59,864 bases of DNA from an uncultured bacterium. Its GTDB lineage: Bacteria; Spirochaetota; Leptospiria; Leptospirales; Leptonemataceae. Positions 1-59,864 of this stretch are shown one piece after another; the first letter of the stretch is position 1, and each line of letters begins with the position of its first letter. The notes under the pieces were generated by a model. The model made no database searches and was not told the DNA's origin. It worked only from the letters and a program-made list of their open reading frames with translations. Location of the stretch: assembly GCA_937928085.1 (NCBI GenBank), contig CALFVU010000001.1, forward strand, positions 1-59,864, read 5' to 3'. The position numbers and the translations under genes are program-made.

Positions 1-357
1 ACCCGTGGTTGTCTCCACTCCTGGGGTATGACCATACTCTGGATGACCAGGAGTCTTAGAATGAAGCTGCCGAAATTGCTTTATATCCTCGATAGAAACC
101 TCATATCCCGTAAGGTGTAATAAAGAATACAATAACATTGAAGCATGACCATTTGATAAAATAAAACGATCTCGATTCCACCAGGAAGGATTTATCGGAT
201 TATGCTTTAAAAAATCATTCCATAAAATTTCTGCTATATCAGCCATTCCCATCGGAGCACCGGGATGACCTGATTTTGCTTTTTCCACAGCATCAATACT
301 TAAAAAACGGATCGCATTTGCTAAAAGTCTTCTATTAGTTTTATTCTTTGTTAACAT
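1..357 (-). CDS. tkt: Transketolase, N-terminal part (gene runs off the window)
   Basis: I translated the minus strand from the ATG at 357-355; it stays open for 119 codons to the window edge, so the 3' part is missing. The product reads like the start of classical transketolases: [20 protein letters not shown], then [56 protein letters not shown] and GVETTTG. These are the thiamine-diphosphate and sugar-phosphate binding segments of the pyrimidine-facing N-terminal domain, including the catalytic His of SGHPGAPMG. The enzyme moves two-carbon ketol units in the non-oxidative pentose phosphate pathway. Only the N-terminal fifth of the usual 650-670 residues is visible. Confidence 0.95.
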
Positions 358-419
358 ATTCACCTCTAAATAAGAAAAATTCAAATAATTTAATTTTTAG
401 ATATTACGAAACCATTCAA

Positions 420-641
420 TTAGTATCCATAATTCTTATTTGATTTAATATTTAAAGCTTCTCTCCAATTCGGGAAAATTTGATTCCCATCGTTTGGAAG
501 AGATTCAAAAGTTTTCGCGAGTTCCTTTTGTTTTTTTGCATATACTAAAAAATAAAGACCACTTTCCCAAGTTTTGCATGCTTGTCGACTTACTTTTGCA
601 CCAGATAAAGTACCATTTAAATGCTTAAGACTAATACCATT
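420..641 (-). pseudogene. Possible decayed or frameshifted small ORF
   Basis: In the 365-bp gap between the transketolase gene and the ArsA-like gene, the minus strand holds 73 open codons reading NGISLKHLNGTLSGAKVSRQ and ending SNKNYGY before a TAA at 422-420. The composition looks protein-like (ACKTWESGLYFLVYAKKQKE in the middle), but there is no ATG, GTG or TTG start. An in-frame TGA lies just upstream, with an ATG two codons before it (ATGAGATGA), so a single-base indel would join an ATG to this frame. It could be a remnant, a sequencing error in an intact small gene, or chance. I do not recognise the family. Confidence 0.3.
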
Positions 642-722
642 TCATCTCATACGATTTTTTGAATTTGTTATCTATTAGAAAAAACAATGAGCCATAGCTG
701 ACTTCATTTAATGAATCACTTC

Positions 723-1865
723 TTAAAAATTCTTTGTATTATTTTCGATATTTTCTCCTAAGGAAATTAAATCCTGGACTAGAATTTCGTGAATCTCTTC
801 GATTTTAGCAATGAGTGGAACTTCGCGAATTTGATGGATCGAATGCTTTTTTAATATTTTAAAAATTTCTTGTTTAAGTATAGGAACAGAGAAAATATAT
901 CTTTTTATAAGTTCCATCATTTTAGATCGATTAGGGCTTTTTTCTTCTAATAACATTTTGATGAATTCTGACGACAAAAACTCGTCAGGAAGGCTTCGAT
1001 TTAAAATCAATATATGTCGTCCTAATTGAATTTCTTCTAAAATTTGCTTTAGATGTAAGGCTAAAGAAACAGAGTCTTCTCTTAAAGAAAATACTAAATA
1101 AAATTTCACATTTTCTTGTCGTATCCAATTCCGAGATTCTTCTAATCTTTCTACCATTTTATAAAAAACTTGATCCATAAGCAAAATAAATTCTCCCAAA
1201 GTTAAAAGCATATTTTCTCCACCTGCTCTCCCTAAAGAATGTAAAATAAACTTTGCACCATGTCGCAATAATTTTTGAAATATATTTTGATCCTGAATGA
1301 TCTCTTTTTTTCCATCTTTCCACTTCCATTTTGTTTCTCCAGTAAACCATTTGATCCATTGTAGAATTTTACTATCAAAAAAGGCAAGTAATCTCTCTGG
1401 TTTAAGAATAAAATCCACCGCATGAATTCCCGGAGCTGTGTCGATCACAAGTTCTTCGGTATCTGGGTATTGTTCTATCCATTCAGCCATGCGTATGGGA
1501 GCTAATGTTTCTACTGCAGAAGCTACTTTTTCAGCCACTGTAGAAAATAATGGGTGTTGAAACAATTGTTCTTGTTGTTCTTTAGGTAAACCTTCATCCA
1601 CAATCCATCTTTTTAAACTATCGGGTAAATTCAATACCGCTACTCGTAAATGACCTTCATGAACAGGACTCCTCCAATAAATCTTTCCGTCTTCTTCTAA
1701 GGAGTTTAATTTTAAGGCTGTTTTTAATCGTTTTGCTGGATCTATGCTTAGTAAACCTGTCCGCTTGCCTTGATTTGCAAGATATAAAGCATAAGAAGCA
1801 GATAGAGTAGTTTTCCCAACGCCACCCGCACCCAAGAAAATATGCAAGTTAGGCTTAATATTCAT
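723..1865 (-). CDS. ArsA/Get3-like ATPase, active-site-bearing member of a pair
   Basis: A 380-residue protein of the SIMIBI (ArsA/Get3/MinD) ATPase class. The P-loop GAGGVGKTT (12-20) has the Walker lysine K18, but the second 'signature' lysine of the deviant Walker A motif (normally GKGGVGKT) is Ala13. Switch I SIDPAKR (D42) and switch II IDTAPGIH (D142) are intact. The start overlaps the end of the next ArsA-like gene by 11 bp, so the two are probably translationally coupled and co-expressed with the AAA+ gene upstream. The family includes arsenite-pump ATPases and tail-anchored protein targeting factors; no arsenic genes are nearby and I do not assign a substrate. The missing signature lysine suggests it needs a partner supplying that residue in trans. 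Confidence 0.85.
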   Translation of the reverse strand: MNIKPNLHIFLGAGGVGKTTLSASYALYLANQGKRTGLLSIDPAKRLKTALKLNSLEEDGKIYWRSPVHEGHLRVAVLNLPDSLKRWIVDEGLPKEQQEQLFQHPLFSTVAEKVASAVETLAPIRMAEWIEQYPDTEELVIDTAPGIHAVDFILKPERLLAFFDSKILQWIKWFTGETKWKWKDGKKEIIQDQNIFQKLLRHGAKFILHSLGRAGGENMLLTLGEFILLMDQVFYKMVERLEESRNWIRQENVKFYLVFSLREDSVSLALHLKQILEEIQLGRHILILNRSLPDEFLSSEFIKMLLEEKSPNRSKMMELIKRYIFSVPILKQEIFKILKKHSIHQIREVPLIAKIEEIHEILVQDLISLGENIENNTKNF

Positions 1866-2778
1866 AATTCTCTAAATAAGGTGCCAAGTATTGAATTTTT
1901 TCTAATGAATTCATATAAGGATTATACAATGACAAATCAGGTAAAGCAACCACAGAAATTTTATCTTTATACTCATTTCTTATTTTATTTTCGTAAATCA
2001 GTTTATTTTTTATATCTAAATAAATTGAATAAAAAATTTCTTTGTATTCAACATCTTCTTCAAAATTCAAATCATCATATAAAAATTCGGGAATGAAAAA
2101 AGAAAATGATTTATTAATAAAAATATAAATGGGTAGTCGCCTCATTTCTCTATTTATCAAATCAATTAGTTCTATAGTTTCTTCGAAAGGTAGTTCTTCT
2201 GGTAATGTAACAACAACAGTGGCCACTTTATTCGAATCTTCTAGCATCTTAGCAACTCGTGTAGTTTCTGAAATTAAAGGACCTTCTAATTTAAATTTCG
2301 AAATCGTAGAAATCACACCAAAAAGGGCTGAACCATGTCCAGTTGCAGGAGCATCAATAATGATTTTGTCAAATTCATATCCTCTTTCTTCTTTTGCAAG
2401 TTCAGAAAGCCAAAAAATTCTTCCAAGAAAAAAAATCTCTTCTAAGCCGGGTGTTGCTTGTAATAATTTTTTTACTTGAGGATTTTCAATAATAAATTTG
2501 TAAAATAAATTCATATGAAGATGATCCACAAAATACTCCTTTAAGGTAATTTCGGGATCGTAATTCATCACATACAAATTAGGTAAAATTTCTTTATGTT
2601 TGTGACCTACAGGTTCTTTTAAAAAAATTGGAGAAACCACATCGTTTAGACTCCATTGTACAATTAAACTTTTAAGTCCTTGTAAAGCAAAGTGATATCC
2701 TAAAAGAGTAGAAACCATTGTTCTTCCCACACCACCCTTACCTAAAACAAAGATAACTTTTTGCTTTATAGAAAACAT
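1855..2778 (-). CDS. ArsA/Get3-like ATPase paralogue with degenerate active site
   Basis: A 307-residue SIMIBI-class protein. Its P-loop is GKGGVGRTM (13-21): the signature lysine K14 is present but the Walker lysine is Arg19. The switch I Asp-Pro-Ala is also lost (VQWSLND at 40-46), whereas switch II IIIDAPATGH (D142) is kept. It is therefore probably unable to hydrolyse ATP alone. Its start codon overlaps the stop of the AAA+ gene (TGATG), and its end overlaps the following ArsA-like gene, so the three form one tightly coupled operon. Loss of exactly the residues the neighbouring paralogue retains suggests an obligate heterodimer; that is inference from sequence only. Confidence 0.8.
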   Translation of the reverse strand: MFSIKQKVIFVLGKGGVGRTMVSTLLGYHFALQGLKSLIVQWSLNDVVSPIFLKEPVGHKHKEILPNLYVMNYDPEITLKEYFVDHLHMNLFYKFIIENPQVKKLLQATPGLEEIFFLGRIFWLSELAKEERGYEFDKIIIDAPATGHGSALFGVISTISKFKLEGPLISETTRVAKMLEDSNKVATVVVTLPEELPFEETIELIDLINREMRRLPIYIFINKSFSFFIPEFLYDDLNFEEDVEYKEIFYSIYLDIKNKLIYENKIRNEYKDKISVVALPDLSLYNPYMNSLEKIQYLAPYLENYEY

Positions 2779-4226
2779 CAGTATAGATCCACAGATTTAA
2801 AGCTTATTACTTCGCCTAACCTTCTTCTACTAATTTTTTCTTTAGCCACTAGTCCTTCCAATACAAATTCAATTCCCGATGCAAGTAAATCGATATTTTC
2901 TATCCATTGGTATTCTTTTGCAAAATCAAACAGGCTAGGCAATTTTTTTAATAGATATGAATATTCTGATGATGGCATAAAGTCTGATATTTCAATTGTA
3001 TTTGCCTCGTAAATTTGTTTTGTTAAACTTTCAATTTCTAATTTAAATTTTTTTTCTGGAAAGTACTCTTCGAATACTTCTTTTATCGATAAATCAATTA
3101 ACTTTGTAATTACCTGATATTCTGTGATAGCTTCATCTCGATAAGGATCTAATTCAATCTTTCCTAAACTTGAACTAAAAAGATTGCTTAAATCTGTCAT
3201 TCTAGCAAATCCTTTTTCTTGGTTTAACATCAATGCTCTTCTTCTAGCAGAAGCTACTAATGTTTCGTAATTTGCGATCGATAATCTAGCAGAAACACCT
3301 GATTTTTGATTAATCAAAGGATGCCTTCTTGCCTGGATAGTAATTTCTTCAATAATTTCTTCTAAAAAGTTAGGAACTACTACTTCTGGTTTAATATTTG
3401 GAATTTTGATTTCTTGTTTAATGATTTTTATACCTACTTCTCTTGATTTCGGATAATGAGTTCGAATTTCAGCACCAATTCGATCTTTAAGTTGCGTGAT
3501 GATTTTTCCGGAGCGAGTGTATTCTGATGGATTTGCAGTAAAACATATGCATACATCTAAAGGAAAGCGAATTGGCAATCCTCGAATTTGAATATCTTCT
3601 TCTTCTAAAATATTAAATAAAGCTACCTGCACTAAATAATCCAAATCCGGAAGCTCGTTAATTGCAAAGATTCCATGGTTAACTCTTGGAAGTAAACCAT
3701 AATGTAATGATTCTTCAGCTCCAAGAGATGTTCCTTCTATAATTTTCGATGGATCCAGATCTCCAATAATATCAGAAATTCTACTACCTGGTGCTAATTT
3801 TTCTCCATATCTCTCCTGTTTGTGTAACCAACGAATTGGTGTTTTATCTCCTTTTTCCTCTAAAATTCGTTTCGCTACTTTCGTAATTGGTTTAAAGGGA
3901 CTTTCAGGAATCGGTGTCCCATCAATTATAGGAAAATATTCGTCTAAGAGATGAATTAAAGAACGAATGATTTTTGTTTTGGCTTGACCTTTTTCTCCCA
4001 AAAATACCATATTATGTCCGGAAAGAATAGCATGATACAACTGAGGTAATACTGTATCATCATAGCCATGAATTTCTGGAAACACCTTTTCTTGATTTTT
4101 TAGTTTAGTGGCCAAGTTTTCAGCCATTTCTTGTTTTATACTTCTATAAGTATAGTTTGCTTGCTTTAGATCTGCTAAGGTTTTGATCTGTTCCACAATA
4201 GTTTGAGTCCAATTCATATAATTCAA
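2778..4226 (-). CDS. MoxR/ChlI-like AAA+ ATPase
   Basis: A 482-residue AAA+ protein with Walker A GEKGQAKT (77-84) and a Walker B-like HGIFAINELPDL in which the usual Asp-Glu is Asn-Glu, followed by NILEEEDIQIRG and a sensor-1-like ICFTANPSEY. This layout is that of the MoxR / magnesium-chelatase subunit I family. There are no chlorophyll or cobalamin synthesis genes around it, so a chaperone- or remodelling-type role is likelier than metal chelation. It is the first gene of a coupled operon with two ArsA-like ATPases. The start shown (MNYMNW) has a second in-frame ATG three codons later; neither has a strong ribosome binding site. Confidence 0.85.
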   Translation of the reverse strand: MNYMNWTQTIVEQIKTLADLKQANYTYRSIKQEMAENLATKLKNQEKVFPEIHGYDDTVLPQLYHAILSGHNMVFLGEKGQAKTKIIRSLIHLLDEYFPIIDGTPIPESPFKPITKVAKRILEEKGDKTPIRWLHKQERYGEKLAPGSRISDIIGDLDPSKIIEGTSLGAEESLHYGLLPRVNHGIFAINELPDLDYLVQVALFNILEEEDIQIRGLPIRFPLDVCICFTANPSEYTRSGKIITQLKDRIGAEIRTHYPKSREVGIKIIKQEIKIPNIKPEVVVPNFLEEIIEEITIQARRHPLINQKSGVSARLSIANYETLVASARRRALMLNQEKGFARMTDLSNLFSSSLGKIELDPYRDEAITEYQVITKLIDLSIKEVFEEYFPEKKFKLEIESLTKQIYEANTIEISDFMPSSEYSYLLKKLPSLFDFAKEYQWIENIDLLASGIEFVLEGLVAKEKISRRRLGEVISFKSVDLY

Positions 4227-4312
4227 TTATAACAAATTTCTAACAAATAACAATCTTTTTTATTATCGTTACATAGAATTCCGATTTGACTCACAAAAAT
4301 TAAAAAAATTTT

Positions 4313-4318
4313 TATACT
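4313..4318 (+). promoter_or_regulatory. Candidate -10 box of a leaderless transcript
   Basis: TATACT sits so that transcription beginning about seven bases later would start at or next to the ATG at 4326. No Shine-Dalgarno motif precedes that ATG. A TTGACT hexamer at 4286-4291 is the best -35 match, but its 21-base spacing is long. Confidence 0.35.
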
Positions 4319-4325
4319 AGCAAGT

Positions 4326-5522
4326 ATGGAAACGTTATCAAATTTTTTGATTGAAGTTATAGAAAATCCCTTCGATTACCAATTAATTACTGATTCACAA
4401 TTCTCAAAAAATGCTCAAGAATATTTAAGTCAATACCTACAACAAACTAAAAAATACAAAAACCTTTATGGACAGTTTAAACAACTAAGGTTTAGTCTTT
4501 ATCAACCTGCTTTAAATACAAAAGCAGGAAAACGATACTTATATGTTCGCTTATTAAGAAAATTTTTACGCAAAAAAATTCCTTCTGTTGTCACTGTAGG
4601 TATTACCAAGAAATGCCAATGCAAATGTGTTCACTGCAGTGCAGAATATCATATGATTTCGAAAGAAAAAGAACTTACGACTCAAAATTTTATACAAGCG
4701 ATCAAAGAATCTGTTGAATTAGGAGTAACGAATGTAATATTTGTAGGAGGAGAACCTTTATTAAATCGAAATTTAGAAATGATTATAGAATCTATTGATC
4801 CAGATCTTTCCATTAGCACGATGTTTACAAACGGGGAATTTCTTACCAAAGAAAGGTGTAAAAGTCTTAAAAACTCTGGAATCCAGGGAATCTTTGTTAG
4901 TTTGGATTCTTTTATAGAAGAAGAGCATAATTTCTTGCGAAAAAGGAAAATCTTTTCCAAAGTAATTCAAGGAATAGAAAATGCCAAAAACGAAAATATA
5001 CCTGTTGCTATTAGCAGTTATTTAACCAGAGAAAGAGTTAGAAAAAACTATATTGAGCATTTTATGGAATTTGGGAAATCACTTCAAGTTCAAGAAATTA
5101 CTTTTTTCGATGCTATACCAACTGGACGAATACAATCAGATAAAGATAGCTTTTTAGAATTCGAAGATAGAAAAAAAATTCTAGAACTTACCCTTCAATA
5201 TAGAAAGAAAAACTCATACCCAATTTTAACCCCCCAATCTATATTAACTTCTGAATGCGGTAATGGCTTTTGTTTTGCAGCAACTACTCAATTTTATTTA
5301 TCAAGCCAGGGGTACGTTTGTCCCTGCGATTTTACACCACTAACTGTAGGACAATACCCCGAGTTTTCTATAAAGGAATTATGGTATCGACTTGTATCGA
5401 ATCCTCCTTACAATAAACGATCAAAAGTGTGTAGAATGCAAAACCCTACATTTCGAGAAGATTACATAAAAAAAATACCAAAAGATAGTCAACTACCGTA
5501 TCCCATAGATTTATTAAATTAA
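4326..5522 (+). CDS. Radical SAM protein with C-terminal cysteine cluster
   Basis: A 398-residue radical SAM enzyme. The CxxxCxxC cluster is C97-C101-C104 in GITKKCQCKCVHCSAE, followed by a glycine-rich SAM-binding segment (FVGGEPLLN) and a TIM-barrel-like body. The C-terminal part has Cys residues in CGNGFCFA, YVCPCDF and KVCRMQ that could hold an extra iron-sulfur cluster, as in SPASM-type enzymes. About 85 residues precede the core. The substrate cannot be read from sequence; related proteins modify peptides or act in cofactor maturation. It is followed 41 bp later by an aminotransferase gene on the same strand. No ribosome binding site is seen before the ATG. Confidence 0.8.
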   Translation: METLSNFLIEVIENPFDYQLITDSQFSKNAQEYLSQYLQQTKKYKNLYGQFKQLRFSLYQPALNTKAGKRYLYVRLLRKFLRKKIPSVVTVGITKKCQCKCVHCSAEYHMISKEKELTTQNFIQAIKESVELGVTNVIFVGGEPLLNRNLEMIIESIDPDLSISTMFTNGEFLTKERCKSLKNSGIQGIFVSLDSFIEEEHNFLRKRKIFSKVIQGIENAKNENIPVAISSYLTRERVRKNYIEHFMEFGKSLQVQEITFFDAIPTGRIQSDKDSFLEFEDRKKILELTLQYRKKNSYPILTPQSILTSECGNGFCFAATTQFYLSSQGYVCPCDFTPLTVGQYPEFSIKELWYRLVSNPPYNKRSKVCRMQNPTFREDYIKKIPKDSQLPYPIDLLN

Positions 5523-5563
5523 AAAAACCTTTAAAAAATTTCAAATAAAAAAAATTTGTATCT

Positions 5564-6697
5564 ATGGATCACTATCTTAAAGAGAGCATTTTATCCGAAA
5601 GGATGAACTACATCGATACATCTCAGATTCGTAAAATGTTTGATTTAGTCCAGAAACTCAAAAATCCAATAAACTTATCGATAGGACAACCGCATTTCCC
5701 CACACCCGAACCTATTTTGGAAGCAATGCATAAAGCAATTCAAGAAAAAAAAACTTTTTATACAATTACACAAGGAATTCCAGAACTGCGAGAAAAATTA
5801 GTGGAAAAATTCCAAAAAAAAAATCATATCCAAACTTCTACCGATCAAATTTTAATTAGTTCTGGTGTTTCTAGCCTTTTGCTTTTACTTTTTATGTGTA
5901 TTGTAGATCCAGGAGATGAAGTTTTACTATTAGAACCAGCTTTTTTAATGTATCGAAGTTTGATTTCTTTTTTTCGTGGAAAAGAAATTTTACTCAATCA
6001 AAATTTTAATTCCGAAGATATAAAAAATTTCAAATTTATAAAATTAAAAATGATTTTGTTCTCTTCTCCATCCAATCCCACTGGATATATACTAAAAAAA
6101 GATCAAATTCTTGCTCTTGCAGAATTGGCAGAAAAAACAGGGGCTTTATTGGTTTCTGATGAAATTTATGAACTTTATGATTACGAAAAAAAATTTATTA
6201 GCTGTGGATCATTATATCCCAAAACAATTACTTTGATGGGTTTCTCGAAATCTTACAGTATGACAGGTTTAAGACTTGCTGCAGCAACAGGCCCATTAGA
6301 AATTATCCGCTCTTTAACTACATTGCAACAATATACAATTGTTTGTGCCCCTACTCCCTCCCAATATGCTGGAATTCAAGCATTAGATGTAGATGTGAGT
6401 GATTATATTGATTATTACAAAACCAATCGAGATTTATTAAAAAAAGAATTGCAATCATTTACTGAATTTTATGAACCTGAGGGAGCTTTTTATATTTTTA
6501 CAAAAACTCCAAAAAATATTCCTGATCTAGAATTTTGTGAGTATTGTATTAACCATTATGAACTTCTCGTCGTACCAGGAAGAATTTTTACAAATCAAAA
6601 CTACTGGATTCGCATTTCTTATGCAGTAGAAAGAGAACAGTTACTAAGAGGTATCGAAGCATTAAAAAAAATTTACAAAAATGAATTTTCAAATTAA
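5564..6697 (+). CDS. PLP-dependent aminotransferase, class I/II
   Basis: A 377-residue fold-type I aminotransferase of the aspartate aminotransferase family. Visible landmarks are NLSIGQPHFPTPEP near residue 40, SSPSNPTGY (N171), SDEIYELYDY (D199, Y202) and the PLP-binding lysine K229 in GFSKSYSMTGLR. It transfers amino groups between an amino acid and a 2-oxo acid in the cytoplasm; the specificity (aspartate, alanine, aromatic) cannot be decided from motifs. It may be cotranscribed with the radical SAM gene upstream. The first ATG of the frame is used; an internal Met at residue 14 is an alternative start. Confidence 0.85.
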   Translation: MDHYLKESILSERMNYIDTSQIRKMFDLVQKLKNPINLSIGQPHFPTPEPILEAMHKAIQEKKTFYTITQGIPELREKLVEKFQKKNHIQTSTDQILISSGVSSLLLLLFMCIVDPGDEVLLLEPAFLMYRSLISFFRGKEILLNQNFNSEDIKNFKFIKLKMILFSSPSNPTGYILKKDQILALAELAEKTGALLVSDEIYELYDYEKKFISCGSLYPKTITLMGFSKSYSMTGLRLAAATGPLEIIRSLTTLQQYTIVCAPTPSQYAGIQALDVDVSDYIDYYKTNRDLLKKELQSFTEFYEPEGAFYIFTKTPKNIPDLEFCEYCINHYELLVVPGRIFTNQNYWIRISYAVEREQLLRGIEALKKIYKNEFSN

Positions 6698-6742
6698 TTT
6701 TTGCAATTTACTTGACAAATAAATATCCAATCAATTTTTGGA

Positions 6743-6769
6743 TTAGCAATCATGATTATTAATTGCTAA
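6743..6769. promoter_or_regulatory. CIRCE-like (HrcA) operator upstream of htpG
   Basis: A 27-bp inverted repeat with the exact 9-9-9 layout of the CIRCE element: left arm TTAGCAATC, nine-base spacer, right arm AATTGCTAA. Against the consensus arms TTAGCACTC and GAGTGCTAA, the match is 8/9 and 7/9. It lies between a TTGACA hexamer (6712-6717) and the GGGAGG ribosome binding site (6777-6782) of htpG, where a bound HrcA repressor would block transcription. HrcA itself is not in the window. Confidence 0.6.
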
Positions 6770-6788
6770 TAAAAGTGGGAGGATCCAA

Positions 6789-8648
6789 ATGGCGGTTCAA
6801 AAAGGAAAAATTGGCATTCATACGGAAAATATTTTACCAATAATAAAAAAATGGTTATATTCAGAAAGAGAAATTTTTATCAGAGAATTAATTTCTAACA
6901 GTTATGATGCAATTGAAAAATTAAAAAAAATTTCTCTTAACGAAGAAGTATATCAGTCAGATAAAATGGATTTTAAAATCGAAGTTCAAATTAACAAAGA
7001 AAAAAAAACTTTGCACTTTATTGACAATGGAATTGGAATGACGAAAGAAGAAGTTGAAAAATATATAGCACAAATTGCTTTTTCGGGAGCAAAAGAGTTT
7101 GCAGAAAAATACCTAAAAAATGAACAATCCGTCGATATTATTGGGCATTTTGGACTTGGTTTTTACTCCGTGTTTATGGTAGCAAATAAAGTTGAAATTC
7201 ATTCTCGAAGTTTTCTTAAAGATGTAGAACCTGTATATTGGGTAAGTGATGGTTCTGATGAATACGAAATCTCAGAAGGAACTCGACAAGATCGAGGAAC
7301 AGAAGTTATACTATATCTTGATCAAGACAAAGAAGAATTTTTAGATAAACTTACGATACAAAATTATATTCGTAAATATTGTGATTTTCTTTCTGTTCCT
7401 ATCCTTTTAGATGGTATCCAAGTAAACTATCAAAAACCTTTATGGTCATTACATAAACCAAATTCTATCCAAAAAGAAGATTATATTTCTTTTTACAAAT
7501 ATCTTTACCCATTTGATGAAGACCCTTTATTTTATATTCATTTAAATACAGACTATCCCTTTCGTTTACAAGGTATCTTATATTTTCCCAAATTAAAACA
7601 CGAAATGGATTTAAATCAAAATAATATCAAAATCTTTTGCAAACATATTTTTGTAACTGAAGAAGCTCAGGAAATTATCCCGAAGTTTCTAACCGCATTA
7701 AAAGGTGTATTGGATTTACCAGAGCTTCCTTTAAATGTTTCGCGCTCTTATATTCAACAAGATCCAGAGGTAAAAAAAATTTCTGCACATATAGTAAAAA
7801 AAGTTGGTGACAGATTGGTAGAGGAAATTAGAAACAATCGAGAAAATTACGAAAAAATTTGGAAAGATATTGCTCCCTTTGTGAAATATGGAATGTTAGA
7901 AGATTCAAAATTTTACGATAATACAAAAGATGCTTTATTATTCGAAGCAATTCATTCAGATAATTTAGATCAAAGAGTATTTTACACTTTAAAAGAATAT
8001 CAAAACAAAAATCAATCAAAAACACAAAACAAAATTTATTATGCAACAGATCTAAAAACTCAAGCTCCAGCAATACGTTTATTAATTCAACAAGGAATTG
8101 ATGTACTGTATTTAGATAAACTCATCGATTCTCATTTTATGTCTTTTTTAGAAATACAAGAGAGAGACTTTCATTTTACTAGAGTCGATTCTGAGCTTTC
8201 TGAGCATTCTATCGATTCTACTTCTCAGATTCTTGATGCCAATCAGAAAACAATCAAAGATAAAGTTGAAGAAATTTTTAGAAAAGCATTAAATAATACA
8301 AAAATTATAGTTCGTGCAGAAACATTAAAAACAGATGAAATACCTGCAATGATCTTACTTCCAGAAACATATCGAAGGGCTTCTGAATTAGCAGTTTTAT
8401 ACGGAGAAAAAGATAAATTTGTAATTTCAGAAAACCATACCCTATTACTTAATCTAAAAAATCCTTTAATCCAAAAATTAGGAAGACCAGATCTTATTAC
8501 GTCTACATCTGAAGAGATACCAACAAAAAAATTAGAATATGCAAAACAAATCTATAAACTTGCAAGAATTTCTCAGGCACTTGTTAGTCCAGAAGAGATG
8601 CAACAATATGCAAAAGATATCTTTAGTTTTCTAGAAAAAAATTTTTAA
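6789..8648 (+). CDS. htpG: Hsp90-family chaperone HtpG
   Basis: A 619-residue bacterial Hsp90, close to the usual length of about 620. The GHKL ATPase domain shows RELISNSYDA (E33, N37), IDNGIGM (79-84) and GHFGLGFYSVFMV; the middle domain carries LPLNVSRSYIQQDP with the conserved catalytic-loop Arg, and a normal C-terminal dimerisation region follows. It is an ATP-driven homodimeric cytosolic chaperone. A clear GGGAGG sits seven bases before the ATG. The CIRCE-like repeat just upstream suggests heat-shock control by HrcA. Its 3' end overlaps the convergent lipoprotein gene by 4 bp. Confidence 0.97.
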   Translation: MAVQKGKIGIHTENILPIIKKWLYSEREIFIRELISNSYDAIEKLKKISLNEEVYQSDKMDFKIEVQINKEKKTLHFIDNGIGMTKEEVEKYIAQIAFSGAKEFAEKYLKNEQSVDIIGHFGLGFYSVFMVANKVEIHSRSFLKDVEPVYWVSDGSDEYEISEGTRQDRGTEVILYLDQDKEEFLDKLTIQNYIRKYCDFLSVPILLDGIQVNYQKPLWSLHKPNSIQKEDYISFYKYLYPFDEDPLFYIHLNTDYPFRLQGILYFPKLKHEMDLNQNNIKIFCKHIFVTEEAQEIIPKFLTALKGVLDLPELPLNVSRSYIQQDPEVKKISAHIVKKVGDRLVEEIRNNRENYEKIWKDIAPFVKYGMLEDSKFYDNTKDALLFEAIHSDNLDQRVFYTLKEYQNKNQSKTQNKIYYATDLKTQAPAIRLLIQQGIDVLYLDKLIDSHFMSFLEIQERDFHFTRVDSELSEHSIDSTSQILDANQKTIKDKVEEIFRKALNNTKIIVRAETLKTDEIPAMILLPETYRRASELAVLYGEKDKFVISENHTLLLNLKNPLIQKLGRPDLITSTSEEIPTKKLEYAKQIYKLARISQALVSPEEMQQYAKDIFSFLEKNF

Positions 8649-9229
8649 GGATGATTTTTTAGATTTTTTTCTACATCTTGAATAAACTCTTTATAAAAAA
8701 AACTATAAATTTTTTCTGTAGACTGATATTCCTCATTTGGTAAAACAAATTCTTTCAATTTTCTTTGAAAAACATACGTATAATCAAGTATGGTATATTT
8801 AGCAATAAAAGAAATTTCTAAGGAACCTTTTCGTATTGGAATTGGATTTTGAATAAATTCTTGTGGTGGAAACCAAATTCCTTGATTCTCTATAATCTGA
8901 ATTTTAACTTTTTCATTACAGTCAGGATTTTCTAGAAATAACACTTGATACTGATTAGAAAAATATTTTTTAAAATTTCTTTCTAAAATTTCTTTTACAG
9001 TACCAGTTTGATTCTCTATACGATAAAAGAACAAACGCGAAATTGTGTAAGCTGTAAGAAACTTTTTTTGTTCTAATATGGGGCTTGGGTGCCATATAAT
9101 ACATAAATAAGGTTTATTTTGATTTACAGAATCCTTTTCTTCGATATCTGAATAAGGATCAGGTATGATAAGATTTTTGCAATTGATAAACAAAAGAATA
9201 AGAAAAATCGACTTATAAATCCTACTCAT
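8645..9229 (-). CDS. Predicted lipoprotein of unknown function
   Basis: A 194-residue protein beginning with a short hydrophobic signal (KSIFLILLFINC) and a lipobox cysteine at 17; the Asn before the Cys fits the loose spirochaetal lipobox. The remainder is hydrophilic with no motif I recognise. It overlaps the upstream degenerate SpoIIE-like gene by 8 bp and is the last gene of a three-gene operon on the minus strand, so these products probably act together at the envelope. It converges on htpG. Confidence 0.7.
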   Translation of the reverse strand: MSRIYKSIFLILLFINCKNLIIPDPYSDIEEKDSVNQNKPYLCIIWHPSPILEQKKFLTAYTISRLFFYRIENQTGTVKEILERNFKKYFSNQYQVLFLENPDCNEKVKIQIIENQGIWFPPQEFIQNPIPIRKGSLEISFIAKYTILDYTYVFQRKLKEFVLPNEEYQSTEKIYSFFYKEFIQDVEKNLKNHP

Positions 9230-9911
9230 TCGTTATATGAAATTCTTTTAAATGATACCGAAAAAGAAGAATATCTTTAGGAAGTTTTAAATTGTCTTTT
9301 ATAATTTGATAGTGTAGTTCTCTTATATTATGTTCTTTCTCATTTAAAGGTGTATGTATATAAAACTTAGAGGAAACTGGAATTTCTAAAGTTTGCTTTT
9401 TAGGGAGTAATTCATTAATTCCAAAAGGAATCCCCGAACGTATGGGGAACTGTATTGATTCATTTTGAATCATAATTAAAGGAGGATAACCAGCAGTATA
9501 CATTTCTGAAATTTGCAATTCAGAATCTTTCTCCTGACTTTCTTTAGAAATGCGAAAATACGTATAAAAAATAGGTTTGTGAAATTTACTCAATAATTGA
9601 AGAAAATCTTGATAAAAGTTTTGTCCTTCGAAGCTTCTTCTTAAGCTTAACATAAAATCATTTTCTAAAATTTTTGAATTAAGAAAAATTTGGGATGCTA
9701 GATCAAAATCCAAAGATAGAAAACAACACATTAGTTCATTATTTTCTCTGTACTTTCCTAAAAAAATATTATATAGATGTGCTCTTTGAATTAAAATAAA
9801 AAATTTATAATAGTTTTTAAAATCATAAATATGTTCAATATTGTTTTGATATTCTAAAAATGCGCTTGCTATATGTTGATGAATTTTAATGATTTGTTTC
9901 TCTCTAAACAT
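9222..9911 (-). CDS. Degenerate SpoIIE/PP2C-like domain protein (probable pseudophosphatase)
   Basis: A 229-residue soluble protein. Its second half follows the C-terminal half of SpoIIE-type PP2C domains: ISEMYTAGYPPLIMIQNESI matches the AGHNPPLL segment, SGIPFGIN matches the GxPLG turn, and LEIPVSSKFYIHT matches LxPGDxLLLYTDG. The metal-binding residues are gone: there is no GGD, the DVSGHG equivalent reads LDFDLAS, and no TDG remains. It is thus unlikely to be an active phosphatase and may be a scaffold or binding partner. It sits between two lipoprotein genes, 1 bp after one and overlapping the other by 8 bp. The fold call is by eye. Confidence 0.5.
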   Translation of the reverse strand: MFREKQIIKIHQHIASAFLEYQNNIEHIYDFKNYYKFFILIQRAHLYNIFLGKYRENNELMCCFLSLDFDLASQIFLNSKILENDFMLSLRRSFEGQNFYQDFLQLLSKFHKPIFYTYFRISKESQEKDSELQISEMYTAGYPPLIMIQNESIQFPIRSGIPFGINELLPKKQTLEIPVSSKFYIHTPLNEKEHNIRELHYQIIKDNLKLPKDILLFRYHLKEFHITNE

Positions 9912-9912
9912 C

Positions 9913-10473
9913 TTATTCTCCTAAAGAAATAGTTTGTTTTAGTTTTTTCCAAAAGTTTGATAAAAGAGCATAATTTTCTGAACTCGCCTGGATTTGGATT
10001 AAAAAATCTTTATAAACAAAATGCAATGATAAAAAAGTAAATGTATTCATCTGGTATTCATATTCTCTTGCATTAACTTTCTGAATCAATATCCAACTTT
10101 TTTGAATTATATTACATTTACAATTTTTTAGAAAATTGATTTCGTAGCTTGGTTGTAAAACATTTTCATAAAGATTACTCTCTCTAGAAAAGATACGAAT
10201 TTCTAATTGATATAAAGATTTTTTATTTCCTTGTAAATTGTTAAACCATTCAAAATAATAGTGTTTTTCTGTATTCCGATCAAGAAACTGATATTCATAA
10301 TTTTTTTCTAACTCAATTTGGAACAAACGATCCTTGTCCTGAAAAACAACTGTATTTTCTATCTGCTCTTGCTTTTGCAAAGAAGAGGCTTCTTCTATTG
10401 GTAATTGCTTACATGTTTTAAAAGATAAAATTAGAAAAAAAACGAAAATGGAATGAAACTTTAAGTAAGACAT
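9913..10473 (-). CDS. Predicted lipoprotein of unknown function
   Basis: A 186-residue protein with a hydrophobic N-terminus (FHSIFVFFLILSF) and a candidate lipidation cysteine at 21 in FKTC; Thr before the Cys is unusual, so lipidation is less certain than export. The rest has no recognisable domain. It is the first gene of the three-gene minus-strand operon with the SpoIIE-like and second lipoprotein genes (1-bp gap to the next). It is divergent from mqnA, sharing the 83-bp AT-rich gap 10474-10556. Confidence 0.65.
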   Translation of the reverse strand: MSYLKFHSIFVFFLILSFKTCKQLPIEEASSLQKQEQIENTVVFQDKDRLFQIELEKNYEYQFLDRNTEKHYYFEWFNNLQGNKKSLYQLEIRIFSRESNLYENVLQPSYEINFLKNCKCNIIQKSWILIQKVNAREYEYQMNTFTFLSLHFVYKDFLIQIQASSENYALLSNFWKKLKQTISLGE

Positions 10474-10556
10474 TTCAAAATATAAAAAATTATTGATATA
10501 AATGTTGTAAATTAGATTTTTGTTTGAATTAAAACAAATTTTAATAAAAAGATTTT

Positions 10557-11360
10557 ATGAAATCATTACGAATCGGTACAGTAAAATATTTAAATTCTAA
10601 AATTCTAAGTTATGGCTTTTATTTGATAAATTCAAAATTAACAATACAAAACGATAAAGTCAAAAATCTATCTAAATTTCAATATACTCTTATAGAGAAT
10701 ACTCCTTCTAAGTTGGTAGAACTTCTTTTAGAAGAAAAAATTGACATTGGACTGATTAGTACAGTAGAAGCACTAAAAAATAAAGACAAATTAAGCTATT
10801 ATCCCCATTTAGGAATTTGTTCTTTTAAAGAAGTACAATCAATACTTTATATAAAAAAAGATCAACATTTTCATATACCAGTAAAAAAAATATATTTGGA
10901 TATTAGTTCTCGAACCTCAATAGCACTACTAAAAATTCTTTATTATAAAACTTTTCAGAAAACACCTGAATATGTATTGGAACTCCCCGAAAATATTTTA
11001 AAAAAAATCGATCAAGATTCAGCAGGATTAATCATTGGAGATCCAGCTATAGATTTGTATTTAAAACCAAATTCATTTTATTTTAGAGATCTTGCAAGTT
11101 GGTGGTATGAATTCACAAAATTACCTTTTGTATTTGGAGTATGGAGCTATTCCAAAGATTTAGAATTTCCTACCGAAATTTTTGAAGAATCCTATCAGTT
11201 AGGACTTGAGCATATAGAAGAAATTATTGAATCAAGTCATTACCCCAAGAAATATACAGTTACATATTTATCAAAAATTATTTATTATAGAATTAGTGAA
11301 CAAGAAAAAAAATCAATTCAGTTATTTGAAAAAACTCTTAAGGAAATGGATTTGCTTTAA
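10557..11360 (+). CDS. mqnA: Chorismate dehydratase, futalosine menaquinone pathway
   Basis: A 267-residue protein with the periplasmic-binding-protein-like fold and motifs of MqnA: RIGTVKYLNSK at the N-terminus, KIDIGLISTVEAL, LDISSRTSIALLKIL, LIIGDPAID and LPFVFGVWSY. MqnA dehydrates chorismate to 3-enolpyruvyl-benzoate, the first step of the alternative route to menaquinone. Genes for later quinone steps (UbiA-type prenyltransferase, UbiX, UbiE) lie nearby. The 3' end overlaps the convergent gene by 23 bp. No clear ribosome binding site precedes the ATG. Confidence 0.88.
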   Translation: MKSLRIGTVKYLNSKILSYGFYLINSKLTIQNDKVKNLSKFQYTLIENTPSKLVELLLEEKIDIGLISTVEALKNKDKLSYYPHLGICSFKEVQSILYIKKDQHFHIPVKKIYLDISSRTSIALLKILYYKTFQKTPEYVLELPENILKKIDQDSAGLIIGDPAIDLYLKPNSFYFRDLASWWYEFTKLPFVFGVWSYSKDLEFPTEIFEESYQLGLEHIEEIIESSHYPKKYTVTYLSKIIYYRISEQEKKSIQLFEKTLKEMDLL

Positions 11361-11952
11361 TCATTATAATCCACTCTAAATTTGATTTTGATTCTAATGT
11401 TTTCTCTAATGGATAAGTAAATACTAAAATTCCAGGATAAGGAAGATCTCCTAAATTACTGGTTATATTATAATGCTTTGGAATTTTAATAAAAAATTTT
11501 AAATTTTTTCCTTTCAAATATTGAAAAATAAATTCATAAAAATAAGCATACATTTTACTTTGTAAATTTCGATTTTCTACTGATTTAAAATTTCTTCGTA
11601 TAACTAAAGTATCTTTTATTTGTATAATTTGATACATTCCTATAAGTTTGTTTTTTAATTCCTCTAATGTTCGAAACCGAATTTCTGCTTCTACGGTACC
11701 TAAATCATAATGTTCCAGAGAAATGAAAGAAAAGTTAAATTTAGCAGGTTCTCTCTGAAAATACGTGACAAAATCTTCTTTTGTAGATGGTAAAAAATGA
11801 AAGTACGATTTTTGATCTTTTTTAGAAATAGGAACGGTATATTTTAGTTGAATGATTCCAGAGAAATCGGGATAAAAAAATATTTCTTCTGAGTAATCAT
11901 AACAATACACAAAGAAAATTAAAAAAAAGATAGAAATTTGATAATGTTTCAT
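11338..11952 (-). CDS. Predicted lipoprotein of unknown function
   Basis: A 204-residue protein with a signal peptide (ISIFFLIFFVYC) and candidate lipidation Cys17. The mature part looks beta-rich with no family I recognise. It is a single gene convergent with mqnA, with the last 23 bp of both coding regions shared, and divergent from the prenyltransferase gene. Confidence 0.7.
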   Translation of the reverse strand: MKHYQISIFFLIFFVYCYDYSEEIFFYPDFSGIIQLKYTVPISKKDQKSYFHFLPSTKEDFVTYFQREPAKFNFSFISLEHYDLGTVEAEIRFRTLEELKNKLIGMYQIIQIKDTLVIRRNFKSVENRNLQSKMYAYFYEFIFQYLKGKNLKFFIKIPKHYNITSNLGDLPYPGILVFTYPLEKTLESKSNLEWIIMIKANPFP

Positions 11953-12008
11953 TATATTAATCAGAAAAAAGATATTTTATACAGAATCAATGAAAAAAAA
12001 GGAACTTA

Positions 12009-12917
12009 ATGCAAAAGCTTAAAAGTTTTTATATAACTTTACAGAATTACCTCAGAATGATTAAATTCTCCCATACGATTTTTGCCTTACCATTTGCAGG
12101 CATAGCTGTAGTCGAAGTTTATTATTGGAATATTGATAAAGATTCAAAACTTTTTTATACATCAGAAATTGTGTATAAAGTTTTAGGTGTTTTAGTCTGC
12201 ATGGTTAGTTTAAGAAGTGCAGCAATGGGTTTTAATCGAATTGTAGATTGGAAATTCGACAAAGAAAATCCCCGAACCAAAAATAGAGAAATTCCTTCAG
12301 GAAAAATTAGTTTAAGAAATGCAAGTATATTTGTAATTCTTTTTTCCATAATATTTGTATTGTCCGCTTTTTTAATAAATCCATTAGCAGGAATATTATC
12401 TCCGATTGCAATTTTAATTACATTTGGATATTCATATACAAAACGATTTACTTATTTGTGTCATTATATTCTAGGTTTTGCTATTGGTTTAGCTCCTATT
12501 GGTGTTTGGATTGCTCTTACAAGTAGTATTTCTATCGAAGCTATACTAATAAGTATCGCTTTATGGTTTTATATAGCAGGTTTTGATATTTTATATTCGA
12601 TTATGGATATTGAGTTTGATCAAAAAAAAGATCTCTTCTCTATTCCATCTCGCTTTGGAATCCCTATTTCTTTATGGATTGCAAGAATCAACCATATGAT
12701 ATCGTTTATTGCTATGATAGGACTTGGAATTATGTTTCAATTCAAATGGATTTATTTTATAGCTATAGTTGTCGTTTTATTTTTATTTTTGATTGAGCAC
12801 TATTTAGTACAAAAAAGTTTAAACAATATCCCCATAGCATTTTTTCATATCAATTCTTTTATAAGCACAATCTTATTTTTTGGTTTACTTTTCGACAGAA
12901 TTCTTTTTCATTATTAA
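12009..12917 (+). CDS. mqnP: UbiA-family polyprenyltransferase (MqnP type)
   Basis: A 302-residue integral membrane protein with about eight to nine hydrophobic segments. The first prenyl-diphosphate/Mg motif is N76-x3-D80-x3-D84 (NRIVDWKFD) and the second is the Asp-rich SIMDIEFDQKKD in a later loop, as in UbiA-family enzymes. With mqnA just upstream and ubiX downstream, its likely reaction is prenylation of dihydroxy-naphthoate-carboxylate in the futalosine menaquinone pathway. A standard 4-hydroxybenzoate prenyltransferase cannot be excluded on motifs alone. AAGGA precedes the ATG by five bases. Confidence 0.85.
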   Translation: MQKLKSFYITLQNYLRMIKFSHTIFALPFAGIAVVEVYYWNIDKDSKLFYTSEIVYKVLGVLVCMVSLRSAAMGFNRIVDWKFDKENPRTKNREIPSGKISLRNASIFVILFSIIFVLSAFLINPLAGILSPIAILITFGYSYTKRFTYLCHYILGFAIGLAPIGVWIALTSSISIEAILISIALWFYIAGFDILYSIMDIEFDQKKDLFSIPSRFGIPISLWIARINHMISFIAMIGLGIMFQFKWIYFIAIVVVLFLFLIEHYLVQKSLNNIPIAFFHINSFISTILFFGLLFDRILFHY

Positions 12918-12925
12918 TACATTTT

Positions 12926-13591
12926 ATGGAAACGTTTATACCTCTCTTTCCTTTAAATACAGTATATTTTCCAGGAAACATAATAGAAATTCAAATTTTC
13001 GAAGAGCGATATAAAAAACTTTTTTCATCAGTAATTCAAAATAACTTTCAAATTGGTATTTTTTGTATAAAAGAAGGTGTGGAGGCTTATGGTCCTTTAC
13101 CTATACCCTATCCAATCGGAACTTTAGCAAAAATATTTGATTACCAAATCATGCCTTTACCAATCTATAAGAAAGAAGATAACTATATTATCAAGGCCAA
13201 ACTCATAGGAATTCGTAAAATCAAACTCTTATATGAATATGAATCTCAAGATCACTATTGGATTGGAAATATTATACCTTGTGAGGAAAACTATAATACT
13301 TCAGAAATTAACAAAGAAAAAGTAGATTTATTTTACGAAGAATTTTTGAAATTTTTAAAATATCACCATTTCCAAGATTTTGAAGAGAATTATAAAGATA
13401 ATGTAATTTTTCTTTGCCATCAAGCCTTACAATATTTATCAATCCCGATTGAAGAAAAACAAAAGTTACTGGAAATTTCGAATTTTTTACAAAGATGGGA
13501 AAAAACTTATCAATATCTAAAAGAGAAGAATCAAATTATAGAAAAGTTGAATGATAAAAATATAAATTGGGAAAGTAGTCAATCGAACTAA
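12926..13591 (+). CDS. Stand-alone LON substrate-binding domain protein
   Basis: A 221-residue protein matching the N-terminal LON domain: FIPLFPLNTVYFPGN, QIFEERYKKLF, GTLAKIFDY and a helical C-terminal half. It lacks the AAA+ and protease domains of Lon, so it is not a protease. Stand-alone LON-domain proteins are widespread; their role is poorly defined. It lies 8 bp after the prenyltransferase gene and its stop overlaps the ubiX start (TAATG), so it is translated within the quinone operon. Confidence 0.85.
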   Translation: METFIPLFPLNTVYFPGNIIEIQIFEERYKKLFSSVIQNNFQIGIFCIKEGVEAYGPLPIPYPIGTLAKIFDYQIMPLPIYKKEDNYIIKAKLIGIRKIKLLYEYESQDHYWIGNIIPCEENYNTSEINKEKVDLFYEEFLKFLKYHHFQDFEENYKDNVIFLCHQALQYLSIPIEEKQKLLEISNFLQRWEKTYQYLKEKNQIIEKLNDKNINWESSQSN

Positions 13592-14196
13592 TGCAAGAAA
13601 AAAAAAATCTAGTAATAGGAATTACTGGAGCAAGTGGAATTCAATATTCGATTAATTTTATAAAACATTTGTCTCAAATCCCCGGAGAAAGTTATGTGAT
13701 TATTTCGAATTCTGCTAAAATTGTTTTACAAAAAGAAATGGATTTTTATTACAAAAGCGATAATGATTTTTTGGATTTTTGTTTACGGGATCAAAAACAA
13801 ACTTATCATAATTTCATTTTCGAGAAATATGAGAACATAGGTGCCAGACCAGCAAGTGGATCTTTTATTCATAATGGAATGGTTGTCATACCTTGTTCTA
13901 CAAAAACATTAAGTGCAATTGCAAACGGATATAGTTATTCTTTAATCGAACGATCTGCAGAAGTTTGTTTAAAAGAAAAAAGAAAATTAATTTTAGTAAT
14001 TCGAGAAACGCCTTATAGTTTAGTTCATGTCAATAACATCAGAAAAATTTTATTGGCTGGTGGATTTATTTTGCCCGCATCTCCGGGATTTTATCACAAA
14101 CCAAAAACTATCGAAGATTTGCTAAACTTCATTACAGGAAAGATCTTTAATCTTTTAGAAATCAAGCAAAAATTATTCCCAGAATGGAAAGGTTAA
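13591..14196 (+). CDS. ubiX: Flavin prenyltransferase UbiX
   Basis: A 201-residue flavoprotein with GITGASG (10-16), the FMN/prenyl-site [15 protein letters not shown] and the C-terminal [13 protein letters not shown] segment of UbiX/Pad1 proteins. It makes prenylated FMN for a UbiD-type decarboxylase; in a futalosine pathway this serves the menaquinone-precursor decarboxylase. The UbiD partner is not in the window. Its start is coupled to the LON-domain gene, and tyrS follows 13 bp later. Confidence 0.92.
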
Positions 14197-14209
14197 AAAA
14201 AAAGGCTTT

Positions 14210-15451
14210 ATGCAATTCATTGATTTTAATTCTTATTCTAACAAAACGATAGAGGATTATCAAATTATTAAACGAGGGACAGTAGAGATCATTCCAGAAA
14301 AATACTTATTAGACAAACTAGAAAAAAGCAATCGGACTCAGACCCCATTAAAAATTAAAGCGGGTTTTGATCCAACGGCTCCAGACTTACATTTAGGTCA
14401 TTATGTCCTTTTAAGAAAGTTAAAACATTTTCAAGATTTAGGACATACAATACTTTTTTTGATTGGAGATTTTACTGGAATGATTGGAGATCCCTCTGGA
14501 AGATCACAAACACGAAAACGATTAACTAAAGAGGAAGTTCAACAAAATGCCAAAACATATGAAAAACAAATTTTTAAAATACTGGATCCAAATAAAACAA
14601 AAATTCTTTTTAATTCAAATTGGTTAAGCGATATGACATTTGAAGAAGTTTTAAACTTAACTTCGAAATATACAGTAGCTCGAATGTTAGAGAGAGATGA
14701 TTTTCAAAGTAGATACAAAAACGGAGAAAGCATAAGCTTAATTGAGTTTATGTATCCTTTAATCCAAGGCTATGACTCTGTTTATTTAGAATGTGATGTA
14801 GAAATTGGTGGAACTGATCAAAAATTCAACTTGCTAGTCGGAAGAACTCTACAAGAAGAATATGGAAAAGAACCACAAATCATTTTAACTTTACCTTTAT
14901 TATTGGGTTTAGATGGTGTTAAAAAAATGTCCAAGTCTTATGGAAATTATATCGGTATTCAAGAAAAGCCGTATCAAATTTTTGCAAAGTTAATGTCTAT
15001 TTCGGATGAACTTATGTGGAATTATTTTGAGATTTTAACTGATATACCACAACAAAGAATTTTCGAACTAAAAACAATTCATCCTTTAGAGGCTAAAAAA
15101 ATTCTTGCAGAAGAAATTTTAAAATCACTTTATTCTGAACAAGAAGCAAAAGAAGCCAAAAAACAATGGGAAGAAGAAAAATCAAAAGCGAAAGAATCTA
15201 TTATGGTTCTTCCACCAGAAACTCCCGTTTATATAGTTCCCAAAGGCATTCGGGAAGAAAAACTATCGAATATACTTTTCAATGCTAAAGTAGAAACAAG
15301 CAAAACCGCTTTAAAAAAATTATTTGATTCAGGATCGATAAAACTTGGAGAAAATCTCGAAACAATCACTAACAGAGATTATATGTTGCGTTTTCCAGGA
15401 GAATATTATGTTCGCATCGGAAAGAAAAAATACTTAATTATCAAAAGCTAA
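14210..15451 (+). CDS. tyrS: Tyrosyl-tRNA synthetase
   Basis: A 413-residue class I synthetase. The HIGH motif is HLGH (61-64) in [16 protein letters not shown], followed by [12 protein letters not shown] and the tyrosine-site sequence QGYDSV with [13 protein letters not shown]; the KMSKS loop is literal in [13 protein letters not shown]-terminal S4-like RNA-binding domain starts near residue 345. The intact KMSKS and this length match the TyrZ/TyrS2 type rather than E. coli TyrS. It charges tRNA-Tyr. No T-box leader is present upstream. Confidence 0.95.
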
Positions 15452-15462
15452 CTCTTTTTAAA

Positions 15463-16809
15463 ATGATTTTTATTATTTCTTTAAAAAATCATCCTGATCA
15501 TTACATAAAAGAATATAGTATCGTTTTTATTTTTACTATTTTAACGATTGTGATTTTGTATCAAATGTATTCTTTACAAGAAATCAAACTTTCGCAACTC
15601 AAAAATAAAAGAAAAGCAGATTTATATCTGATTTATCAATTATTTCAGCCATTTCAGAAATTTTTAATTCATTCACAAAACTTTCGGACTTATTCTATTG
15701 TCCATCAATTCTTTCAATTTGAGTTTAAAGAGGAATTTTTTCAGATTGGAGGAGATTTTATTTATCTAAAAGAAATTTATTTGAGAAACCGCAAATTTTT
15801 ATTTTTTATTAATGCGGATGCTATGGGTAAATCTCTTTTAGGTTTTGGGGGCATTATTGTTCTTAGTTCGGTATTGTCTGCGATTTTAAAAAGAACAGAA
15901 ACTATAAAAACTGAACAAAAACGATATCCCGATACATGGCTTAAATATATCTCTATGGACATTCAAGAAGTTTTAGGTGGTTTCGAAGGTTTTATGATGA
16001 TCTCTTGTGTGATAGGTTTAATTGACGAAGAAAACGGTTTTACATACTTTATCAATTTTGACCATCCAAAGCCTTTACAGATTCGTTCAAATAAAGAATT
16101 CAATTTCCTTGAATATAATAATCATAATAAATTAGGATTTCCTTCTAAAATTCAAACACTTCAGATCAATCGAACTTATTTACAAAATCAAGAAAGTTTT
16201 GTTGCCTATTCTGACGGCTGTATAGAAATTGAAATGAATGAAAAAATCAACGAAAATGAAACTTTGATTATAGAATTACTTTCAAAGACTTCTGAAGATT
16301 TATCCGACTTCCTTTCGAATCTCCAAAAAAAAGGTATAATAAAAGATGACATTTCTTTATTAAAAATTGTATATAATAAAATTCCAGAATTAACATTCAT
16401 AAAAGACAATAAAGAAATAAAAATTCCTTTTAATGAGTCAATGTTTTTGGAAATTAAAAAAACTATATTAAATTTATTAAAGGGAAAAAAATATTCAGAG
16501 ATTGTCTACAATTATGGAAATTGGATTAATGACTTTCCTTACGATGATGACCTATTGTATATTCTAAGTGTAGCTTACAGGAAAATGAAAGAATATAATC
16601 TTTCAATAGAAATTGGAGAAAGGCTATTAAACTTCAATATGCACTACAACAAGAACTATTCAAATTTAATTTTTTGCTATTTAAAAAATTTGAATATCTC
16701 CAGAGTAGATACTTTACTTGCAGAGTTCAAAAAGCACTTCCCCAAACAAAGCGTAGTCTTTGAGAATAAAATAAAAAAATTTTTTAAAAAAATACATATA
16801 AATGAATAA
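15463..16809 (+). CDS. Membrane-anchored SpoIIE-type PP2C phosphatase with helical C-terminus
   Basis: A 448-residue protein. One transmembrane helix (about 18-36) is followed almost at once by a SpoIIE/RsbU PP2C domain: GGDF (96-99), NADAMGKS (117-124) in place of DVSGHG, AYSDGCIEIEM for the TDGxxE segment, and KDDISLLKI with the final metal-binding Asp pair. All main metal ligands remain, so it is probably an active Ser/Thr phosphatase, perhaps on anti-sigma-antagonist proteins. Residues 330-448 look helical and TPR-like. It lacks a recognisable sensor domain. It follows tyrS by 11 bp. Confidence 0.8.
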   Translation: MIFIISLKNHPDHYIKEYSIVFIFTILTIVILYQMYSLQEIKLSQLKNKRKADLYLIYQLFQPFQKFLIHSQNFRTYSIVHQFFQFEFKEEFFQIGGDFIYLKEIYLRNRKFLFFINADAMGKSLLGFGGIIVLSSVLSAILKRTETIKTEQKRYPDTWLKYISMDIQEVLGGFEGFMMISCVIGLIDEENGFTYFINFDHPKPLQIRSNKEFNFLEYNNHNKLGFPSKIQTLQINRTYLQNQESFVAYSDGCIEIEMNEKINENETLIIELLSKTSEDLSDFLSNLQKKGIIKDDISLLKIVYNKIPELTFIKDNKEIKIPFNESMFLEIKKTILNLLKGKKYSEIVYNYGNWINDFPYDDDLLYILSVAYRKMKEYNLSIEIGERLLNFNMHYNKNYSNLIFCYLKNLNISRVDTLLAEFKKHFPKQSVVFENKIKKFFKKIHINE

Positions 16810-17032
16810 GAGATACGATATCAGTATTTGAATAAAAATATAACAATTGATTAACACATATTTGGATTATGGAATTAAAAAATAATTTAATAAAAAAATC
16901 TTTGTTATCATAACTATTTTGAATGATTTAAGATAAACAAAAATATGAAATTTTTTAAATTTTTATAAATTTCGGAATTTTTCGATTTACTTTAAAAATT
17001 AAGAATCGATATAAAATAGAATGTAAATTTTT

Positions 17033-18847
17033 TCAAGAAAAGATATACATAAAAGCAAAAAATACTAAATACATACCTATATTTGTAGCTATAACAGTTA
17101 AAACACTTTCTGATCGTTCTCTCAAAAAACACATTAATAAAGAATACGAAAACAAAAAAGGAATTCTAAATGTGGATAACCATATATCTTTGTAATCATT
17201 ATAGAAAGTGGGGAAAGGATATTGATAAAAAGGTAAGAAAAGACCTGCAAGAGTATATACTATGGAAACATAAAGAGCTGGAGTGGAGATAAAAATTTTA
17301 CCTTCATATCTTTGAATAGGAAAATAAAATATCAGAATACCATGTAGAAAAGAAAAAAAATACAAGGTAATAGCAATCGGAAATAAAACAACACACACAA
17401 TAAAAGTATAAAAATCTAAATGATAAAAAAGTTGATAGGGCATCCAAATTCCACCTAAAAATCCTGCTGGAATCCCCAGAAGTATCCATCGAATCCATTT
17501 ATAACCTATAGGATAACGAAATCCAAATACATGATAACTATGTAATATCATTTTATAAGTAAAGAAAGAAAGAATCAAAAAAACAATAAAGTTATACAAA
17601 TCAATTTTTATACCAAAAGGTATATCAATATAAGAATGCAAAGAAGGAGTAAGCAAAGCTACCAATATCAAGAACCAGCCAATAAGGTTTGGTAAAAGAC
17701 CAATCCAAAATATATTGAAAAACAATTTGATTTTATCAAGCTGACCTGGCTTATAGAAAGCATTTTTACAAATCTCAACAATTTGACCTGCTGTTAAAAA
17801 AGTACCACTTTCTCTTGGAGAACCTCCAATCTGAGAAGATCCACCCCAACGATTTTCTTTAACCTTTCCGTTTACGTTTTTATCAAAAATATTTAATCTT
17901 TCGTAAATCGTATTTAATTCTAAGGGGCTAAATACATCGGATTTTCGTATTGTATAAGTATGGTTATCTTTTTTTAAAATTACAAAAGTTGGTTTTTTTT
18001 GATAAATTTTATTTAAATATTCTTCCAATTCATAAATTCCTAAATCACCTTCGTATACTACAACAGAATCATCTTCTGTAATCTCTGCTCTTGCTATTTC
18101 GACTATTCCTTTTAAGTTTTTTACTTCTTCTGTTTCGTAAACAAGTGAATCAATTAAATTTAAAATCTTGTGTGTGTATTCGGTATAATTGATTGAATTC
18201 CATAAACTTTGTTTTTTGATTTCTAATTCATAATCTCTTAAACGATCCAGCTTAGTTTTAGAATCTTTTAATTGATTTGTTGGATATCCTAAAATATCTA
18301 TCAATTCCAAACCTAAAGAATCAATTACACCCTCCAATCGTATTAATGGAATAATTTTTTTGAATTGCTTTGTATCTCCATTTGCTAGGTAATTATGATT
18401 GAATAATATCCAGATTGCAAATATAGTATCCAGATCAGGTTCATTTGCATAAATACACCAATTTTTTTCTTTAAGATTGAGTCCTTTTCGGACAAGTATT
18501 AATGCCTGTTCACAAGTAGCCAAAGTAAAAGTTCTTTCGCAACCTTCGTGATGATCTAAATTATAAATTTGTTTTGAATTATCTAAAAAAGGTTCTCCTC
18601 GAGCAGCACCATCTAAAAAAATACTTCTTTCGGGATACTTTTTTGCTTCGTTTAAAGAAATTTGGAAATTTTTTTCTATTTTTACTGTTATATTGGGAGA
18701 CTCTACGCAAGTTAAAATAGCCTCTCCATTACTAAGCTTTTTGATTCTATATCGATCCGGTATTTTAGCTTTAAAATTTTGATTTTCCTGAATATCGATC
18801 TGAAAATTTTTCAGATCTTTATGAAAAATCCTCTTAAAGAAATCCAT
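17033..18847 (-). CDS. DHH-like phosphoesterase domain fused to a C-terminal membrane domain
   Basis: A 604-residue protein in two parts. Residues 1-350 carry IYNLDHHEGCE (DHH at 98-100), then FTLATCEQAL, then YANEPDLDTIFAIWIL (137-140), and later RWGGSSQIGGSP, which resembles the glycine-rich substrate loop of DHH proteins. Thus the DHH motif comes before the PDxD motif, opposite to the order in RecJ or GdpP. Residues from about 365 hold seven or more hydrophobic helices. The function is unknown; hydrolysis of a nucleotide or other phosphoester near the membrane is a guess from the motifs. It is a single gene, convergent with the phosphatase gene across a 223-bp gap. Confidence 0.6.
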   Translation of the reverse strand: MDFFKRIFHKDLKNFQIDIQENQNFKAKIPDRYRIKKLSNGEAILTCVESPNITVKIEKNFQISLNEAKKYPERSIFLDGAARGEPFLDNSKQIYNLDHHEGCERTFTLATCEQALILVRKGLNLKEKNWCIYANEPDLDTIFAIWILFNHNYLANGDTKQFKKIIPLIRLEGVIDSLGLELIDILGYPTNQLKDSKTKLDRLRDYELEIKKQSLWNSINYTEYTHKILNLIDSLVYETEEVKNLKGIVEIARAEITEDDSVVVYEGDLGIYELEEYLNKIYQKKPTFVILKKDNHTYTIRKSDVFSPLELNTIYERLNIFDKNVNGKVKENRWGGSSQIGGSPRESGTFLTAGQIVEICKNAFYKPGQLDKIKLFFNIFWIGLLPNLIGWFLILVALLTPSLHSYIDIPFGIKIDLYNFIVFLILSFFTYKMILHSYHVFGFRYPIGYKWIRWILLGIPAGFLGGIWMPYQLFYHLDFYTFIVCVVLFPIAITLYFFSFLHGILIFYFPIQRYEGKIFISTPALYVSIVYTLAGLFLPFYQYPFPTFYNDYKDIWLSTFRIPFLFSYSLLMCFLRERSESVLTVIATNIGMYLVFFAFMYIFS

Positions 18848-18932
18848 AGATTTAGTGTTTAGTTAATTAAAATACAATCAATCAGTAGGTGTCAATTCAT
18901 TTTATAATGCAAATCTTGTTAAGAGATTATCA

Positions 18933-19391
18933 TTATCGATAAAATCCTTTAAGTAAAAGATAGTTATCTTTTTTTTCTATTAATTCATTTACTATTACTT
19001 TATATAAAGAGCTTCTTGCTGGTCCAATAAGAACACGACCGTCTTGATGCGAAAATTGAGCACCATGAATCTTACAAACAATATTACCATGTAAATTAAA
19101 AAAAATATCATCATCCCAATCAAGAGGGGTATTGAGATGTGGGCATAAATTAATAAAACCGACAACAGTATCTTCAATTTTGTAAAAAAAAGCCTTTTTT
19201 AGTTCATAGTTGAGAAATGGAATTTCAAAAGACAAAACTTTTTGTAAATTTGAATTTTCAACTCTATAAACAGGTATTTCTTGTAAAATGAACACTTTTA
19301 GATAAGGGGTATAAATCCATTTTCCTTCGTTAAAAATTAATCGAATTTTTTCTATATTCGGATTTTTAGGATCATAGATAAGATTAAACAT
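18933..19391 (-). CDS. Rieske-type [2Fe-2S] protein
   Basis: A 152-residue protein whose C-terminal half has the two Rieske boxes: C83-P-H85 (NLCPHLNTPLDW) and C106-x2-H109 (IVCKIHGAQF), followed by the typical acceptor segment with GPARSSLYK. The spacing of 20 residues between boxes is slightly longer than usual. No transmembrane helix is seen, so it is a soluble ferredoxin-like electron carrier rather than a bc1 subunit. It lies 5 bp downstream of the TlpA-like gene on the same strand. Confidence 0.85.
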   Translation of the reverse strand: MFNLIYDPKNPNIEKIRLIFNEGKWIYTPYLKVFILQEIPVYRVENSNLQKVLSFEIPFLNYELKKAFFYKIEDTVVGFINLCPHLNTPLDWDDDIFFNLHGNIVCKIHGAQFSHQDGRVLIGPARSSLYKVIVNELIEKKDNYLLLKGFYR

Positions 19392-19396
19392 ATAAA

Positions 19397-20008
19397 TCAG
19401 GTATGATTGTTTTTTTGATTATAAAATTGGTTTAAAATCTGTAATAAAAACAAAAATCTTGTATCTTTTTTAATTTCTTCTAGATTATCCGAAGTAGAAA
19501 TAGGACCAATAAAATTATAATGCAATCGTAATGGAGAAGTTGTAAAAATTAATGTTTCAGGTGTACCAGTAATGATTTGATCGCTATCAATTTTAAAAGG
19601 TGGATTTACAATTAAAATAGGAATTTGTATATTTCTCTTTTTAACTTCTGTATTTAAGACTTCTATTAGATAATTCATACTATTATCATCAAATGCTTGA
19701 TGTTTATAGCGCTCTGGCACTTCTGGAAGATTTTTTTCTAGATCTGGTTCTACAACTAAAAATAATTCAAAATGATATTTTTGTAATTCATTATATAATA
19801 AATGTAAGGCTGGTAATTCTTTTACACATGGAGCACAGGTAGGGCTATAAAAATTGATCAAAAAAACTGGATTTTTTATATCTCTTAATGTAAATGAATG
19901 ATTATTTAAGGTTCGAAAAGTTAAATTTGAAAAATACGTATCTATAGCATATCTATTAGAGATACAATTAAAAATTAAAAAAAAGATAAAAAAGATGATG
20001 AATCTCAT
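19397..20008 (-). CDS. TlpA/ResA-like thioredoxin-fold lipoprotein
   Basis: A 203-residue protein with signal FIIFFIFFLIFNC, lipidation candidate Cys15, and a thioredoxin-fold core with the active site C58-A-P-C61 (NFYSPTCAPCVKELPALH). Such envelope-anchored proteins reduce or exchange disulfides outside the cytoplasm, for example in cytochrome maturation. The start overlaps the end of the SDR gene by 4 bp, and the Rieske gene follows after 5 bp. Confidence 0.85.
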   Translation of the reverse strand: MRFIIFFIFFLIFNCISNRYAIDTYFSNLTFRTLNNHSFTLRDIKNPVFLINFYSPTCAPCVKELPALHLLYNELQKYHFELFLVVEPDLEKNLPEVPERYKHQAFDDNSMNYLIEVLNTEVKKRNIQIPILIVNPPFKIDSDQIITGTPETLIFTTSPLRLHYNFIGPISTSDNLEEIKKDTRFLFLLQILNQFYNQKNNHT

Positions 20009-20766
20009 AATTTTAGTCTTTTAAAAATACTTTCAGGAATCATTTTGATTATCAGCATAATATATTTCCAGAACCATTTTGTATATAAGATATTCTTTCT
20101 TTTTTTAATCGCATTATAAATATCATTGGCTACTTCTTCTGGTTGTGCAGTAAGTAATTTTGGTAAATTCATTCCTCTTGTCATCTTCGTATGAACAAAA
20201 CCTGGTTTTATAGTAAGAACAGAAAATCCTTCTATAAATAATCGATTTCTTAACCCCGATAAATAAGCACTATAGCCTGCTTTTGCACTTCCATAAAAAT
20301 AATTACTCTGCCTACCTCTATCTCCAGCAACAGAACTTACTCCAACAATTATCGGATTTTGTATAATGTCTTTTTTCTTCCATTTAAGCATTTGATTTAC
20401 TATTACTTCTGTCAAAAGAACTACTTTTGTAAAATTAATATTTATGATTTTTTCTATTTCCATAAAATTTGTTTCAGCTGTTTTTTGATTTCCCAAATAT
20501 CCAACAAAATTGGCAAAGATTTCAAAAGGATGTGTAAGATTTTTTAAAATAGAAGGAATATGTTTTGAGTCTATTTTTTCTAAATCAATTTCTATCATCT
20601 CAGTAGCTATTTCGTATCGAATTTGCAAATCTTTTGCTATAGCATCGATTTCTGTTTTGTTTCTTCCAGCTAAAATCAAATTATATTTTTCTTTTGCTAA
20701 TCTTTTAGAAAAAGCAATTGCTATATCAGAAGTACAGCCTAAAATAAAAGCATATTTTGAATTCAT
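20005..20766 (-). CDS. Short-chain dehydrogenase, DprE2-like
   Basis: A 253-residue SDR. The nucleotide-binding turn is FILGCTSDIAIAFSKRLA (a variant of TGxxxGIG), with the NAG-like FVGYLGN and catalytic S144/S145, Y158 and K162 in YGSAK. The C-terminal hydrophobic stretch (WKYIMLIIKMIP) may attach it to the membrane. Immediately upstream (8 bp) is a DprE1-like oxidase gene, and this partnership is that of the two-step epimerase making decaprenyl-phospho-arabinose in mycobacteria, where DprE2 reduces the keto intermediate. I infer a polyprenyl-phospho-pentose epimerase role; the sugar is unproven. Confidence 0.75.
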   Translation of the reverse strand: MNSKYAFILGCTSDIAIAFSKRLAKEKYNLILAGRNKTEIDAIAKDLQIRYEIATEMIEIDLEKIDSKHIPSILKNLTHPFEIFANFVGYLGNQKTAETNFMEIEKIININFTKVVLLTEVIVNQMLKWKKKDIIQNPIIVGVSSVAGDRGRQSNYFYGSAKAGYSAYLSGLRNRLFIEGFSVLTIKPGFVHTKMTRGMNLPKLLTAQPEEVANDIYNAIKKRKNILYTKWFWKYIMLIIKMIPESIFKRLKL

Positions 20767-20774
20767 AAAACCTC

Positions 20775-22139
20775 CTAAACACTTAACCCTAACCGTTCTG
20801 CTTGCAATGATAAAAGTCGATTTTTAGCATCATACATTTTTTTAATTTTTAGAAATTCTTTAATGGGATAAGTTTTATAAAAAAATTCTTTTGGCATTCT
20901 AGCATCTTTTGCCAAGTAAAGTTTTCCCTTGTAAGATTCTACAATTTGATCTAGTTTTTTTAAAAATTCAGGCAATCGTTTTTCGATAGCAAAATCCAAA
21001 GCTAAAGTATACCCTTCTATTGGAAAAGAAAAAGGAAATGATATAATTTTTTTGGAAGATTTTTGAGGTATTCGATTTGGATCTCCAAAAACCTTAAACA
21101 CGACTAAAAAAGAACCCATTTTATGTTTCGAAATTTCATGAATAATTTCTTTAATACCTTCTAAACCATTTTCTTTAGGAAGAACAAACTGATATTGAAT
21201 AAATCCTCTTTTTCCGTAAATACGATTCCAGTGATAAATCGAATCTAAAGGATAAAAAAACCGATCATAGTCTACAAGTTGAGTGATTTGTTTTCTAAAA
21301 TGTTTATGATAAAACAAAAAATTAAAAAGCCTTACAGTAAAAGAATTTAACACAAATCCAGGGAAATAAAAAGGTATATTGATTTTTATTTTTTTTTTAA
21401 CATAAAACGGATCTTTAGAAAAGTTAAATTTTTGTAAATCTTCTTTTGTTGTATGTTCTCCTGTAAACAAAATTCCCCTACCCAAATGTTCACCTTCTGC
21501 CAAACAATCCATCCAGGCTACAGTGTATGTTGCATTTTTGTGGGCTTCAAATAGTTGAATCATTTCTGTTAAATTTTTTGCTTTATAAGTAGTTTGTGTA
21601 ATGTAAGCACTTTCGATTTTTTTTAATTGAATTTTAGCCCGTAAAAGAACACCTAAAAGCCCCATTCCTCCACAAATATATCGAAATAAATCCACATTTT
21701 TTTTAGGTGAACACTCAATGATCTTCCCATTAGAAAGTAAAACCTCAATAGAAAGTACATGTTTACAAAAAGAACCTTCTTTATGGTGATTTTTTCCATG
21801 AACATCAGAGCTAATGGCACCTCCGATTGTTACAAATTTTGTTCCGGGTGTTACTGGAACAAACCATCCTCTTGGTACAAAAACTTCTAAAATCTCATGA
21901 ATCGATACTCCTGCTTCACAGTATAGAATTCCTGTTTTTTTATCAAAACTTAAAAATCGATTCCATTTAGTTCCATCAAAAATATAATCAGATAAACTAG
22001 AATCTCCATAGGATCTACCCAAGCCCCTTACAATAAAAGAAAACGATGATTCTTTTAAAAAACGAAATATATGTTGAATCGAATCATATTCTGCTTTAAC
22101 TACAGGATAGTTTCCCCAATTTGAAATCGTTGTTTTCAC
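20775..22139 (-). CDS. dprE1: FAD-linked oxidase, DprE1-like
   Basis: A 454-residue VAO-type flavoprotein. The FAD-binding segments RGLGRSYGDSSL (38-49) and VTPGTKFVTIGGAISSDVHG (96-115, with HGKNHH following) are very like mycobacterial DprE1, as is the C-terminal LYLAKDARMPKEF, where K411 aligns with the catalytic K418. The residue equivalent to C387, the target of covalent benzothiazinones, is Ala380 (GYTLALDF). The enzyme would oxidise a polyprenyl-phospho-ribose C2 hydroxyl, handing the product to the DprE2-like partner encoded just downstream. Alignment is by eye, but the K-to-C/A spacing (31) is the same in both proteins. Confidence 0.8.
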   Translation of the reverse strand: MKTTISNWGNYPVVKAEYDSIQHIFRFLKESSFSFIVRGLGRSYGDSSLSDYIFDGTKWNRFLSFDKKTGILYCEAGVSIHEILEVFVPRGWFVPVTPGTKFVTIGGAISSDVHGKNHHKEGSFCKHVLSIEVLLSNGKIIECSPKKNVDLFRYICGGMGLLGVLLRAKIQLKKIESAYITQTTYKAKNLTEMIQLFEAHKNATYTVAWMDCLAEGEHLGRGILFTGEHTTKEDLQKFNFSKDPFYVKKKIKINIPFYFPGFVLNSFTVRLFNFLFYHKHFRKQITQLVDYDRFFYPLDSIYHWNRIYGKRGFIQYQFVLPKENGLEGIKEIIHEISKHKMGSFLVVFKVFGDPNRIPQKSSKKIISFPFSFPIEGYTLALDFAIEKRLPEFLKKLDQIVESYKGKLYLAKDARMPKEFFYKTYPIKEFLKIKKMYDAKNRLLSLQAERLGLSV

Positions 22140-22171
22140 AATTTACAGTTTTTCAATAAAAGTATGCGCGT

Positions 22172-24076
22172 CTATTGATTTTTTTTAGAGAGAACTCGAT
22201 TTAAAAAATCTTCAATTGCTGTAGAAATATCAAACTTTTTTTGTTCTGGCATTAAAGCATTTTTTTGTGCATCTACTTCTTCCATTGCTTTTTTCAATAA
22301 TTTAAAACCATTTTTCGATATATAATTTTTTGAAATTAAAATTGGCCAAACATAGATCGGATCATTAATATTGATTTTAGGCGAATTCGGATCGTGGGGA
22401 GTGATGCGGAAGGAATAGATTTTACCTTTTCCATATTTTTTTAAAAATTGGATCAAATAATCCTCGTTATTCTGAAAATCTGGAATTTGTTCAAGAAGGG
22501 TTAATCGATTTGGTAGTTCCCTTTTGTCCCAAGCTTCATCTAAAACCTGAATGACTTTTAATAATAATTCTTCTGCTTTTTCGTCTTTTTGTATGCTATT
22601 TTTAAGTTTTTTTACCTCTTCTTCGTAGATATTAACTTGAGGTTTGTTTTCTACTGTTTCCAATTCTATTTTCTTTTTCGCCAGTTCTTTTGTTTTTTGA
22701 CTTGCTTCTTTTTTTTTATATCGAATTTGTTTTTCTATTTCTTCTTTACGAATTAATTCTTTGATTTTTTCTTTTTCTTCTTTTTTAAGTCCTGTTTTTC
22801 CAAATAGCAATCGAAAGATTCGAAGCAAAAAAGGTAATTTTGAAAACAAAATTTCTTCTTCGGTACTTTGATAGATTTTAAGTTGCTCTCCTTGAAGAAA
22901 TCTTTCTATATCCATCTGAAGTAGTATCTTAAATTCAGTATCGTCATGTTTTTCTAGAAATTGTTTTCTGGCATGTAACAGTGCAGGGAAAATATTTTTT
23001 TTATATAAGAAAAAATCAACAATCTTACCACCATAAAAAAATTCTGTATACAAAACATCAGCTTGAGAAATTAAATTTTGCATATCCTCTTCTTTTAAAT
23101 TTCTTAACATTGTAGCGGGTACTACTGACTCAAATTTAGATAATTCTTCTATGATTTTTTGTAATCGCTCTTTTTTTTCTTGTTCTTCTTTTTGTCTATA
23201 GAACCTGATAAGTTCGTTAAGGATTATTTTTAGTTCCCAATATAGAGAAATATATTGATTAGGCTTTAGAGTTTCGATTTTGTTTTTGTATTCGTCTAAA
23301 TTTTTTAAGTTGATTTCTCCGGCAAAAATAAAGGTTTGATCCACTAAACCTAATTTGGAAACAAGCATTCCAAATCGATCTAAATAACTTTCCTCGTCAG
23401 GGAACTGTATCGTAAAAAAATTTCCTTCTCCTTTAGTGTAAAAAATTAACTTTTGATTTATAAGTTCTTGTAGGATATTTTTTGTAAAAGTTTTATAAGT
23501 AATCATTTTTTGTTCGGGAGTTTTATCTAAAGGATTTTGTAAGTAATAATGAATCCCAGCACCTGCATGAGAATTACTATATTGTGCATCATTAAGGTTA
23601 TTTAAAACAAATTCCCTGTGATCTCCTTGCCATTTAGATTCTTTTTTCAATATCCATTTTTTTAAAGCATCTAAAGTTCTTGATTTATAATAATCATAAT
23701 ACCTTTTAAAAGAAGCACCATCTTGTTGAGTTGGTCTGCAAAAAACAATCATAGATATTAATCGATTACTACCCGATATAAAATCTACACTAGGAAAATC
23801 TACAATTGCTTTTTGTTTTATACTTCCACGTCCTGTTAATTCTAAAATATATTCTTCGAATTTTTCTTTAGGTATACCTAGCTCTCTTTGTAATTGAAAG
23901 AGGTTTGGTAAAATTCTATGATGTTGGAACTTGATTGTTGCTTCTAAAACATTACTAAATATAGAATAGATTCCTTTGTATTTAAAGTCTCCTCGAGATT
24001 CTAAAGATTGAGCATAATCCATAGCTTCACGCATAGGTAAAATTTCTATATCTAATTTTTGAATTTCTTCATTCAT
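22172..24076 (-). CDS. Large coiled-coil protein of unknown function
   Basis: A 634-residue soluble protein without signal peptide or membrane helix. The N-terminal third contains a possible winged-helix-like part (LFQLQRELGIPKEKFEEYIL). Residues about 440-520 are strongly charged and heptad-like (KEEKEKIKELIRKEEIEKQI), predicting a coiled coil. Near residue 170 there is an N-N-D-A-Q-Y stretch with a His-rich tail (NSHAGAGIHYY). I do not recognise the family. It lies 32 bp upstream of dprE1 on the same strand and may share its transcript. Confidence 0.6.
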   Translation of the reverse strand: MNEEIQKLDIEILPMREAMDYAQSLESRGDFKYKGIYSIFSNVLEATIKFQHHRILPNLFQLQRELGIPKEKFEEYILELTGRGSIKQKAIVDFPSVDFISGSNRLISMIVFCRPTQQDGASFKRYYDYYKSRTLDALKKWILKKESKWQGDHREFVLNNLNDAQYSNSHAGAGIHYYLQNPLDKTPEQKMITYKTFTKNILQELINQKLIFYTKGEGNFFTIQFPDEESYLDRFGMLVSKLGLVDQTFIFAGEINLKNLDEYKNKIETLKPNQYISLYWELKIILNELIRFYRQKEEQEKKERLQKIIEELSKFESVVPATMLRNLKEEDMQNLISQADVLYTEFFYGGKIVDFFLYKKNIFPALLHARKQFLEKHDDTEFKILLQMDIERFLQGEQLKIYQSTEEEILFSKLPFLLRIFRLLFGKTGLKKEEKEKIKELIRKEEIEKQIRYKKKEASQKTKELAKKKIELETVENKPQVNIYEEEVKKLKNSIQKDEKAEELLLKVIQVLDEAWDKRELPNRLTLLEQIPDFQNNEDYLIQFLKKYGKGKIYSFRITPHDPNSPKININDPIYVWPILISKNYISKNGFKLLKKAMEEVDAQKNALMPEQKKFDISTAIEDFLNRVLSKKNQ

Positions 24077-24154
24077 AAAAACTGATTATCTAATCTAATT
24101 ATTTAAACACTTTATTTTATTTACAAAAAAATTATCAATACTTTTTTAAGCATA

Positions 24155-24916
24155 GTGAATATGAAAAAAAATCAATTTTCTTTGCCTCCAACCGAAAAAA
24201 AAGAAGAATTTATTAGAAAAAATTTTAACGAAATAGCACCTTATTACGACACTTTTAACGATCTTTTTACTTTTGGAATGCACAGAAACTGGAAAAAAAA
24301 ACTTTTAAATCAATTACATATAGATCAAGCAGAGGATATGATTGATCTTTGCTGTGGAAGTGGAGATCTATCCATTTTAGCTTGCATACAAAATAAAAAC
24401 TTAAAGATCGTTGCTTGTGATTTTAGTGAAAATATGCTAGAAATTATGAAACAAAGAATTGAGCCTTTAGAAGGTAATCATAGAATAAAAATAAAAAAAC
24501 ATAATGTTTTACGATTACCTAAAAATTATACTTCTTCTTTTGATATAGCTACTGTAGGATATGGTATACGAAATGTCCGAGATCGAATTCAATTTTTTAA
24601 AGAAGTATATCGCATTTTAAAAAGTCCTGCTAAATTTGGAATTTTAGAGACTGGAAATATTGAACCAAAGTTTTTACAACCTATTGCTCATTTTTATATG
24701 AAGTTTATTATTCCCATAATTGGTTGGATACTACACAAAAAACGGCATCCTATGTATGAATATTTACCTAATTCCGCACTAGCCTTTCCCTCTCCAAAAG
24801 AAATCGTTAAAGAACTAGAATCTGTAGGTTTTCAAAATGTTACTTATCAAAAAGTATTTTTTGGAGCCTCAATCCTTTATATAGCACATAAAAAAAAACA
24901 AATTCATCATGAGTAA
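24155..24916 (+). CDS. ubiE: Demethylmenaquinone methyltransferase UbiE/MenG
   Basis: A 253-residue class I SAM methyltransferase with FNEIAPYYDTFNDLFTFG, the SAM-binding DLCCGSGDLS (glycine motif), FDIATVGYGIRNV and the UbiE C-terminal FGASILYIAHKK. It methylates demethylmenaquinone in the last step of menaquinone synthesis, which fits mqnA, the UbiA-type gene and ubiX elsewhere in the window. The frame opens with GTG; an ATG two codons later (24161) is an equally possible start. The end overlaps the NAD kinase-like gene by 8 bp. Confidence 0.92.
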   Translation: MNMKKNQFSLPPTEKKEEFIRKNFNEIAPYYDTFNDLFTFGMHRNWKKKLLNQLHIDQAEDMIDLCCGSGDLSILACIQNKNLKIVACDFSENMLEIMKQRIEPLEGNHRIKIKKHNVLRLPKNYTSSFDIATVGYGIRNVRDRIQFFKEVYRILKSPAKFGILETGNIEPKFLQPIAHFYMKFIIPIIGWILHKKRHPMYEYLPNSALAFPSPKEIVKELESVGFQNVTYQKVFFGASILYIAHKKKQIHHE

Positions 24917-25820
24917 AGAATTTTTAGTTTCTATAAAAAGAACAAAATGGGAAAGAGATTTACAAAAATATGGTAATGTAAAAGAATTAAAAAAAATCTA
25001 TCGATTACAAAATCATATATTTCAGAAAGTGTATAGTTCCCATGTCAGGCAGTTAAGAGCTTTAGAAAAATTACAAAAAAAAATTTACCAGATTAGTGAC
25101 TTTATCTATAGAGAAGAATTAAGCATTCCTAAGGTATCCAAATATCCTTTTTTAATTAGCTTTGGTGGTGACAATCATTTCATCTATACCGCGAGATTTG
25201 CTCAGCAGTGTATAATTGGAATTAATTCTGATCCTATAACCTCTAAAGGAAGCTTATTATATTTTGACACCGATTCATTTCTAGAATTTTACGAAAAAGA
25301 CTTTGAAAGACAAAATTATACAATTGAAAAATGGTCGATGATAGAAGGCATCATTGATTATCCCGATCAATCCAAAATTTCTACTGGAAAGTGTATTTCG
25401 GAAGTAATTATTCGAAATGAATTTCCGGATTCTATGAGTAGATATTTGATCAGGATTGATCAAGAGGATTGGGAAGAACAAAAAAGCACGGGTCTTCTTC
25501 TTTCCACAGGAGCAGGTTCTTCTGGATGGTTTTATAATTCCTTACCTTATTCGATACAAATCTTCGAAAACCCGATTTTTAGTAAAGATGCAAATTTTTT
25601 TAAATCAATTGCTAGAGAACTAGGTTTTAATCGAGTACAAAAATATAAATTTCTATATTGTACTATATACGAAACGCAAGTTTTACAAATCATTTCAGAA
25701 ATGGATGGAATGATTGTGATTGATTCTCATCCCGAGTGTCAATTACCTTTTACTCCGGGAACTAAAGCAAATTTCTTCTTAAGCAAAGAAAAACTTCATG
25801 TGATTCAAAAACTCAAATAA
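24909..25820 (+). CDS. Divergent NAD kinase-like protein
   Basis: A 303-residue protein with the two fingerprints of the NAD kinase / diacylglycerol kinase superfamily in altered form: SFGGDNHF (GGD at 86-88, where classical enzymes have GGDGT) and STGAGSSGW (199-207, for STPTGSTAY), followed by a late Asp-containing MDGMIVIDS. The changes resemble the NADK2-type branch rather than bacterial PpnK, so NADP synthesis is likely but not certain. It overlaps ubiE by 8 bp and is probably cotranscribed. A stop abuts the convergent small membrane protein gene. Confidence 0.7.
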   Translation: MSKEFLVSIKRTKWERDLQKYGNVKELKKIYRLQNHIFQKVYSSHVRQLRALEKLQKKIYQISDFIYREELSIPKVSKYPFLISFGGDNHFIYTARFAQQCIIGINSDPITSKGSLLYFDTDSFLEFYEKDFERQNYTIEKWSMIEGIIDYPDQSKISTGKCISEVIIRNEFPDSMSRYLIRIDQEDWEEQKSTGLLLSTGAGSSGWFYNSLPYSIQIFENPIFSKDANFFKSIARELGFNRVQKYKFLYCTIYETQVLQIISEMDGMIVIDSHPECQLPFTPGTKANFFLSKEKLHVIQKLK

Positions 25821-26027
25821 TTAGTGAATGCTTTTAAACAAATCTTGAATTGCCTTGGAAAGATCTGCAATTCCAATTAGTAACATTAAAATTCCCAACC
25901 ATAAATGAACTTTTTTAAATTTTTTAGCAACCACCGGCAATTGATAATAATGATACAAAATCCATATACTCCATACCAGTAACATTAATCCAATCGTTAT
26001 ACCTAATAATTGATTATATATAGCCAT
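25821..26027 (-). CDS. Small membrane protein of unknown function
   Basis: I chose the ATG at 26027, giving 68 residues with two hydrophobic helices (LLGITIGLMLLVWSIWILYHYY and LWLGILMLLIGIADL). A longer reading from 26081 adds 18 residues that would overlap the DUF2062 gene and look uncharacteristic (KKIIDCRLNCVF). It is the last gene behind the DUF2062 gene on the minus strand and abuts the NAD kinase-like gene. No motif identifies a function. Confidence 0.5.
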   Translation of the reverse strand: MAIYNQLLGITIGLMLLVWSIWILYHYYQLPVVAKKFKKVHLWLGILMLLIGIADLSKAIQDLFKSIH

Positions 26028-26058
26028 GATATATATAAATACACAATTCAAACGACAA

Positions 26059-26661
26059 TCAATTATTTTTTTGTTTAACAATCTCTATAAAAGAGTGAAT
26101 GTGTTTTTCCTCCCATTGCTTTAATGTTAACCCTTCTTTCTGAGCTAGCTTCGTTCGATGCTTTGTTAAATAATAATAAGTTACGGGATAGGTTAAAAGA
26201 GATAAAGGAATTGCCCACAAAAAACCACCTACAAAAGCTGGAATACCAAATTCATTAAATAAAAATTCAATCCAATATAACATACCATCAATCAACCCTA
26301 ACGTAGAAGTTCTTTCCATTACCAACCGAAAAGAATCAAATGATAAAATAGAAAAATGTAAATTGAAAAGTTTTAGAAAATAAAAACCACTAACATAAAA
26401 AGTATAGTAAAAAAAAGGCATCGTAATTGGATTTGTAATCCAAACCATTGCCAGAGCTATAGGTAAATGAAAGTGTATTTTAAAAAAGCGAAAGATTACC
26501 CAATGAAAGGTTGTCAAATACATTTGCATACCTACTAAAGGATTTAATGCCCAAAACATTCCAATTGCCGCACCTAAAGCAATATCTTTTCTTGGAGAAT
26601 AAGCTTCTTTGATAGGATATATAAGTTTTGTATAAATAAGAGAAACAAGCTTATGGAGCAT
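26059..26661 (-). CDS. DUF2062 membrane protein
   Basis: A 200-residue inner-membrane protein with three to four helices. The segment PRKDIALGAAIGMFWALNP followed by GMQMYLTT and ALAMVWITNPITMPFFYY is the signature of the DUF2062 family. Its function is unknown. The C-terminal tail is charged and cytoplasmic (KLAQKEGLTLKQWEEKH). The 123-bp gap upstream is shared with the divergent phospholipase C-like gene. Confidence 0.85.
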   Translation of the reverse strand: MLHKLVSLIYTKLIYPIKEAYSPRKDIALGAAIGMFWALNPLVGMQMYLTTFHWVIFRFFKIHFHLPIALAMVWITNPITMPFFYYTFYVSGFYFLKLFNLHFSILSFDSFRLVMERTSTLGLIDGMLYWIEFLFNEFGIPAFVGGFLWAIPLSLLTYPVTYYYLTKHRTKLAQKEGLTLKQWEEKHIHSFIEIVKQKNN

Positions 26662-26784
26662 ATATTCTTAAAAAATAAATCTAATGTTTTAGTAAACTCA
26701 AAATTTAAAATTCTTGTAATATATGATTACATTAAAATAGATTTTTTTGTTGCTTTTTCGTTGAAATTTTTAAGATAATCCCAA

Positions 26785-27789
26785 ATGCCTAAAGAAATTA
26801 GCCATATTTATTTTGCAGAAGAAATTAAAAAAACATTATCTAGTGGGATTCAAAAGATTATTGATGAGCATATACATTTATATCGTTATGGTTCTAGTTC
26901 TCCAGATCTATTTTATTATACCTTACCATCAAAAAAGTACCAAAAACTACAAAATTTAGACATTGGTTCAAAAATTCACGACGATATAAATAACTTATCT
27001 CCTATCTATGATTTATTAAAAAAAGCAAAAAAAAGTAATACCGAAAAAAATAAACTTTTTAGTTTCGTTTGTGGTTACTTAACCCATGTAGCAGTAGACA
27101 CATATTTTCATCCTTACATTTATTCGATTACAGGTCATTATTTTCATACCGATTCAAAAAAACAAAAAGAATATCAGGCAAACCATAGACTATACGAAAC
27201 ATGTCTGGATTTATTTATATTAAAAGAATTTTATAAAGTTTCTATAAAAGATTTTAGATTAAAAAAAAGATTATTTTTGAAAAAACATCAAGAATCTATT
27301 TTAAAAGAATATGCTCTTTCTATTTATGAAAGTTTTTTTAAGAAAAATCATTTTATTGATGAAAAGGAATTGATACAATACGCGTATCAGTGTTATAAAA
27401 ACCAAAAAAGATTGGTTTCTCTTTTTCTTAAAAAAAGGCTTATAAGCTTTTTAAAACAACTACCATTATTGAAAGAACAAACTTCTTTAATTGCTTTATG
27501 CTACATTGAACATTACGAATATCATCAATTGAATTTTTGGAAACTTGAATCGATTCATCCAGTGAGCCAAAAAAACATTAATTATCATTTTTCTGATATT
27601 ACCAAACTCATACTTAATAGAGGAAAACAATTCATAGAGTCTGCTTATCGTTTTGTATATACAGAATCTTTATCTTTTTCTGATTTATGCAAAAAAATTC
27701 CTCACTATTCATTAAATACTGGTATGATTCGTACGCCCACTACCAAAATGAAATATTTTAATATTCATCCAGCTTTCAGTAAAAATTAA
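26785..27789 (+). CDS. Zinc-dependent phospholipase C-like protein
   Basis: A 334-residue protein beginning MPKEISHIYFAEE, with His in YRYGSSSPDLFYY and HDDI, and the helical FVCGYLTHVAVDTYFHPYIY containing the His-Asp zinc ligands of the PF00882 (zinc-dependent phospholipase C) family. There is no signal peptide, so unlike secreted alpha-toxins it is probably cytoplasmic, as are most members annotated this way; the substrate is unknown. Its 3' end overlaps the convergent HEAT-repeat gene by 4 bp. Confidence 0.75.
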   Translation: MPKEISHIYFAEEIKKTLSSGIQKIIDEHIHLYRYGSSSPDLFYYTLPSKKYQKLQNLDIGSKIHDDINNLSPIYDLLKKAKKSNTEKNKLFSFVCGYLTHVAVDTYFHPYIYSITGHYFHTDSKKQKEYQANHRLYETCLDLFILKEFYKVSIKDFRLKKRLFLKKHQESILKEYALSIYESFFKKNHFIDEKELIQYAYQCYKNQKRLVSLFLKKRLISFLKQLPLLKEQTSLIALCYIEHYEYHQLNFWKLESIHPVSQKNINYHFSDITKLILNRGKQFIESAYRFVYTESLSFSDLCKKIPHYSLNTGMIRTPTTKMKYFNIHPAFSKN

Positions 27790-28457
27790 TCCCAACGTAT
27801 ACTTTCTAAAGATATCTGAGCTTCTTTTTTTACACCAGTAGGAAAACTAGATTTAATTACTTTCATTAAAGGTACAAATGCTCTTTTATCTCCTAGTGCA
27901 CCCAAAGATTGGATTACAACAGTTATTAAGCGGATGTTATCCGGTTGAGGACCTCGCTCTAATTCTTTTGATAAAACATCGATCAACTCTGTAGAAGCTA
28001 AAGCTCTATTTTTTTGAAATCTACCTAAACTACGGCCAGCCTCTACTCTTACATCCTCATTTTCATCAGGATCTTTTAATCTTCTTCCTAACGCGGGAAT
28101 AATATTTTCAATACCTTTATCATAAACATCAAATTGAGCTAATGCTCTACAGATCTGCATTCTTAAAACATGATGATGCGGTTCACTTGTTGGATTTAGA
28201 GCACCTAGAAGAGGATTATAAATTTTTTCTGGTGGAAAATCTTTATTTTGTGAATAAATAATACGAGCAATTACACCCAATCGATCTACCGCACCTTCCT
28301 TATCTTCGATTCTAACTTTGGGATCAGAAAGTAATTTAGTTAATTCCTCAATTCCTTTTTCGTTAGCTGGAACTCGATTAAAAATAGGACCTGTTTCTTG
28401 AGAAAATATAACCGAAGATGTAAACAAAATAAGAATTAGTTTTAATTTAATTTTCAT
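27786..28457 (-). CDS. Exported HEAT-repeat protein
   Basis: I start it at the ATG at 28457 because a GGGGG ribosome binding site precedes it and the product then opens with a signal peptide (KIKLKLILILFTSSVIFSQE); a longer reading to 28520 overlaps the HAMP gene more and begins oddly. The mature part of the 223-residue protein holds about four HEAT-like helical repeats (RMQICRALAQFDVY, VRVEAGRSLGRFQ, VIQSLGALGDKRAF, AQISLESIRWD). Such repeats bind other proteins. It is coupled to the HAMP protein gene, overlapping its end by 11 bp. Confidence 0.75.
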   Translation of the reverse strand: MKIKLKLILILFTSSVIFSQETGPIFNRVPANEKGIEELTKLLSDPKVRIEDKEGAVDRLGVIARIIYSQNKDFPPEKIYNPLLGALNPTSEPHHHVLRMQICRALAQFDVYDKGIENIIPALGRRLKDPDENEDVRVEAGRSLGRFQKNRALASTELIDVLSKELERGPQPDNIRLITVVIQSLGALGDKRAFVPLMKVIKSSFPTGVKKEAQISLESIRWD

Positions 28458-28953
28458 TTTTACCCCCTTTATACTTGATAAATTCATTGATCGATTCAAC
28501 AAGATCCTGAAACTGATCATTTTTCCTTACTTTAATTTCTCTATACTGTCCTGTTTCCATAATTTCTTTTAGAGTTCTTTTGATATTATAAATAGGACCC
28601 GCCATACTATGAGAGTAAAATAAACTAAACACAATAATAATTATTAAATCTACCACACTAATAAAAAGAATTGGCTTCCAATACAAATCAAAAGCATTAT
28701 AGGGCCGATTAGGACGTGGTATTTCAATCGTTTCCCCATTTTCTTGGACACATTGTAAAGTTTTGTTCGTATCCATACTAAATAATAAACCACCTTGCTC
28801 AACAAGAAAAGCATAAGGATTTTCTCTTAAAAACCAAAGAATTGCTAAAGATACAAATAAAACAATTAAAATAATTAACGAAAAGCGAATCATAAATTGA
28901 TTTTGGAATGGTTTATCTATATAATATCTCCAGCGAATGGTTTTTTCTTTCAT
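28447..28953 (-). CDS. Two-helix membrane protein ending in a HAMP domain
   Basis: The ATG at 28953 is chosen because AGGAG lies just before it; an upstream ATG at 28974 has none. The 168-residue product has two transmembrane helices (FSLIILIVLFVSLAILWFL and PILFISVVDLIIIIVFSLFY) around a loop of about 45 residues, then a HAMP-like segment (AGPIYNIKRTLKEIMETGQY...NDQFQDLVESINEFI). No output domain follows. It is thus half a receptor, perhaps signalling to separately encoded partners. The HEAT-repeat gene follows in the same operon. Confidence 0.75.
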   Translation of the reverse strand: MKEKTIRWRYYIDKPFQNQFMIRFSLIILIVLFVSLAILWFLRENPYAFLVEQGGLLFSMDTNKTLQCVQENGETIEIPRPNRPYNAFDLYWKPILFISVVDLIIIIVFSLFYSHSMAGPIYNIKRTLKEIMETGQYREIKVRKNDQFQDLVESINEFIKYKGGKNEN

Positions 28954-29011
28954 TGTAAAAACTCCTATGAACACTAACTTATTTGATTATCGATTTTTGA
29001 CAAATTAAAAT

Positions 29012-32000
29012 TTAATAATAAAAAGTCAAGATTCCATTTTTGAATTTCTTAAAATCTTTAAGTTCTTCTTTCTTTATATTTTTAAAACCATCTGTACTTT
29101 CCCAATATTGTAAGATTTTATTCTTATCAACAAATACAATCGTTTGAGGATCGATAACAATAAAATGTTTTAGATTTTGATTTAATAAATCAACATATAG
29201 TTTTATGGTAGAATTATTCTTTACATTATATAAAATTATACGATTTGTATCAAAAATTAATTCAACGAGGAAATCATCAAAAAATTCATATTGGTTCTTT
29301 GGAAAGTGTAGAATTTCTTTAATCACTTTACCATTTTGTATCACTTGAATTTTATTTTTTAAAGTTAGATATAAAAAACTTTTTTTTGGAATTACATTTA
29401 GAATTTCATCAGAAGATTCAAATATATCTTCATAAATTAAATCTTGAGTTGATTCTTGAATTTTGATTTGAACAATTTTATTTTTGTCCCAAAAATAAAG
29501 GTTGTGATTGTAAACAAAAATCTTTTGTATGGAAATGGGAATTATCTTATCCTTATAGTATAACACCAAAGATGTGGTATCATCACAATTGGTTTTGGAT
29601 TGCTGTAGGATCAAAAAAGGTTGAATTTGTAAAACTTTACAATTAAGAAAATCTGTTTCGTAATAACTTAATTCTTTACCAGTAAAAAAATCATTGATTC
29701 GAATGTACCGATCTCCTATAATCCACAGATAATGTTTTACATCTACAAAAAGAATATGTTTATATTTTAAATGATAATTGAATTGATTTGAGTTTTTTGT
29801 AATGGATAGGATTTCACTATGATTATAAAACAAAGCTTTTTGATCAAAAAATATGATGTTGTAATTGAATAAATAGGTCGAGGGATAAGAAAGTTCCAAA
29901 TATCGGTTAGAATCTTTAAAACGTAAATAGTATTCTTTTACTTTTTCGAAGTATACAGAATTTGGGAATAATTGAAGAAACTCATTACATAGTTTTTGTA
30001 ATTCTTTTTGCTTGATATCTTGCTTTTCATAAACTTTAATTAATGCCCAGTAATAAATATCTTTTTTTTGTAGAGATATTGCTTTCAATAAAAGTTTTTC
30101 AGCTTCAGTAAAATTTTGGCCTTCGTACTCTATATAAGCTAAATGATAATATGCATTTGGATAATCTTTAAAGATTTGGATTAGTTTTTTTAGTTCTTTT
30201 TTTGCTTCTACATACTGATTTTGATTAAAATGGATCAAAGCTAGGTTTAAAAATGCCAATTCTTGTCCTAATCCTTTTTGTTTTGTAGCTTCTTCAAACT
30301 CAGATTTTGCAGAATCAATTTCTTTTAAGTGATACAAAGCAATCCCTTTTGCGATTTTAGCTGGTAAAAAATCTGGAGAATAAAAAAGGCTATCCTCGAA
30401 ATAAGAAATAGATTTTTGATAATTTTTACGTAAAAGTTCAATAATTCCTAGTTTATAATACGAAAAATAAGCTTCCTGATTGATGGATATAACTTCTTTA
30501 AAACCTTTTTCGGATTCTTCTAACTGATTCAGTTCTAATAGTCTTGTGGATAAAGCTTCTAAAATTACAATTTCTTTAGGCTTTTCTTTTAAAGCAGATT
30601 CTAATAGTTTTTTACCTTGTATTTCGTTACCAATATAAAATTCAATTTCTGCTAATCGTACTAGGATCAGAGGTTTTTTCCATTTGGAATAAAGATTCGT
30701 ATATTCTTTTTTTGCTTCCAAATAGTTTTCTTCTAAAAAAAGCTTTTCGGCTTTTTCTAAAGTAGGAAGAAGGTTTTTATTTGCAAGATTATCTTTCAAA
30801 ACTTCTAAACTATTTTTATATAGTTCATTTGCTGTATCGTAAGAAATTGCTTTTTGTAAAAGCTCTAAAGCTTCATTAAATTTTTGATTTTTGTTAGCTT
30901 CTACAGATAGTAAATAATATACAAAAGCTAATTGTTTTTGTATTGTAAAATGATTTTTATATTTTTTCTGTAATTCCAGATAAAACTTCAAAGCTTCTTT
31001 ATATTCTTTGTTTTGTATTAAAAAATTTCCATAAAGTGTAGCCATTTTTAAATTTTGATCACTTTTTTGAATGATTTCTTTTTTAAGTTGATTGTAATCT
31101 TCCCATCGTTGATTTTTTTTATAAAAATCGAATAATTTTTCATAAACTGTAAAAGAAAAGATTTCAGATTCTTTTGCTTTTTTATAATTCATTTCTGCTT
31201 CTTTTATATTCTTTATTTTTAGATTTAAGTCTCCTAAAGCTAAATAAATAGAAGGGTGCTTATATAAATTTAGGGCATTGAGATATGCTTGTTTTGCCAT
31301 AGCATATTCATGATTTTTTTCAAAGGCTTTTCCTTTTTGCAAAAAATGTAAAGATTCTAATTTTTTTTCTTCCTCTTTCCAAAAATTCAGATTTTCTTTA
31401 TCGATTTCTTTCAATTGATCAAGTTGTTGTTTTGCTTTTGACAATTCACCAGTTTCCAAAAAAAATACATATAGATTTTTCTTTGTTATGATTGATTTTG
31501 GATATATGTTAGAAGCTTTATTTAAATTAAAAAGAGCTTTTTTATAACTGCCTATTTTTTTGTAATATAAAGCTTCTAAATTCAATAAAATCTCATTTTC
31601 GGGATATAAAATAAAAGCTTCCTTTATGCATCTTTCAAAATCTTGAAATTGATTCCCTTCTAAATATGCTCTACATAGTAAAGAAAACGTATCGAAATCT
31701 TTTTTTATGTTCAAAGCTTTAGAAAAATTCTCGATAGAAGCAGGAAAATTTTGCATTTCTAAATACAAGATTCCTAATTGTATATATCCGATTTTTTCTT
31801 TTGGCTTTAATTGAACAATTTTTGTATACCATTCTTCTGCCGATTTATAATCTCGATTTTTAAAAGCTAAATTTCCTTTGTCCAAATATCGAGCAATTTC
31901 AACATGAGACTTACTATTTTTTATTTCTTCTAAATTTGGTTTTTGTTTTTCTAATTGATTGTAATAATATTCAGATTTCTCATAATCTTTTAATTCGAAA

Positions 32001-32554
32001 TAAATATCCGCTAAGTTTAACCAAACATTTTCTTGGTAAGGAAATTTTTGATTACTGGCTTTTTCTAAATATTGAATAGCTTTATCGTATTTTCTTTTTT
32101 GTTTGTACGCTAAACCTAATCGATAATAGTATACAGGATCATCTGGGCGCAATTTTAATAATTGTTCGAATTTTTGTATCGACAAATCATAATTCTCCTT
32201 AGAATAAAAAATAAGTCCTAACATCAAAAGTAGTTGTTCAGAATCGGGATTTAGTTTCTCTGCTTTCTGTAGATTTTCTAAAGCTTTCTCGAAATCATTT
32301 CGTTGATAATAAGAAGAACCAATCAAATAATATCCCTCAAATGTAACATGTTCTTTTAGCGATTTCTGAGCTAATTCAATAGCTTTAAGATAGTTTTTCT
32401 TTTGATACTCCAAAGACGATTGCTGTATATATTCTTGTGCTTTTTTATAAGAAACCTCATCCCAATCTTTTACTTTAGAAATTTCTACACTTTTACAAGA
32501 ATAAAAAATAAAAATACAAAAAAAACATAAAAATAATCGTTCGTATTGCTTCAT
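29012..32554 (-). CDS. Giant TPR-repeat lipoprotein
   Basis: A 1180-residue protein with a signal and lipobox (FCIFIFYSC, Cys20). Residues about 40-880 are tandem tetratricopeptide repeats, many close to consensus (for example YYLIGSSYYQRNDFEKALEN and LGLAYKQKRKYDKAIQYLEK). The last 300 residues change to beta-rich sequence with aromatic strands, possibly a propeller-like domain. It is likely an envelope scaffold. The start overlaps the end of the preceding lipoprotein gene by 4 bp, suggesting a complex between the two. Confidence 0.85.
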   Translation of the reverse strand: MKQYERLFLCFFCIFIFYSCKSVEISKVKDWDEVSYKKAQEYIQQSSLEYQKKNYLKAIELAQKSLKEHVTFEGYYLIGSSYYQRNDFEKALENLQKAEKLNPDSEQLLLMLGLIFYSKENYDLSIQKFEQLLKLRPDDPVYYYRLGLAYKQKRKYDKAIQYLEKASNQKFPYQENVWLNLADIYFELKDYEKSEYYYNQLEKQKPNLEEIKNSKSHVEIARYLDKGNLAFKNRDYKSAEEWYTKIVQLKPKEKIGYIQLGILYLEMQNFPASIENFSKALNIKKDFDTFSLLCRAYLEGNQFQDFERCIKEAFILYPENEILLNLEALYYKKIGSYKKALFNLNKASNIYPKSIITKKNLYVFFLETGELSKAKQQLDQLKEIDKENLNFWKEEEKKLESLHFLQKGKAFEKNHEYAMAKQAYLNALNLYKHPSIYLALGDLNLKIKNIKEAEMNYKKAKESEIFSFTVYEKLFDFYKKNQRWEDYNQLKKEIIQKSDQNLKMATLYGNFLIQNKEYKEALKFYLELQKKYKNHFTIQKQLAFVYYLLSVEANKNQKFNEALELLQKAISYDTANELYKNSLEVLKDNLANKNLLPTLEKAEKLFLEENYLEAKKEYTNLYSKWKKPLILVRLAEIEFYIGNEIQGKKLLESALKEKPKEIVILEALSTRLLELNQLEESEKGFKEVISINQEAYFSYYKLGIIELLRKNYQKSISYFEDSLFYSPDFLPAKIAKGIALYHLKEIDSAKSEFEEATKQKGLGQELAFLNLALIHFNQNQYVEAKKELKKLIQIFKDYPNAYYHLAYIEYEGQNFTEAEKLLLKAISLQKKDIYYWALIKVYEKQDIKQKELQKLCNEFLQLFPNSVYFEKVKEYYLRFKDSNRYLELSYPSTYLFNYNIIFFDQKALFYNHSEILSITKNSNQFNYHLKYKHILFVDVKHYLWIIGDRYIRINDFFTGKELSYYETDFLNCKVLQIQPFLILQQSKTNCDDTTSLVLYYKDKIIPISIQKIFVYNHNLYFWDKNKIVQIKIQESTQDLIYEDIFESSDEILNVIPKKSFLYLTLKNKIQVIQNGKVIKEILHFPKNQYEFFDDFLVELIFDTNRIILYNVKNNSTIKLYVDLLNQNLKHFIVIDPQTIVFVDKNKILQYWESTDGFKNIKKEELKDFKKFKNGILTFYY

Positions 32555-34179
32555 AATGATTTCTCTTTTTTTTGGAACTGTTTTCTTAATAAATAAAGCT
32601 TTTTCATAAAAAAATTCTCTCTACTTTTTTCAGATATAGAAAAATTTTTTAAGATCAAATGATCGATATTTTTGAACTCTAAAACAACATAATGAGAAGG
32701 TATATTTTTTTGGAAAGCTAAAGAAGAATTTAAATATACACAAAGCAACTGATTTGCATTTGTATAATCCCAATAAAAAAACAATGTATCTTGTTTTATG
32801 AGATACACAGATTGTAATTCTAAAGGATCCTTGCCATAATATACAAAAAAATATTCGTTAAGTTTTTTAAATAAAAGTTTCTTATGATCTTCAAAATAAA
32901 AAACGATCTCGCAACTACCGCATGATAAATTGAATTCACTTTTGAGCTCATCCAAAATTATATTGGGAGTAAATAATTGTTGATTCGGCAAAAAAGTCAA
33001 AAATCCATTAGAAAAAACTTCTTCTTTTAAAACTGAATAGTCTTTAGTAGAAAACCAAAAAAAACGTTTAGAATTTTGTGTAAAAGACTCTTTTGAAAAT
33101 TCTTCCTTAAAATAAATAGGATAAAATAGATTTACATAATGATTTTCCTTTAATTGTAATTCGCCTTTGTAAAGAACTTCATAAAAATCATTGTTTTTCT
33201 TAGATAACTCAATATTATAGTTTCCTTTAGATAGTTGAGAAGTAAAAACGGGAGTATTACCTTTTAGTTCCTCATCTAAAACGACCCTTAAATCCACATT
33301 TGAAAGAAAATTGATATAAGAATCAAAAATCTCATCTTTCCATTTTATAGGAATGATTTCTTCTTCACCTTCCCGAATCGTAAAAGGAATTGTTTGAGTT
33401 TCCATACCCCTTTTGCTAGTCATAAGGGTATACCTACCTTCCCATAAAGGTATATGCACAGGACTTTCTCCTTCCCAAACTATGCCTTTTTGGTTTAAAA
33501 TTTGTATTGGATGTTTTGTTGAACTTGCAATCGCTACATACCCTTTTCCTAAATACTGAAAATTATCCAATAAAGTAGTAATACTATGGATGGGTATCTC
33601 TAAAGAAAAAGTTTCTTGTGGAATTTTAAAATCAATACTTTCTTTTTTAGAAAGAATATAAATGTTCTTTTGTTGATTTAATGGCTGTAAAACAATCGGA
33701 GTGACGTTAAACTCGTACTGCACTTTTGGATAATTTTTTCTTTGAATTTTAAAGTGGATTTGGAAAGTAAAAGCTTCCTTTTCTTTTGAGATTGCATTAA
33801 TCGAAATGTTCAAGGTATGCGTTGCTAAAGAAAAATTATCTTCTTGAATAATATTAATATAAGAATATTTTTGATTGATCTCTTTGAAAAGATGATTTAA
33901 TAAAATTTTAAGCGAATTTTCGAGTAGTAGCAAATGGGGAGATTTCGATTCTAAAAAATTTTCATATTGGATTTCATTTACATAAATATAAATTTGGTTA
34001 TCTAAAAATGTCTGGCTTTCCGATTGATGCAAACCGGAAACTTGAATAGGATAAATTCCGTGAAGGTAATCAAAATCCCAATATACATATTTAGGAAAAA
34101 TGTGTTGGTTTTGCTCTAAAGGAATTTTTTGCAGACTAGTACAGTAAAGAAAAAAAAGAAGAATTATGTACTTACTCAT
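32551..34179 (-). CDS. Lipoprotein with PEGA-like segments
   Basis: A 542-residue protein with a short signal (YIILLFFLYC, Cys13). Its centre contains PEGA-like beta units: GESPVHIPLWEGRYTLMTSKRGME and VVLDEELKGNTPVFTSQLSKGNYNIEL. PEGA domains are common in surface-associated proteins. The rest is beta-rich and unassigned. It is translationally coupled (4-bp overlap) to the giant TPR lipoprotein gene, so I infer a shared envelope assembly. Confidence 0.7.
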   Translation of the reverse strand: MSKYIILLFFLYCTSLQKIPLEQNQHIFPKYVYWDFDYLHGIYPIQVSGLHQSESQTFLDNQIYIYVNEIQYENFLESKSPHLLLLENSLKILLNHLFKEINQKYSYINIIQEDNFSLATHTLNISINAISKEKEAFTFQIHFKIQRKNYPKVQYEFNVTPIVLQPLNQQKNIYILSKKESIDFKIPQETFSLEIPIHSITTLLDNFQYLGKGYVAIASSTKHPIQILNQKGIVWEGESPVHIPLWEGRYTLMTSKRGMETQTIPFTIREGEEEIIPIKWKDEIFDSYINFLSNVDLRVVLDEELKGNTPVFTSQLSKGNYNIELSKKNNDFYEVLYKGELQLKENHYVNLFYPIYFKEEFSKESFTQNSKRFFWFSTKDYSVLKEEVFSNGFLTFLPNQQLFTPNIILDELKSEFNLSCGSCEIVFYFEDHKKLLFKKLNEYFFVYYGKDPLELQSVYLIKQDTLFFYWDYTNANQLLCVYLNSSLAFQKNIPSHYVVLEFKNIDHLILKNFSISEKSRENFFMKKLYLLRKQFQKKEKSL

Positions 34180-34241
34180 TTAGGTAAGTATTTTAAGCTT
34201 AGAATGAAAATCAATTATTTTTTTATTCAAAAATTTATGAT

Positions 34242-34712
34242 TTAAAAAACAAATTTTCGTTCTATTGCTTGTAACCACTTAGAAAATTCTCGATGATATG
34301 CCACCAGTCTTTTTAAGAATTCTCTTCTTTCTTCTATCAAAAGGGAACGAGCTTCTTTGATAATATCAAAAATTGATTCTCTATGAAAAGTTAAATGACT
34401 AATGCACAAAGGCCGTAATGTATTAGGAATCTGTTCAAAATCAATACTAGAAATGCCTTTCCAAAATTCCTCTAATCGAAGAAATGCAGTTTCTAGATCA
34501 GAAGGATAAAAGCTATTCATTAGCGCTATTTTATCAGTGATTTCTCGTAATATCGAAAAAAGCTTTTCTATATCTTCTTTTTTTATATGAATATAATTTT
34601 TTTTGCTAAAAAAATCAAAAAGATACTGTTTATCGGTTTCAGATAAGTCTTGTTTTGAATATGCTGCTTGCAAAGTATCGACGACTGTCATTTTTTCAAA
34701 ACCTCTCCTCAT
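34242..34712 (-). CDS. Helical protein of unknown function
   Basis: A 156-residue soluble, mostly helical protein (DTLQAAYSKQDLSETDKQYL at the start, KRLVAYHREFSKWLQAIER at the end). Both ATG 34712 (AGGAG eight bases before) and ATG 34691 (AGGAGAGG before it) are plausible starts. No family is recognised. It lies 62 bp upstream of the PEGA-like lipoprotein gene and 69 bp downstream of ksgA on the same strand. Confidence 0.6.
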   Translation of the reverse strand: MRRGFEKMTVVDTLQAAYSKQDLSETDKQYLFDFFSKKNYIHIKKEDIEKLFSILREITDKIALMNSFYPSDLETAFLRLEEFWKGISSIDFEQIPNTLRPLCISHLTFHRESIFDIIKEARSLLIEERREFLKRLVAYHREFSKWLQAIERKFVF

Positions 34713-34781
34713 ACCGCAAACTCCTAAAATTAAAATTCATGTTCATTTTTTTTTAAAAGGCTATATAGGGAAGAAAAAAAT

Positions 34782-35603
34782 TTAGGCCTTTTGAATTTGT
34801 AAGGCAAGTTCATAAAATATTGAAGGTTGTATTTGTTCTGCTCGTAAATTAAGGTTTATTCCTAAAATTTCTGCTTTTTGATATAAAGTTTCATAAGAAA
34901 TAAGAGCCTCTCCCATTTTCCAAGAATTTTGAATTTTTTTTCTTTTGCCACGAAAACTCATCCTGAGAATTTTTTCTAAAATAACATGATCACACTTTGG
35001 TTCTGGATAAAAATCTAATTCTATTAAAGTAGATTCTACTTTAGGCATAGGAAAAAAACTTTCTTTCGGAACAGAAAAAATTTTATTTATCGTTGCAAAA
35101 TTATGGACGTAAATGGAAATTGAATTGTTTTTTTCTAACAACTTTTCCGCATACTCTTTTTGTACTAAAAAAATACTTTTGATTGGTTTTTTATGATTCA
35201 AATGTAAAACTTTGATCAAAATCTCTGTTGTAATATAATAAGGAAGATTACCGACAATATAAGAAAATTTATTTTCTTTAGTTTCTTGAAAAAATTTTAA
35301 TATATCAGTATTAAAAAGATGAATTTCGGGATAATGTTGATGCAAGACTTTACATAATAAAGGATCAATTTCTACACAATATAAATCATATTCGTCTTTT
35401 AAAAGATGACTTAAAGCTCCTAAACCCGGACCTATTTCTAATAAAGTTACTTTTTTAGGTATTTTTTTCAAAATTATATCGAAAATTTTTTCAACATAGT
35501 TTGGATCTATAAAAAAATTTTGACCCAGACGCTTTTGTAATACTCCATTATATGTTTTAAATACTTCTAAAATAGCTTTTTTACTATAAAACGAATACTT
35601 CAT
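34782..35603 (-). CDS. ksgA: 16S rRNA dimethyladenosine transferase KsgA/RsmA
   Basis: A 273-residue (277 from the upstream ATG at 35615) methyltransferase with QKRLGQNFFIDPNYV, the SAM site LLEIGPGLGALSHLL, the catalytic NLPYYITTEIL and the C-terminal helical domain with RMSFRGKRKKIQNS. It dimethylates two adjacent adenines in helix 45 of 16S rRNA during 30S maturation. I prefer the start MKYSFYSKK; either start overlaps the comEC end by 20-32 bp, implying cotranslation. Confidence 0.93.
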   Translation of the reverse strand: MKYSFYSKKAILEVFKTYNGVLQKRLGQNFFIDPNYVEKIFDIILKKIPKKVTLLEIGPGLGALSHLLKDEYDLYCVEIDPLLCKVLHQHYPEIHLFNTDILKFFQETKENKFSYIVGNLPYYITTEILIKVLHLNHKKPIKSIFLVQKEYAEKLLEKNNSISIYVHNFATINKIFSVPKESFFPMPKVESTLIELDFYPEPKCDHVILEKILRMSFRGKRKKIQNSWKMGEALISYETLYQKAEILGINLNLRAEQIQPSIFYELALQIQKA

Positions 35604-37281
35604 ATAAATAAACAAACAAATAAGTACTCTGGTAGATCATATAACTAATATAAAAAATATTTTTAAATTGATAAACATCATAGGATTTTTTTCGTACAAA
35701 AACATACATACTAAGAAAAAAAATTAAATACAACATACTAATTATAAAACCAATATTAAAGGAATAAGAAAAATCTGACCACAATACAGTTTGATAAAAA
35801 AATTCTAAAGCTTCTATAAGAAGATCATACAAAAACTTAAAAATGTTCCATAAAAAAATTGAAAAATTGCTAAAATAAGGAAATGCCAAGCTAAATATAT
35901 CGTATCCTACCAAAAAAAACAAAAAAGGTAAAAGAAATCCCACATAAGGGACAAAAATCATATTATAAATTGGAGTCAAAAGAGAATAACCTTTAAAGAC
36001 AAAAAGTATAACAGGTTGTAAAAATATCGTAGCACAAAACGTGATCAAAAAATGGCTTACCAAATAACGATAAACAAAAAGTTTGATCTTTTCTTTTCTA
36101 TTATAATATGGAAATAAGTCTTTCGCAATGAGTATATTTTTTAAAAAATCATAAAATACAAGTATGCCACCTACCGATAAAAAAGAAAATAATACAGATA
36201 AATTAAAAACTGAGAATGGAAATAAAAATATCAAAATTATCAAAGTATTTATCAAGAGATCCCCTACCCACCCTTTTTTATGAAATATCATCTGTATTAC
36301 ATAAATACTATAAAAAATATAAGCTCTTACCAAAGTATAAGGAAATTCTAATATCATCAAATAAAAAAATAAAACAGGTAATGGGATGAGATAACTTATT
36401 GGATTTTTTGCTCCCAATATTTTATTAAAAGGAAAATAGATTACAAAAAATAAAATTCCTAAATGTAATCCACTTGCAGCAAATAAATGCATAAGCCCTA
36501 ATTTTTTGATCTCTTCTTTATAAATTTTATCCATCCAATTTGAATTTCCTAAAAGAAGTCCTAAAGCTATTTGTTTTTGTTTTTGTGTCAAAATTGAGTT
36601 ATTGATAATTTTAAGAATATTTTCTCTGGCTTGATTCGAAAAAGTTTGCGGACATTCTGTATGTTTGATATTATTTTCTAGGATTTTAAAAAAATATTCA
36701 GTGTTCTGATTTAAAAGATATTCAAAAAATGCATTTTTAGCTTCTAATTTTCGAAAAAAAACTTTACCATAAAACTGAACTTTTAAAACACAACCCTGCC
36801 ATAAATCTTTTTTTGGAGCTTGTACAGCTGCGAATAAAATTTTGTTTTTGTAGTTATCCAGATTAAATTTTTGTTTTGCTTTGTTTTTATAAACTTTTAT
36901 CTGTTCGATCTGAAGTTCTGTTACATACATTCCCGGATATAGTACTTTTTGAATTTTGATAGTTCCATAAAAAGTATGGTTATATCGAATTTTTTGTAAG
37001 GTTTCGTAATCCTCTATGGTTAAATATGGTTTTGTTTCTTCTGGTTTTTTAAGATTACTACTCACAAACACCAATACCCAAAAACTAAAAATCAAAATCA
37101 AAAAACCAATTAATTGATGAAAATACTGAACCGCAAATTCCCAAAAGAGAAAAAAGAAAAGAATCCAGCTTAAGAAAACCAGCAAGAAGCCTATAGTTAA
37201 AACAAAAAATGAATAATCAAAAGCATAAAAAAGAATATACAACCCAATAAAGATGATTTTTAAGATAAAAGAAAACTTCAC
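35584..37281 (-). CDS. comEC: ComEC/Rec2-family membrane protein without metallo-beta-lactamase domain
   Basis: A 565-residue polytopic membrane protein. An N-terminal soluble domain lies between helices (residues about 80-230), followed by the competence core with LGLLLGNSNWMDK, LGLMHLFAASGLHLGILF and further helices. ComEC forms the channel carrying single-stranded DNA across the inner membrane in transformation. The usual C-terminal metallo-beta-lactamase nuclease domain is absent: the protein ends about 20 residues after the last helices. Whether it supports DNA uptake is open; no other competence genes are in the window. It overlaps ksgA. Confidence 0.8.
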   Translation of the reverse strand: MKFSFILKIIFIGLYILFYAFDYSFFVLTIGFLLVFLSWILFFFLFWEFAVQYFHQLIGFLILIFSFWVLVFVSSNLKKPEETKPYLTIEDYETLQKIRYNHTFYGTIKIQKVLYPGMYVTELQIEQIKVYKNKAKQKFNLDNYKNKILFAAVQAPKKDLWQGCVLKVQFYGKVFFRKLEAKNAFFEYLLNQNTEYFFKILENNIKHTECPQTFSNQARENILKIINNSILTQKQKQIALGLLLGNSNWMDKIYKEEIKKLGLMHLFAASGLHLGILFFVIYFPFNKILGAKNPISYLIPLPVLFFYLMILEFPYTLVRAYIFYSIYVIQMIFHKKGWVGDLLINTLIILIFLFPFSVFNLSVLFSFLSVGGILVFYDFLKNILIAKDLFPYYNRKEKIKLFVYRYLVSHFLITFCATIFLQPVILFVFKGYSLLTPIYNMIFVPYVGFLLPFLFFLVGYDIFSLAFPYFSNFSIFLWNIFKFLYDLLIEALEFFYQTVLWSDFSYSFNIGFIISMLYLIFFLSMYVFVRKKSYDVYQFKNIFYISYMIYQSTYLFVYLYEVFVL

Positions 37282-37323
37282 ATATAAGATATACTTTTTT
37301 TTTGTTTTTTTTGGAAAAAATTT

Positions 37324-38304
37324 TTAAAAAAAATACACTAAACCTGTTTTTTCTCGTACGATTTCTAAAACTTCCTGAGCTATTGTTTTTGCTTTTTTAG
37401 CACCTTCTTCTAAAACTTGTTTTACGTAATCTTTTTGTTTTTCTAAATCTTTTCTTCTTTCTCTTTCTTTTTTAAAGAATTCTAAAATAGTTATATATAA
37501 TTCTTGCTTAATCTGACCATAACCAGTGCCGGGGACTAAAAATCGTTCTCTTAGTTCTTGCCTTTGTTCTTCGTTTAAAAATAAACTATAGATTTTATAA
37601 AGTATAGATTGATCTGGATCTTTTGGTTCATGAATACCTTTAGAATCTGTTATAATAGACATAACTTGTTTTTTTAAATCTTTTTCTTCTGAAAAAATAT
37701 AAATTGCATTTTTATAACTTTTACTCATCTTTCTTCCATCAATTCCTGGAACTACTGCCACTTCTTCTAAAATATCCGGTTCCGGAATTGTAAAAACATT
37801 CCCATAACATCGATTAAATCTTTCTGCAATATCTCTTGTAAATTCAATATGTTGTTTTTGATCTTTTCCTACTGGAACCCTGTCTGATTTATACAATAAA
37901 ATATCTGCTGCCATTAAAACGGGATAAAAAAATAAACCCGAATTTGGAACAATACCCTGAGAAATTTTATCCTTATAAGAATGTCCTAATTCTAATTGAG
38001 AAACCGTGATAAAATTAGAAAGAATCCAGCAAAGTTCAGTTACTTCTGGGACATCACTTTGAATCCAGAAAACGGATTTGTTTGGATCTAATCCTAATGC
38101 TAAAAAATCCAATACTGTTTCCCAAATTCCTTTTTTTAATTCTTCTTGATTTTGTATAGTAGTTAAAGCATGATAGCTTGCTATAAAAGCAAATAATTCG
38201 AATTTATCTTGGAACTCTACCATTCGCTTCATCATAGAAAAATAATTTCCTAAATGAGGTCTACCGCTTGGCTGAATTCCAGATAGAATTCTCATAACAT
38301 CCAA
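37324..38304 (-). CDS. trpS: Tryptophanyl-tRNA synthetase
   Basis: A 326-residue class I synthetase with GIQPSGRPHLGNYF (HIGH variant), VLMAADILLYKSDRVPVGKDQKQHIE and the KMSKS loop GRKMSKSYKN, all at positions expected for bacterial TrpS (about 330 residues). It charges tRNA-Trp. The frame starts MDVMRILSG; the Met at residue 4 (38295) fits the usual family N-terminus better. It begins 12 bp after thrS on the same strand. Confidence 0.96.
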   Translation of the reverse strand: MDVMRILSGIQPSGRPHLGNYFSMMKRMVEFQDKFELFAFIASYHALTTIQNQEELKKGIWETVLDFLALGLDPNKSVFWIQSDVPEVTELCWILSNFITVSQLELGHSYKDKISQGIVPNSGLFFYPVLMAADILLYKSDRVPVGKDQKQHIEFTRDIAERFNRCYGNVFTIPEPDILEEVAVVPGIDGRKMSKSYKNAIYIFSEEKDLKKQVMSIITDSKGIHEPKDPDQSILYKIYSLFLNEEQRQELRERFLVPGTGYGQIKQELYITILEFFKKERERRKDLEKQKDYVKQVLEEGAKKAKTIAQEVLEIVREKTGLVYFF

Positions 38305-38316
38305 AAATAGAAATTC

Positions 38317-40149
38317 TTACTTCTTGTCAGTTTTATTTTTTGTTTTCTCTTGTATTCTTTTTGTTTGAATTTCCTCCTTAATATATGCTAAAAATGATTG
38401 CAGTTCCCATTCTTTTTGTTGACCTGTAAAATAGTTTCTTACATTGATAGTTCTTGATTGTTTTTCTTTTTCTCCCACTACAATCATATAAGGAATTTTA
38501 AGTTTTTCTGAATTTCGAATTCTTTTTGCAAGAGTTTCTTCAATTTCGATAGATACCCTTAAATGATTTTTTTTAAAAATATTGAAAAGTTCATTTGCAT
38601 ATGATACATATGCCTCACCTACAGGTAAAATACGAATCTGCTCAGGTGCAAGCCAGGTAGGAAATGCTCCCTCAAAATGTTCAATTAGAAAACCAACAAA
38701 TCTTTCATGTGTTCCTAAGGGACTTCTATGAATACAAACAGGTCTTTGAAAATTTCCATTTTTATCGACATATTTTAAATCAAATTTTTCGGGCATAAAC
38801 AAATCTAACTGACAAGTACTAGCAGTAAAAACTCTACCAATAGAACTTTTGATCTGAAAATCCACTTTTGGGCCATAAAAAGCAGCTCCATCATGTTCAA
38901 CAACGTAATCCAAACCAGACAGTTCCATAGCTTTTCTTGTCATTGCTTCTGCTTTTTGCCACATTTCTTCGTTGCCGTGATATTTATTGTTTTTCGGATT
39001 TCTTAATGCCAACTCCATCCAATAGCTCTTAATTCCGAGGACATTATAATAGTATTTATGAAGTTCAATGACTCTAAGAAATTCTTCAATCGCTTGTTCT
39101 TCTGTACAATAAATATGAGCATCATTCATGGTCATCGAGCGCACCCTCATTAAACCAAACAAAGCACCTGATTCTTCGTAACGATGACATATACCAAATT
39201 CTGCTAATCTTAAAGGAAGTTCTTTATAACTTCTTGGCTTTAAAGAAAAAATTGTATGATGAAAAGGACAATTCATAGGCTTAAGATAATATTTTTCTTT
39301 ATCATCTAATTCCATTGGTGGAAACATATACTCCTTATAATGAGGTAAATGTTCACTGGTATAAAAAAGAGATTCTTTTGTAATGATAGGTGTAGTTACT
39401 CTTTGATAACCCCATTGTTCTTCTGTTTCTTTTGCCCACTTTTCTAATTCTTCTTTAATAATAAAACCTTTCGGAAGCCATAAAATTAAACCAGGTCCTA
39501 TTTTTTCGGAGATTGCAAATAATTCCAATTCCATGCCTAACTTTCGATGATCCCGTTTTTTTGCTTCCTCCATCATTTTTTCGTATTGTTCTAATTCTTC
39601 CTCTGTTTCGAATAAATACCCGTAAACTCTTTGCAATTGAGGACCTTGTGCATTTCCTTTCCAATACGCTCCCGAAATCGATTTTAATTTAAAAGCACCA
39701 ATTTGTCCTGTATGTTCTACATGAGGACCATTACACATATCGATAAAATATTCATGCGAACCATCGAAAGATACATTTTTATAAAAAGAAAGTTCCTTTT
39801 CTCCTTGATTTTTTAATTCTATTGCTAATTCTACTTTAAAATCTTCATTTATCGACCTTAAATAATCGATAGCCTGATCAATTGGCATATAAAATCGAAT
39901 GAAATATTGTTTTTGTTTTTTAATTTGTTTCATGAGTTTTTCAATTTCTTTTAGTTCTTCTTCTTTTAAAGGAGGATCTACCAAAACATCATAAAAAAAA
40001 CCATTTTCTGTATCAGGACCAATCGCTAGTTTTACATTTTTTCGTATTTTTTTTAAAGCTTGAGCCAATATATGAGCAGCACTGTGCCTTTGTATAGAAA
40101 GAGAAATTCTTTCCTTAGAAATGGTTTTAGTTTGTTCGGATGATTCCAT
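38317..40149 (-). CDS. thrS: Threonyl-tRNA synthetase lacking the TGS domain
   Basis: A 610-residue class II synthetase. It starts directly at the editing domain (RHSAAHILAQAL, the HxxxH site, with DMCNGPHVEH later), missing the roughly 60-residue N-terminal TGS domain. An in-frame TAA lies about 24 bases before the ATG, so the domain is not simply an unannotated extension. The catalytic core has the zinc ligands in MNCPFHH, NDAHIYC and CIHRSPLG. It charges tRNA-Thr, and editing residues are present, so Ser-tRNA clearing should work. It heads a run of minus-strand genes with trpS, comEC and ksgA. Confidence 0.95.
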   Translation of the reverse strand: MESSEQTKTISKERISLSIQRHSAAHILAQALKKIRKNVKLAIGPDTENGFFYDVLVDPPLKEEELKEIEKLMKQIKKQKQYFIRFYMPIDQAIDYLRSINEDFKVELAIELKNQGEKELSFYKNVSFDGSHEYFIDMCNGPHVEHTGQIGAFKLKSISGAYWKGNAQGPQLQRVYGYLFETEEELEQYEKMMEEAKKRDHRKLGMELELFAISEKIGPGLILWLPKGFIIKEELEKWAKETEEQWGYQRVTTPIITKESLFYTSEHLPHYKEYMFPPMELDDKEKYYLKPMNCPFHHTIFSLKPRSYKELPLRLAEFGICHRYEESGALFGLMRVRSMTMNDAHIYCTEEQAIEEFLRVIELHKYYYNVLGIKSYWMELALRNPKNNKYHGNEEMWQKAEAMTRKAMELSGLDYVVEHDGAAFYGPKVDFQIKSSIGRVFTASTCQLDLFMPEKFDLKYVDKNGNFQRPVCIHRSPLGTHERFVGFLIEHFEGAFPTWLAPEQIRILPVGEAYVSYANELFNIFKKNHLRVSIEIEETLAKRIRNSEKLKIPYMIVVGEKEKQSRTINVRNYFTGQQKEWELQSFLAYIKEEIQTKRIQEKTKNKTDKK

Positions 40150-40283
40150 AATGAATAAAAAAAATAAACCTTATACAAAAGCAAGTAAAACTTTTCAAAC
40201 TCAAAACCCAGTAATAAAAAATAAATACTTAATTTTAAACATTTTTACTTATGTAATACAATTGCAATAATGATTATTTTTAA

Positions 40284-40499
40284 TCATATTTCGTATTTAT
40301 TTTTTACTGTACACTTAGGGCAAACAATATAAACTTCTCCTTTTACACGAATTCCTTGATTTGTTTTGATTCTTCCAGTAGCAATAAATTCAAAATCTAA
40401 TCCTTCGGGGACATAATGCCCGAGGCCATATTTAGCTGTTCCTTTCATTTCATAACCACAAGCATGGCATTTTACTTTTAAGCGGATTACTTCAGCCAT
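40284..40499 (-). CDS. Small zinc-ribbon protein
   Basis: A 71-residue protein with two CxxC knuckles, C11-HA-C14 and C60-PK-C63, flanking a beta-rich middle (EGLDFEFIATGRI). This is the layout of a zinc ribbon. It could bind nucleic acid or protein; I do not recognise the family. It is a single gene between thrS and a 1.1-kb non-coding stretch. Confidence 0.65.
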   Translation of the reverse strand: MAEVIRLKVKCHACGYEMKGTAKYGLGHYVPEGLDFEFIATGRIKTNQGIRVKGEVYIVCPKCTVKNKYEI

Positions 40500-41583
40500 A
40501 ATGATATTTTCGGTAATTTTTAAACATACAAAATGTCATATATATATATTTTTTTGTTAGTATTACAATTTGTCATAGTTACTATCAAGCTTTTATTATA
40601 AATTGAGTTCATTGCAGTTTGAAAGTGCTTAAAATTTAACATTTAAATGTTAAAAAATTAACAGTTTATTTCAGAACCTTCATAAATTGATTAAAAAATT
40701 CAAAAACAAAACAAATACTTCAATGAAATGCTTAAATTAAATCAAAATATTATTTTATAAATGATTAAAATTAATTATTTAAAAAAATGATACACTCCCC
40801 TACCCTACGAAAAATTTCATAAATTGTAACGAAAAAAATTACTTTATATCAGCACTTATTGAAGTTGATAATTACAATGATTGATTTTAATGTATAGAAT
40901 CTGAATTTATAATTTGAACCCTGATTAATTTCAAAAAAAATTATGATACAAATAATTTATATAAAATTTTAACATAAAACATAATTGTCGAATTCCATGA
41001 AATTATTATTGTTTGAAAACTCTAAAAATCAACTTTTTTAAAATGTTTAATACAAATGTTTGATCCTATATTACTCTTTTTTAATCCTATATTAAGAAGT
41101 AACTTTGACTAAACTACACAAATTTTTTTATAAATATAAACTATACTTAAGAAAGATGTATGTAATTACCGTCACACAACAAGAAAAAGAAATACAGCTA
41201 TGCGGTATAAGCCAATAAGATTGTGATTTTGAAATCAAAATGCAATTGGGAAAAATAAAAACATTACTTTAGATTAGTACAGAAGTAGCTTACAAGTATC
41301 TTAAAAAAAACGTAAAAAATCTATATGATCACTATAATTTCTTAGGATTGCAAATAAAATTTTTAGTTACAAAAAAAATTTATAAAAATCATCAAGTATA
41401 ATTTTTACAGTATGATTCAAAGTAGTTTATTAGTAATACATAAAAATCTATTTCTACAAAAATCTTGATTATAATAACTGAGGTGACCCTTTTTAAACTT
41501 CATTTGTATAATTTTATAACGATTGAATTGCACACTTCTATTAATTCTATTAAGACTAGCATTTTTTAAGATCCTAACAACAT
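40500..41583. other. 1.1-kb AT-rich stretch without an intact gene
   Basis: No open reading frame of useful length is present on either strand. It holds a 20-bp perfect palindrome at 40635-40654 (arms TTTAACATTT) and a decayed reading frame at 41105-41401. The rest is simple AT-rich sequence. It marks the border between the chromosomal housekeeping genes and the par/rep region. Confidence 0.6.
41105..41401 (+). pseudogene. Candidate decayed ORF with two in-frame stops
   Basis: One frame runs from a TTG at 41105 through ATG 41156 to a TAA at 41399-41401, interrupted by TAA (41216-41218) and TAG (41270-41272). The pieces read as plausible protein (KMYVITVTQQEKEIQLCGIS, DCDFEIKMQLGKIKTLL, ISTEVAYKYLKKNVKNLYDH). 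It may be the remnant of a mobile-element or plasmid gene; AT-rich sequence can also give such runs by chance. No family is recognised. Confidence 0.3.
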
Positions 41584-41928
41584 TTATTGAACTTTTTTTT
41601 GTGATTCTTTTTTTATTTTTTCAGACTGGTCTTTTTCTTTTTTTTGATTTTGAATGGCCTGTTTTTTTTCAGCAAGTCGTTTTTCTCTTTTTACCATATA
41701 AATATAGTGTCGTACATATTGTACATAAGGTTCTTGTATTTTACTTGTATCAAATGTTAAAGGAGAATCTAATAAATTTTTTATAATATTTGCCGGGATA
41801 TCTTCTTTTTCTGACGAGGCTAAAATTTCTAATTTGTTACAGATTTCTTTATCATTTACTTCGCGAATTAATTTCCTCATAGCGGATAAAAGCTTTTGAA
41901 TTCCCTGATTACTTTTACTTATAGCCAC
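41584..41928 (-). CDS. Small basic protein of unknown function
   Basis: A 114-residue protein with a helical first part (NQGIQKLLSAMRKLIREVND) and a very charged Lys/Glu/Gln tail (AIQNQKKEKDQSEKIKKESQ) that is probably disordered. No family is recognised. Codon use is like its neighbours. It is the last gene of the minus-strand group behind the degenerate NtrC-like gene, after a 141-bp gap. Confidence 0.5.
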   Translation of the reverse strand: MAISKSNQGIQKLLSAMRKLIREVNDKEICNKLEILASSEKEDIPANIIKNLLDSPLTFDTSKIQEPYVQYVRHYIYMVKREKRLAEKKQAIQNQKKEKDQSEKIKKESQKKVQ

Positions 41929-42069
41929 TTTTCAATCTCCTATAATAATAAGCTTTCTTATAGTCAATTTTTCAAAATATACTAACTCTACGATCATTTT
42001 TTAATTTTTTATTGTTTTACGTCAAATCCTTCTATGATCTACAAACAAATGATTTTTTAAAAATCATCT

Positions 42070-43056
42070 TTATACGGTTTCTTCTTTAGTTTGAAAATCT
42101 AGCAAAGTTTCGATTTGCCAAATTCGTATTTCTTCATCTTTTGTTAAATCATATATTTTACTTTCTCTAAATCTTTTTAAATATAAAAAAATATTTCTTT
42201 TTAAATTTTTATCTTTTAGTAAGTCCTTTTCCAAATATTCTTCTAACTTTGAAAAATTCTTATTGTGCAAATTTAACAAGAATTCATAATATAACTTTAA
42301 ATATTCAATCTTTTCTTTGTTTAATATTAATTCTTTACTTTTGTTTTTATTTTCCAACATAATATTTAAAAAAGAAATAATAATATTAAATTCTTCTATA
42401 GTAAGTCGAAACGTAAATGGTAATTGATACATTTTATCAAAATCAAGTTTACGTAAATATAAACGAGAAGCATATACGGGATTTTTAGTAATATAATCCT
42501 CCCCTACTTTCGAAGCAATATCGGTAATTCTATAATTTTCCCAATTTTCTTGTTTTTCTAAATCTGGCGTATAAGAACCTGCTAACACATATTTAGCTTT
42601 TGGAAATAAAATTCGCAAATTTAAAATATCTAATCTTGTTAAAGAAGAAGAATAAATGATCATATCAAATTGATTTTTAAATTGATTTTGCAATAATTGA
42701 ATTTCTGATTTCAAGTTCGAAATGAAATGAACATAAACAGGATATACATCCAAAATAAATTTTACACTGATTACTAATCGATATCGTTTTTCATCATTTT
42801 TTAAACGATAAAAAAATTCAATACTTCTTTTTTTAATGGGCATTAAATGAACGGTATTAAATTCATTGATTTGAGGTACAATTTCATTTCCTACAAAAAG
42901 AAGATAAGGAAAACTTTTTCCCGTTCGATAGATCATGTGTTTTATTTCTTCAAGGCTTTTTTCGTGAACATTTTCTTGCAAATAAACAAATCTTTTTTCC
43001 TTTATATTTATATAAAAAACAATATGATTATATGTAAGCTGTATGATTTGTTCCAT
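42070..43056 (-). CDS. Protein of unknown function coupled to a degenerate NtrC-like regulator
   Basis: A 328-residue soluble protein. The first 150 residues are mixed alpha/beta (NHIVFYINIKEKRFVYLQEN, YRLVISVKFILDVYPVYVHF), and the last 150 are helical and charged. No motif points to a function. Its start abuts or overlaps the stop of the NtrC-like gene at 43056, so the two are translated together, and I infer that it is a partner or target of that regulator. Confidence 0.6.
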   Translation of the reverse strand: MEQIIQLTYNHIVFYINIKEKRFVYLQENVHEKSLEEIKHMIYRTGKSFPYLLFVGNEIVPQINEFNTVHLMPIKKRSIEFFYRLKNDEKRYRLVISVKFILDVYPVYVHFISNLKSEIQLLQNQFKNQFDMIIYSSSLTRLDILNLRILFPKAKYVLAGSYTPDLEKQENWENYRITDIASKVGEDYITKNPVYASRLYLRKLDFDKMYQLPFTFRLTIEEFNIIISFLNIMLENKNKSKELILNKEKIEYLKLYYEFLLNLHNKNFSKLEEYLEKDLLKDKNLKRNIFLYLKRFRESKIYDLTKDEEIRIWQIETLLDFQTKEETV

Positions 43057-44306
43057 TACATTTTAAACCCATACTTTGTAATTTTATATTGTAATGATCC
43101 TCGAGAAATTCCTAAAAGTTTGGACATATGAACTTGATTCCCACCTACCATACGATACGCCTTTAGAATCAATTTTTTTTCTAAATCTTCTGTGCAAAGC
43201 CTTAAATTCAAATTTCTTGTATCATGAATTTCCCATACATGAAAAATTAAATCTTCTTCTTTTATGATTCCATCTTTAGAAATAAAAAATGCGGTTTCTA
43301 AAGTTTTATAAAATTCATATAAATTAAAGGGCCAATCATATTCTAATATTTTTTTTATTGCTTGTTTCTCAATTTGAATCTCTCTTCGATAATATTGACT
43401 TATAATTTGTAAATACCTATATACTTCTTCTTCTAAAAATTCTTTTACATATCGTAAAGAAGGTAAAAGAATCTGATTTTTTTTTAAAAGTTCCCATAAA
43501 TTTTCATCAAAATCACCGATTTCTACTAATTTTTCTATCTGAAAATGAGATACAAATACTAAAAAAGGTATATGGGATGGATGTTTCACAAAATAATCAA
43601 AGAAAATCTTTTGTACTTCTTTATCTAGTTCTACTACATCTTGAATTATGATCGCATCGAAATTTTTGTTAATCAAAGGAATCACTTTTTGAGTTTTTAA
43701 TCGTTCTCCAGCATCAAATCCAAATAATTCTTGAAGTTGTACTTTCTTAGATAAAAATGCCGTTTCAAATTTTTGAATTTTTTTATTAGAAAAGCCTTTA
43801 ATCGTAAAAAAAAACTCTAAAAACATTTCCACACCACTGCCAATTTCAGAAACGATCAGAAGGGGTGAGTTTTTATAAATCGTATTCCAGATTTTTTCTT
43901 CCAACCATTTTGGAACCTGTTTTAAAGATTCATTAAATGAAGAAATTTCTTGAAAAAAAATTAAGAAAAGAATTTCTAAAGAAGGCAATTTCTCAGTCCA
44001 CTTAAAAAAGATTCCATACTGAAAATGTTTTATATCATCAAGGATGATAAAAAACGTCTCCTCATGAAAAACAAATTCAATTGCTCCTTGTTCAAACACC
44101 ATTTCCCATAACGAAAAATGGTTTTGTAATTCTTCGATAAAACTTGTGTTTTCAAAAATTCCTCTTTTTCGAATTATTATAAATTCATTAGAGAGAATTT
44201 TAAACAAAGCATATTCGCACTCTAATATATCCAACCAGGATTTTGAAGAAAAATTTTGATACTGATTTTTTAGAAATTCATAAAATTTAAGATCCATTGT
44301 AATCAT
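43056..44306 (-). CDS. Degenerate NtrC-like regulator with Fis-type helix-turn-helix
   Basis: A 416-residue protein laid out like a sigma54 activator but with a dead ATPase. The P-loop region reads VSEIGSGVEMF (152-162), lacking the lysine; ELFGFDAGERLKT (193-205) stands where ELFG...GAFTGA should be and has no GAFTGA; the Walker B equivalent is IIIQDVVEL (219-227) without Asp-Glu. LPSLRYVKEF, YDWPFNLYEF and the C-terminal Fis-like helix-turn-helix GNQVHMSKLLGISRGSLQYK (389-408) are retained. It should bind DNA but not activate sigma54 polymerase. A palindrome lies 39-50 bp upstream of its start, between it and parA. Confidence 0.7.
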   Translation of the reverse strand: MITMDLKFYEFLKNQYQNFSSKSWLDILECEYALFKILSNEFIIIRKRGIFENTSFIEELQNHFSLWEMVFEQGAIEFVFHEETFFIILDDIKHFQYGIFFKWTEKLPSLEILFLIFFQEISSFNESLKQVPKWLEEKIWNTIYKNSPLLIVSEIGSGVEMFLEFFFTIKGFSNKKIQKFETAFLSKKVQLQELFGFDAGERLKTQKVIPLINKNFDAIIIQDVVELDKEVQKIFFDYFVKHPSHIPFLVFVSHFQIEKLVEIGDFDENLWELLKKNQILLPSLRYVKEFLEEEVYRYLQIISQYYRREIQIEKQAIKKILEYDWPFNLYEFYKTLETAFFISKDGIIKEEDLIFHVWEIHDTRNLNLRLCTEDLEKKLILKAYRMVGGNQVHMSKLLGISRGSLQYKITKYGFKM

Positions 44307-44344
44307 TATCGAAAATTTGAAATTAGAAATAGAGAGCTGGTATT

Positions 44345-44356
44345 TCGGATATCCGA
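44345..44356. promoter_or_regulatory. Palindrome TCGGATATCCGA, copy 1 (candidate ParB or regulator site)
   Basis: A 12-bp perfect palindrome 39 bp upstream of the NtrC-like gene, in the 336-bp divergent gap with parA. The same core recurs at 44550-44561. It is GC-richer than its surroundings, which argues against chance. Confidence 0.55.
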
Positions 44357-44544
44357 CAAATTAAAAGAATTTCAATCAATTTTGAATATAAAAAAATAAC
44401 ATTGTTAAGATTTTTTTTTGATATTTTCGAAACTTTATAATACATTATAAAACATTAGATTCATCCAAAGATTTTTTTTACTAATTTACAAAGCATTTGC
44501 ATTAAGATTTTAAGAAATAAAGAAATCAAATGTTTTTTTTATAT

Positions 44545-44566
44545 GATAGTCGGATATCCGACTATC
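44545..44566. promoter_or_regulatory. 22-bp palindrome with TCGGATATCCGA core, copy 2
   Basis: A perfect 22-bp palindrome (arms GATAGTCGGAT), centred 205 bp from copy 1 and about 90 bp upstream of parA. Candidates are a parS-type site for ParB, an operator for ParA/ParB autoregulation, or a site for the Fis-type regulator encoded divergently. It does not match the usual chromosomal parS consensus (TGTTTCACGTGAAACA). Confidence 0.6.
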
Positions 44567-44642
44567 TGACAATGTTAAAAGAAAATTCTTAGTAGATAAA
44601 AAAAAACTTGTCTAATAACTCTAATAAATTTGTTTTAGCAAT

Positions 44643-45413
44643 GTGAATTCTAATTCTTACAACAAAAAGATTATTGCCATCACAAATCAAAAGGGTGGAG
44701 AAGGAAAAACTACCACAGCCATTAATCTCTCTTGCATTTTTGCAAAAAAAAAAATAAAAACTTTATTGATTGACATTGATCCACAAGCGAATTCTACTGG
44801 TATTTTTGTAAATCCCGAAACTCTTGAGAAAAGTTTATATAATGTATTTGCTCAAAACATGCCAATTCAAGAAATTCTTCTACCTACATATTTAGAGTAT
44901 TTAGATTTAGCACCTTCTAAAATCACTTTAGCAGAAATTGAATCGTATGCATTGAATGTCGATGCTCCTTATATTCTTAGAGATCAAATACAAAATTTAA
45001 ACTCATATCAAATGATTATTATAGATTGCCCACCTTCTTTGTCTATTTTTACAATTAACGCTTTAGTAGCAGCAACTCATGTAATTATTCCAGCACAAGC
45101 AGAAAAGTTTTCTATTGATGGGATGACTGGATTAAAAAATACAATTAACTCAATCAAAAGAAGGATTAATCCAGACTTAGAGATTTTAGGAGCTTTAATA
45201 ACACAAATTCGTCCTAGAACTGTCTTAACAAGAACAATTTTACCTATTATCTCTCAGTTTTTTCCTGTTTTTAAAACTTCTATTTCTCAAGGTGTGGTCA
45301 TAGGAGAAAGTCATTTAGCAAAAAAAAGTATTTTAGACTATGCTCCGGAAAGTAACCAAGCCAAAGAATATTTAAGCTTTGCAGAGGAAGTATTAAATGA
45401 GCTCAAAATCTAA
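44643..45413 (+). CDS. parA: ParA partition ATPase
   Basis: A 256-residue ParA/Soj ATPase. The deviant Walker A is [15 protein letters not shown] with signature K17 and K22; the Glu in KGGEGKT replaces the common Val. Walker A' [12 protein letters not shown] and [16 protein letters not shown] follow. There is no N-terminal helix-turn-helix, as in short (type Ib/chromosomal) ParA proteins. It starts at GTG; the overlapping ATG at 44641 is out of frame and stops at once. ParA moves ParB-bound DNA during segregation. The parB start lies 17 bp inside its end. Confidence 0.95.
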
Positions 45414-46221
45414 GAAATTAGGTACATTAGCAGATATTTTTCAAGCTGAGAAATTAGATGGAACGATTCTTAAAATCCCAATTCATAAAATTAAACCTTC
45501 GGAAAACCAACCCAGACAAAATCGGACTATAGGTATTGAAGAATTATCAAAAAGTATAGCGATTGACGGACTTCTTTCTCCTATTGTAGTTACAAAAGAA
45601 AATGATTATTATAGGATCATCGCTGGTGAACGAAGATATCATGCTGTAGCATCTCTGGGATGGAAAGAAATTGAATGCAAAATTATATCAAGAGAACAGA
45701 AAGATTATTTTCGAATTTCTCTTATAGAAAATCTTCAAAGAGAAGATCTAACTGCAGAAGAAGAAGCAAAAGCTTTAGAATATTTAAAAAAACAAGAACA
45801 TCTTTCCGATATGGAATTAGCCAATCTTTTAGGTAAATCAAGAAATTATATTTCCGAAATTTTAAGCATAAATGAACTTCCCAATGAAGTGATCCAAAAG
45901 TGTAACGAACTGGGGTTTTCGAATAAAAATTTTTTAATTCAAGTTGCGCAGGCTTTTAAAAAAGGAAATTTAGATTCATTTTTAGAAGCTTTACAACGGG
46001 GTGATATAAAAACTGTAAAAGAAGCAAAAGCGTTTAATAAAATTCATGTAAAAGCTCATTTTCGAAAAAAAACACTACCGCATAAAGCTCAGAACGAAAT
46101 CACATCTCATTATAAAATTCAGATCGAAAAAAATAAAATCATGATTACTTTAGAAAATCCAAAATTCACTAAAAAGGTGTATGATTGGTTAAAAGAAAAT
46201 TTAAATCAAGCATTTTTTTAA
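45397..46221 (+). CDS. parB: ParB partition protein
   Basis: A 274-residue ParB/Spo0J protein with NQPRQ near residue 38, the CTP-binding box [10 protein letters not shown] (GERR 77-80), [10 protein letters not shown] (111-120) and a helix-turn-helix [20 protein letters not shown]. The C-terminal third is charged, with a likely dimerisation segment. ParB binds parS and loads partition complexes. The gene overlaps parA by 17 bp. No gidB or other oriC-linked gene is nearby, so this may be a plasmid-type rather than the chromosomal locus. Confidence 0.95.
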
Positions 46222-46365
46222 ACATAATCCATTTTTTTATAAAAAGTTTAAAAAACTAAATTGATTTTATAAAATGATTTTATATTATACTTAACATGTA
46301 CTTATATTATTAAGAGAAATTTTTAATTTTTTTTTACTAAATAGATGTAAAGTACTTAAAAAGAC

Positions 46366-46393
46366 TTGACTAAAAAGGCTTAAATGACATAAT
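46366..46393 (+). promoter_or_regulatory. Candidate rep promoter
   Basis: TTGACT (46366-46371), a 16-base spacer and CATAAT (46388-46393) resemble a sigma70 promoter. Transcription would start near 46400 and place the pseudoknot-like structure at 46415-46541 at the very 5' end of the rep mRNA. Confidence 0.5.
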
Positions 46394-46414
46394 TTATTAT
46401 AAAAAAATAAGGTG

Positions 46415-46541
46415 ATTGCAGGAAAAAAATACCCCTCTCTTTAATAAAAGATTTTGAAAGAGAGGGGTTGGGGCTTCATTGGGAATGAATAATGTCAATT
46501 TAAACCTGCAATAAGAAAAGTCAACCAAAAAAGAAGCCCCA
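46415..46541 (+). ncRNA. Candidate pseudoknot in the rep mRNA leader
   Basis: Three helices can form: A, ATTGCAGG (46415-46422) with CCTGCAAT (46505-46512); B, a 12-bp hairpin (46431-46442 with 46457-46468); C, TGGGGCTTC (46469-46477) with GAAGCCCCA (46533-46541). C begins inside A and closes outside it, so A and C cross, the topology of a pseudoknot. B sits inside A. The region ends 37 bases before the rep ATG. Structured leaders of this kind control Rep translation in several plasmid groups; homology is not claimed. Confidence 0.55.
46431..46468. repeat. 12-bp inverted repeat sharing the iteron core
   Basis: Arms ACCCCTCTCTTT and its perfect complement, with a 14-base spacer. With the two bases before it, the left arm contains ATACCCCTC, the same 9-mer found twice in the iteron-like array inside rep. 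In DNA form it could be an operator for Rep autorepression; in RNA form it is helix B of the leader structure. Confidence 0.6.
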
Positions 46542-46578
46542 CTTTGAATTTTTTTAAAAAAAATTAAAGGATACGACT

Positions 46579-47454
46579 ATGTCGGGCAAAGATTTAACCT
46601 ATTTTAAGTTTGTTTGTGATTTAATAGATGCTGGGATTTGGGCAAAAATGTCATCTTCTGCAAAAACATTATATCCCGTGCTTTTAAGATTTTCAGACAG
46701 AAATTTTTCTCCCGTATATCCTGGTTCAAAAACCTTATTAGAATTGACGGGTTTTAAGCAGAAATCAAGTTTGCGAAAAGCAAGAAAAGAGCTCGTAGAT
46801 CTGGGTTTGATTAGTATCACTACTGGTACAGGTAGAAAAAACACAATCTATCATTTTCGGTTTGATTGGATACCCCTCAGAGGAACATACAAACCCCCCC
46901 CTGAGGATATATCTAATACCCCTCTAGAGAACGAATCTACACCCCCCACACAAACTTTTCTTTCCTCTACACGGAGTCATTCCTGGCAACCCCCATATAA
47001 CCAGATCCAAATATCTATTAACAACAACCAGGGTACAGAAAGTACAAGAAAAAAAGAAACTGAACTTCATAAAAAATCACATACAAATTTCAAAAAGGAC
47101 GAATTTATGGAGCTAAGAAAACAGTATGGTTCTAAAAATGTGGATCTTGCAATTTCTGAAGCACGATTAGCTGATCTTCCTATCAATTTTTCCAATATCG
47201 AAAAAATTTTACGTTCGAATGGTTTTTCTGTAAATGACTCCAAGAAGATTTTTGAAACACTCAAACAAAAAGTTTCCGAAAACACATATAAAATCATCCG
47301 CCAATCTTTTCTGAGAGAAGAGAATGGTTTTCTTGTGTTTTCTGATTCATTGCCTTTGTATATGAAAAATATTTTGTACAAGCTTTGCGATAATATTTTG
47401 TTTGAACCAATACAAACTTCAACAAATTTTGCATCAAGAGATCATTGGAGGTAG
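46579..47454 (+). CDS. rep: Replication-initiator-like protein with N-terminal winged helix
   Basis: A 291-residue protein. Residues about 20-95 look like the HTH_36-type winged helix of plasmid and phage replication proteins (SSSAKTLYPVLLRFSDRN, YPGSKTLLELTGFKQKSSLR, KELVDLGLISITTG). A Pro/Ser/Thr/Asn-rich linker (about 97-160) follows, then a helical C-terminal domain. The linker is encoded by a C-rich 23-bp-period repeat array. Together with parA-parB just upstream, this suggests an initiator with its origin inside its gene. The ATG follows AAAGGAT. The next gene starts 2 bp after the stop. Confidence 0.65.
   Translation: MSGKDLTYFKFVCDLIDAGIWAKMSSSAKTLYPVLLRFSDRNFSPVYPGSKTLLELTGFKQKSSLRKARKELVDLGLISITTGTGRKNTIYHFRFDWIPLRGTYKPPPEDISNTPLENESTPPTQTFLSSTRSHSWQPPYNQIQISINNNQGTESTRKKETELHKKSHTNFKKDEFMELRKQYGSKNVDLAISEARLADLPINFSNIEKILRSNGFSVNDSKKIFETLKQKVSENTYKIIRQSFLREENGFLVFSDSLPLYMKNILYKLCDNILFEPIQTSTNFASRDHWR
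46870..46955. repeat. Iteron-like array, 23-bp period, inside rep
   Basis: Units start at 46870, 46893, 46916 and 46939. Units 1 and 3 share ATACCCCTCnnnnGAAC exactly; units 2 (ACCCCCCCC...) and 4 (ACACCCCCC...AAAC) are weaker but in register. Because 23 is not a multiple of three, each unit is read in a different frame, so the periodicity is a DNA property rather than a protein repeat. C-runs in an otherwise AT-rich genome make it stand out. This is the pattern of initiator-binding iterons. Confidence 0.6.
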
Positions 47455-47455
47455 T

Positions 47456-49981
47456 ATGAGTATCCGAATTTCACACCCTTATGTTTATACATTTCAAAAA
47501 ATTGAGGTTTCTAATGGAGAATATACATTAAGTGAAGAAGGCTATATAGAATCGTTTCTTTCTGAAAAAAAGAACTATCTATCAACTGAATTTATCGTTG
47601 TATCTGGCAAAGAAATTCTTTATTTTAATCAGATTAAACTCTCTAAACATAAGGATTATCCTAATTTGTTTCCCACTAGTTTTCGATTTGAAATTTCTAT
47701 GGAAGGAAAAGTTTGGGAACCTATCATAAGAGAAACTTCGTTTGCTTTTCCAAAAATGGGTGAATATACATGGAATTTTTCTTTAATTCAAGCAAAATAT
47801 ATAAAATTTATATGCTTTAATACTAATCAAAAGGAGTTTTATCGAGTTGCTATAGGAAAGTTACAGATTTGCATTTCTGGTATCGTACAAATTAAGGCTT
47901 CCAGTCAATTAGATAGACTTTGGGTGAAAGAAAATCTGATTGATCAAAGAAACGATTATGGTTGGTCAAGCTCACTAAAAAAAGAAGATACTCCAGAAAT
48001 GGTTGAGTTTGATTTAGGTTCTATCAATCGTGTTAGTGAAATACGGATGTTAACTAAAAATCATAAAGAAACTTTTTTTCCTCTTTCTTTTCGAATTCAA
48101 TATTCAGATGATTCAATTACTTGGCATCATTTAATCGAAGAAAATCGATTTTTTACAGAACCTGCTACTTGGTATAAATGGAGATTTTACCCCATCAATA
48201 TTCGGTATTTAAAAATTTTAATTACAGAAAATGCAATGACTCGAGATGGAAAATATATCTCTCAGATCATAGAAGTTGAATTGTATGCGGATTCTGATCC
48301 TATGGAAAAAAGAAATATACCATATCATTTAGGAAGTATTCCTTATGCTTCGGTTCTTAGAAGTGGAATTGTACGTCTTGCTTTAGATGGAGAGGATAAG
48401 GAAGGAGTTGTAGTTCAAGGTAATGATCGAAGACTAAAAGAAGCAACTACAAGCTCGAAAGGTATTGTAGAGTTAGCTTCTGATGGAGAGGATAGGGAAG
48501 GAGTTGTAGTTCAAGGTAACGACCGAAGATTAAAATATGCTTCTGAAGATTTTCCCGGTATTGTTTGTTTTGCCAGAAATACTGAAGAAAAACCCCTATA
48601 TGCTGTTCAAAGTAATGATGATCGGTTAAAGCCAGCGACGGTTACGAGGAAGGGGATTGTGGAGTTAGCGGAGGATGGAGAGGATAAAGAGGGTGTAGTA
48701 GTTCAAGGTAATGATCGAAGATTAAAACAAGCAACTACCCATTCTTATGGAATTGTAAAATTAGCTAAGTTAGGGGAGTCTACTCCAAATTGTGTGGTTC
48801 AAGCGAATGATCCAAGATTAAGAGAAGCTACTTCTGAATTTAAAGGAATTGTACGATTATCGAGACATGGAGAAGAATCTTCAGATGCGGTGGTTGTTGC
48901 AGATGATCCGAGATTAAAGCCAGCGACGGTTGCGAGGAAGGGGATTGTGGAGTTAGCGGAGGATGGAGAGGATAAAGAGGGTGTAGTAGTTCAAGGTAAT
49001 GATCGAAGATTAAAACAAGCAACTACCCATTCTTATGGAATTGTACGACTCTGTCCTAAAGGGGAATCAGTTATGGATACTGTTGTGCAGGGGGATGATC
49101 CAAGACTTTGTGATGCTCGAAATCCACTACCTCATGAACACGATTATGCTCCGAAAAATCATGATCTAAACAGTCATACTGGAGTTTTAAAATTAGAACG
49201 AGAAATGGGCCAACATTACGAGAATTGTTTACCACCAGATTTTGAATATAGCCCGATTTATGGTTCCAATACTGGTAATGGAAGCGGGATAGCTGGAAAA
49301 GGCAAAGTAAGAGGAGTACTAGGATATGGAGATCAAGAAGGAGTAGTAGGATTTTCGGAAAAAGGAACAGGAATCGTAGCAAAATCTATGAATGGAATTG
49401 GAGGAAGGTTCTATTCCGAAAGAAATTTTGATTTAGTTTTAGGTTTATCCTCTTCTAACTTAGAAGAAATGTTGAATTCAAAACAAGAACTACCTATAAA
49501 AAACTCTTTATTGGTTTGGGGAAAAAGCTTTTTTTTAAATTCAATTTATTTTGGAAACAAAGATAGTGGTTTGCTTCCTGTTATTGCAATGTATTTGCCT
49601 GTAAAAGAAAAAGAAATGTTTTTACCCGGAGATTTAGTCATCGCATCTACAAAAGATGGAAGTGTTCAAAAATGCCATCATAGAAAAAGTAATAAAGTCA
49701 TTGGGGTGGTTGTGGAAAATGCTTCAGTAATTTTAAATGGCCATATCAATGAAGTCAAACAAACCTATTCAGAAACAATACTAGTAGCTGTTTTTGGAAT
49801 TGTTCCAGTGCGAGCATATTCAGAAAAACCTATTGAACCTGGAGATTTATTGATGTCTTCTTTTGAATCCGGTTGTGTGGAGAAATACTCTGGAAATTAT
49901 GAAGTCGGAACTGTAGTAGGGAAATCTTTGGGAACTGTAAAAAAAGGAATAGAACGAATACCTGTATTACTTACCTGGTAG
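47456..49981 (+). CDS. Phage tail-fibre-like repeat protein
   Basis: I start it at ATG 47456, which has GGAGG four bases upstream; a TTG at 47402 would overlap rep. The 841-residue protein has two F5/8-type-C (discoidin)-like domains (for example DLGSINRVSEIRMLTK, FRIQYSDDSITWHHL), then eight 32-residue repeats of the type KGIVELAEDGEDKEGVVVQG with NDRRLKxAT (48362-49129), ending in DPRLCDARNPLPHEHD as in phage tail fibres. A glycine-rich GVVGFSEKGTGIVAKS part and a C-terminal module with PGDLVIAST and PGDLLMSS follow. There is no signal peptide. Its place directly behind rep suggests a phage-plasmid origin; its function is unproven. Confidence 0.7.
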   Translation: MSIRISHPYVYTFQKIEVSNGEYTLSEEGYIESFLSEKKNYLSTEFIVVSGKEILYFNQIKLSKHKDYPNLFPTSFRFEISMEGKVWEPIIRETSFAFPKMGEYTWNFSLIQAKYIKFICFNTNQKEFYRVAIGKLQICISGIVQIKASSQLDRLWVKENLIDQRNDYGWSSSLKKEDTPEMVEFDLGSINRVSEIRMLTKNHKETFFPLSFRIQYSDDSITWHHLIEENRFFTEPATWYKWRFYPINIRYLKILITENAMTRDGKYISQIIEVELYADSDPMEKRNIPYHLGSIPYASVLRSGIVRLALDGEDKEGVVVQGNDRRLKEATTSSKGIVELASDGEDREGVVVQGNDRRLKYASEDFPGIVCFARNTEEKPLYAVQSNDDRLKPATVTRKGIVELAEDGEDKEGVVVQGNDRRLKQATTHSYGIVKLAKLGESTPNCVVQANDPRLREATSEFKGIVRLSRHGEESSDAVVVADDPRLKPATVARKGIVELAEDGEDKEGVVVQGNDRRLKQATTHSYGIVRLCPKGESVMDTVVQGDDPRLCDARNPLPHEHDYAPKNHDLNSHTGVLKLEREMGQHYENCLPPDFEYSPIYGSNTGNGSGIAGKGKVRGVLGYGDQEGVVGFSEKGTGIVAKSMNGIGGRFYSERNFDLVLGLSSSNLEEMLNSKQELPIKNSLLVWGKSFFLNSIYFGNKDSGLLPVIAMYLPVKEKEMFLPGDLVIASTKDGSVQKCHHRKSNKVIGVVVENASVILNGHINEVKQTYSETILVAVFGIVPVRAYSEKPIEPGDLLMSSFESGCVEKYSGNYEVGTVVGKSLGTVKKGIERIPVLLTW
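48626..48757 (+). repeat. Direct repeat copy 1 within the tail-fibre-like gene
   Basis: 132 bp that recur at 48914-49045 with a single base difference that I could see (TTACGAGG versus TTGCGAGG). The offset of 288 bp equals three protein repeats. Confidence 0.9.
48914..49045 (+). repeat. Direct repeat copy 2 within the tail-fibre-like gene
   Basis: Second copy of the 132-bp repeat. The near-identity at DNA level, while other repeat units differ at many codons, indicates recent duplication or gene conversion. Confidence 0.9.
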
Positions 49982-51016
49982 ATCTTGCTCTGTTAGAAGA
50001 GTATATAGTTCATCAACTTTATGAATAAAATGAGTTATTTCATTTTTTTGATCTTTAATTTTCATTAATTGTAAATCTGTAGATTTGATTTCTTCTTCTT
50101 GAATTCTTAAGCAGATTACATTATAAGCTTTTTCAATAGGATCAAGAATAAAGTTTTTATAATAATAATAAAAAATCAAATATACAAATGCGATCATAAA
50201 AAAAGAAGTAAAAAGAAAAATTGTTTCTAAATAGTTTTTATTGATATAAAGATCTAAAAAACTCACAAGTATCCCCTCTGTAGGATTTTTTCCTTCTATA
50301 TATGTAAAATGAAGGTTGGGAATTAATGAATTTTGTAAAAACTCTTTATTTATGTAATAGATTTCGTAAGTTTGTTGTATCTCTTTTTGTTCTATTTTTA
50401 AAATCCATTGAGGAGGTACTTTTTGGATAAGCTCTTTTAAGTGATAAAATTTAGTTAAACTTTGAATTTGATGAATTCGATTTTCTTTTTCTTTTTCAAT
50501 ATATTTTGCATATAAAATACTAGTAAACAAACTACCCAAAAAAATAAATAAAAACACTATTAAACTTATAGAAGAGATCATTTTGTTAAACAAAGAAGGC
50601 ATTTTTTCCTTAAAATGAAAGCTTTTTTCGTCTAATAAAATTTGAATTAAAGGTACTAACCTAAGAAAAATCATTCCTCTTAAAAATATCGATGCGGGTA
50701 TATCATAAAATTGGTGGCTAAAAAACAAATATAAACACCAAGAAGGAATGATAGTCAATAAATCTAAAATATAAAATGAACGAAGGTAGGAGTTATTTGA
50801 AATCAATCTTAAAAAATTTTCAATAGAAAAAAAAATTAGTATAAAAAAATTGATATCTTTTAAAATCAATAAATATTTGATTTCTATAATAGCAACAGCT
50901 GTGTAAGCACTAATACTTATGCTTACTAACGTAATAAAAAAAGAGATGATCAATGAAAATGGCTGATCTGCTAAATTTCTTAAGAGTGAAACTAAAGAAG
51001 TGAGTTTTTTAATCAT
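49967..51016 (-). CDS. Membrane protein: voltage-sensor-like helices, extracytoplasmic loop and HAMP
   Basis: A 349-residue protein. Four helices resemble S1-S4 of voltage-gated channels: S2 IFFSIENFLRLI (E66, R70), S3 FYILDLLTIIPSW (D85) and S4 SIFLRGMIFLRLVPLIQIL (R113, R119). No pore loop or TxGYG filter follows. Instead a fifth helix (147-170), an extracytoplasmic stretch of about 90 residues, a sixth helix (263-288) and a HAMP-like segment (DPIEKAYNVICLRIQEEE...KNEITHFIHKVDELYTLL) come next. No output domain is present. It could be a membrane-state sensor. It converges on the tail-fibre-like gene with a 15-bp overlap and is divergent from metF. Confidence 0.6.
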   Translation of the reverse strand: MIKKLTSLVSLLRNLADQPFSLIISFFITLVSISISAYTAVAIIEIKYLLILKDINFFILIFFSIENFLRLISNNSYLRSFYILDLLTIIPSWCLYLFFSHQFYDIPASIFLRGMIFLRLVPLIQILLDEKSFHFKEKMPSLFNKMISSISLIVFLFIFLGSLFTSILYAKYIEKEKENRIHQIQSLTKFYHLKELIQKVPPQWILKIEQKEIQQTYEIYYINKEFLQNSLIPNLHFTYIEGKNPTEGILVSFLDLYINKNYLETIFLFTSFFMIAFVYLIFYYYYKNFILDPIEKAYNVICLRIQEEEIKSTDLQLMKIKDQKNEITHFIHKVDELYTLLTEQDLPGK

Positions 51017-51136
51017 ATTTCTTCTTTGTAATATTCGGAAGATTTTGATTTTTAATATAAAAATTATTCCTCAACATTTAAGTACTCTTTTAAAAAAATG
51101 TAGCTAGAAATAAATAAATAAATAAAAAGGTTGTAA

Positions 51137-52015
51137 ATGGAGAAAATTATTGATATTTTGCAAGAAAAAAAACTTACGTTTTCTTTTGAGTTTTTCCCTC
51201 CCAAAACAGATGAAGCTGAAAAGCAGTTACAAAATACGATTTTACATTTGAAAGACTTAAAACCAGATTTTGTTTCCATTACCTATGGAGCGGGTGGTTC
51301 AACTCAAAAAAAAACAGAAGAATGGGTAATTAAAATACAAAAAGAGTTTAATATTTTAACGATGGCTCATTTAACCTGTATAAATACCACTAAGGAAAAA
51401 ATTCTACATATTTTAGATCATTATCGACAAAATTCCATAAAAAATATTATGGCTTTACGGGGGGATCAACCGAATGATCAAACAATACAATTTACTGATT
51501 TTCATTATGCGAGTGATTTAATTCTTTTTATTAGAAAAAATTTTTTCGATAATTTTTCTATTGGTGCTGCTTGTTATCCCGAAAAGCATCCTGAGGCAAA
51601 AAGTTTGGAAGAAGATATAGAACATTTAAAACAAAAAGTAAATGCTGGTACGGACTTTCTAATTACTCAACTTTTTTTTAAAAATGAAAATTTTTTATAT
51701 TTTCGAGATGAAATTCGAAAAAAAGGGATTACGATACCCTTAATAGCGGGGATTATGCCAATTACTTCTTATAAACAAATTGAAAAATTTACAAAAATGA
51801 CTCAATGCCAGATTCCTGATTCATTATTATGGAAATTAGACAAATATAAAGATTCAGAAGAAGATTTAAAAAAAATTAGTATTGAATTTTCTATACAACA
51901 ATGTAAAGAACTTTTAGAAAATGGTGTTGACGGAATTCATTTTTATACATTAAATCAAAGTATTGCTACTATAGAAATCTTAAAGGCGATTCGGCAAGTC
52001 CATTCAAGTTTATAA
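51137..52015 (+). CDS. metF: Methylenetetrahydrofolate reductase
   Basis: A 292-residue FAD-dependent TIM-barrel enzyme (E. coli MetF is 296). Landmarks are FSFEFFPPKTDEAEKQL with the catalytic Glu, FVSITYGAGGS, HLTCINTT, MALRGDQPND, SIGAACYPEKHPEA and FLITQLFFKNENF. It reduces 5,10-methylene- to 5-methyl-tetrahydrofolate for methionine synthesis. AAGG precedes the ATG. The phosphatase gene follows after 8 bp. No SAM riboswitch was seen in the 120-bp gap upstream, which contains an AAAT microsatellite. Confidence 0.96.
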   Translation: MEKIIDILQEKKLTFSFEFFPPKTDEAEKQLQNTILHLKDLKPDFVSITYGAGGSTQKKTEEWVIKIQKEFNILTMAHLTCINTTKEKILHILDHYRQNSIKNIMALRGDQPNDQTIQFTDFHYASDLILFIRKNFFDNFSIGAACYPEKHPEAKSLEEDIEHLKQKVNAGTDFLITQLFFKNENFLYFRDEIRKKGITIPLIAGIMPITSYKQIEKFTKMTQCQIPDSLLWKLDKYKDSEEDLKKISIEFSIQQCKELLENGVDGIHFYTLNQSIATIEILKAIRQVHSSL

Positions 52016-52023
52016 GGTACGTT

Positions 52024-53787
52024 ATGGAATCAGAACTAAAAGAAAATCATTTAACTTTGTCTAAAGTTAGTGATATTGTTTATAAAATTAATTCTGAACA
52101 AGATTTACATAGTTTACTAACTACCATAATGGATACAGCAAGAGATTTATTAAGGGCTCAAGCAGCATCTTTATTACTATACGAAGAGGAGACTGGAGAT
52201 TTAATTTTTAACATTGCCCGAGGGGATAGAAGTAGTATATTAGCAAAAAGTAGAATTCCAGCTGGAAAAGGGATAGCAGGAGAATGTGCAAGACTAAAAA
52301 AACCAATTATTGTAAACGATGCTCAAAATGATCCAAGATTGCATCGTGATATTGATGAGACAAGTGGTTTTGTTACAAAAAAATTAATTGCAGTTCCTAT
52401 GATGGCAAGAGAAAAGCTAATCGGTGTATTAGAAGCAGTCAACACACTTGATCATAGAGATTTTACAAAACGAGATGTGAAACTTTTAATGTTTCTTTCA
52501 GGTATGGCGGGGATTGCCATTCAAAATCGACGATTATATGATCAACTTAAACTACGAGTGGAGGAATTAAATTGTATTTATGAAATTTCACAAACAATTT
52601 TTCAACAAGATCATATCGATACATTATTAGATGAAATTTTACACTCTATAGAAAAAGTTTTAGAAGTAGAAAGGCTATCCATAGTTTTAAAAGAAGGGAA
52701 TTCTAATGATTTTTTTGTTAGAAAAACGTTAGGATTTGAATTAGAAGAAAAAGATATTCGAATTGATCCCAATCATAGCATTAGTTCTATCGTTTTAAAA
52801 ACAGGAGAACCTCTGTTGGTGAAAGATATGGTAAAAGATTTAAAAATATCTGTGGAAAATGCAGGAAGATACAAAACACAGTCTTTTATTTCGGTTCCAA
52901 TTAAAAAAGATAAAGAAATTATCGGGATTTTAAATGCAGCGGATAAGAAAAATCGATTGCCTTTTGATGATTTTGAATTAAAAGTATTACAAACTGTAGC
53001 TACTCAACTGTCTTCAGCTTATCAAAGAATCGAGAATAGAAAAAAAGAATTCGAAATAAGAATTTATAAAAAAGATTTAGAGACTGCAGCGGAAATTCAA
53101 AGAAATTCTTTACCGGATATTCCTCAACAAATTGCTGGAATGGAAATTGCTGCTGGTTATAAAACTTGTAGAGATGTAGGTGGTGATTTTTATGATTTTC
53201 ATTATCATAGTGATAACTTAATTTCTTTAGTAATGGCAGATGTTTCAGGTAAAGGAGTTCCTGCAGCACTTTTTATGGAATATGCAAAAACTTTATTAGG
53301 AAGCTTTATCCCAAGATTTTTGCATCCTGTAAAAACTCTAACTGAAGTTAATGAAGAACTTATGAGAAATTCTCGAATGGGACTTTTTGTAACTGTAATG
53401 CTAATTCAGATCGAGAGAGATTTAGAAAGGCTTAGAGTAGGATCAGCTGGTCATAATCATCAAATCTTATATAGAAAGCGTTTAGATCAAATTGAATTAC
53501 TTTCTGCAAAAGGACCTCCTTTAGGAGCAATACCAAATGCAGAATATAAAGAAAAAATCTATCATTACGAAAAAGGAGATCTTTTGATTCTATATACAGA
53601 TGGAATTACAGAAGCTTATAGAGAAAATTATGAGCAATATGGGGAAGATAGACTTTTTCAAATGATTAAAAAAAATGCAGAAAAAAGCCCTAAAGAATTG
53701 GTAAAAACTATCTTTGATGATGTGCAAAAGTTTATTGAAGGTTTTGAAATGATGGATGATGCTACTTTGATGATTGTTCGATTATAA
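52024..53787 (+). CDS. GAF-GAF-SpoIIE protein phosphatase (RsbU type)
   Basis: A 587-residue cytoplasmic protein. Two GAF domains (about 15-165 and 185-335; SLLLYEEETGDLIFNIARGD, FISVPIKKDKEIIGILNAAD) are followed by a coiled linker and a PP2C domain with all metal-site motifs: DVGGDFYDF (about 383-391), MADVSGKGVPAALFM, LYTDGITEAYREN and MMDDATLMIV. It should dephosphorylate a partner, such as an anti-anti-sigma factor, in response to a ligand bound by the GAF domains; the partner and ligand are unknown. It follows metF by 8 bp. Confidence 0.9.
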   Translation: MESELKENHLTLSKVSDIVYKINSEQDLHSLLTTIMDTARDLLRAQAASLLLYEEETGDLIFNIARGDRSSILAKSRIPAGKGIAGECARLKKPIIVNDAQNDPRLHRDIDETSGFVTKKLIAVPMMAREKLIGVLEAVNTLDHRDFTKRDVKLLMFLSGMAGIAIQNRRLYDQLKLRVEELNCIYEISQTIFQQDHIDTLLDEILHSIEKVLEVERLSIVLKEGNSNDFFVRKTLGFELEEKDIRIDPNHSISSIVLKTGEPLLVKDMVKDLKISVENAGRYKTQSFISVPIKKDKEIIGILNAADKKNRLPFDDFELKVLQTVATQLSSAYQRIENRKKEFEIRIYKKDLETAAEIQRNSLPDIPQQIAGMEIAAGYKTCRDVGGDFYDFHYHSDNLISLVMADVSGKGVPAALFMEYAKTLLGSFIPRFLHPVKTLTEVNEELMRNSRMGLFVTVMLIQIERDLERLRVGSAGHNHQILYRKRLDQIELLSAKGPPLGAIPNAEYKEKIYHYEKGDLLILYTDGITEAYRENYEQYGEDRLFQMIKKNAEKSPKELVKTIFDDVQKFIEGFEMMDDATLMIVRL

Positions 53788-53933
53788 AAATTTTTTATTA
53801 TCTTTAAATTTTAAACAAAATTTAATATATTCTATCTAGAAGATACATATCATTAAAAAACATCACTAAAAAATCATAAAACATATAAAATAAGAAACTT
53901 GACAAAAAAAACGATCTATAAATATTAAAATCA

Positions 53934-54242
53934 ATGCTAAAAAAACGTATTTTTTTTGTTCTTTGTATTTTGTTTCTAGCTTTAAGTTGTTTACAAAAAG
54001 AAGTTAAAAACCAAAATCGGAACTCTACAATAAGTAACGAAAATCACGAAAGGATCGATTGCAATTATTATTGGCCAGCAAGAAATATACATGTTTGTAT
54101 TAAAGATATGCCCATTTTCGAATGTGAAAGCTTGTTTTCTTCTGGACAATTTCTTAGAGAAGAACATTGTTTTTGTGATAAAAATCATAGGGAAAAAAAT
54201 TTTATTAAAGGACAAAGTTATATTCAATACGATTGTAAATAG
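53934..54242 (+). CDS. Small predicted lipoprotein
   Basis: A 102-residue protein with signal KKRIFFVLCILFLALSC and lipidation Cys19. The mature part has several Cys (CNYYW, VCIKDMPIFECE, EHCFCDK, YDCK) that could form disulfides. No family is recognised. No ribosome binding site precedes the ATG, and a TTGACA (53899-53904) with TATTAA (53923-53928) would start the RNA almost at the ATG. The next lipoprotein gene begins 10 bp after the stop. Confidence 0.65.
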   Translation: MLKKRIFFVLCILFLALSCLQKEVKNQNRNSTISNENHERIDCNYYWPARNIHVCIKDMPIFECESLFSSGQFLREEHCFCDKNHREKNFIKGQSYIQYDCK

Positions 54243-54252
54243 GAGTTATTAT

Positions 54253-55563
54253 ATGAAAAGAATAATGGTAATGTATTTAATATTTCTTGTATTGCTTTTT
54301 TGCAATAAAGGAAATCCAAATCAACCTCAGAAAGGAAGGAAAGTAGCTTTGGTTTGCGAAGGACAAAATGCAATTCGATACCATTACGATCCCGAAACAG
54401 GTAGCGTAGTAGAAAAAGGTCCTGTTCAACTACCCAAAGATATGAATTGTAAAAAAGCTCAAGATTTAGAAGAAAAAGAACTTATGAAGTTTCAAAGAGA
54501 AGGGAAGTGGATTCAATATTATAAAGATTCTACGAATATTCTTGCAGAAGGAGAAAATAGAAATAACAAAAGAGAAGGTGAATGGAGATTTTATGATCAA
54601 AAAGGAAATTTAACAAAAACGGTTCCGTACAAAGAAGGAAAAAAAGAAGGTAAAGAGATCACTTATTTTGCCGGAACAAAAATCATAAAATCTGAAGGTA
54701 GTTATATAAACGATCAAAAAGAAGGAGAATGGATTTTTTATTCTGATCCAAAGCATCAATGTATAAGTAAAGGTATGTATAAACAAAACAATAAAGAAGG
54801 GGAGTGGGTAGAATGTGCTGAAGATGCGCAAACAAAAACCTGGTATATTTCATTTAGAGGAAATTACGTTAAGGACTTAAAGGATGGACTTGTGGAAACT
54901 TATTTTCCAAATGGAAAAATTTCTGCAAAGGGAAAGTATAAAGCAGATCTAAATTGTAAAGAAAATCCTCCTCCTGAAGGTGTACAATTTTGTGAAAAAA
55001 AAGTTGGAAACTGGATCTTTTATTTTCCAAATGGAAATATAATGGAGGAAGGGAGTTATGATGCTCAAACAGGAAAACGAACAGGATTATGGAAAGAATA
55101 TTATACTACAGGTAAGCTAAGAGCTCAGGGGAATCGCGATCACACTAAAACTGGACGATGGACTTTTTTTGATCCATCAGGTAAAATGATAGGTCAATAT
55201 GATTTTAAAGGAAATGATTTTATGGCTAATTATTGTGTTGAGTTTAAAGATGAGAAAAAGATAGCTGAGGGTCCCTGCACAGCAAAAATGATTAAATATG
55301 ATCCAGAGAAAGATACGTTAATCTTTTCTGATGGAATGAAACAAGGTAAATGGAAAGGTTTTTATCAAAATGGTACTTTAGCTTGGGAAGGTGAACTGAT
55401 TATGAATAAAAGACAGGGACCCTGGAAAATTTATGATGAAACAGGGAAATTAATAGGTGAAGGCAACTATAACATGGATAAAAAAATTGGCTTTTGGAGA
55501 GAATTGGTAGACGGAAAATATATAATGAAAGAATATGACCAATTTGGACGATTAAAACAATAG
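54253..55563 (+). CDS. Lipoprotein with YwqK/MORN-variant repeats
   Basis: Start chosen at ATG 54253 (AGGAG seven bases upstream), giving 436 residues; the longer frame to 54091 overlaps the preceding gene. It has a signal and lipobox (YLIFLVLLFC, Cys17) and then at least eight repeats of the MORN_2 type (KREGEWRFYDQKGNLTKTVP, GSYINDQKEGEWIFYSD, KQGKWKGFYQNGTLAWEGEL). Such proteins are often annotated as YwqK-family antitoxins, but no toxin gene is adjacent. It is probably a surface protein. A wzz-like gene follows by 10 bp. Confidence 0.8.
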   Translation: MKRIMVMYLIFLVLLFCNKGNPNQPQKGRKVALVCEGQNAIRYHYDPETGSVVEKGPVQLPKDMNCKKAQDLEEKELMKFQREGKWIQYYKDSTNILAEGENRNNKREGEWRFYDQKGNLTKTVPYKEGKKEGKEITYFAGTKIIKSEGSYINDQKEGEWIFYSDPKHQCISKGMYKQNNKEGEWVECAEDAQTKTWYISFRGNYVKDLKDGLVETYFPNGKISAKGKYKADLNCKENPPPEGVQFCEKKVGNWIFYFPNGNIMEEGSYDAQTGKRTGLWKEYYTTGKLRAQGNRDHTKTGRWTFFDPSGKMIGQYDFKGNDFMANYCVEFKDEKKIAEGPCTAKMIKYDPEKDTLIFSDGMKQGKWKGFYQNGTLAWEGELIMNKRQGPWKIYDETGKLIGEGNYNMDKKIGFWRELVDGKYIMKEYDQFGRLKQ

Positions 55564-55573
55564 TGAGGTTTTT

Positions 55574-56386
55574 ATGGAGACAAAAACTCAAAATAAAGAA
55601 AAACAAGAACTCTTTTATGAAGACGAAATCGATTTGTTTGAACTTATTTCTATCCTTTATCAGAGAAAGAATATTGTGATTTTAACTACTGTTTTAGCCC
55701 TACTCATTGGTATTGTATTTTCAATTTATCAAAAAGATAAATATGAATTCATAATACGGATCAATCCAGTTATACAGAGTTTTGCTTCAGGTTTGTTTGA
55801 AAGAGACTATAAACTATTTTACTCACAACCTGATAAATTTTCAGGCTTGCTTGATAGAGATTATATATTGTCCGTCTTAAAACTTTTCGAAAATCCTTAT
55901 AAGAATACAAATGTAAAATTTAGTCCGGATAAAAATCCCAATCAAATTCAAGTGTCCATAGAAACACAAAACAAAGAACTTTTTGAACTCCTTCCAAAAG
56001 AAATCAAAGAGTATTTAGAAAAATTTCCTACAATTGCTAACAGAATAAATTTTATTAGATCCCGAGTTTCCATCGAAAAAGAAAATATACAAGAAACTAT
56101 AAAAGATCTGGATCAATTGATTAATCTTCTAAAAAATACGAAAGGTGTAGCTACTTTAGGTTTTGATATTTTTCAAAGTTATTTAACTTTAAAAACAAGA
56201 CTAGAAACTTTAGAGTACCTTGAAAAAAATGAAGATACATTTGAATTGTTATTGGCGGGGAAAGCACAAAGCAAAAAATTCTTAGTAATTGTGATTTCTT
56301 TATTTTCCGGATTGTTTGTTGGGATATTTTTAGCTATTTTTTGGGATTATATAGAAAAGAAAAAGATTTTCTTAAAAAAAACATAA
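55574..56386 (+). CDS. Wzz-like polysaccharide chain-length protein
   Basis: A 270-residue inner-membrane protein with two helices at the ends (IVILTTVLALLIGIVFSIY near 36-54 and LVIVISLFSGLFVGIFLAIFW near 236-256) and a long periplasmic helical part. This is the Wzz/chain-length determinant topology, with the acidic N-terminal EDEIDLFELISILYQRKN box. A Pro/Gly pattern in the second helix is weak. It could set the length of a surface polysaccharide; no glycosyltransferase is adjacent. Confidence 0.75.
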   Translation: METKTQNKEKQELFYEDEIDLFELISILYQRKNIVILTTVLALLIGIVFSIYQKDKYEFIIRINPVIQSFASGLFERDYKLFYSQPDKFSGLLDRDYILSVLKLFENPYKNTNVKFSPDKNPNQIQVSIETQNKELFELLPKEIKEYLEKFPTIANRINFIRSRVSIEKENIQETIKDLDQLINLLKNTKGVATLGFDIFQSYLTLKTRLETLEYLEKNEDTFELLLAGKAQSKKFLVIVISLFSGLFVGIFLAIFWDYIEKKKIFLKKT

Positions 56387-56401
56387 AGTCTTGTTATTTT
56401 T

Positions 56402-57799
56402 TTAATCTTTAAAATGAATAATTCTTTCTTTAGGATCAAAAATTAATTTCTTTTTGAGAACAGAAATTAAGATAGGAAATTTTTTTTCGTAATAATGAAA
56501 TACTACCCCCGGAAAGATTTGATGATGAATTTTTATTTCCACAGGATTAGGATTGTACATATTTTTTTTTAAGTGCTCTATCATTCTTTTTTTTTTATCA
56601 TAAGTTTCTTTATACTTATTGAATATTTCTACTTTGATGGGTATTTGTTTTTTTATACCTTCTGGTATAAAAATTTTATTTTCGATTTTTCTTTGGTATT
56701 CTTTTAATTCATAAGACAATTTAAGAGTTTCTTCCTCTATTTTTCTAAACTCCTCTACTACAGTTTCTAATAATTTCTGGTGATGGTAATGATAACCAAC
56801 ATAAATATGAGTCGTAATCTGACTTTCATTACCTAGGGATCCTGCTTCTAGATATTGATAGAAGGTAGTACTTCCTCCTACAAGTATACTCTTTGAACTT
56901 TCTAACAAGATAGAATCATTACATACTATGTTTGAGTTAAAAATGGAATTTTTTACTATCATTTTCCCTTCGCAATATAGGTTTGTGTTTTCGATAAATT
57001 CAGCTATTACATCTCCTTTACATATGATTGTGCCTTGATTTGCTGTGTTTATACCTTTTTTAACATTTAAATTTCCTAATGTTCTAATGAATCCACTTTC
57101 TATGTTTTCTTCTACTATTAAGTCTTTGCCACAAAAAACAGATAATCCTCGTAAAATATTTTTTTTAACGATGATATTACCATTAAATTTTAAGTTCCCT
57201 TTCTCAATAGAAGCATCCTCTTCTATTATTAGATCCGGACTTACATTTAGGAATTGTTCTTTATATGTAATTACACCATAAATTTTAGATACTCCAAGCA
57301 AACTGCCATCAGCTTGTGTTATGATTTCTATATTCTCCCCTATCGTGATAGGAACTGGTTTTGGTTCTTTAGAAGGAATTTCTTCACCATAGATATTAAT
57401 CCCCGATTTCCCTTTATACGGTGGTTTGATAAGTATGAGATTTTGCTTTGGATGTACGATTTTATAATATTCAATATTTTTGTGATCCACTTTACCATCT
57501 GTTGTAATTGGAATTTTTGGTTCTAACGAGATGAGTAGTGTATAACTTCCATCAATAGATTCTTCTGGGGGTATCCCTTTCGCAATCAGTTCTTTTATAT
57601 GGATATTGGTTTCTTTAGGATTTCTTATTTTTTCTAAAATTTCCATAATTTTTTCTCTTTGGATTCCAAAATGGATTCCCTTTTCCCTTAATAAAAAATT
57701 TATATTTTCTTCGTTAAGGGTTGGTATAGGAGCACCCCTATAAATAAGAAAAAGTTCAAGATTTTCGTTCTCTTCTTTAAGAAGAATTTCCTCTTTCAT
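56402..57799 (-). CDS. FapA-family (DUF342) protein
   Basis: A 465-residue soluble protein of the FapA/DUF342 family. An N-terminal domain of about 180 residues is followed by a right-handed beta-helix with Ile/Val/Gly-rich rungs (GNLKFNGNIIVKKNILRGLS, ESGFIRTLGNLNVKKGINTA, GTIICKGDVIAEFIENTNLY) and a C-terminal coiled coil (VVEEFRKIEEETLKLSYELK). Related proteins influence flagellar or surface functions in several bacteria; the role here is unknown. It is convergent with the wzz-like gene (15 bp apart). Confidence 0.85.
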   Translation of the reverse strand: MKEEILLKEENENLELFLIYRGAPIPTLNEENINFLLREKGIHFGIQREKIMEILEKIRNPKETNIHIKELIAKGIPPEESIDGSYTLLISLEPKIPITTDGKVDHKNIEYYKIVHPKQNLILIKPPYKGKSGINIYGEEIPSKEPKPVPITIGENIEIITQADGSLLGVSKIYGVITYKEQFLNVSPDLIIEEDASIEKGNLKFNGNIIVKKNILRGLSVFCGKDLIVEENIESGFIRTLGNLNVKKGINTANQGTIICKGDVIAEFIENTNLYCEGKMIVKNSIFNSNIVCNDSILLESSKSILVGGSTTFYQYLEAGSLGNESQITTHIYVGYHYHHQKLLETVVEEFRKIEEETLKLSYELKEYQRKIENKIFIPEGIKKQIPIKVEIFNKYKETYDKKKRMIEHLKKNMYNPNPVEIKIHHQIFPGVVFHYYEKKFPILISVLKKKLIFDPKERIIHFKD

Positions 57800-57919
57800 C
57801 TTTTTTTATTTTAGGAAATTCATATGATAATTTTTGTCAATAGATTTTGGATTTTATAATCATTGCTTATGGAATACTGATAAAGAAATTGGACTTAAAG
57901 AACTCAAAAGAGATCATCT

Positions 57920-58831
57920 ATGATTCAGGGAAAAAAAAGAGCTTTAATTTTATCGGGTGGTGGTGCGAGAGGTGCTTACCAAGCAGGTGTTCTAAAGTTT
58001 CTTAAAGAAATGAATTGGGAACCAGATTTGATATGTGGAACATCTGTGGGTGCGGTGAATGCAGTAGCGTTAGGTTGTGGTTTAACTCCTTCGGAGATTG
58101 CTCTTTTATGGAAAACGGTAGAGAAAAAACAAGTTTATCAAATTTCGTTATGGAAACAAATTCAATATTATTTCACAAGAAAAGGTTTTGTTCCTTTAAT
58201 GGATACAGAGCCTCTAAAAAATTTATTACTTCAATTTTTAGATATAGAAAAACTAAGAAAATCAGAAAAAGAAATTATCATTACTGCAGTTAATGTGAAC
58301 ACTGCCCAACTAAAATTTTTTAATCATAAAGTAATTGATATAGAACATATTATGGCTTCTAGTGCGATTCCCATTTTATTTCCCTGGCAATATATTGATG
58401 GGGAACCTTACTGGGATGGAGGTGTAATGGCAAATACTCCTATTTTACCAGCGTTAGAAAGAGGTGTCAAAGAAATCATTGTCGTTTTACTTTCTCCTGT
58501 AGGTGGTCAAAAATTACCTTTACCAAATACAAGAAAACAAGGTATAGAGAGAGTATTTGAACAAAGTTTAATTGGTTCTTATCAATCATTTCTTTCTCAT
58601 CTGGCCTGGCAAAAAAAAATTAAATACCAAAAAGGATTTTTAAGTTTTTTAACCAAAAGAATCATTACCATAGAAGATATACGAATAGGAACTGTTGCAC
58701 CAATAAAAATGTTAGGTTTTAGTTCCCTTTTACGATTTACCCAGCAACAAGCGGATGTATTATTACAAGCCGGTTATAATGATGCAAGATATCAATTAGC
58801 TGAATTTTTTGATCTTGTAGAAAAAGCATAA
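57920..58831 (+). CDS. Patatin-like phospholipase
   Basis: A 303-residue protein of the RssA/patatin family. It shows the oxyanion loop LSGGGARGAYQAGV, the nucleophile S42 in GTSVGAVNA, and the dyad Asp in YWDGGVMANTP. It lacks a signal peptide, so it likely hydrolyses acyl ester bonds of lipids in the cytoplasm or at the inner membrane. AAAGAGATC before the ATG is a weak ribosome binding site. The second radical SAM gene starts 47 bp after its stop. Confidence 0.88.
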   Translation: MIQGKKRALILSGGGARGAYQAGVLKFLKEMNWEPDLICGTSVGAVNAVALGCGLTPSEIALLWKTVEKKQVYQISLWKQIQYYFTRKGFVPLMDTEPLKNLLLQFLDIEKLRKSEKEIIITAVNVNTAQLKFFNHKVIDIEHIMASSAIPILFPWQYIDGEPYWDGGVMANTPILPALERGVKEIIVVLLSPVGGQKLPLPNTRKQGIERVFEQSLIGSYQSFLSHLAWQKKIKYQKGFLSFLTKRIITIEDIRIGTVAPIKMLGFSSLLRFTQQQADVLLQAGYNDARYQLAEFFDLVEKA

Positions 58832-58878
58832 AAATTTTTTTATTTGACAAGTTTTACCTCTTTATGTAAAAAAATTCT

Positions 58879-59829
58879 ATGAGTTTTGCGATAAAAAATT
58901 ATCCAATGTATTTACGATTTTATGAAAATCACTATCAAGAGTTTTTAGAAAGAATAGAAAAAGCAAAATCAATGCTTCAGGAATGTAATGTATGTCCTAA
59001 AGAATGTAGGATCAATCGAAATCATCAACTTGGTTTTTGTAGGATTGGAAATTATGTAAGAGTATCTTCTTTTTTCCCTCATTTTGGGGAAGAAAGATGT
59101 CTTAGAGGATGGAATGGAAGTGGAACTATTTTTTTTACAATGTGTAATCTTCGATGTGTGTTTTGCCAGAATTATGAAATCAGCCAAAATATCGACGAAT
59201 ATTCAAAAGAAATTTCTACTACTGAACTTGCTGACATTATGATATATTTGCAAAGCAAAGGAGTTCATAACATAAATTTTGTCAGTCCGGATCATATCGT
59301 GCCATTTCTTTTAGAAGCTATTTTTATAGCAATACAAAAGGGGCTTACCATTCCATTAGTTTACAATTCAAATGCATTTTCTTCTATAGAGTCCTTGCAT
59401 TTACTTGATGGAATCATTGATATTTATATGCCAGATTTTAAATTTTGGGATGAAAAACTTGCAAACTTATATTTAAAAAACGAAAATTATCCAAAAATAG
59501 CTCAAAATGCAATTTTAGAAATGTATCGACAGGTAGGAGATTTTGAATTTGATTCTTATGGTCTTGCAAAAAAAGGATTATTGGTAAGACATTTAGTAAT
59601 GCCGAATTGTGTGGGGGATTCCAAAAAAATTTTAGATTTTTTAGCCAACATATCTAAAAAAATCTATCTTAATATTATGGATCAATACAGACCTGCAAAT
59701 CGAGTGTTGATTCAAAAAGATGTATACAAAAACATTAATCGTACTCTTTTTCGGGAAGAATTCAAAGAGGTGGTCCAATATGCGTATTCTTTGGGTTTTG
59801 AAATCATTGAACCTAGTCAAATTTTTTAA
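58879..59829 (+). CDS. Radical SAM protein, pyruvate-formate-lyase-activase-like (AmrS-related)
   Basis: A 316-residue protein. The radical SAM cluster is C89-C93-C96 in TMCNLRCVFCQNYE, and an N-terminal cysteine group (CNVCPKEC at 36-43 with C54) precedes it, as in the COG1313 group related to AmrS and PflA. Other landmarks are INFVSPDHIVPF and IYMPDFKFWD. The substrate is unknown. TTGACA at 58844-58849 may be the -35 element of its promoter; no ribosome binding site is evident. Confidence 0.8.
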   Translation: MSFAIKNYPMYLRFYENHYQEFLERIEKAKSMLQECNVCPKECRINRNHQLGFCRIGNYVRVSSFFPHFGEERCLRGWNGSGTIFFTMCNLRCVFCQNYEISQNIDEYSKEISTTELADIMIYLQSKGVHNINFVSPDHIVPFLLEAIFIAIQKGLTIPLVYNSNAFSSIESLHLLDGIIDIYMPDFKFWDEKLANLYLKNENYPKIAQNAILEMYRQVGDFEFDSYGLAKKGLLVRHLVMPNCVGDSKKILDFLANISKKIYLNIMDQYRPANRVLIQKDVYKNINRTLFREEFKEVVQYAYSLGFEIIEPSQIF

Positions 59830-59864
59830 AATAGAATTGATAAAATTTTAAATACAAAAAACAT

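Follow-up and report, generated by a model that had tools for sequence, protein, structure and literature searches.

Palindromic sites spaced at about 23 bp inside rep are a likely replication origin of chromosome II-type replicons in the Leptospira lineage

Origins of replication that lie inside initiator genes are already known. In phage lambda, gene O encodes a winged-helix protein and carries iterons within the gene, with an AT-rich segment beside the iterons. In pSK41-type RepA_N plasmids, according to the passages of PMC5703833 drawn on here, four Rep boxes lie in the centre of rep and encode the linker of the protein, the Rep box relies on an A+T-rich tract, and an antisense RNA of ~83 nt is found about 100 nt upstream; the N-terminal domain of the pPR9 hybrid of staphylococci is of the HTH_36 type (pfam13730). 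The repABC systems of the Alphaproteobacteria, which are used by some secondary chromosomes, combine the gene order parA-parB-rep with an antisense RNA between parB and rep and an oriV inside the initiator gene (PMC3155836, in the parts used). For Leptospira, the passages of PMC2229662 consulted place the origins of L. biflexa chromosome II (CII) and p74, from GC skew, at a par operon that is followed by a putative rep. Fragments of L. interrogans plasmids that contain rep alone let shuttle vectors replicate (PMC4338851, passages), which fits an origin in or beside rep, the Rep proteins of those plasmids sharing only the C-terminal domain with the one described below. Large replicons, including those of one Leptospira strain, were found at approximately the copy number of the chromosome, in passages of PMC13342612 that do not name CII.

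The stretch analysed here (the window) is one entire contig of 59,864 b from a Leptonema-like MAG of 21 contigs and 2.30 Mb, in which the best DnaA match lies on a different contig. The nearest homologue with a named source was from 'Leptonema sp.' (68% identity). The window carries the parA-parB-rep-discoidin-metF module of Leptospira CII (Table 1), and its gene order, with an HTH gene divergent from parA followed by parB, rep, the discoidin gene and metF, is the same on L. interrogans CII, where the genes are homologous and rep has four motif sites at 23 bp. The published description of CII stops at a par operon, a putative rep and a GC-skew origin in the passages of PMC2229662 seen, whereas here the sites themselves are placed in rep. 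The order parB-rep-discoidin was found at 15 of 15 related loci from named genomes, with parA also present in 13, the two others being short contigs; the order parA-parB-rep-discoidin was found as well in the window, on L. interrogans CII and on the T. parva plasmid. Upstream of parA and divergent from it, positions 42070-44306 of the window (minus strand) encode two proteins, one of the Fis-type HTH kind that has a sigma-54-activator-like domain and another with no Pfam match, and most of the longer loci have homologues of this gene pair at the corresponding position. The discoidin gene contains eight 32-residue tandem repeats (GIV.LA..GED.EGVVVQGNDRRLK...) at 48365-49140. On the T. parva plasmid (L082, L085/L086; G041:C2; 25,287 bp) the CII-type module is accompanied by methionine-salvage genes and glpK; the same kind of module is carried by a 25-kb plasmid in Turneriella and by a 350-kb chromosome in L. 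interrogans.

Table 1. Features of the parA-parB-rep module and its surroundings in the window (positions are those of the window)
Feature	Position	Strand	Basis
parA (partition ATPase)	44643..45413	+	PF13614 E 1.5e-50
parB (ParB/Noc-like partition protein)	45397..46221	+	PF02195 E 1.5e-18, PF17762; TIGR00180 above cut-off
Predicted rep mRNA promoter (TTGACT-16-CATAAT, TG before second hexamer)	46366..46393	+	consensus scan 10/12; GACATAAT recurs in relatives
Predicted antisense RNA unit	46424..46524	-	promoter 46524-46497, terminator hairpin 46468-46431 then T-run
Possible long-range rep-leader pairing, arms 46469-46480/46530-46541 (TGGGGCTTC / GAAGCCCCA)	46469..46541	+	inverted repeat I21
rep (291 aa initiator)	46579..47454	+	HTH_36 PF13730 E 3.4e-8; PHROG 270/186/678
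Winged-helix domain of Rep, residues 24-78	46648..46812	+	HTH_36 match; pLDDT
Iteron 1	46873..46884	+	core CCCTCAGAG at 46874-46882; at most 1 mismatch to palindrome
Iteron 2	46894..46907	+	core CCCCTGAGG at 46898-46906; at most 1 mismatch to palindrome
Iteron 3, degenerate (CCCCTCTAGAG)	46919..46929	+	sequence reading; C-run
Iteron 4, half-site (C6 run)	46942..46952	+	sequence reading; C-run
Outlying C5 run, possible further half-site, ~two periods past iteron 4	46990..46994	+	
AT-rich segment directly past array, candidate unwinding element	46996..47030	+	
Helical middle domain of Rep, residues 177-214, possibly DnaD-like	47107..47220	+	
Last Rep domain, residues 220-276, modelled alpha-alpha-beta-beta-alpha-beta, possibly like DnaA domain I	47236..47406	+	
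Discoidin-domain protein gene, syntenic neighbour	47402..49981	+	PF00754, synteny; start codon uncertain, listed ORF overlaps rep
metF, syntenic neighbour as on L. interrogans CII	51137..52015	+	

When the window Rep was compared with annotated plasmid records, it matched second replicons of L. interrogans of 350 kb and 394 kb (tblastn E 6e-22) and the 25-kb plasmid of T. parva (E 9e-25), these matches spanning the N-terminal 34-41% of the query. Among the genomes searched, a rep match was obtained in 26 of 30 from the order and in 36 of 48 from the class. In the 12 class genomes where rep was not found, a second profile gave one weak partial match; in seven of the 12, completeness was 90% or more and contamination 5% or less, so the replicon may be truly absent there, may have been lost in binning, or rep may be too divergent.

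The Rep model had block-mean pLDDT values of 84-96 for residues 11-90, the exception being one block at 82 near 91-100, and values below 50 over residues 102-137, which indicates that the linker is probably disordered. The N-terminal domain of the model was closest to RepA_N initiator structures. Structural matches of the C-terminal part were weak, and a profile comparison with DnaA domain I gave 8%. Similar to the O-like and DnaD-like phage initiators, the window Rep matched phrog_270 (E 1.4e-12), phrog_186 (E 2e-9) and phrog_678 (E 1.3e-7), the annotations of the matched families being 'replication initiation protein', 'DnaD-like helicase loader' and 'replication initiation O-like'. The earlier note had likened the array to the lambda origin inside gene O, and these matches make the comparison apt; the two genes also have in common the winged helix, the iterons within the gene and the adjoining AT-rich segment. 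The iteron sequence of lambda is different, and the last domain of Rep is suggested to resemble DnaA domain I. In contrast to the phage initiators, the window Rep was not found among 50,697 phage records; the L. interrogans CII Rep matched two LE1-like Leptospira phages through its C-terminal part only.

Three plasmid initiator families were considered for Rep. PF06970 (RepA_N) gave no match at E values up to 5 in 30 Rep members, RepC (PF03428) was matched by one of the 30 at E 0.18, and a Rep_3 identity was rejected, the window Rep matching HTH_36 only and PF01051 not being among the 14 families matched by the 30 members. As Rep fails the RepA_N and RepC profile tests, its likeness to those systems would be one of function and not of demonstrated family membership. 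The likeness to pSK41 lies in the central position of the sites in the linker codons of rep and in the predicted antisense RNA upstream, and that to pPR9 in the HTH_36 domain. In contrast, the pSK41 Rep box with its A+T-rich tract (PMC5703833, in the passages used) differs from the GC-rich palindromes of window-type genes, and unlike the RepA_N plasmids, window-type rep, with no PF06970 match, is linked to parAB on a chromosome-like replicon. The module resembles repABC in gene order, in the predicted antisense RNA and in having its candidate origin inside the initiator gene, and differs from it in that RepC is of another family and the repABC origin has no iterons, according to the parts of PMC3155836 used. 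No published account of the array, its motif, its class-wide register or the predicted antisense RNA was found in the titles and abstract openings that searches of open-licence literature on Leptospira brought up or in passages of PMC2229662, PMC4338851, PMC4140679, PMC6090056 and PMC13342612.

In the window, C-runs of at least four letters started at 46873, 46894, 46919 and 46942, with an outlier at 46990, all within rep and, as the earlier note had it, between the winged helix and the C-terminal domain. Four units are present as claimed, and their centres, taken by eye at 46878, 46902, 46924 and 46947, are spaced by 24, 22 and 23 bp and not by exactly 23 bp. The units had also been said to cross all three frames; in the window the C-runs fall in two frames (0,0,1,0) and the two scored sites share one, and among the relatives at least two frames are used in 24 of 33 rep genes and all three in only three, L. 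interrogans CII included. Elsewhere in the window there were at most two same-letter runs per 100 bp, and the largest cluster of such runs in 100 first-order Markov windows was three within 80 bp. The linker had 27 bases in runs of at least four C or G, whereas the same protein written with local codon usage would have 6.5 (p = 0.0005, the lowest value that 2000 simulations can give), and the p value for its site count was 0.008. Just two units, iterons 1 and 2, fit the class-wide palindrome with at most one mismatch, the other two being half-sites, and matches to the palindrome over the whole window numbered 10 compared to 10.3 by chance. A generic repeat finder and Tandem Repeats Finder did not report the array in the window; its units have only a short common core.

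The linkers that join the winged-helix and C-terminal domains in 33 rep genes were scored for CCCYNRGGG, one mismatch being allowed. The genes have local GC contents of 25-58% and include those of L. interrogans CII and the Turneriella plasmid. A total of 91 sites was found, with at least one in each of the 33 genes and at least two in 30. When the linkers were recoded for the same proteins with local codon usage, the mean number of sites was 25.0 (maximum 38), and when the synonymous codons of each linker were shuffled the mean was 55.6 (maximum 69), in 2000 rounds each. The claim of selection on the DNA is therefore borne out. The enrichment was individually significant (p < 0.05) in 21 genes and not in the remaining 12, the closest relatives of the window, L043 and L044, being among the latter (0.26 and 0.0505, respectively); the 33 genes are related and hence are not 33 independent trials. 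Site density was 19.15 per kb in the linker, compared to 0.79 and 0.40 in the rest of rep and 1.21 and 0.35 in the flanks. The same letters in three other arrangements scored 40, 40 and 29 against 91, with exact matches of 3, 3 and 2 against 25.

Neighbouring sites were 21-25 bp apart in 46 of 58 pairs, with a mode of 23 bp (18 cases), compared to a mean of 14.1 and a maximum of 22 in 200 rounds of the codon shuffle. Of these 46 spacings, 29 were not multiples of three (null mean 10.0, maximum 18), and the sites consequently shift frame and are encoded by differing residues (P-x-G, PPWG, SPRG etc.). In the linker DNA of the relatives, C runs are followed by G runs. The L. interrogans CII rep had four sites at linker centres 42, 65, 88 and 111, exactly 23 bp apart and in frames 2,1,0,2, and its linker holds two identical 23-nt repeats. 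These findings show that the sites are a DNA-level feature of all 33 rep genes, kept in a similar register while protein and frame change. An alignment of rep homologues had been proposed as a check, and in it the array at about 23 bp was kept while the linker protein varied; conserved protein lacking the DNA periodicity, the outcome that was to count against the idea, was not seen, each of the 33 genes having at least one scored site. The CCCYNRGGG motif was not carried by three Leptospira plasmid and phage rep genes with a related C-terminal domain. An LE1-like phage rep (L124, 1968-2048) has in mid-gene two pairs of 12-13-nt repeats of a different motif, each 23 nt apart.

Upstream of rep, 26 of 33 genes carried a minus-strand GC-rich hairpin followed by a T-run (positions about -90 to -157), compared to 0.05 minus-strand terminators in shuffles of all 33 regions together, and no plus-strand terminator was found upstream of rep in any of the 33. 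The scan with loops of 3-8 misses the hairpin of the window, which was found once longer loops were allowed. A promoter-like pair preceded the terminator on the minus strand in 21 of the 26 genes; that of the window (TTGACT-16-TAAATT) is weak, at 9/12 consensus. As a control, 20 of 33 genes had minus-strand pairs with at least 10/12 consensus no more than 100 bp from rep, compared to a mean of 0.8 and a maximum of 3 in Markov sequences. The predicted RNA had no Rfam match near its gathering score. The second arm of the possible leader pairing sits just before the start of rep; the pairing may act in translation. Arranged in this way, the predicted elements of the rep leader have the layout by which an antisense RNA controls the initiator in pSK41 and repABC. 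In many loci the element GACATAAT is found in promoter-like position before parA and, in two copies, before rep (e.g. L034 at 4165, 5831, 5928); it may be a shared -10 element or operator.

The GC-skew check suggested by the earlier note was made on five stretches, and in each of them cumulative skew turned at the module, either within rep or 0.4-1.3 kb upstream of it. On the 184-kb G011:C3 the minimum (120,244) was inside rep (119,545-120,372), as it was on the 400-kb piece of the longer contig G024:C2 (1,186,802). It lay in parB on the 250-kb G001:C4 and on the T. parva plasmid, where its closeness could be chance (uniform p 0.065), and in parA in the window (45,288, at -826), where a point inside rep (47,311) was almost as low at -823; the lowest point was thus in parA or parB, and not in rep, in three of the five. 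At approximately 1,186,138-1,187,037 of G024:C2 (L064, L091, L125-L144), the CII module lies on a 1.41-Mb contig with dnaA ~698 kb away, apparently as the result of a natural chromosome fusion or a misassembly.

Directly past the array, the 30 bp after the linker had a mean GC 0.205 below the gene mean in the 33 genes. This dip is due in part to conserved Asn/Ile-rich residues; at third codon positions after the linker, GC was also below that of the remainder of rep in 14 of 15 GC-rich genes, but in only 23 of all 33. The AT-rich segment may serve as the unwinding element. With an E. coli-type consensus, which would miss a diverged box, no DnaA box with at most one mismatch was found at 44785-49711, and the total in the window was at chance level.

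That the C-runs arose by chance would agree with the silence of both repeat finders and with the chance-level number of motif matches over the whole window. This idea is scarcely credible, as it is contradicted by the cluster simulation, in which neither the rest of the window nor any of 100 simulated windows had a comparable cluster, and by the site counts in the 33 genes. The periodicity could also be a by-product of a proline/glycine-rich linker selected as protein. P-x-G and PP motifs do recur by eye every 7-8 residues; however, the fall from 91 sites to at most 38 on recoding and at most 69 on codon shuffling, and the 29 of 46 spacings that shift frame, contradict it, and in the model pLDDT stays under 50 along linker residues 102-137. 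We therefore regard a protein-level cause as highly improbable. Control of Rep by titration or autoregulation, with strands opening elsewhere, would find a parallel in iteron plasmids, where iterons often serve as both origin and control sites, and 19 of 33 genes do have further motif matches, 24 in all, within 600 bp upstream of rep. However, 11 of these 24 overlap the called minus-strand terminator hairpin, and the skew turning points and the AT-rich segment favour an origin, which leaves a purely regulatory role very unlikely.

The array could instead be the centromere (parS) of the module, bound by ParB and not by Rep, with the true origin nearby. The sites are palindromic and directly downstream of parAB, and three of the five skew minima are within parA or parB. 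Moreover, canonical parS with at most two mismatches was not found on the window, G011:C3, G001:C4, the T. parva plasmid, the 400-kb G024:C2 piece or 17 shorter loci, so the array could be a ParB site; a scan of the window at three mismatches gave one match, which is at chance level. Against this stand the location of the array in the rep linker in all 33 genes, followed by the AT-rich segment, the match of Rep to initiator families, and the Rep boxes of pSK41, likewise central in rep (PMC5703833, in the passages used). A centromere is thus unlikely. We consider it quite likely that the array in CII-type rep is the origin of that replicon, and that its palindromes (CCCYNRGGG), spaced at about 23 bp, are the predicted targets of the Rep winged helix. 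The earlier note had named the array a candidate replication origin, a proposal supported by the class-wide sites, the skew at the module and the initiator-family matches of Rep; the CII replicon of the Leptospira lineage, the palindromic nature of the sites and the predicted upstream antisense RNA are features beyond it.

The best reading of the locus is an intragenic iteron origin that would be old in the class and would work like those of lambda O, pSK41 and repABC. In such an origin, the N-terminal winged helix of Rep would bind the palindromic sites, and, 23 bp being a little over two helical turns, Rep would assemble on one face of the DNA. Bound Rep would open the adjacent AT-rich segment, and its DnaD-like and possibly DnaA-domain-I-like C-terminal part would recruit the replicative helicase, in which case the origin is proposed to need no DnaA boxes. 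The antisense RNA from the rep leader would limit the synthesis of Rep and, as proposed, thereby set copy number. Because the array is written into codons for a linker that is probably disordered, origin and initiator would be inherited as one piece. A wider reading, to which we give somewhat less than an even chance, is that a single ancient and self-contained origin-gene drives CII in the Leptospira lineage, in which gene the iterons lie in the rep linker codons, a fusion of O-like, DnaD-like and DnaA-domain-I-like parts bypasses DnaA, and an antisense RNA holds chromosome copy number; this unit would run replicons as small as a 25-kb plasmid and as large as a 350-kb chromosome and, in G024, would still be shaping GC skew after apparently landing on a dnaA-bearing chromosome.

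For the second chromosome of the Leptospira lineage, the origin reading names precise sites that Rep may bind, a candidate segment for unwinding and an RNA that may set copy number. With its near-23-bp register, kept while the protein changes and local GC content ranges over 25-58%, the array is a clean example of one DNA stretch carrying two codes, and the module would be a further example of an origin in an initiator gene beside pSK41, repABC and lambda O. It bears on how the second chromosome starts replication and keeps step with the main chromosome.
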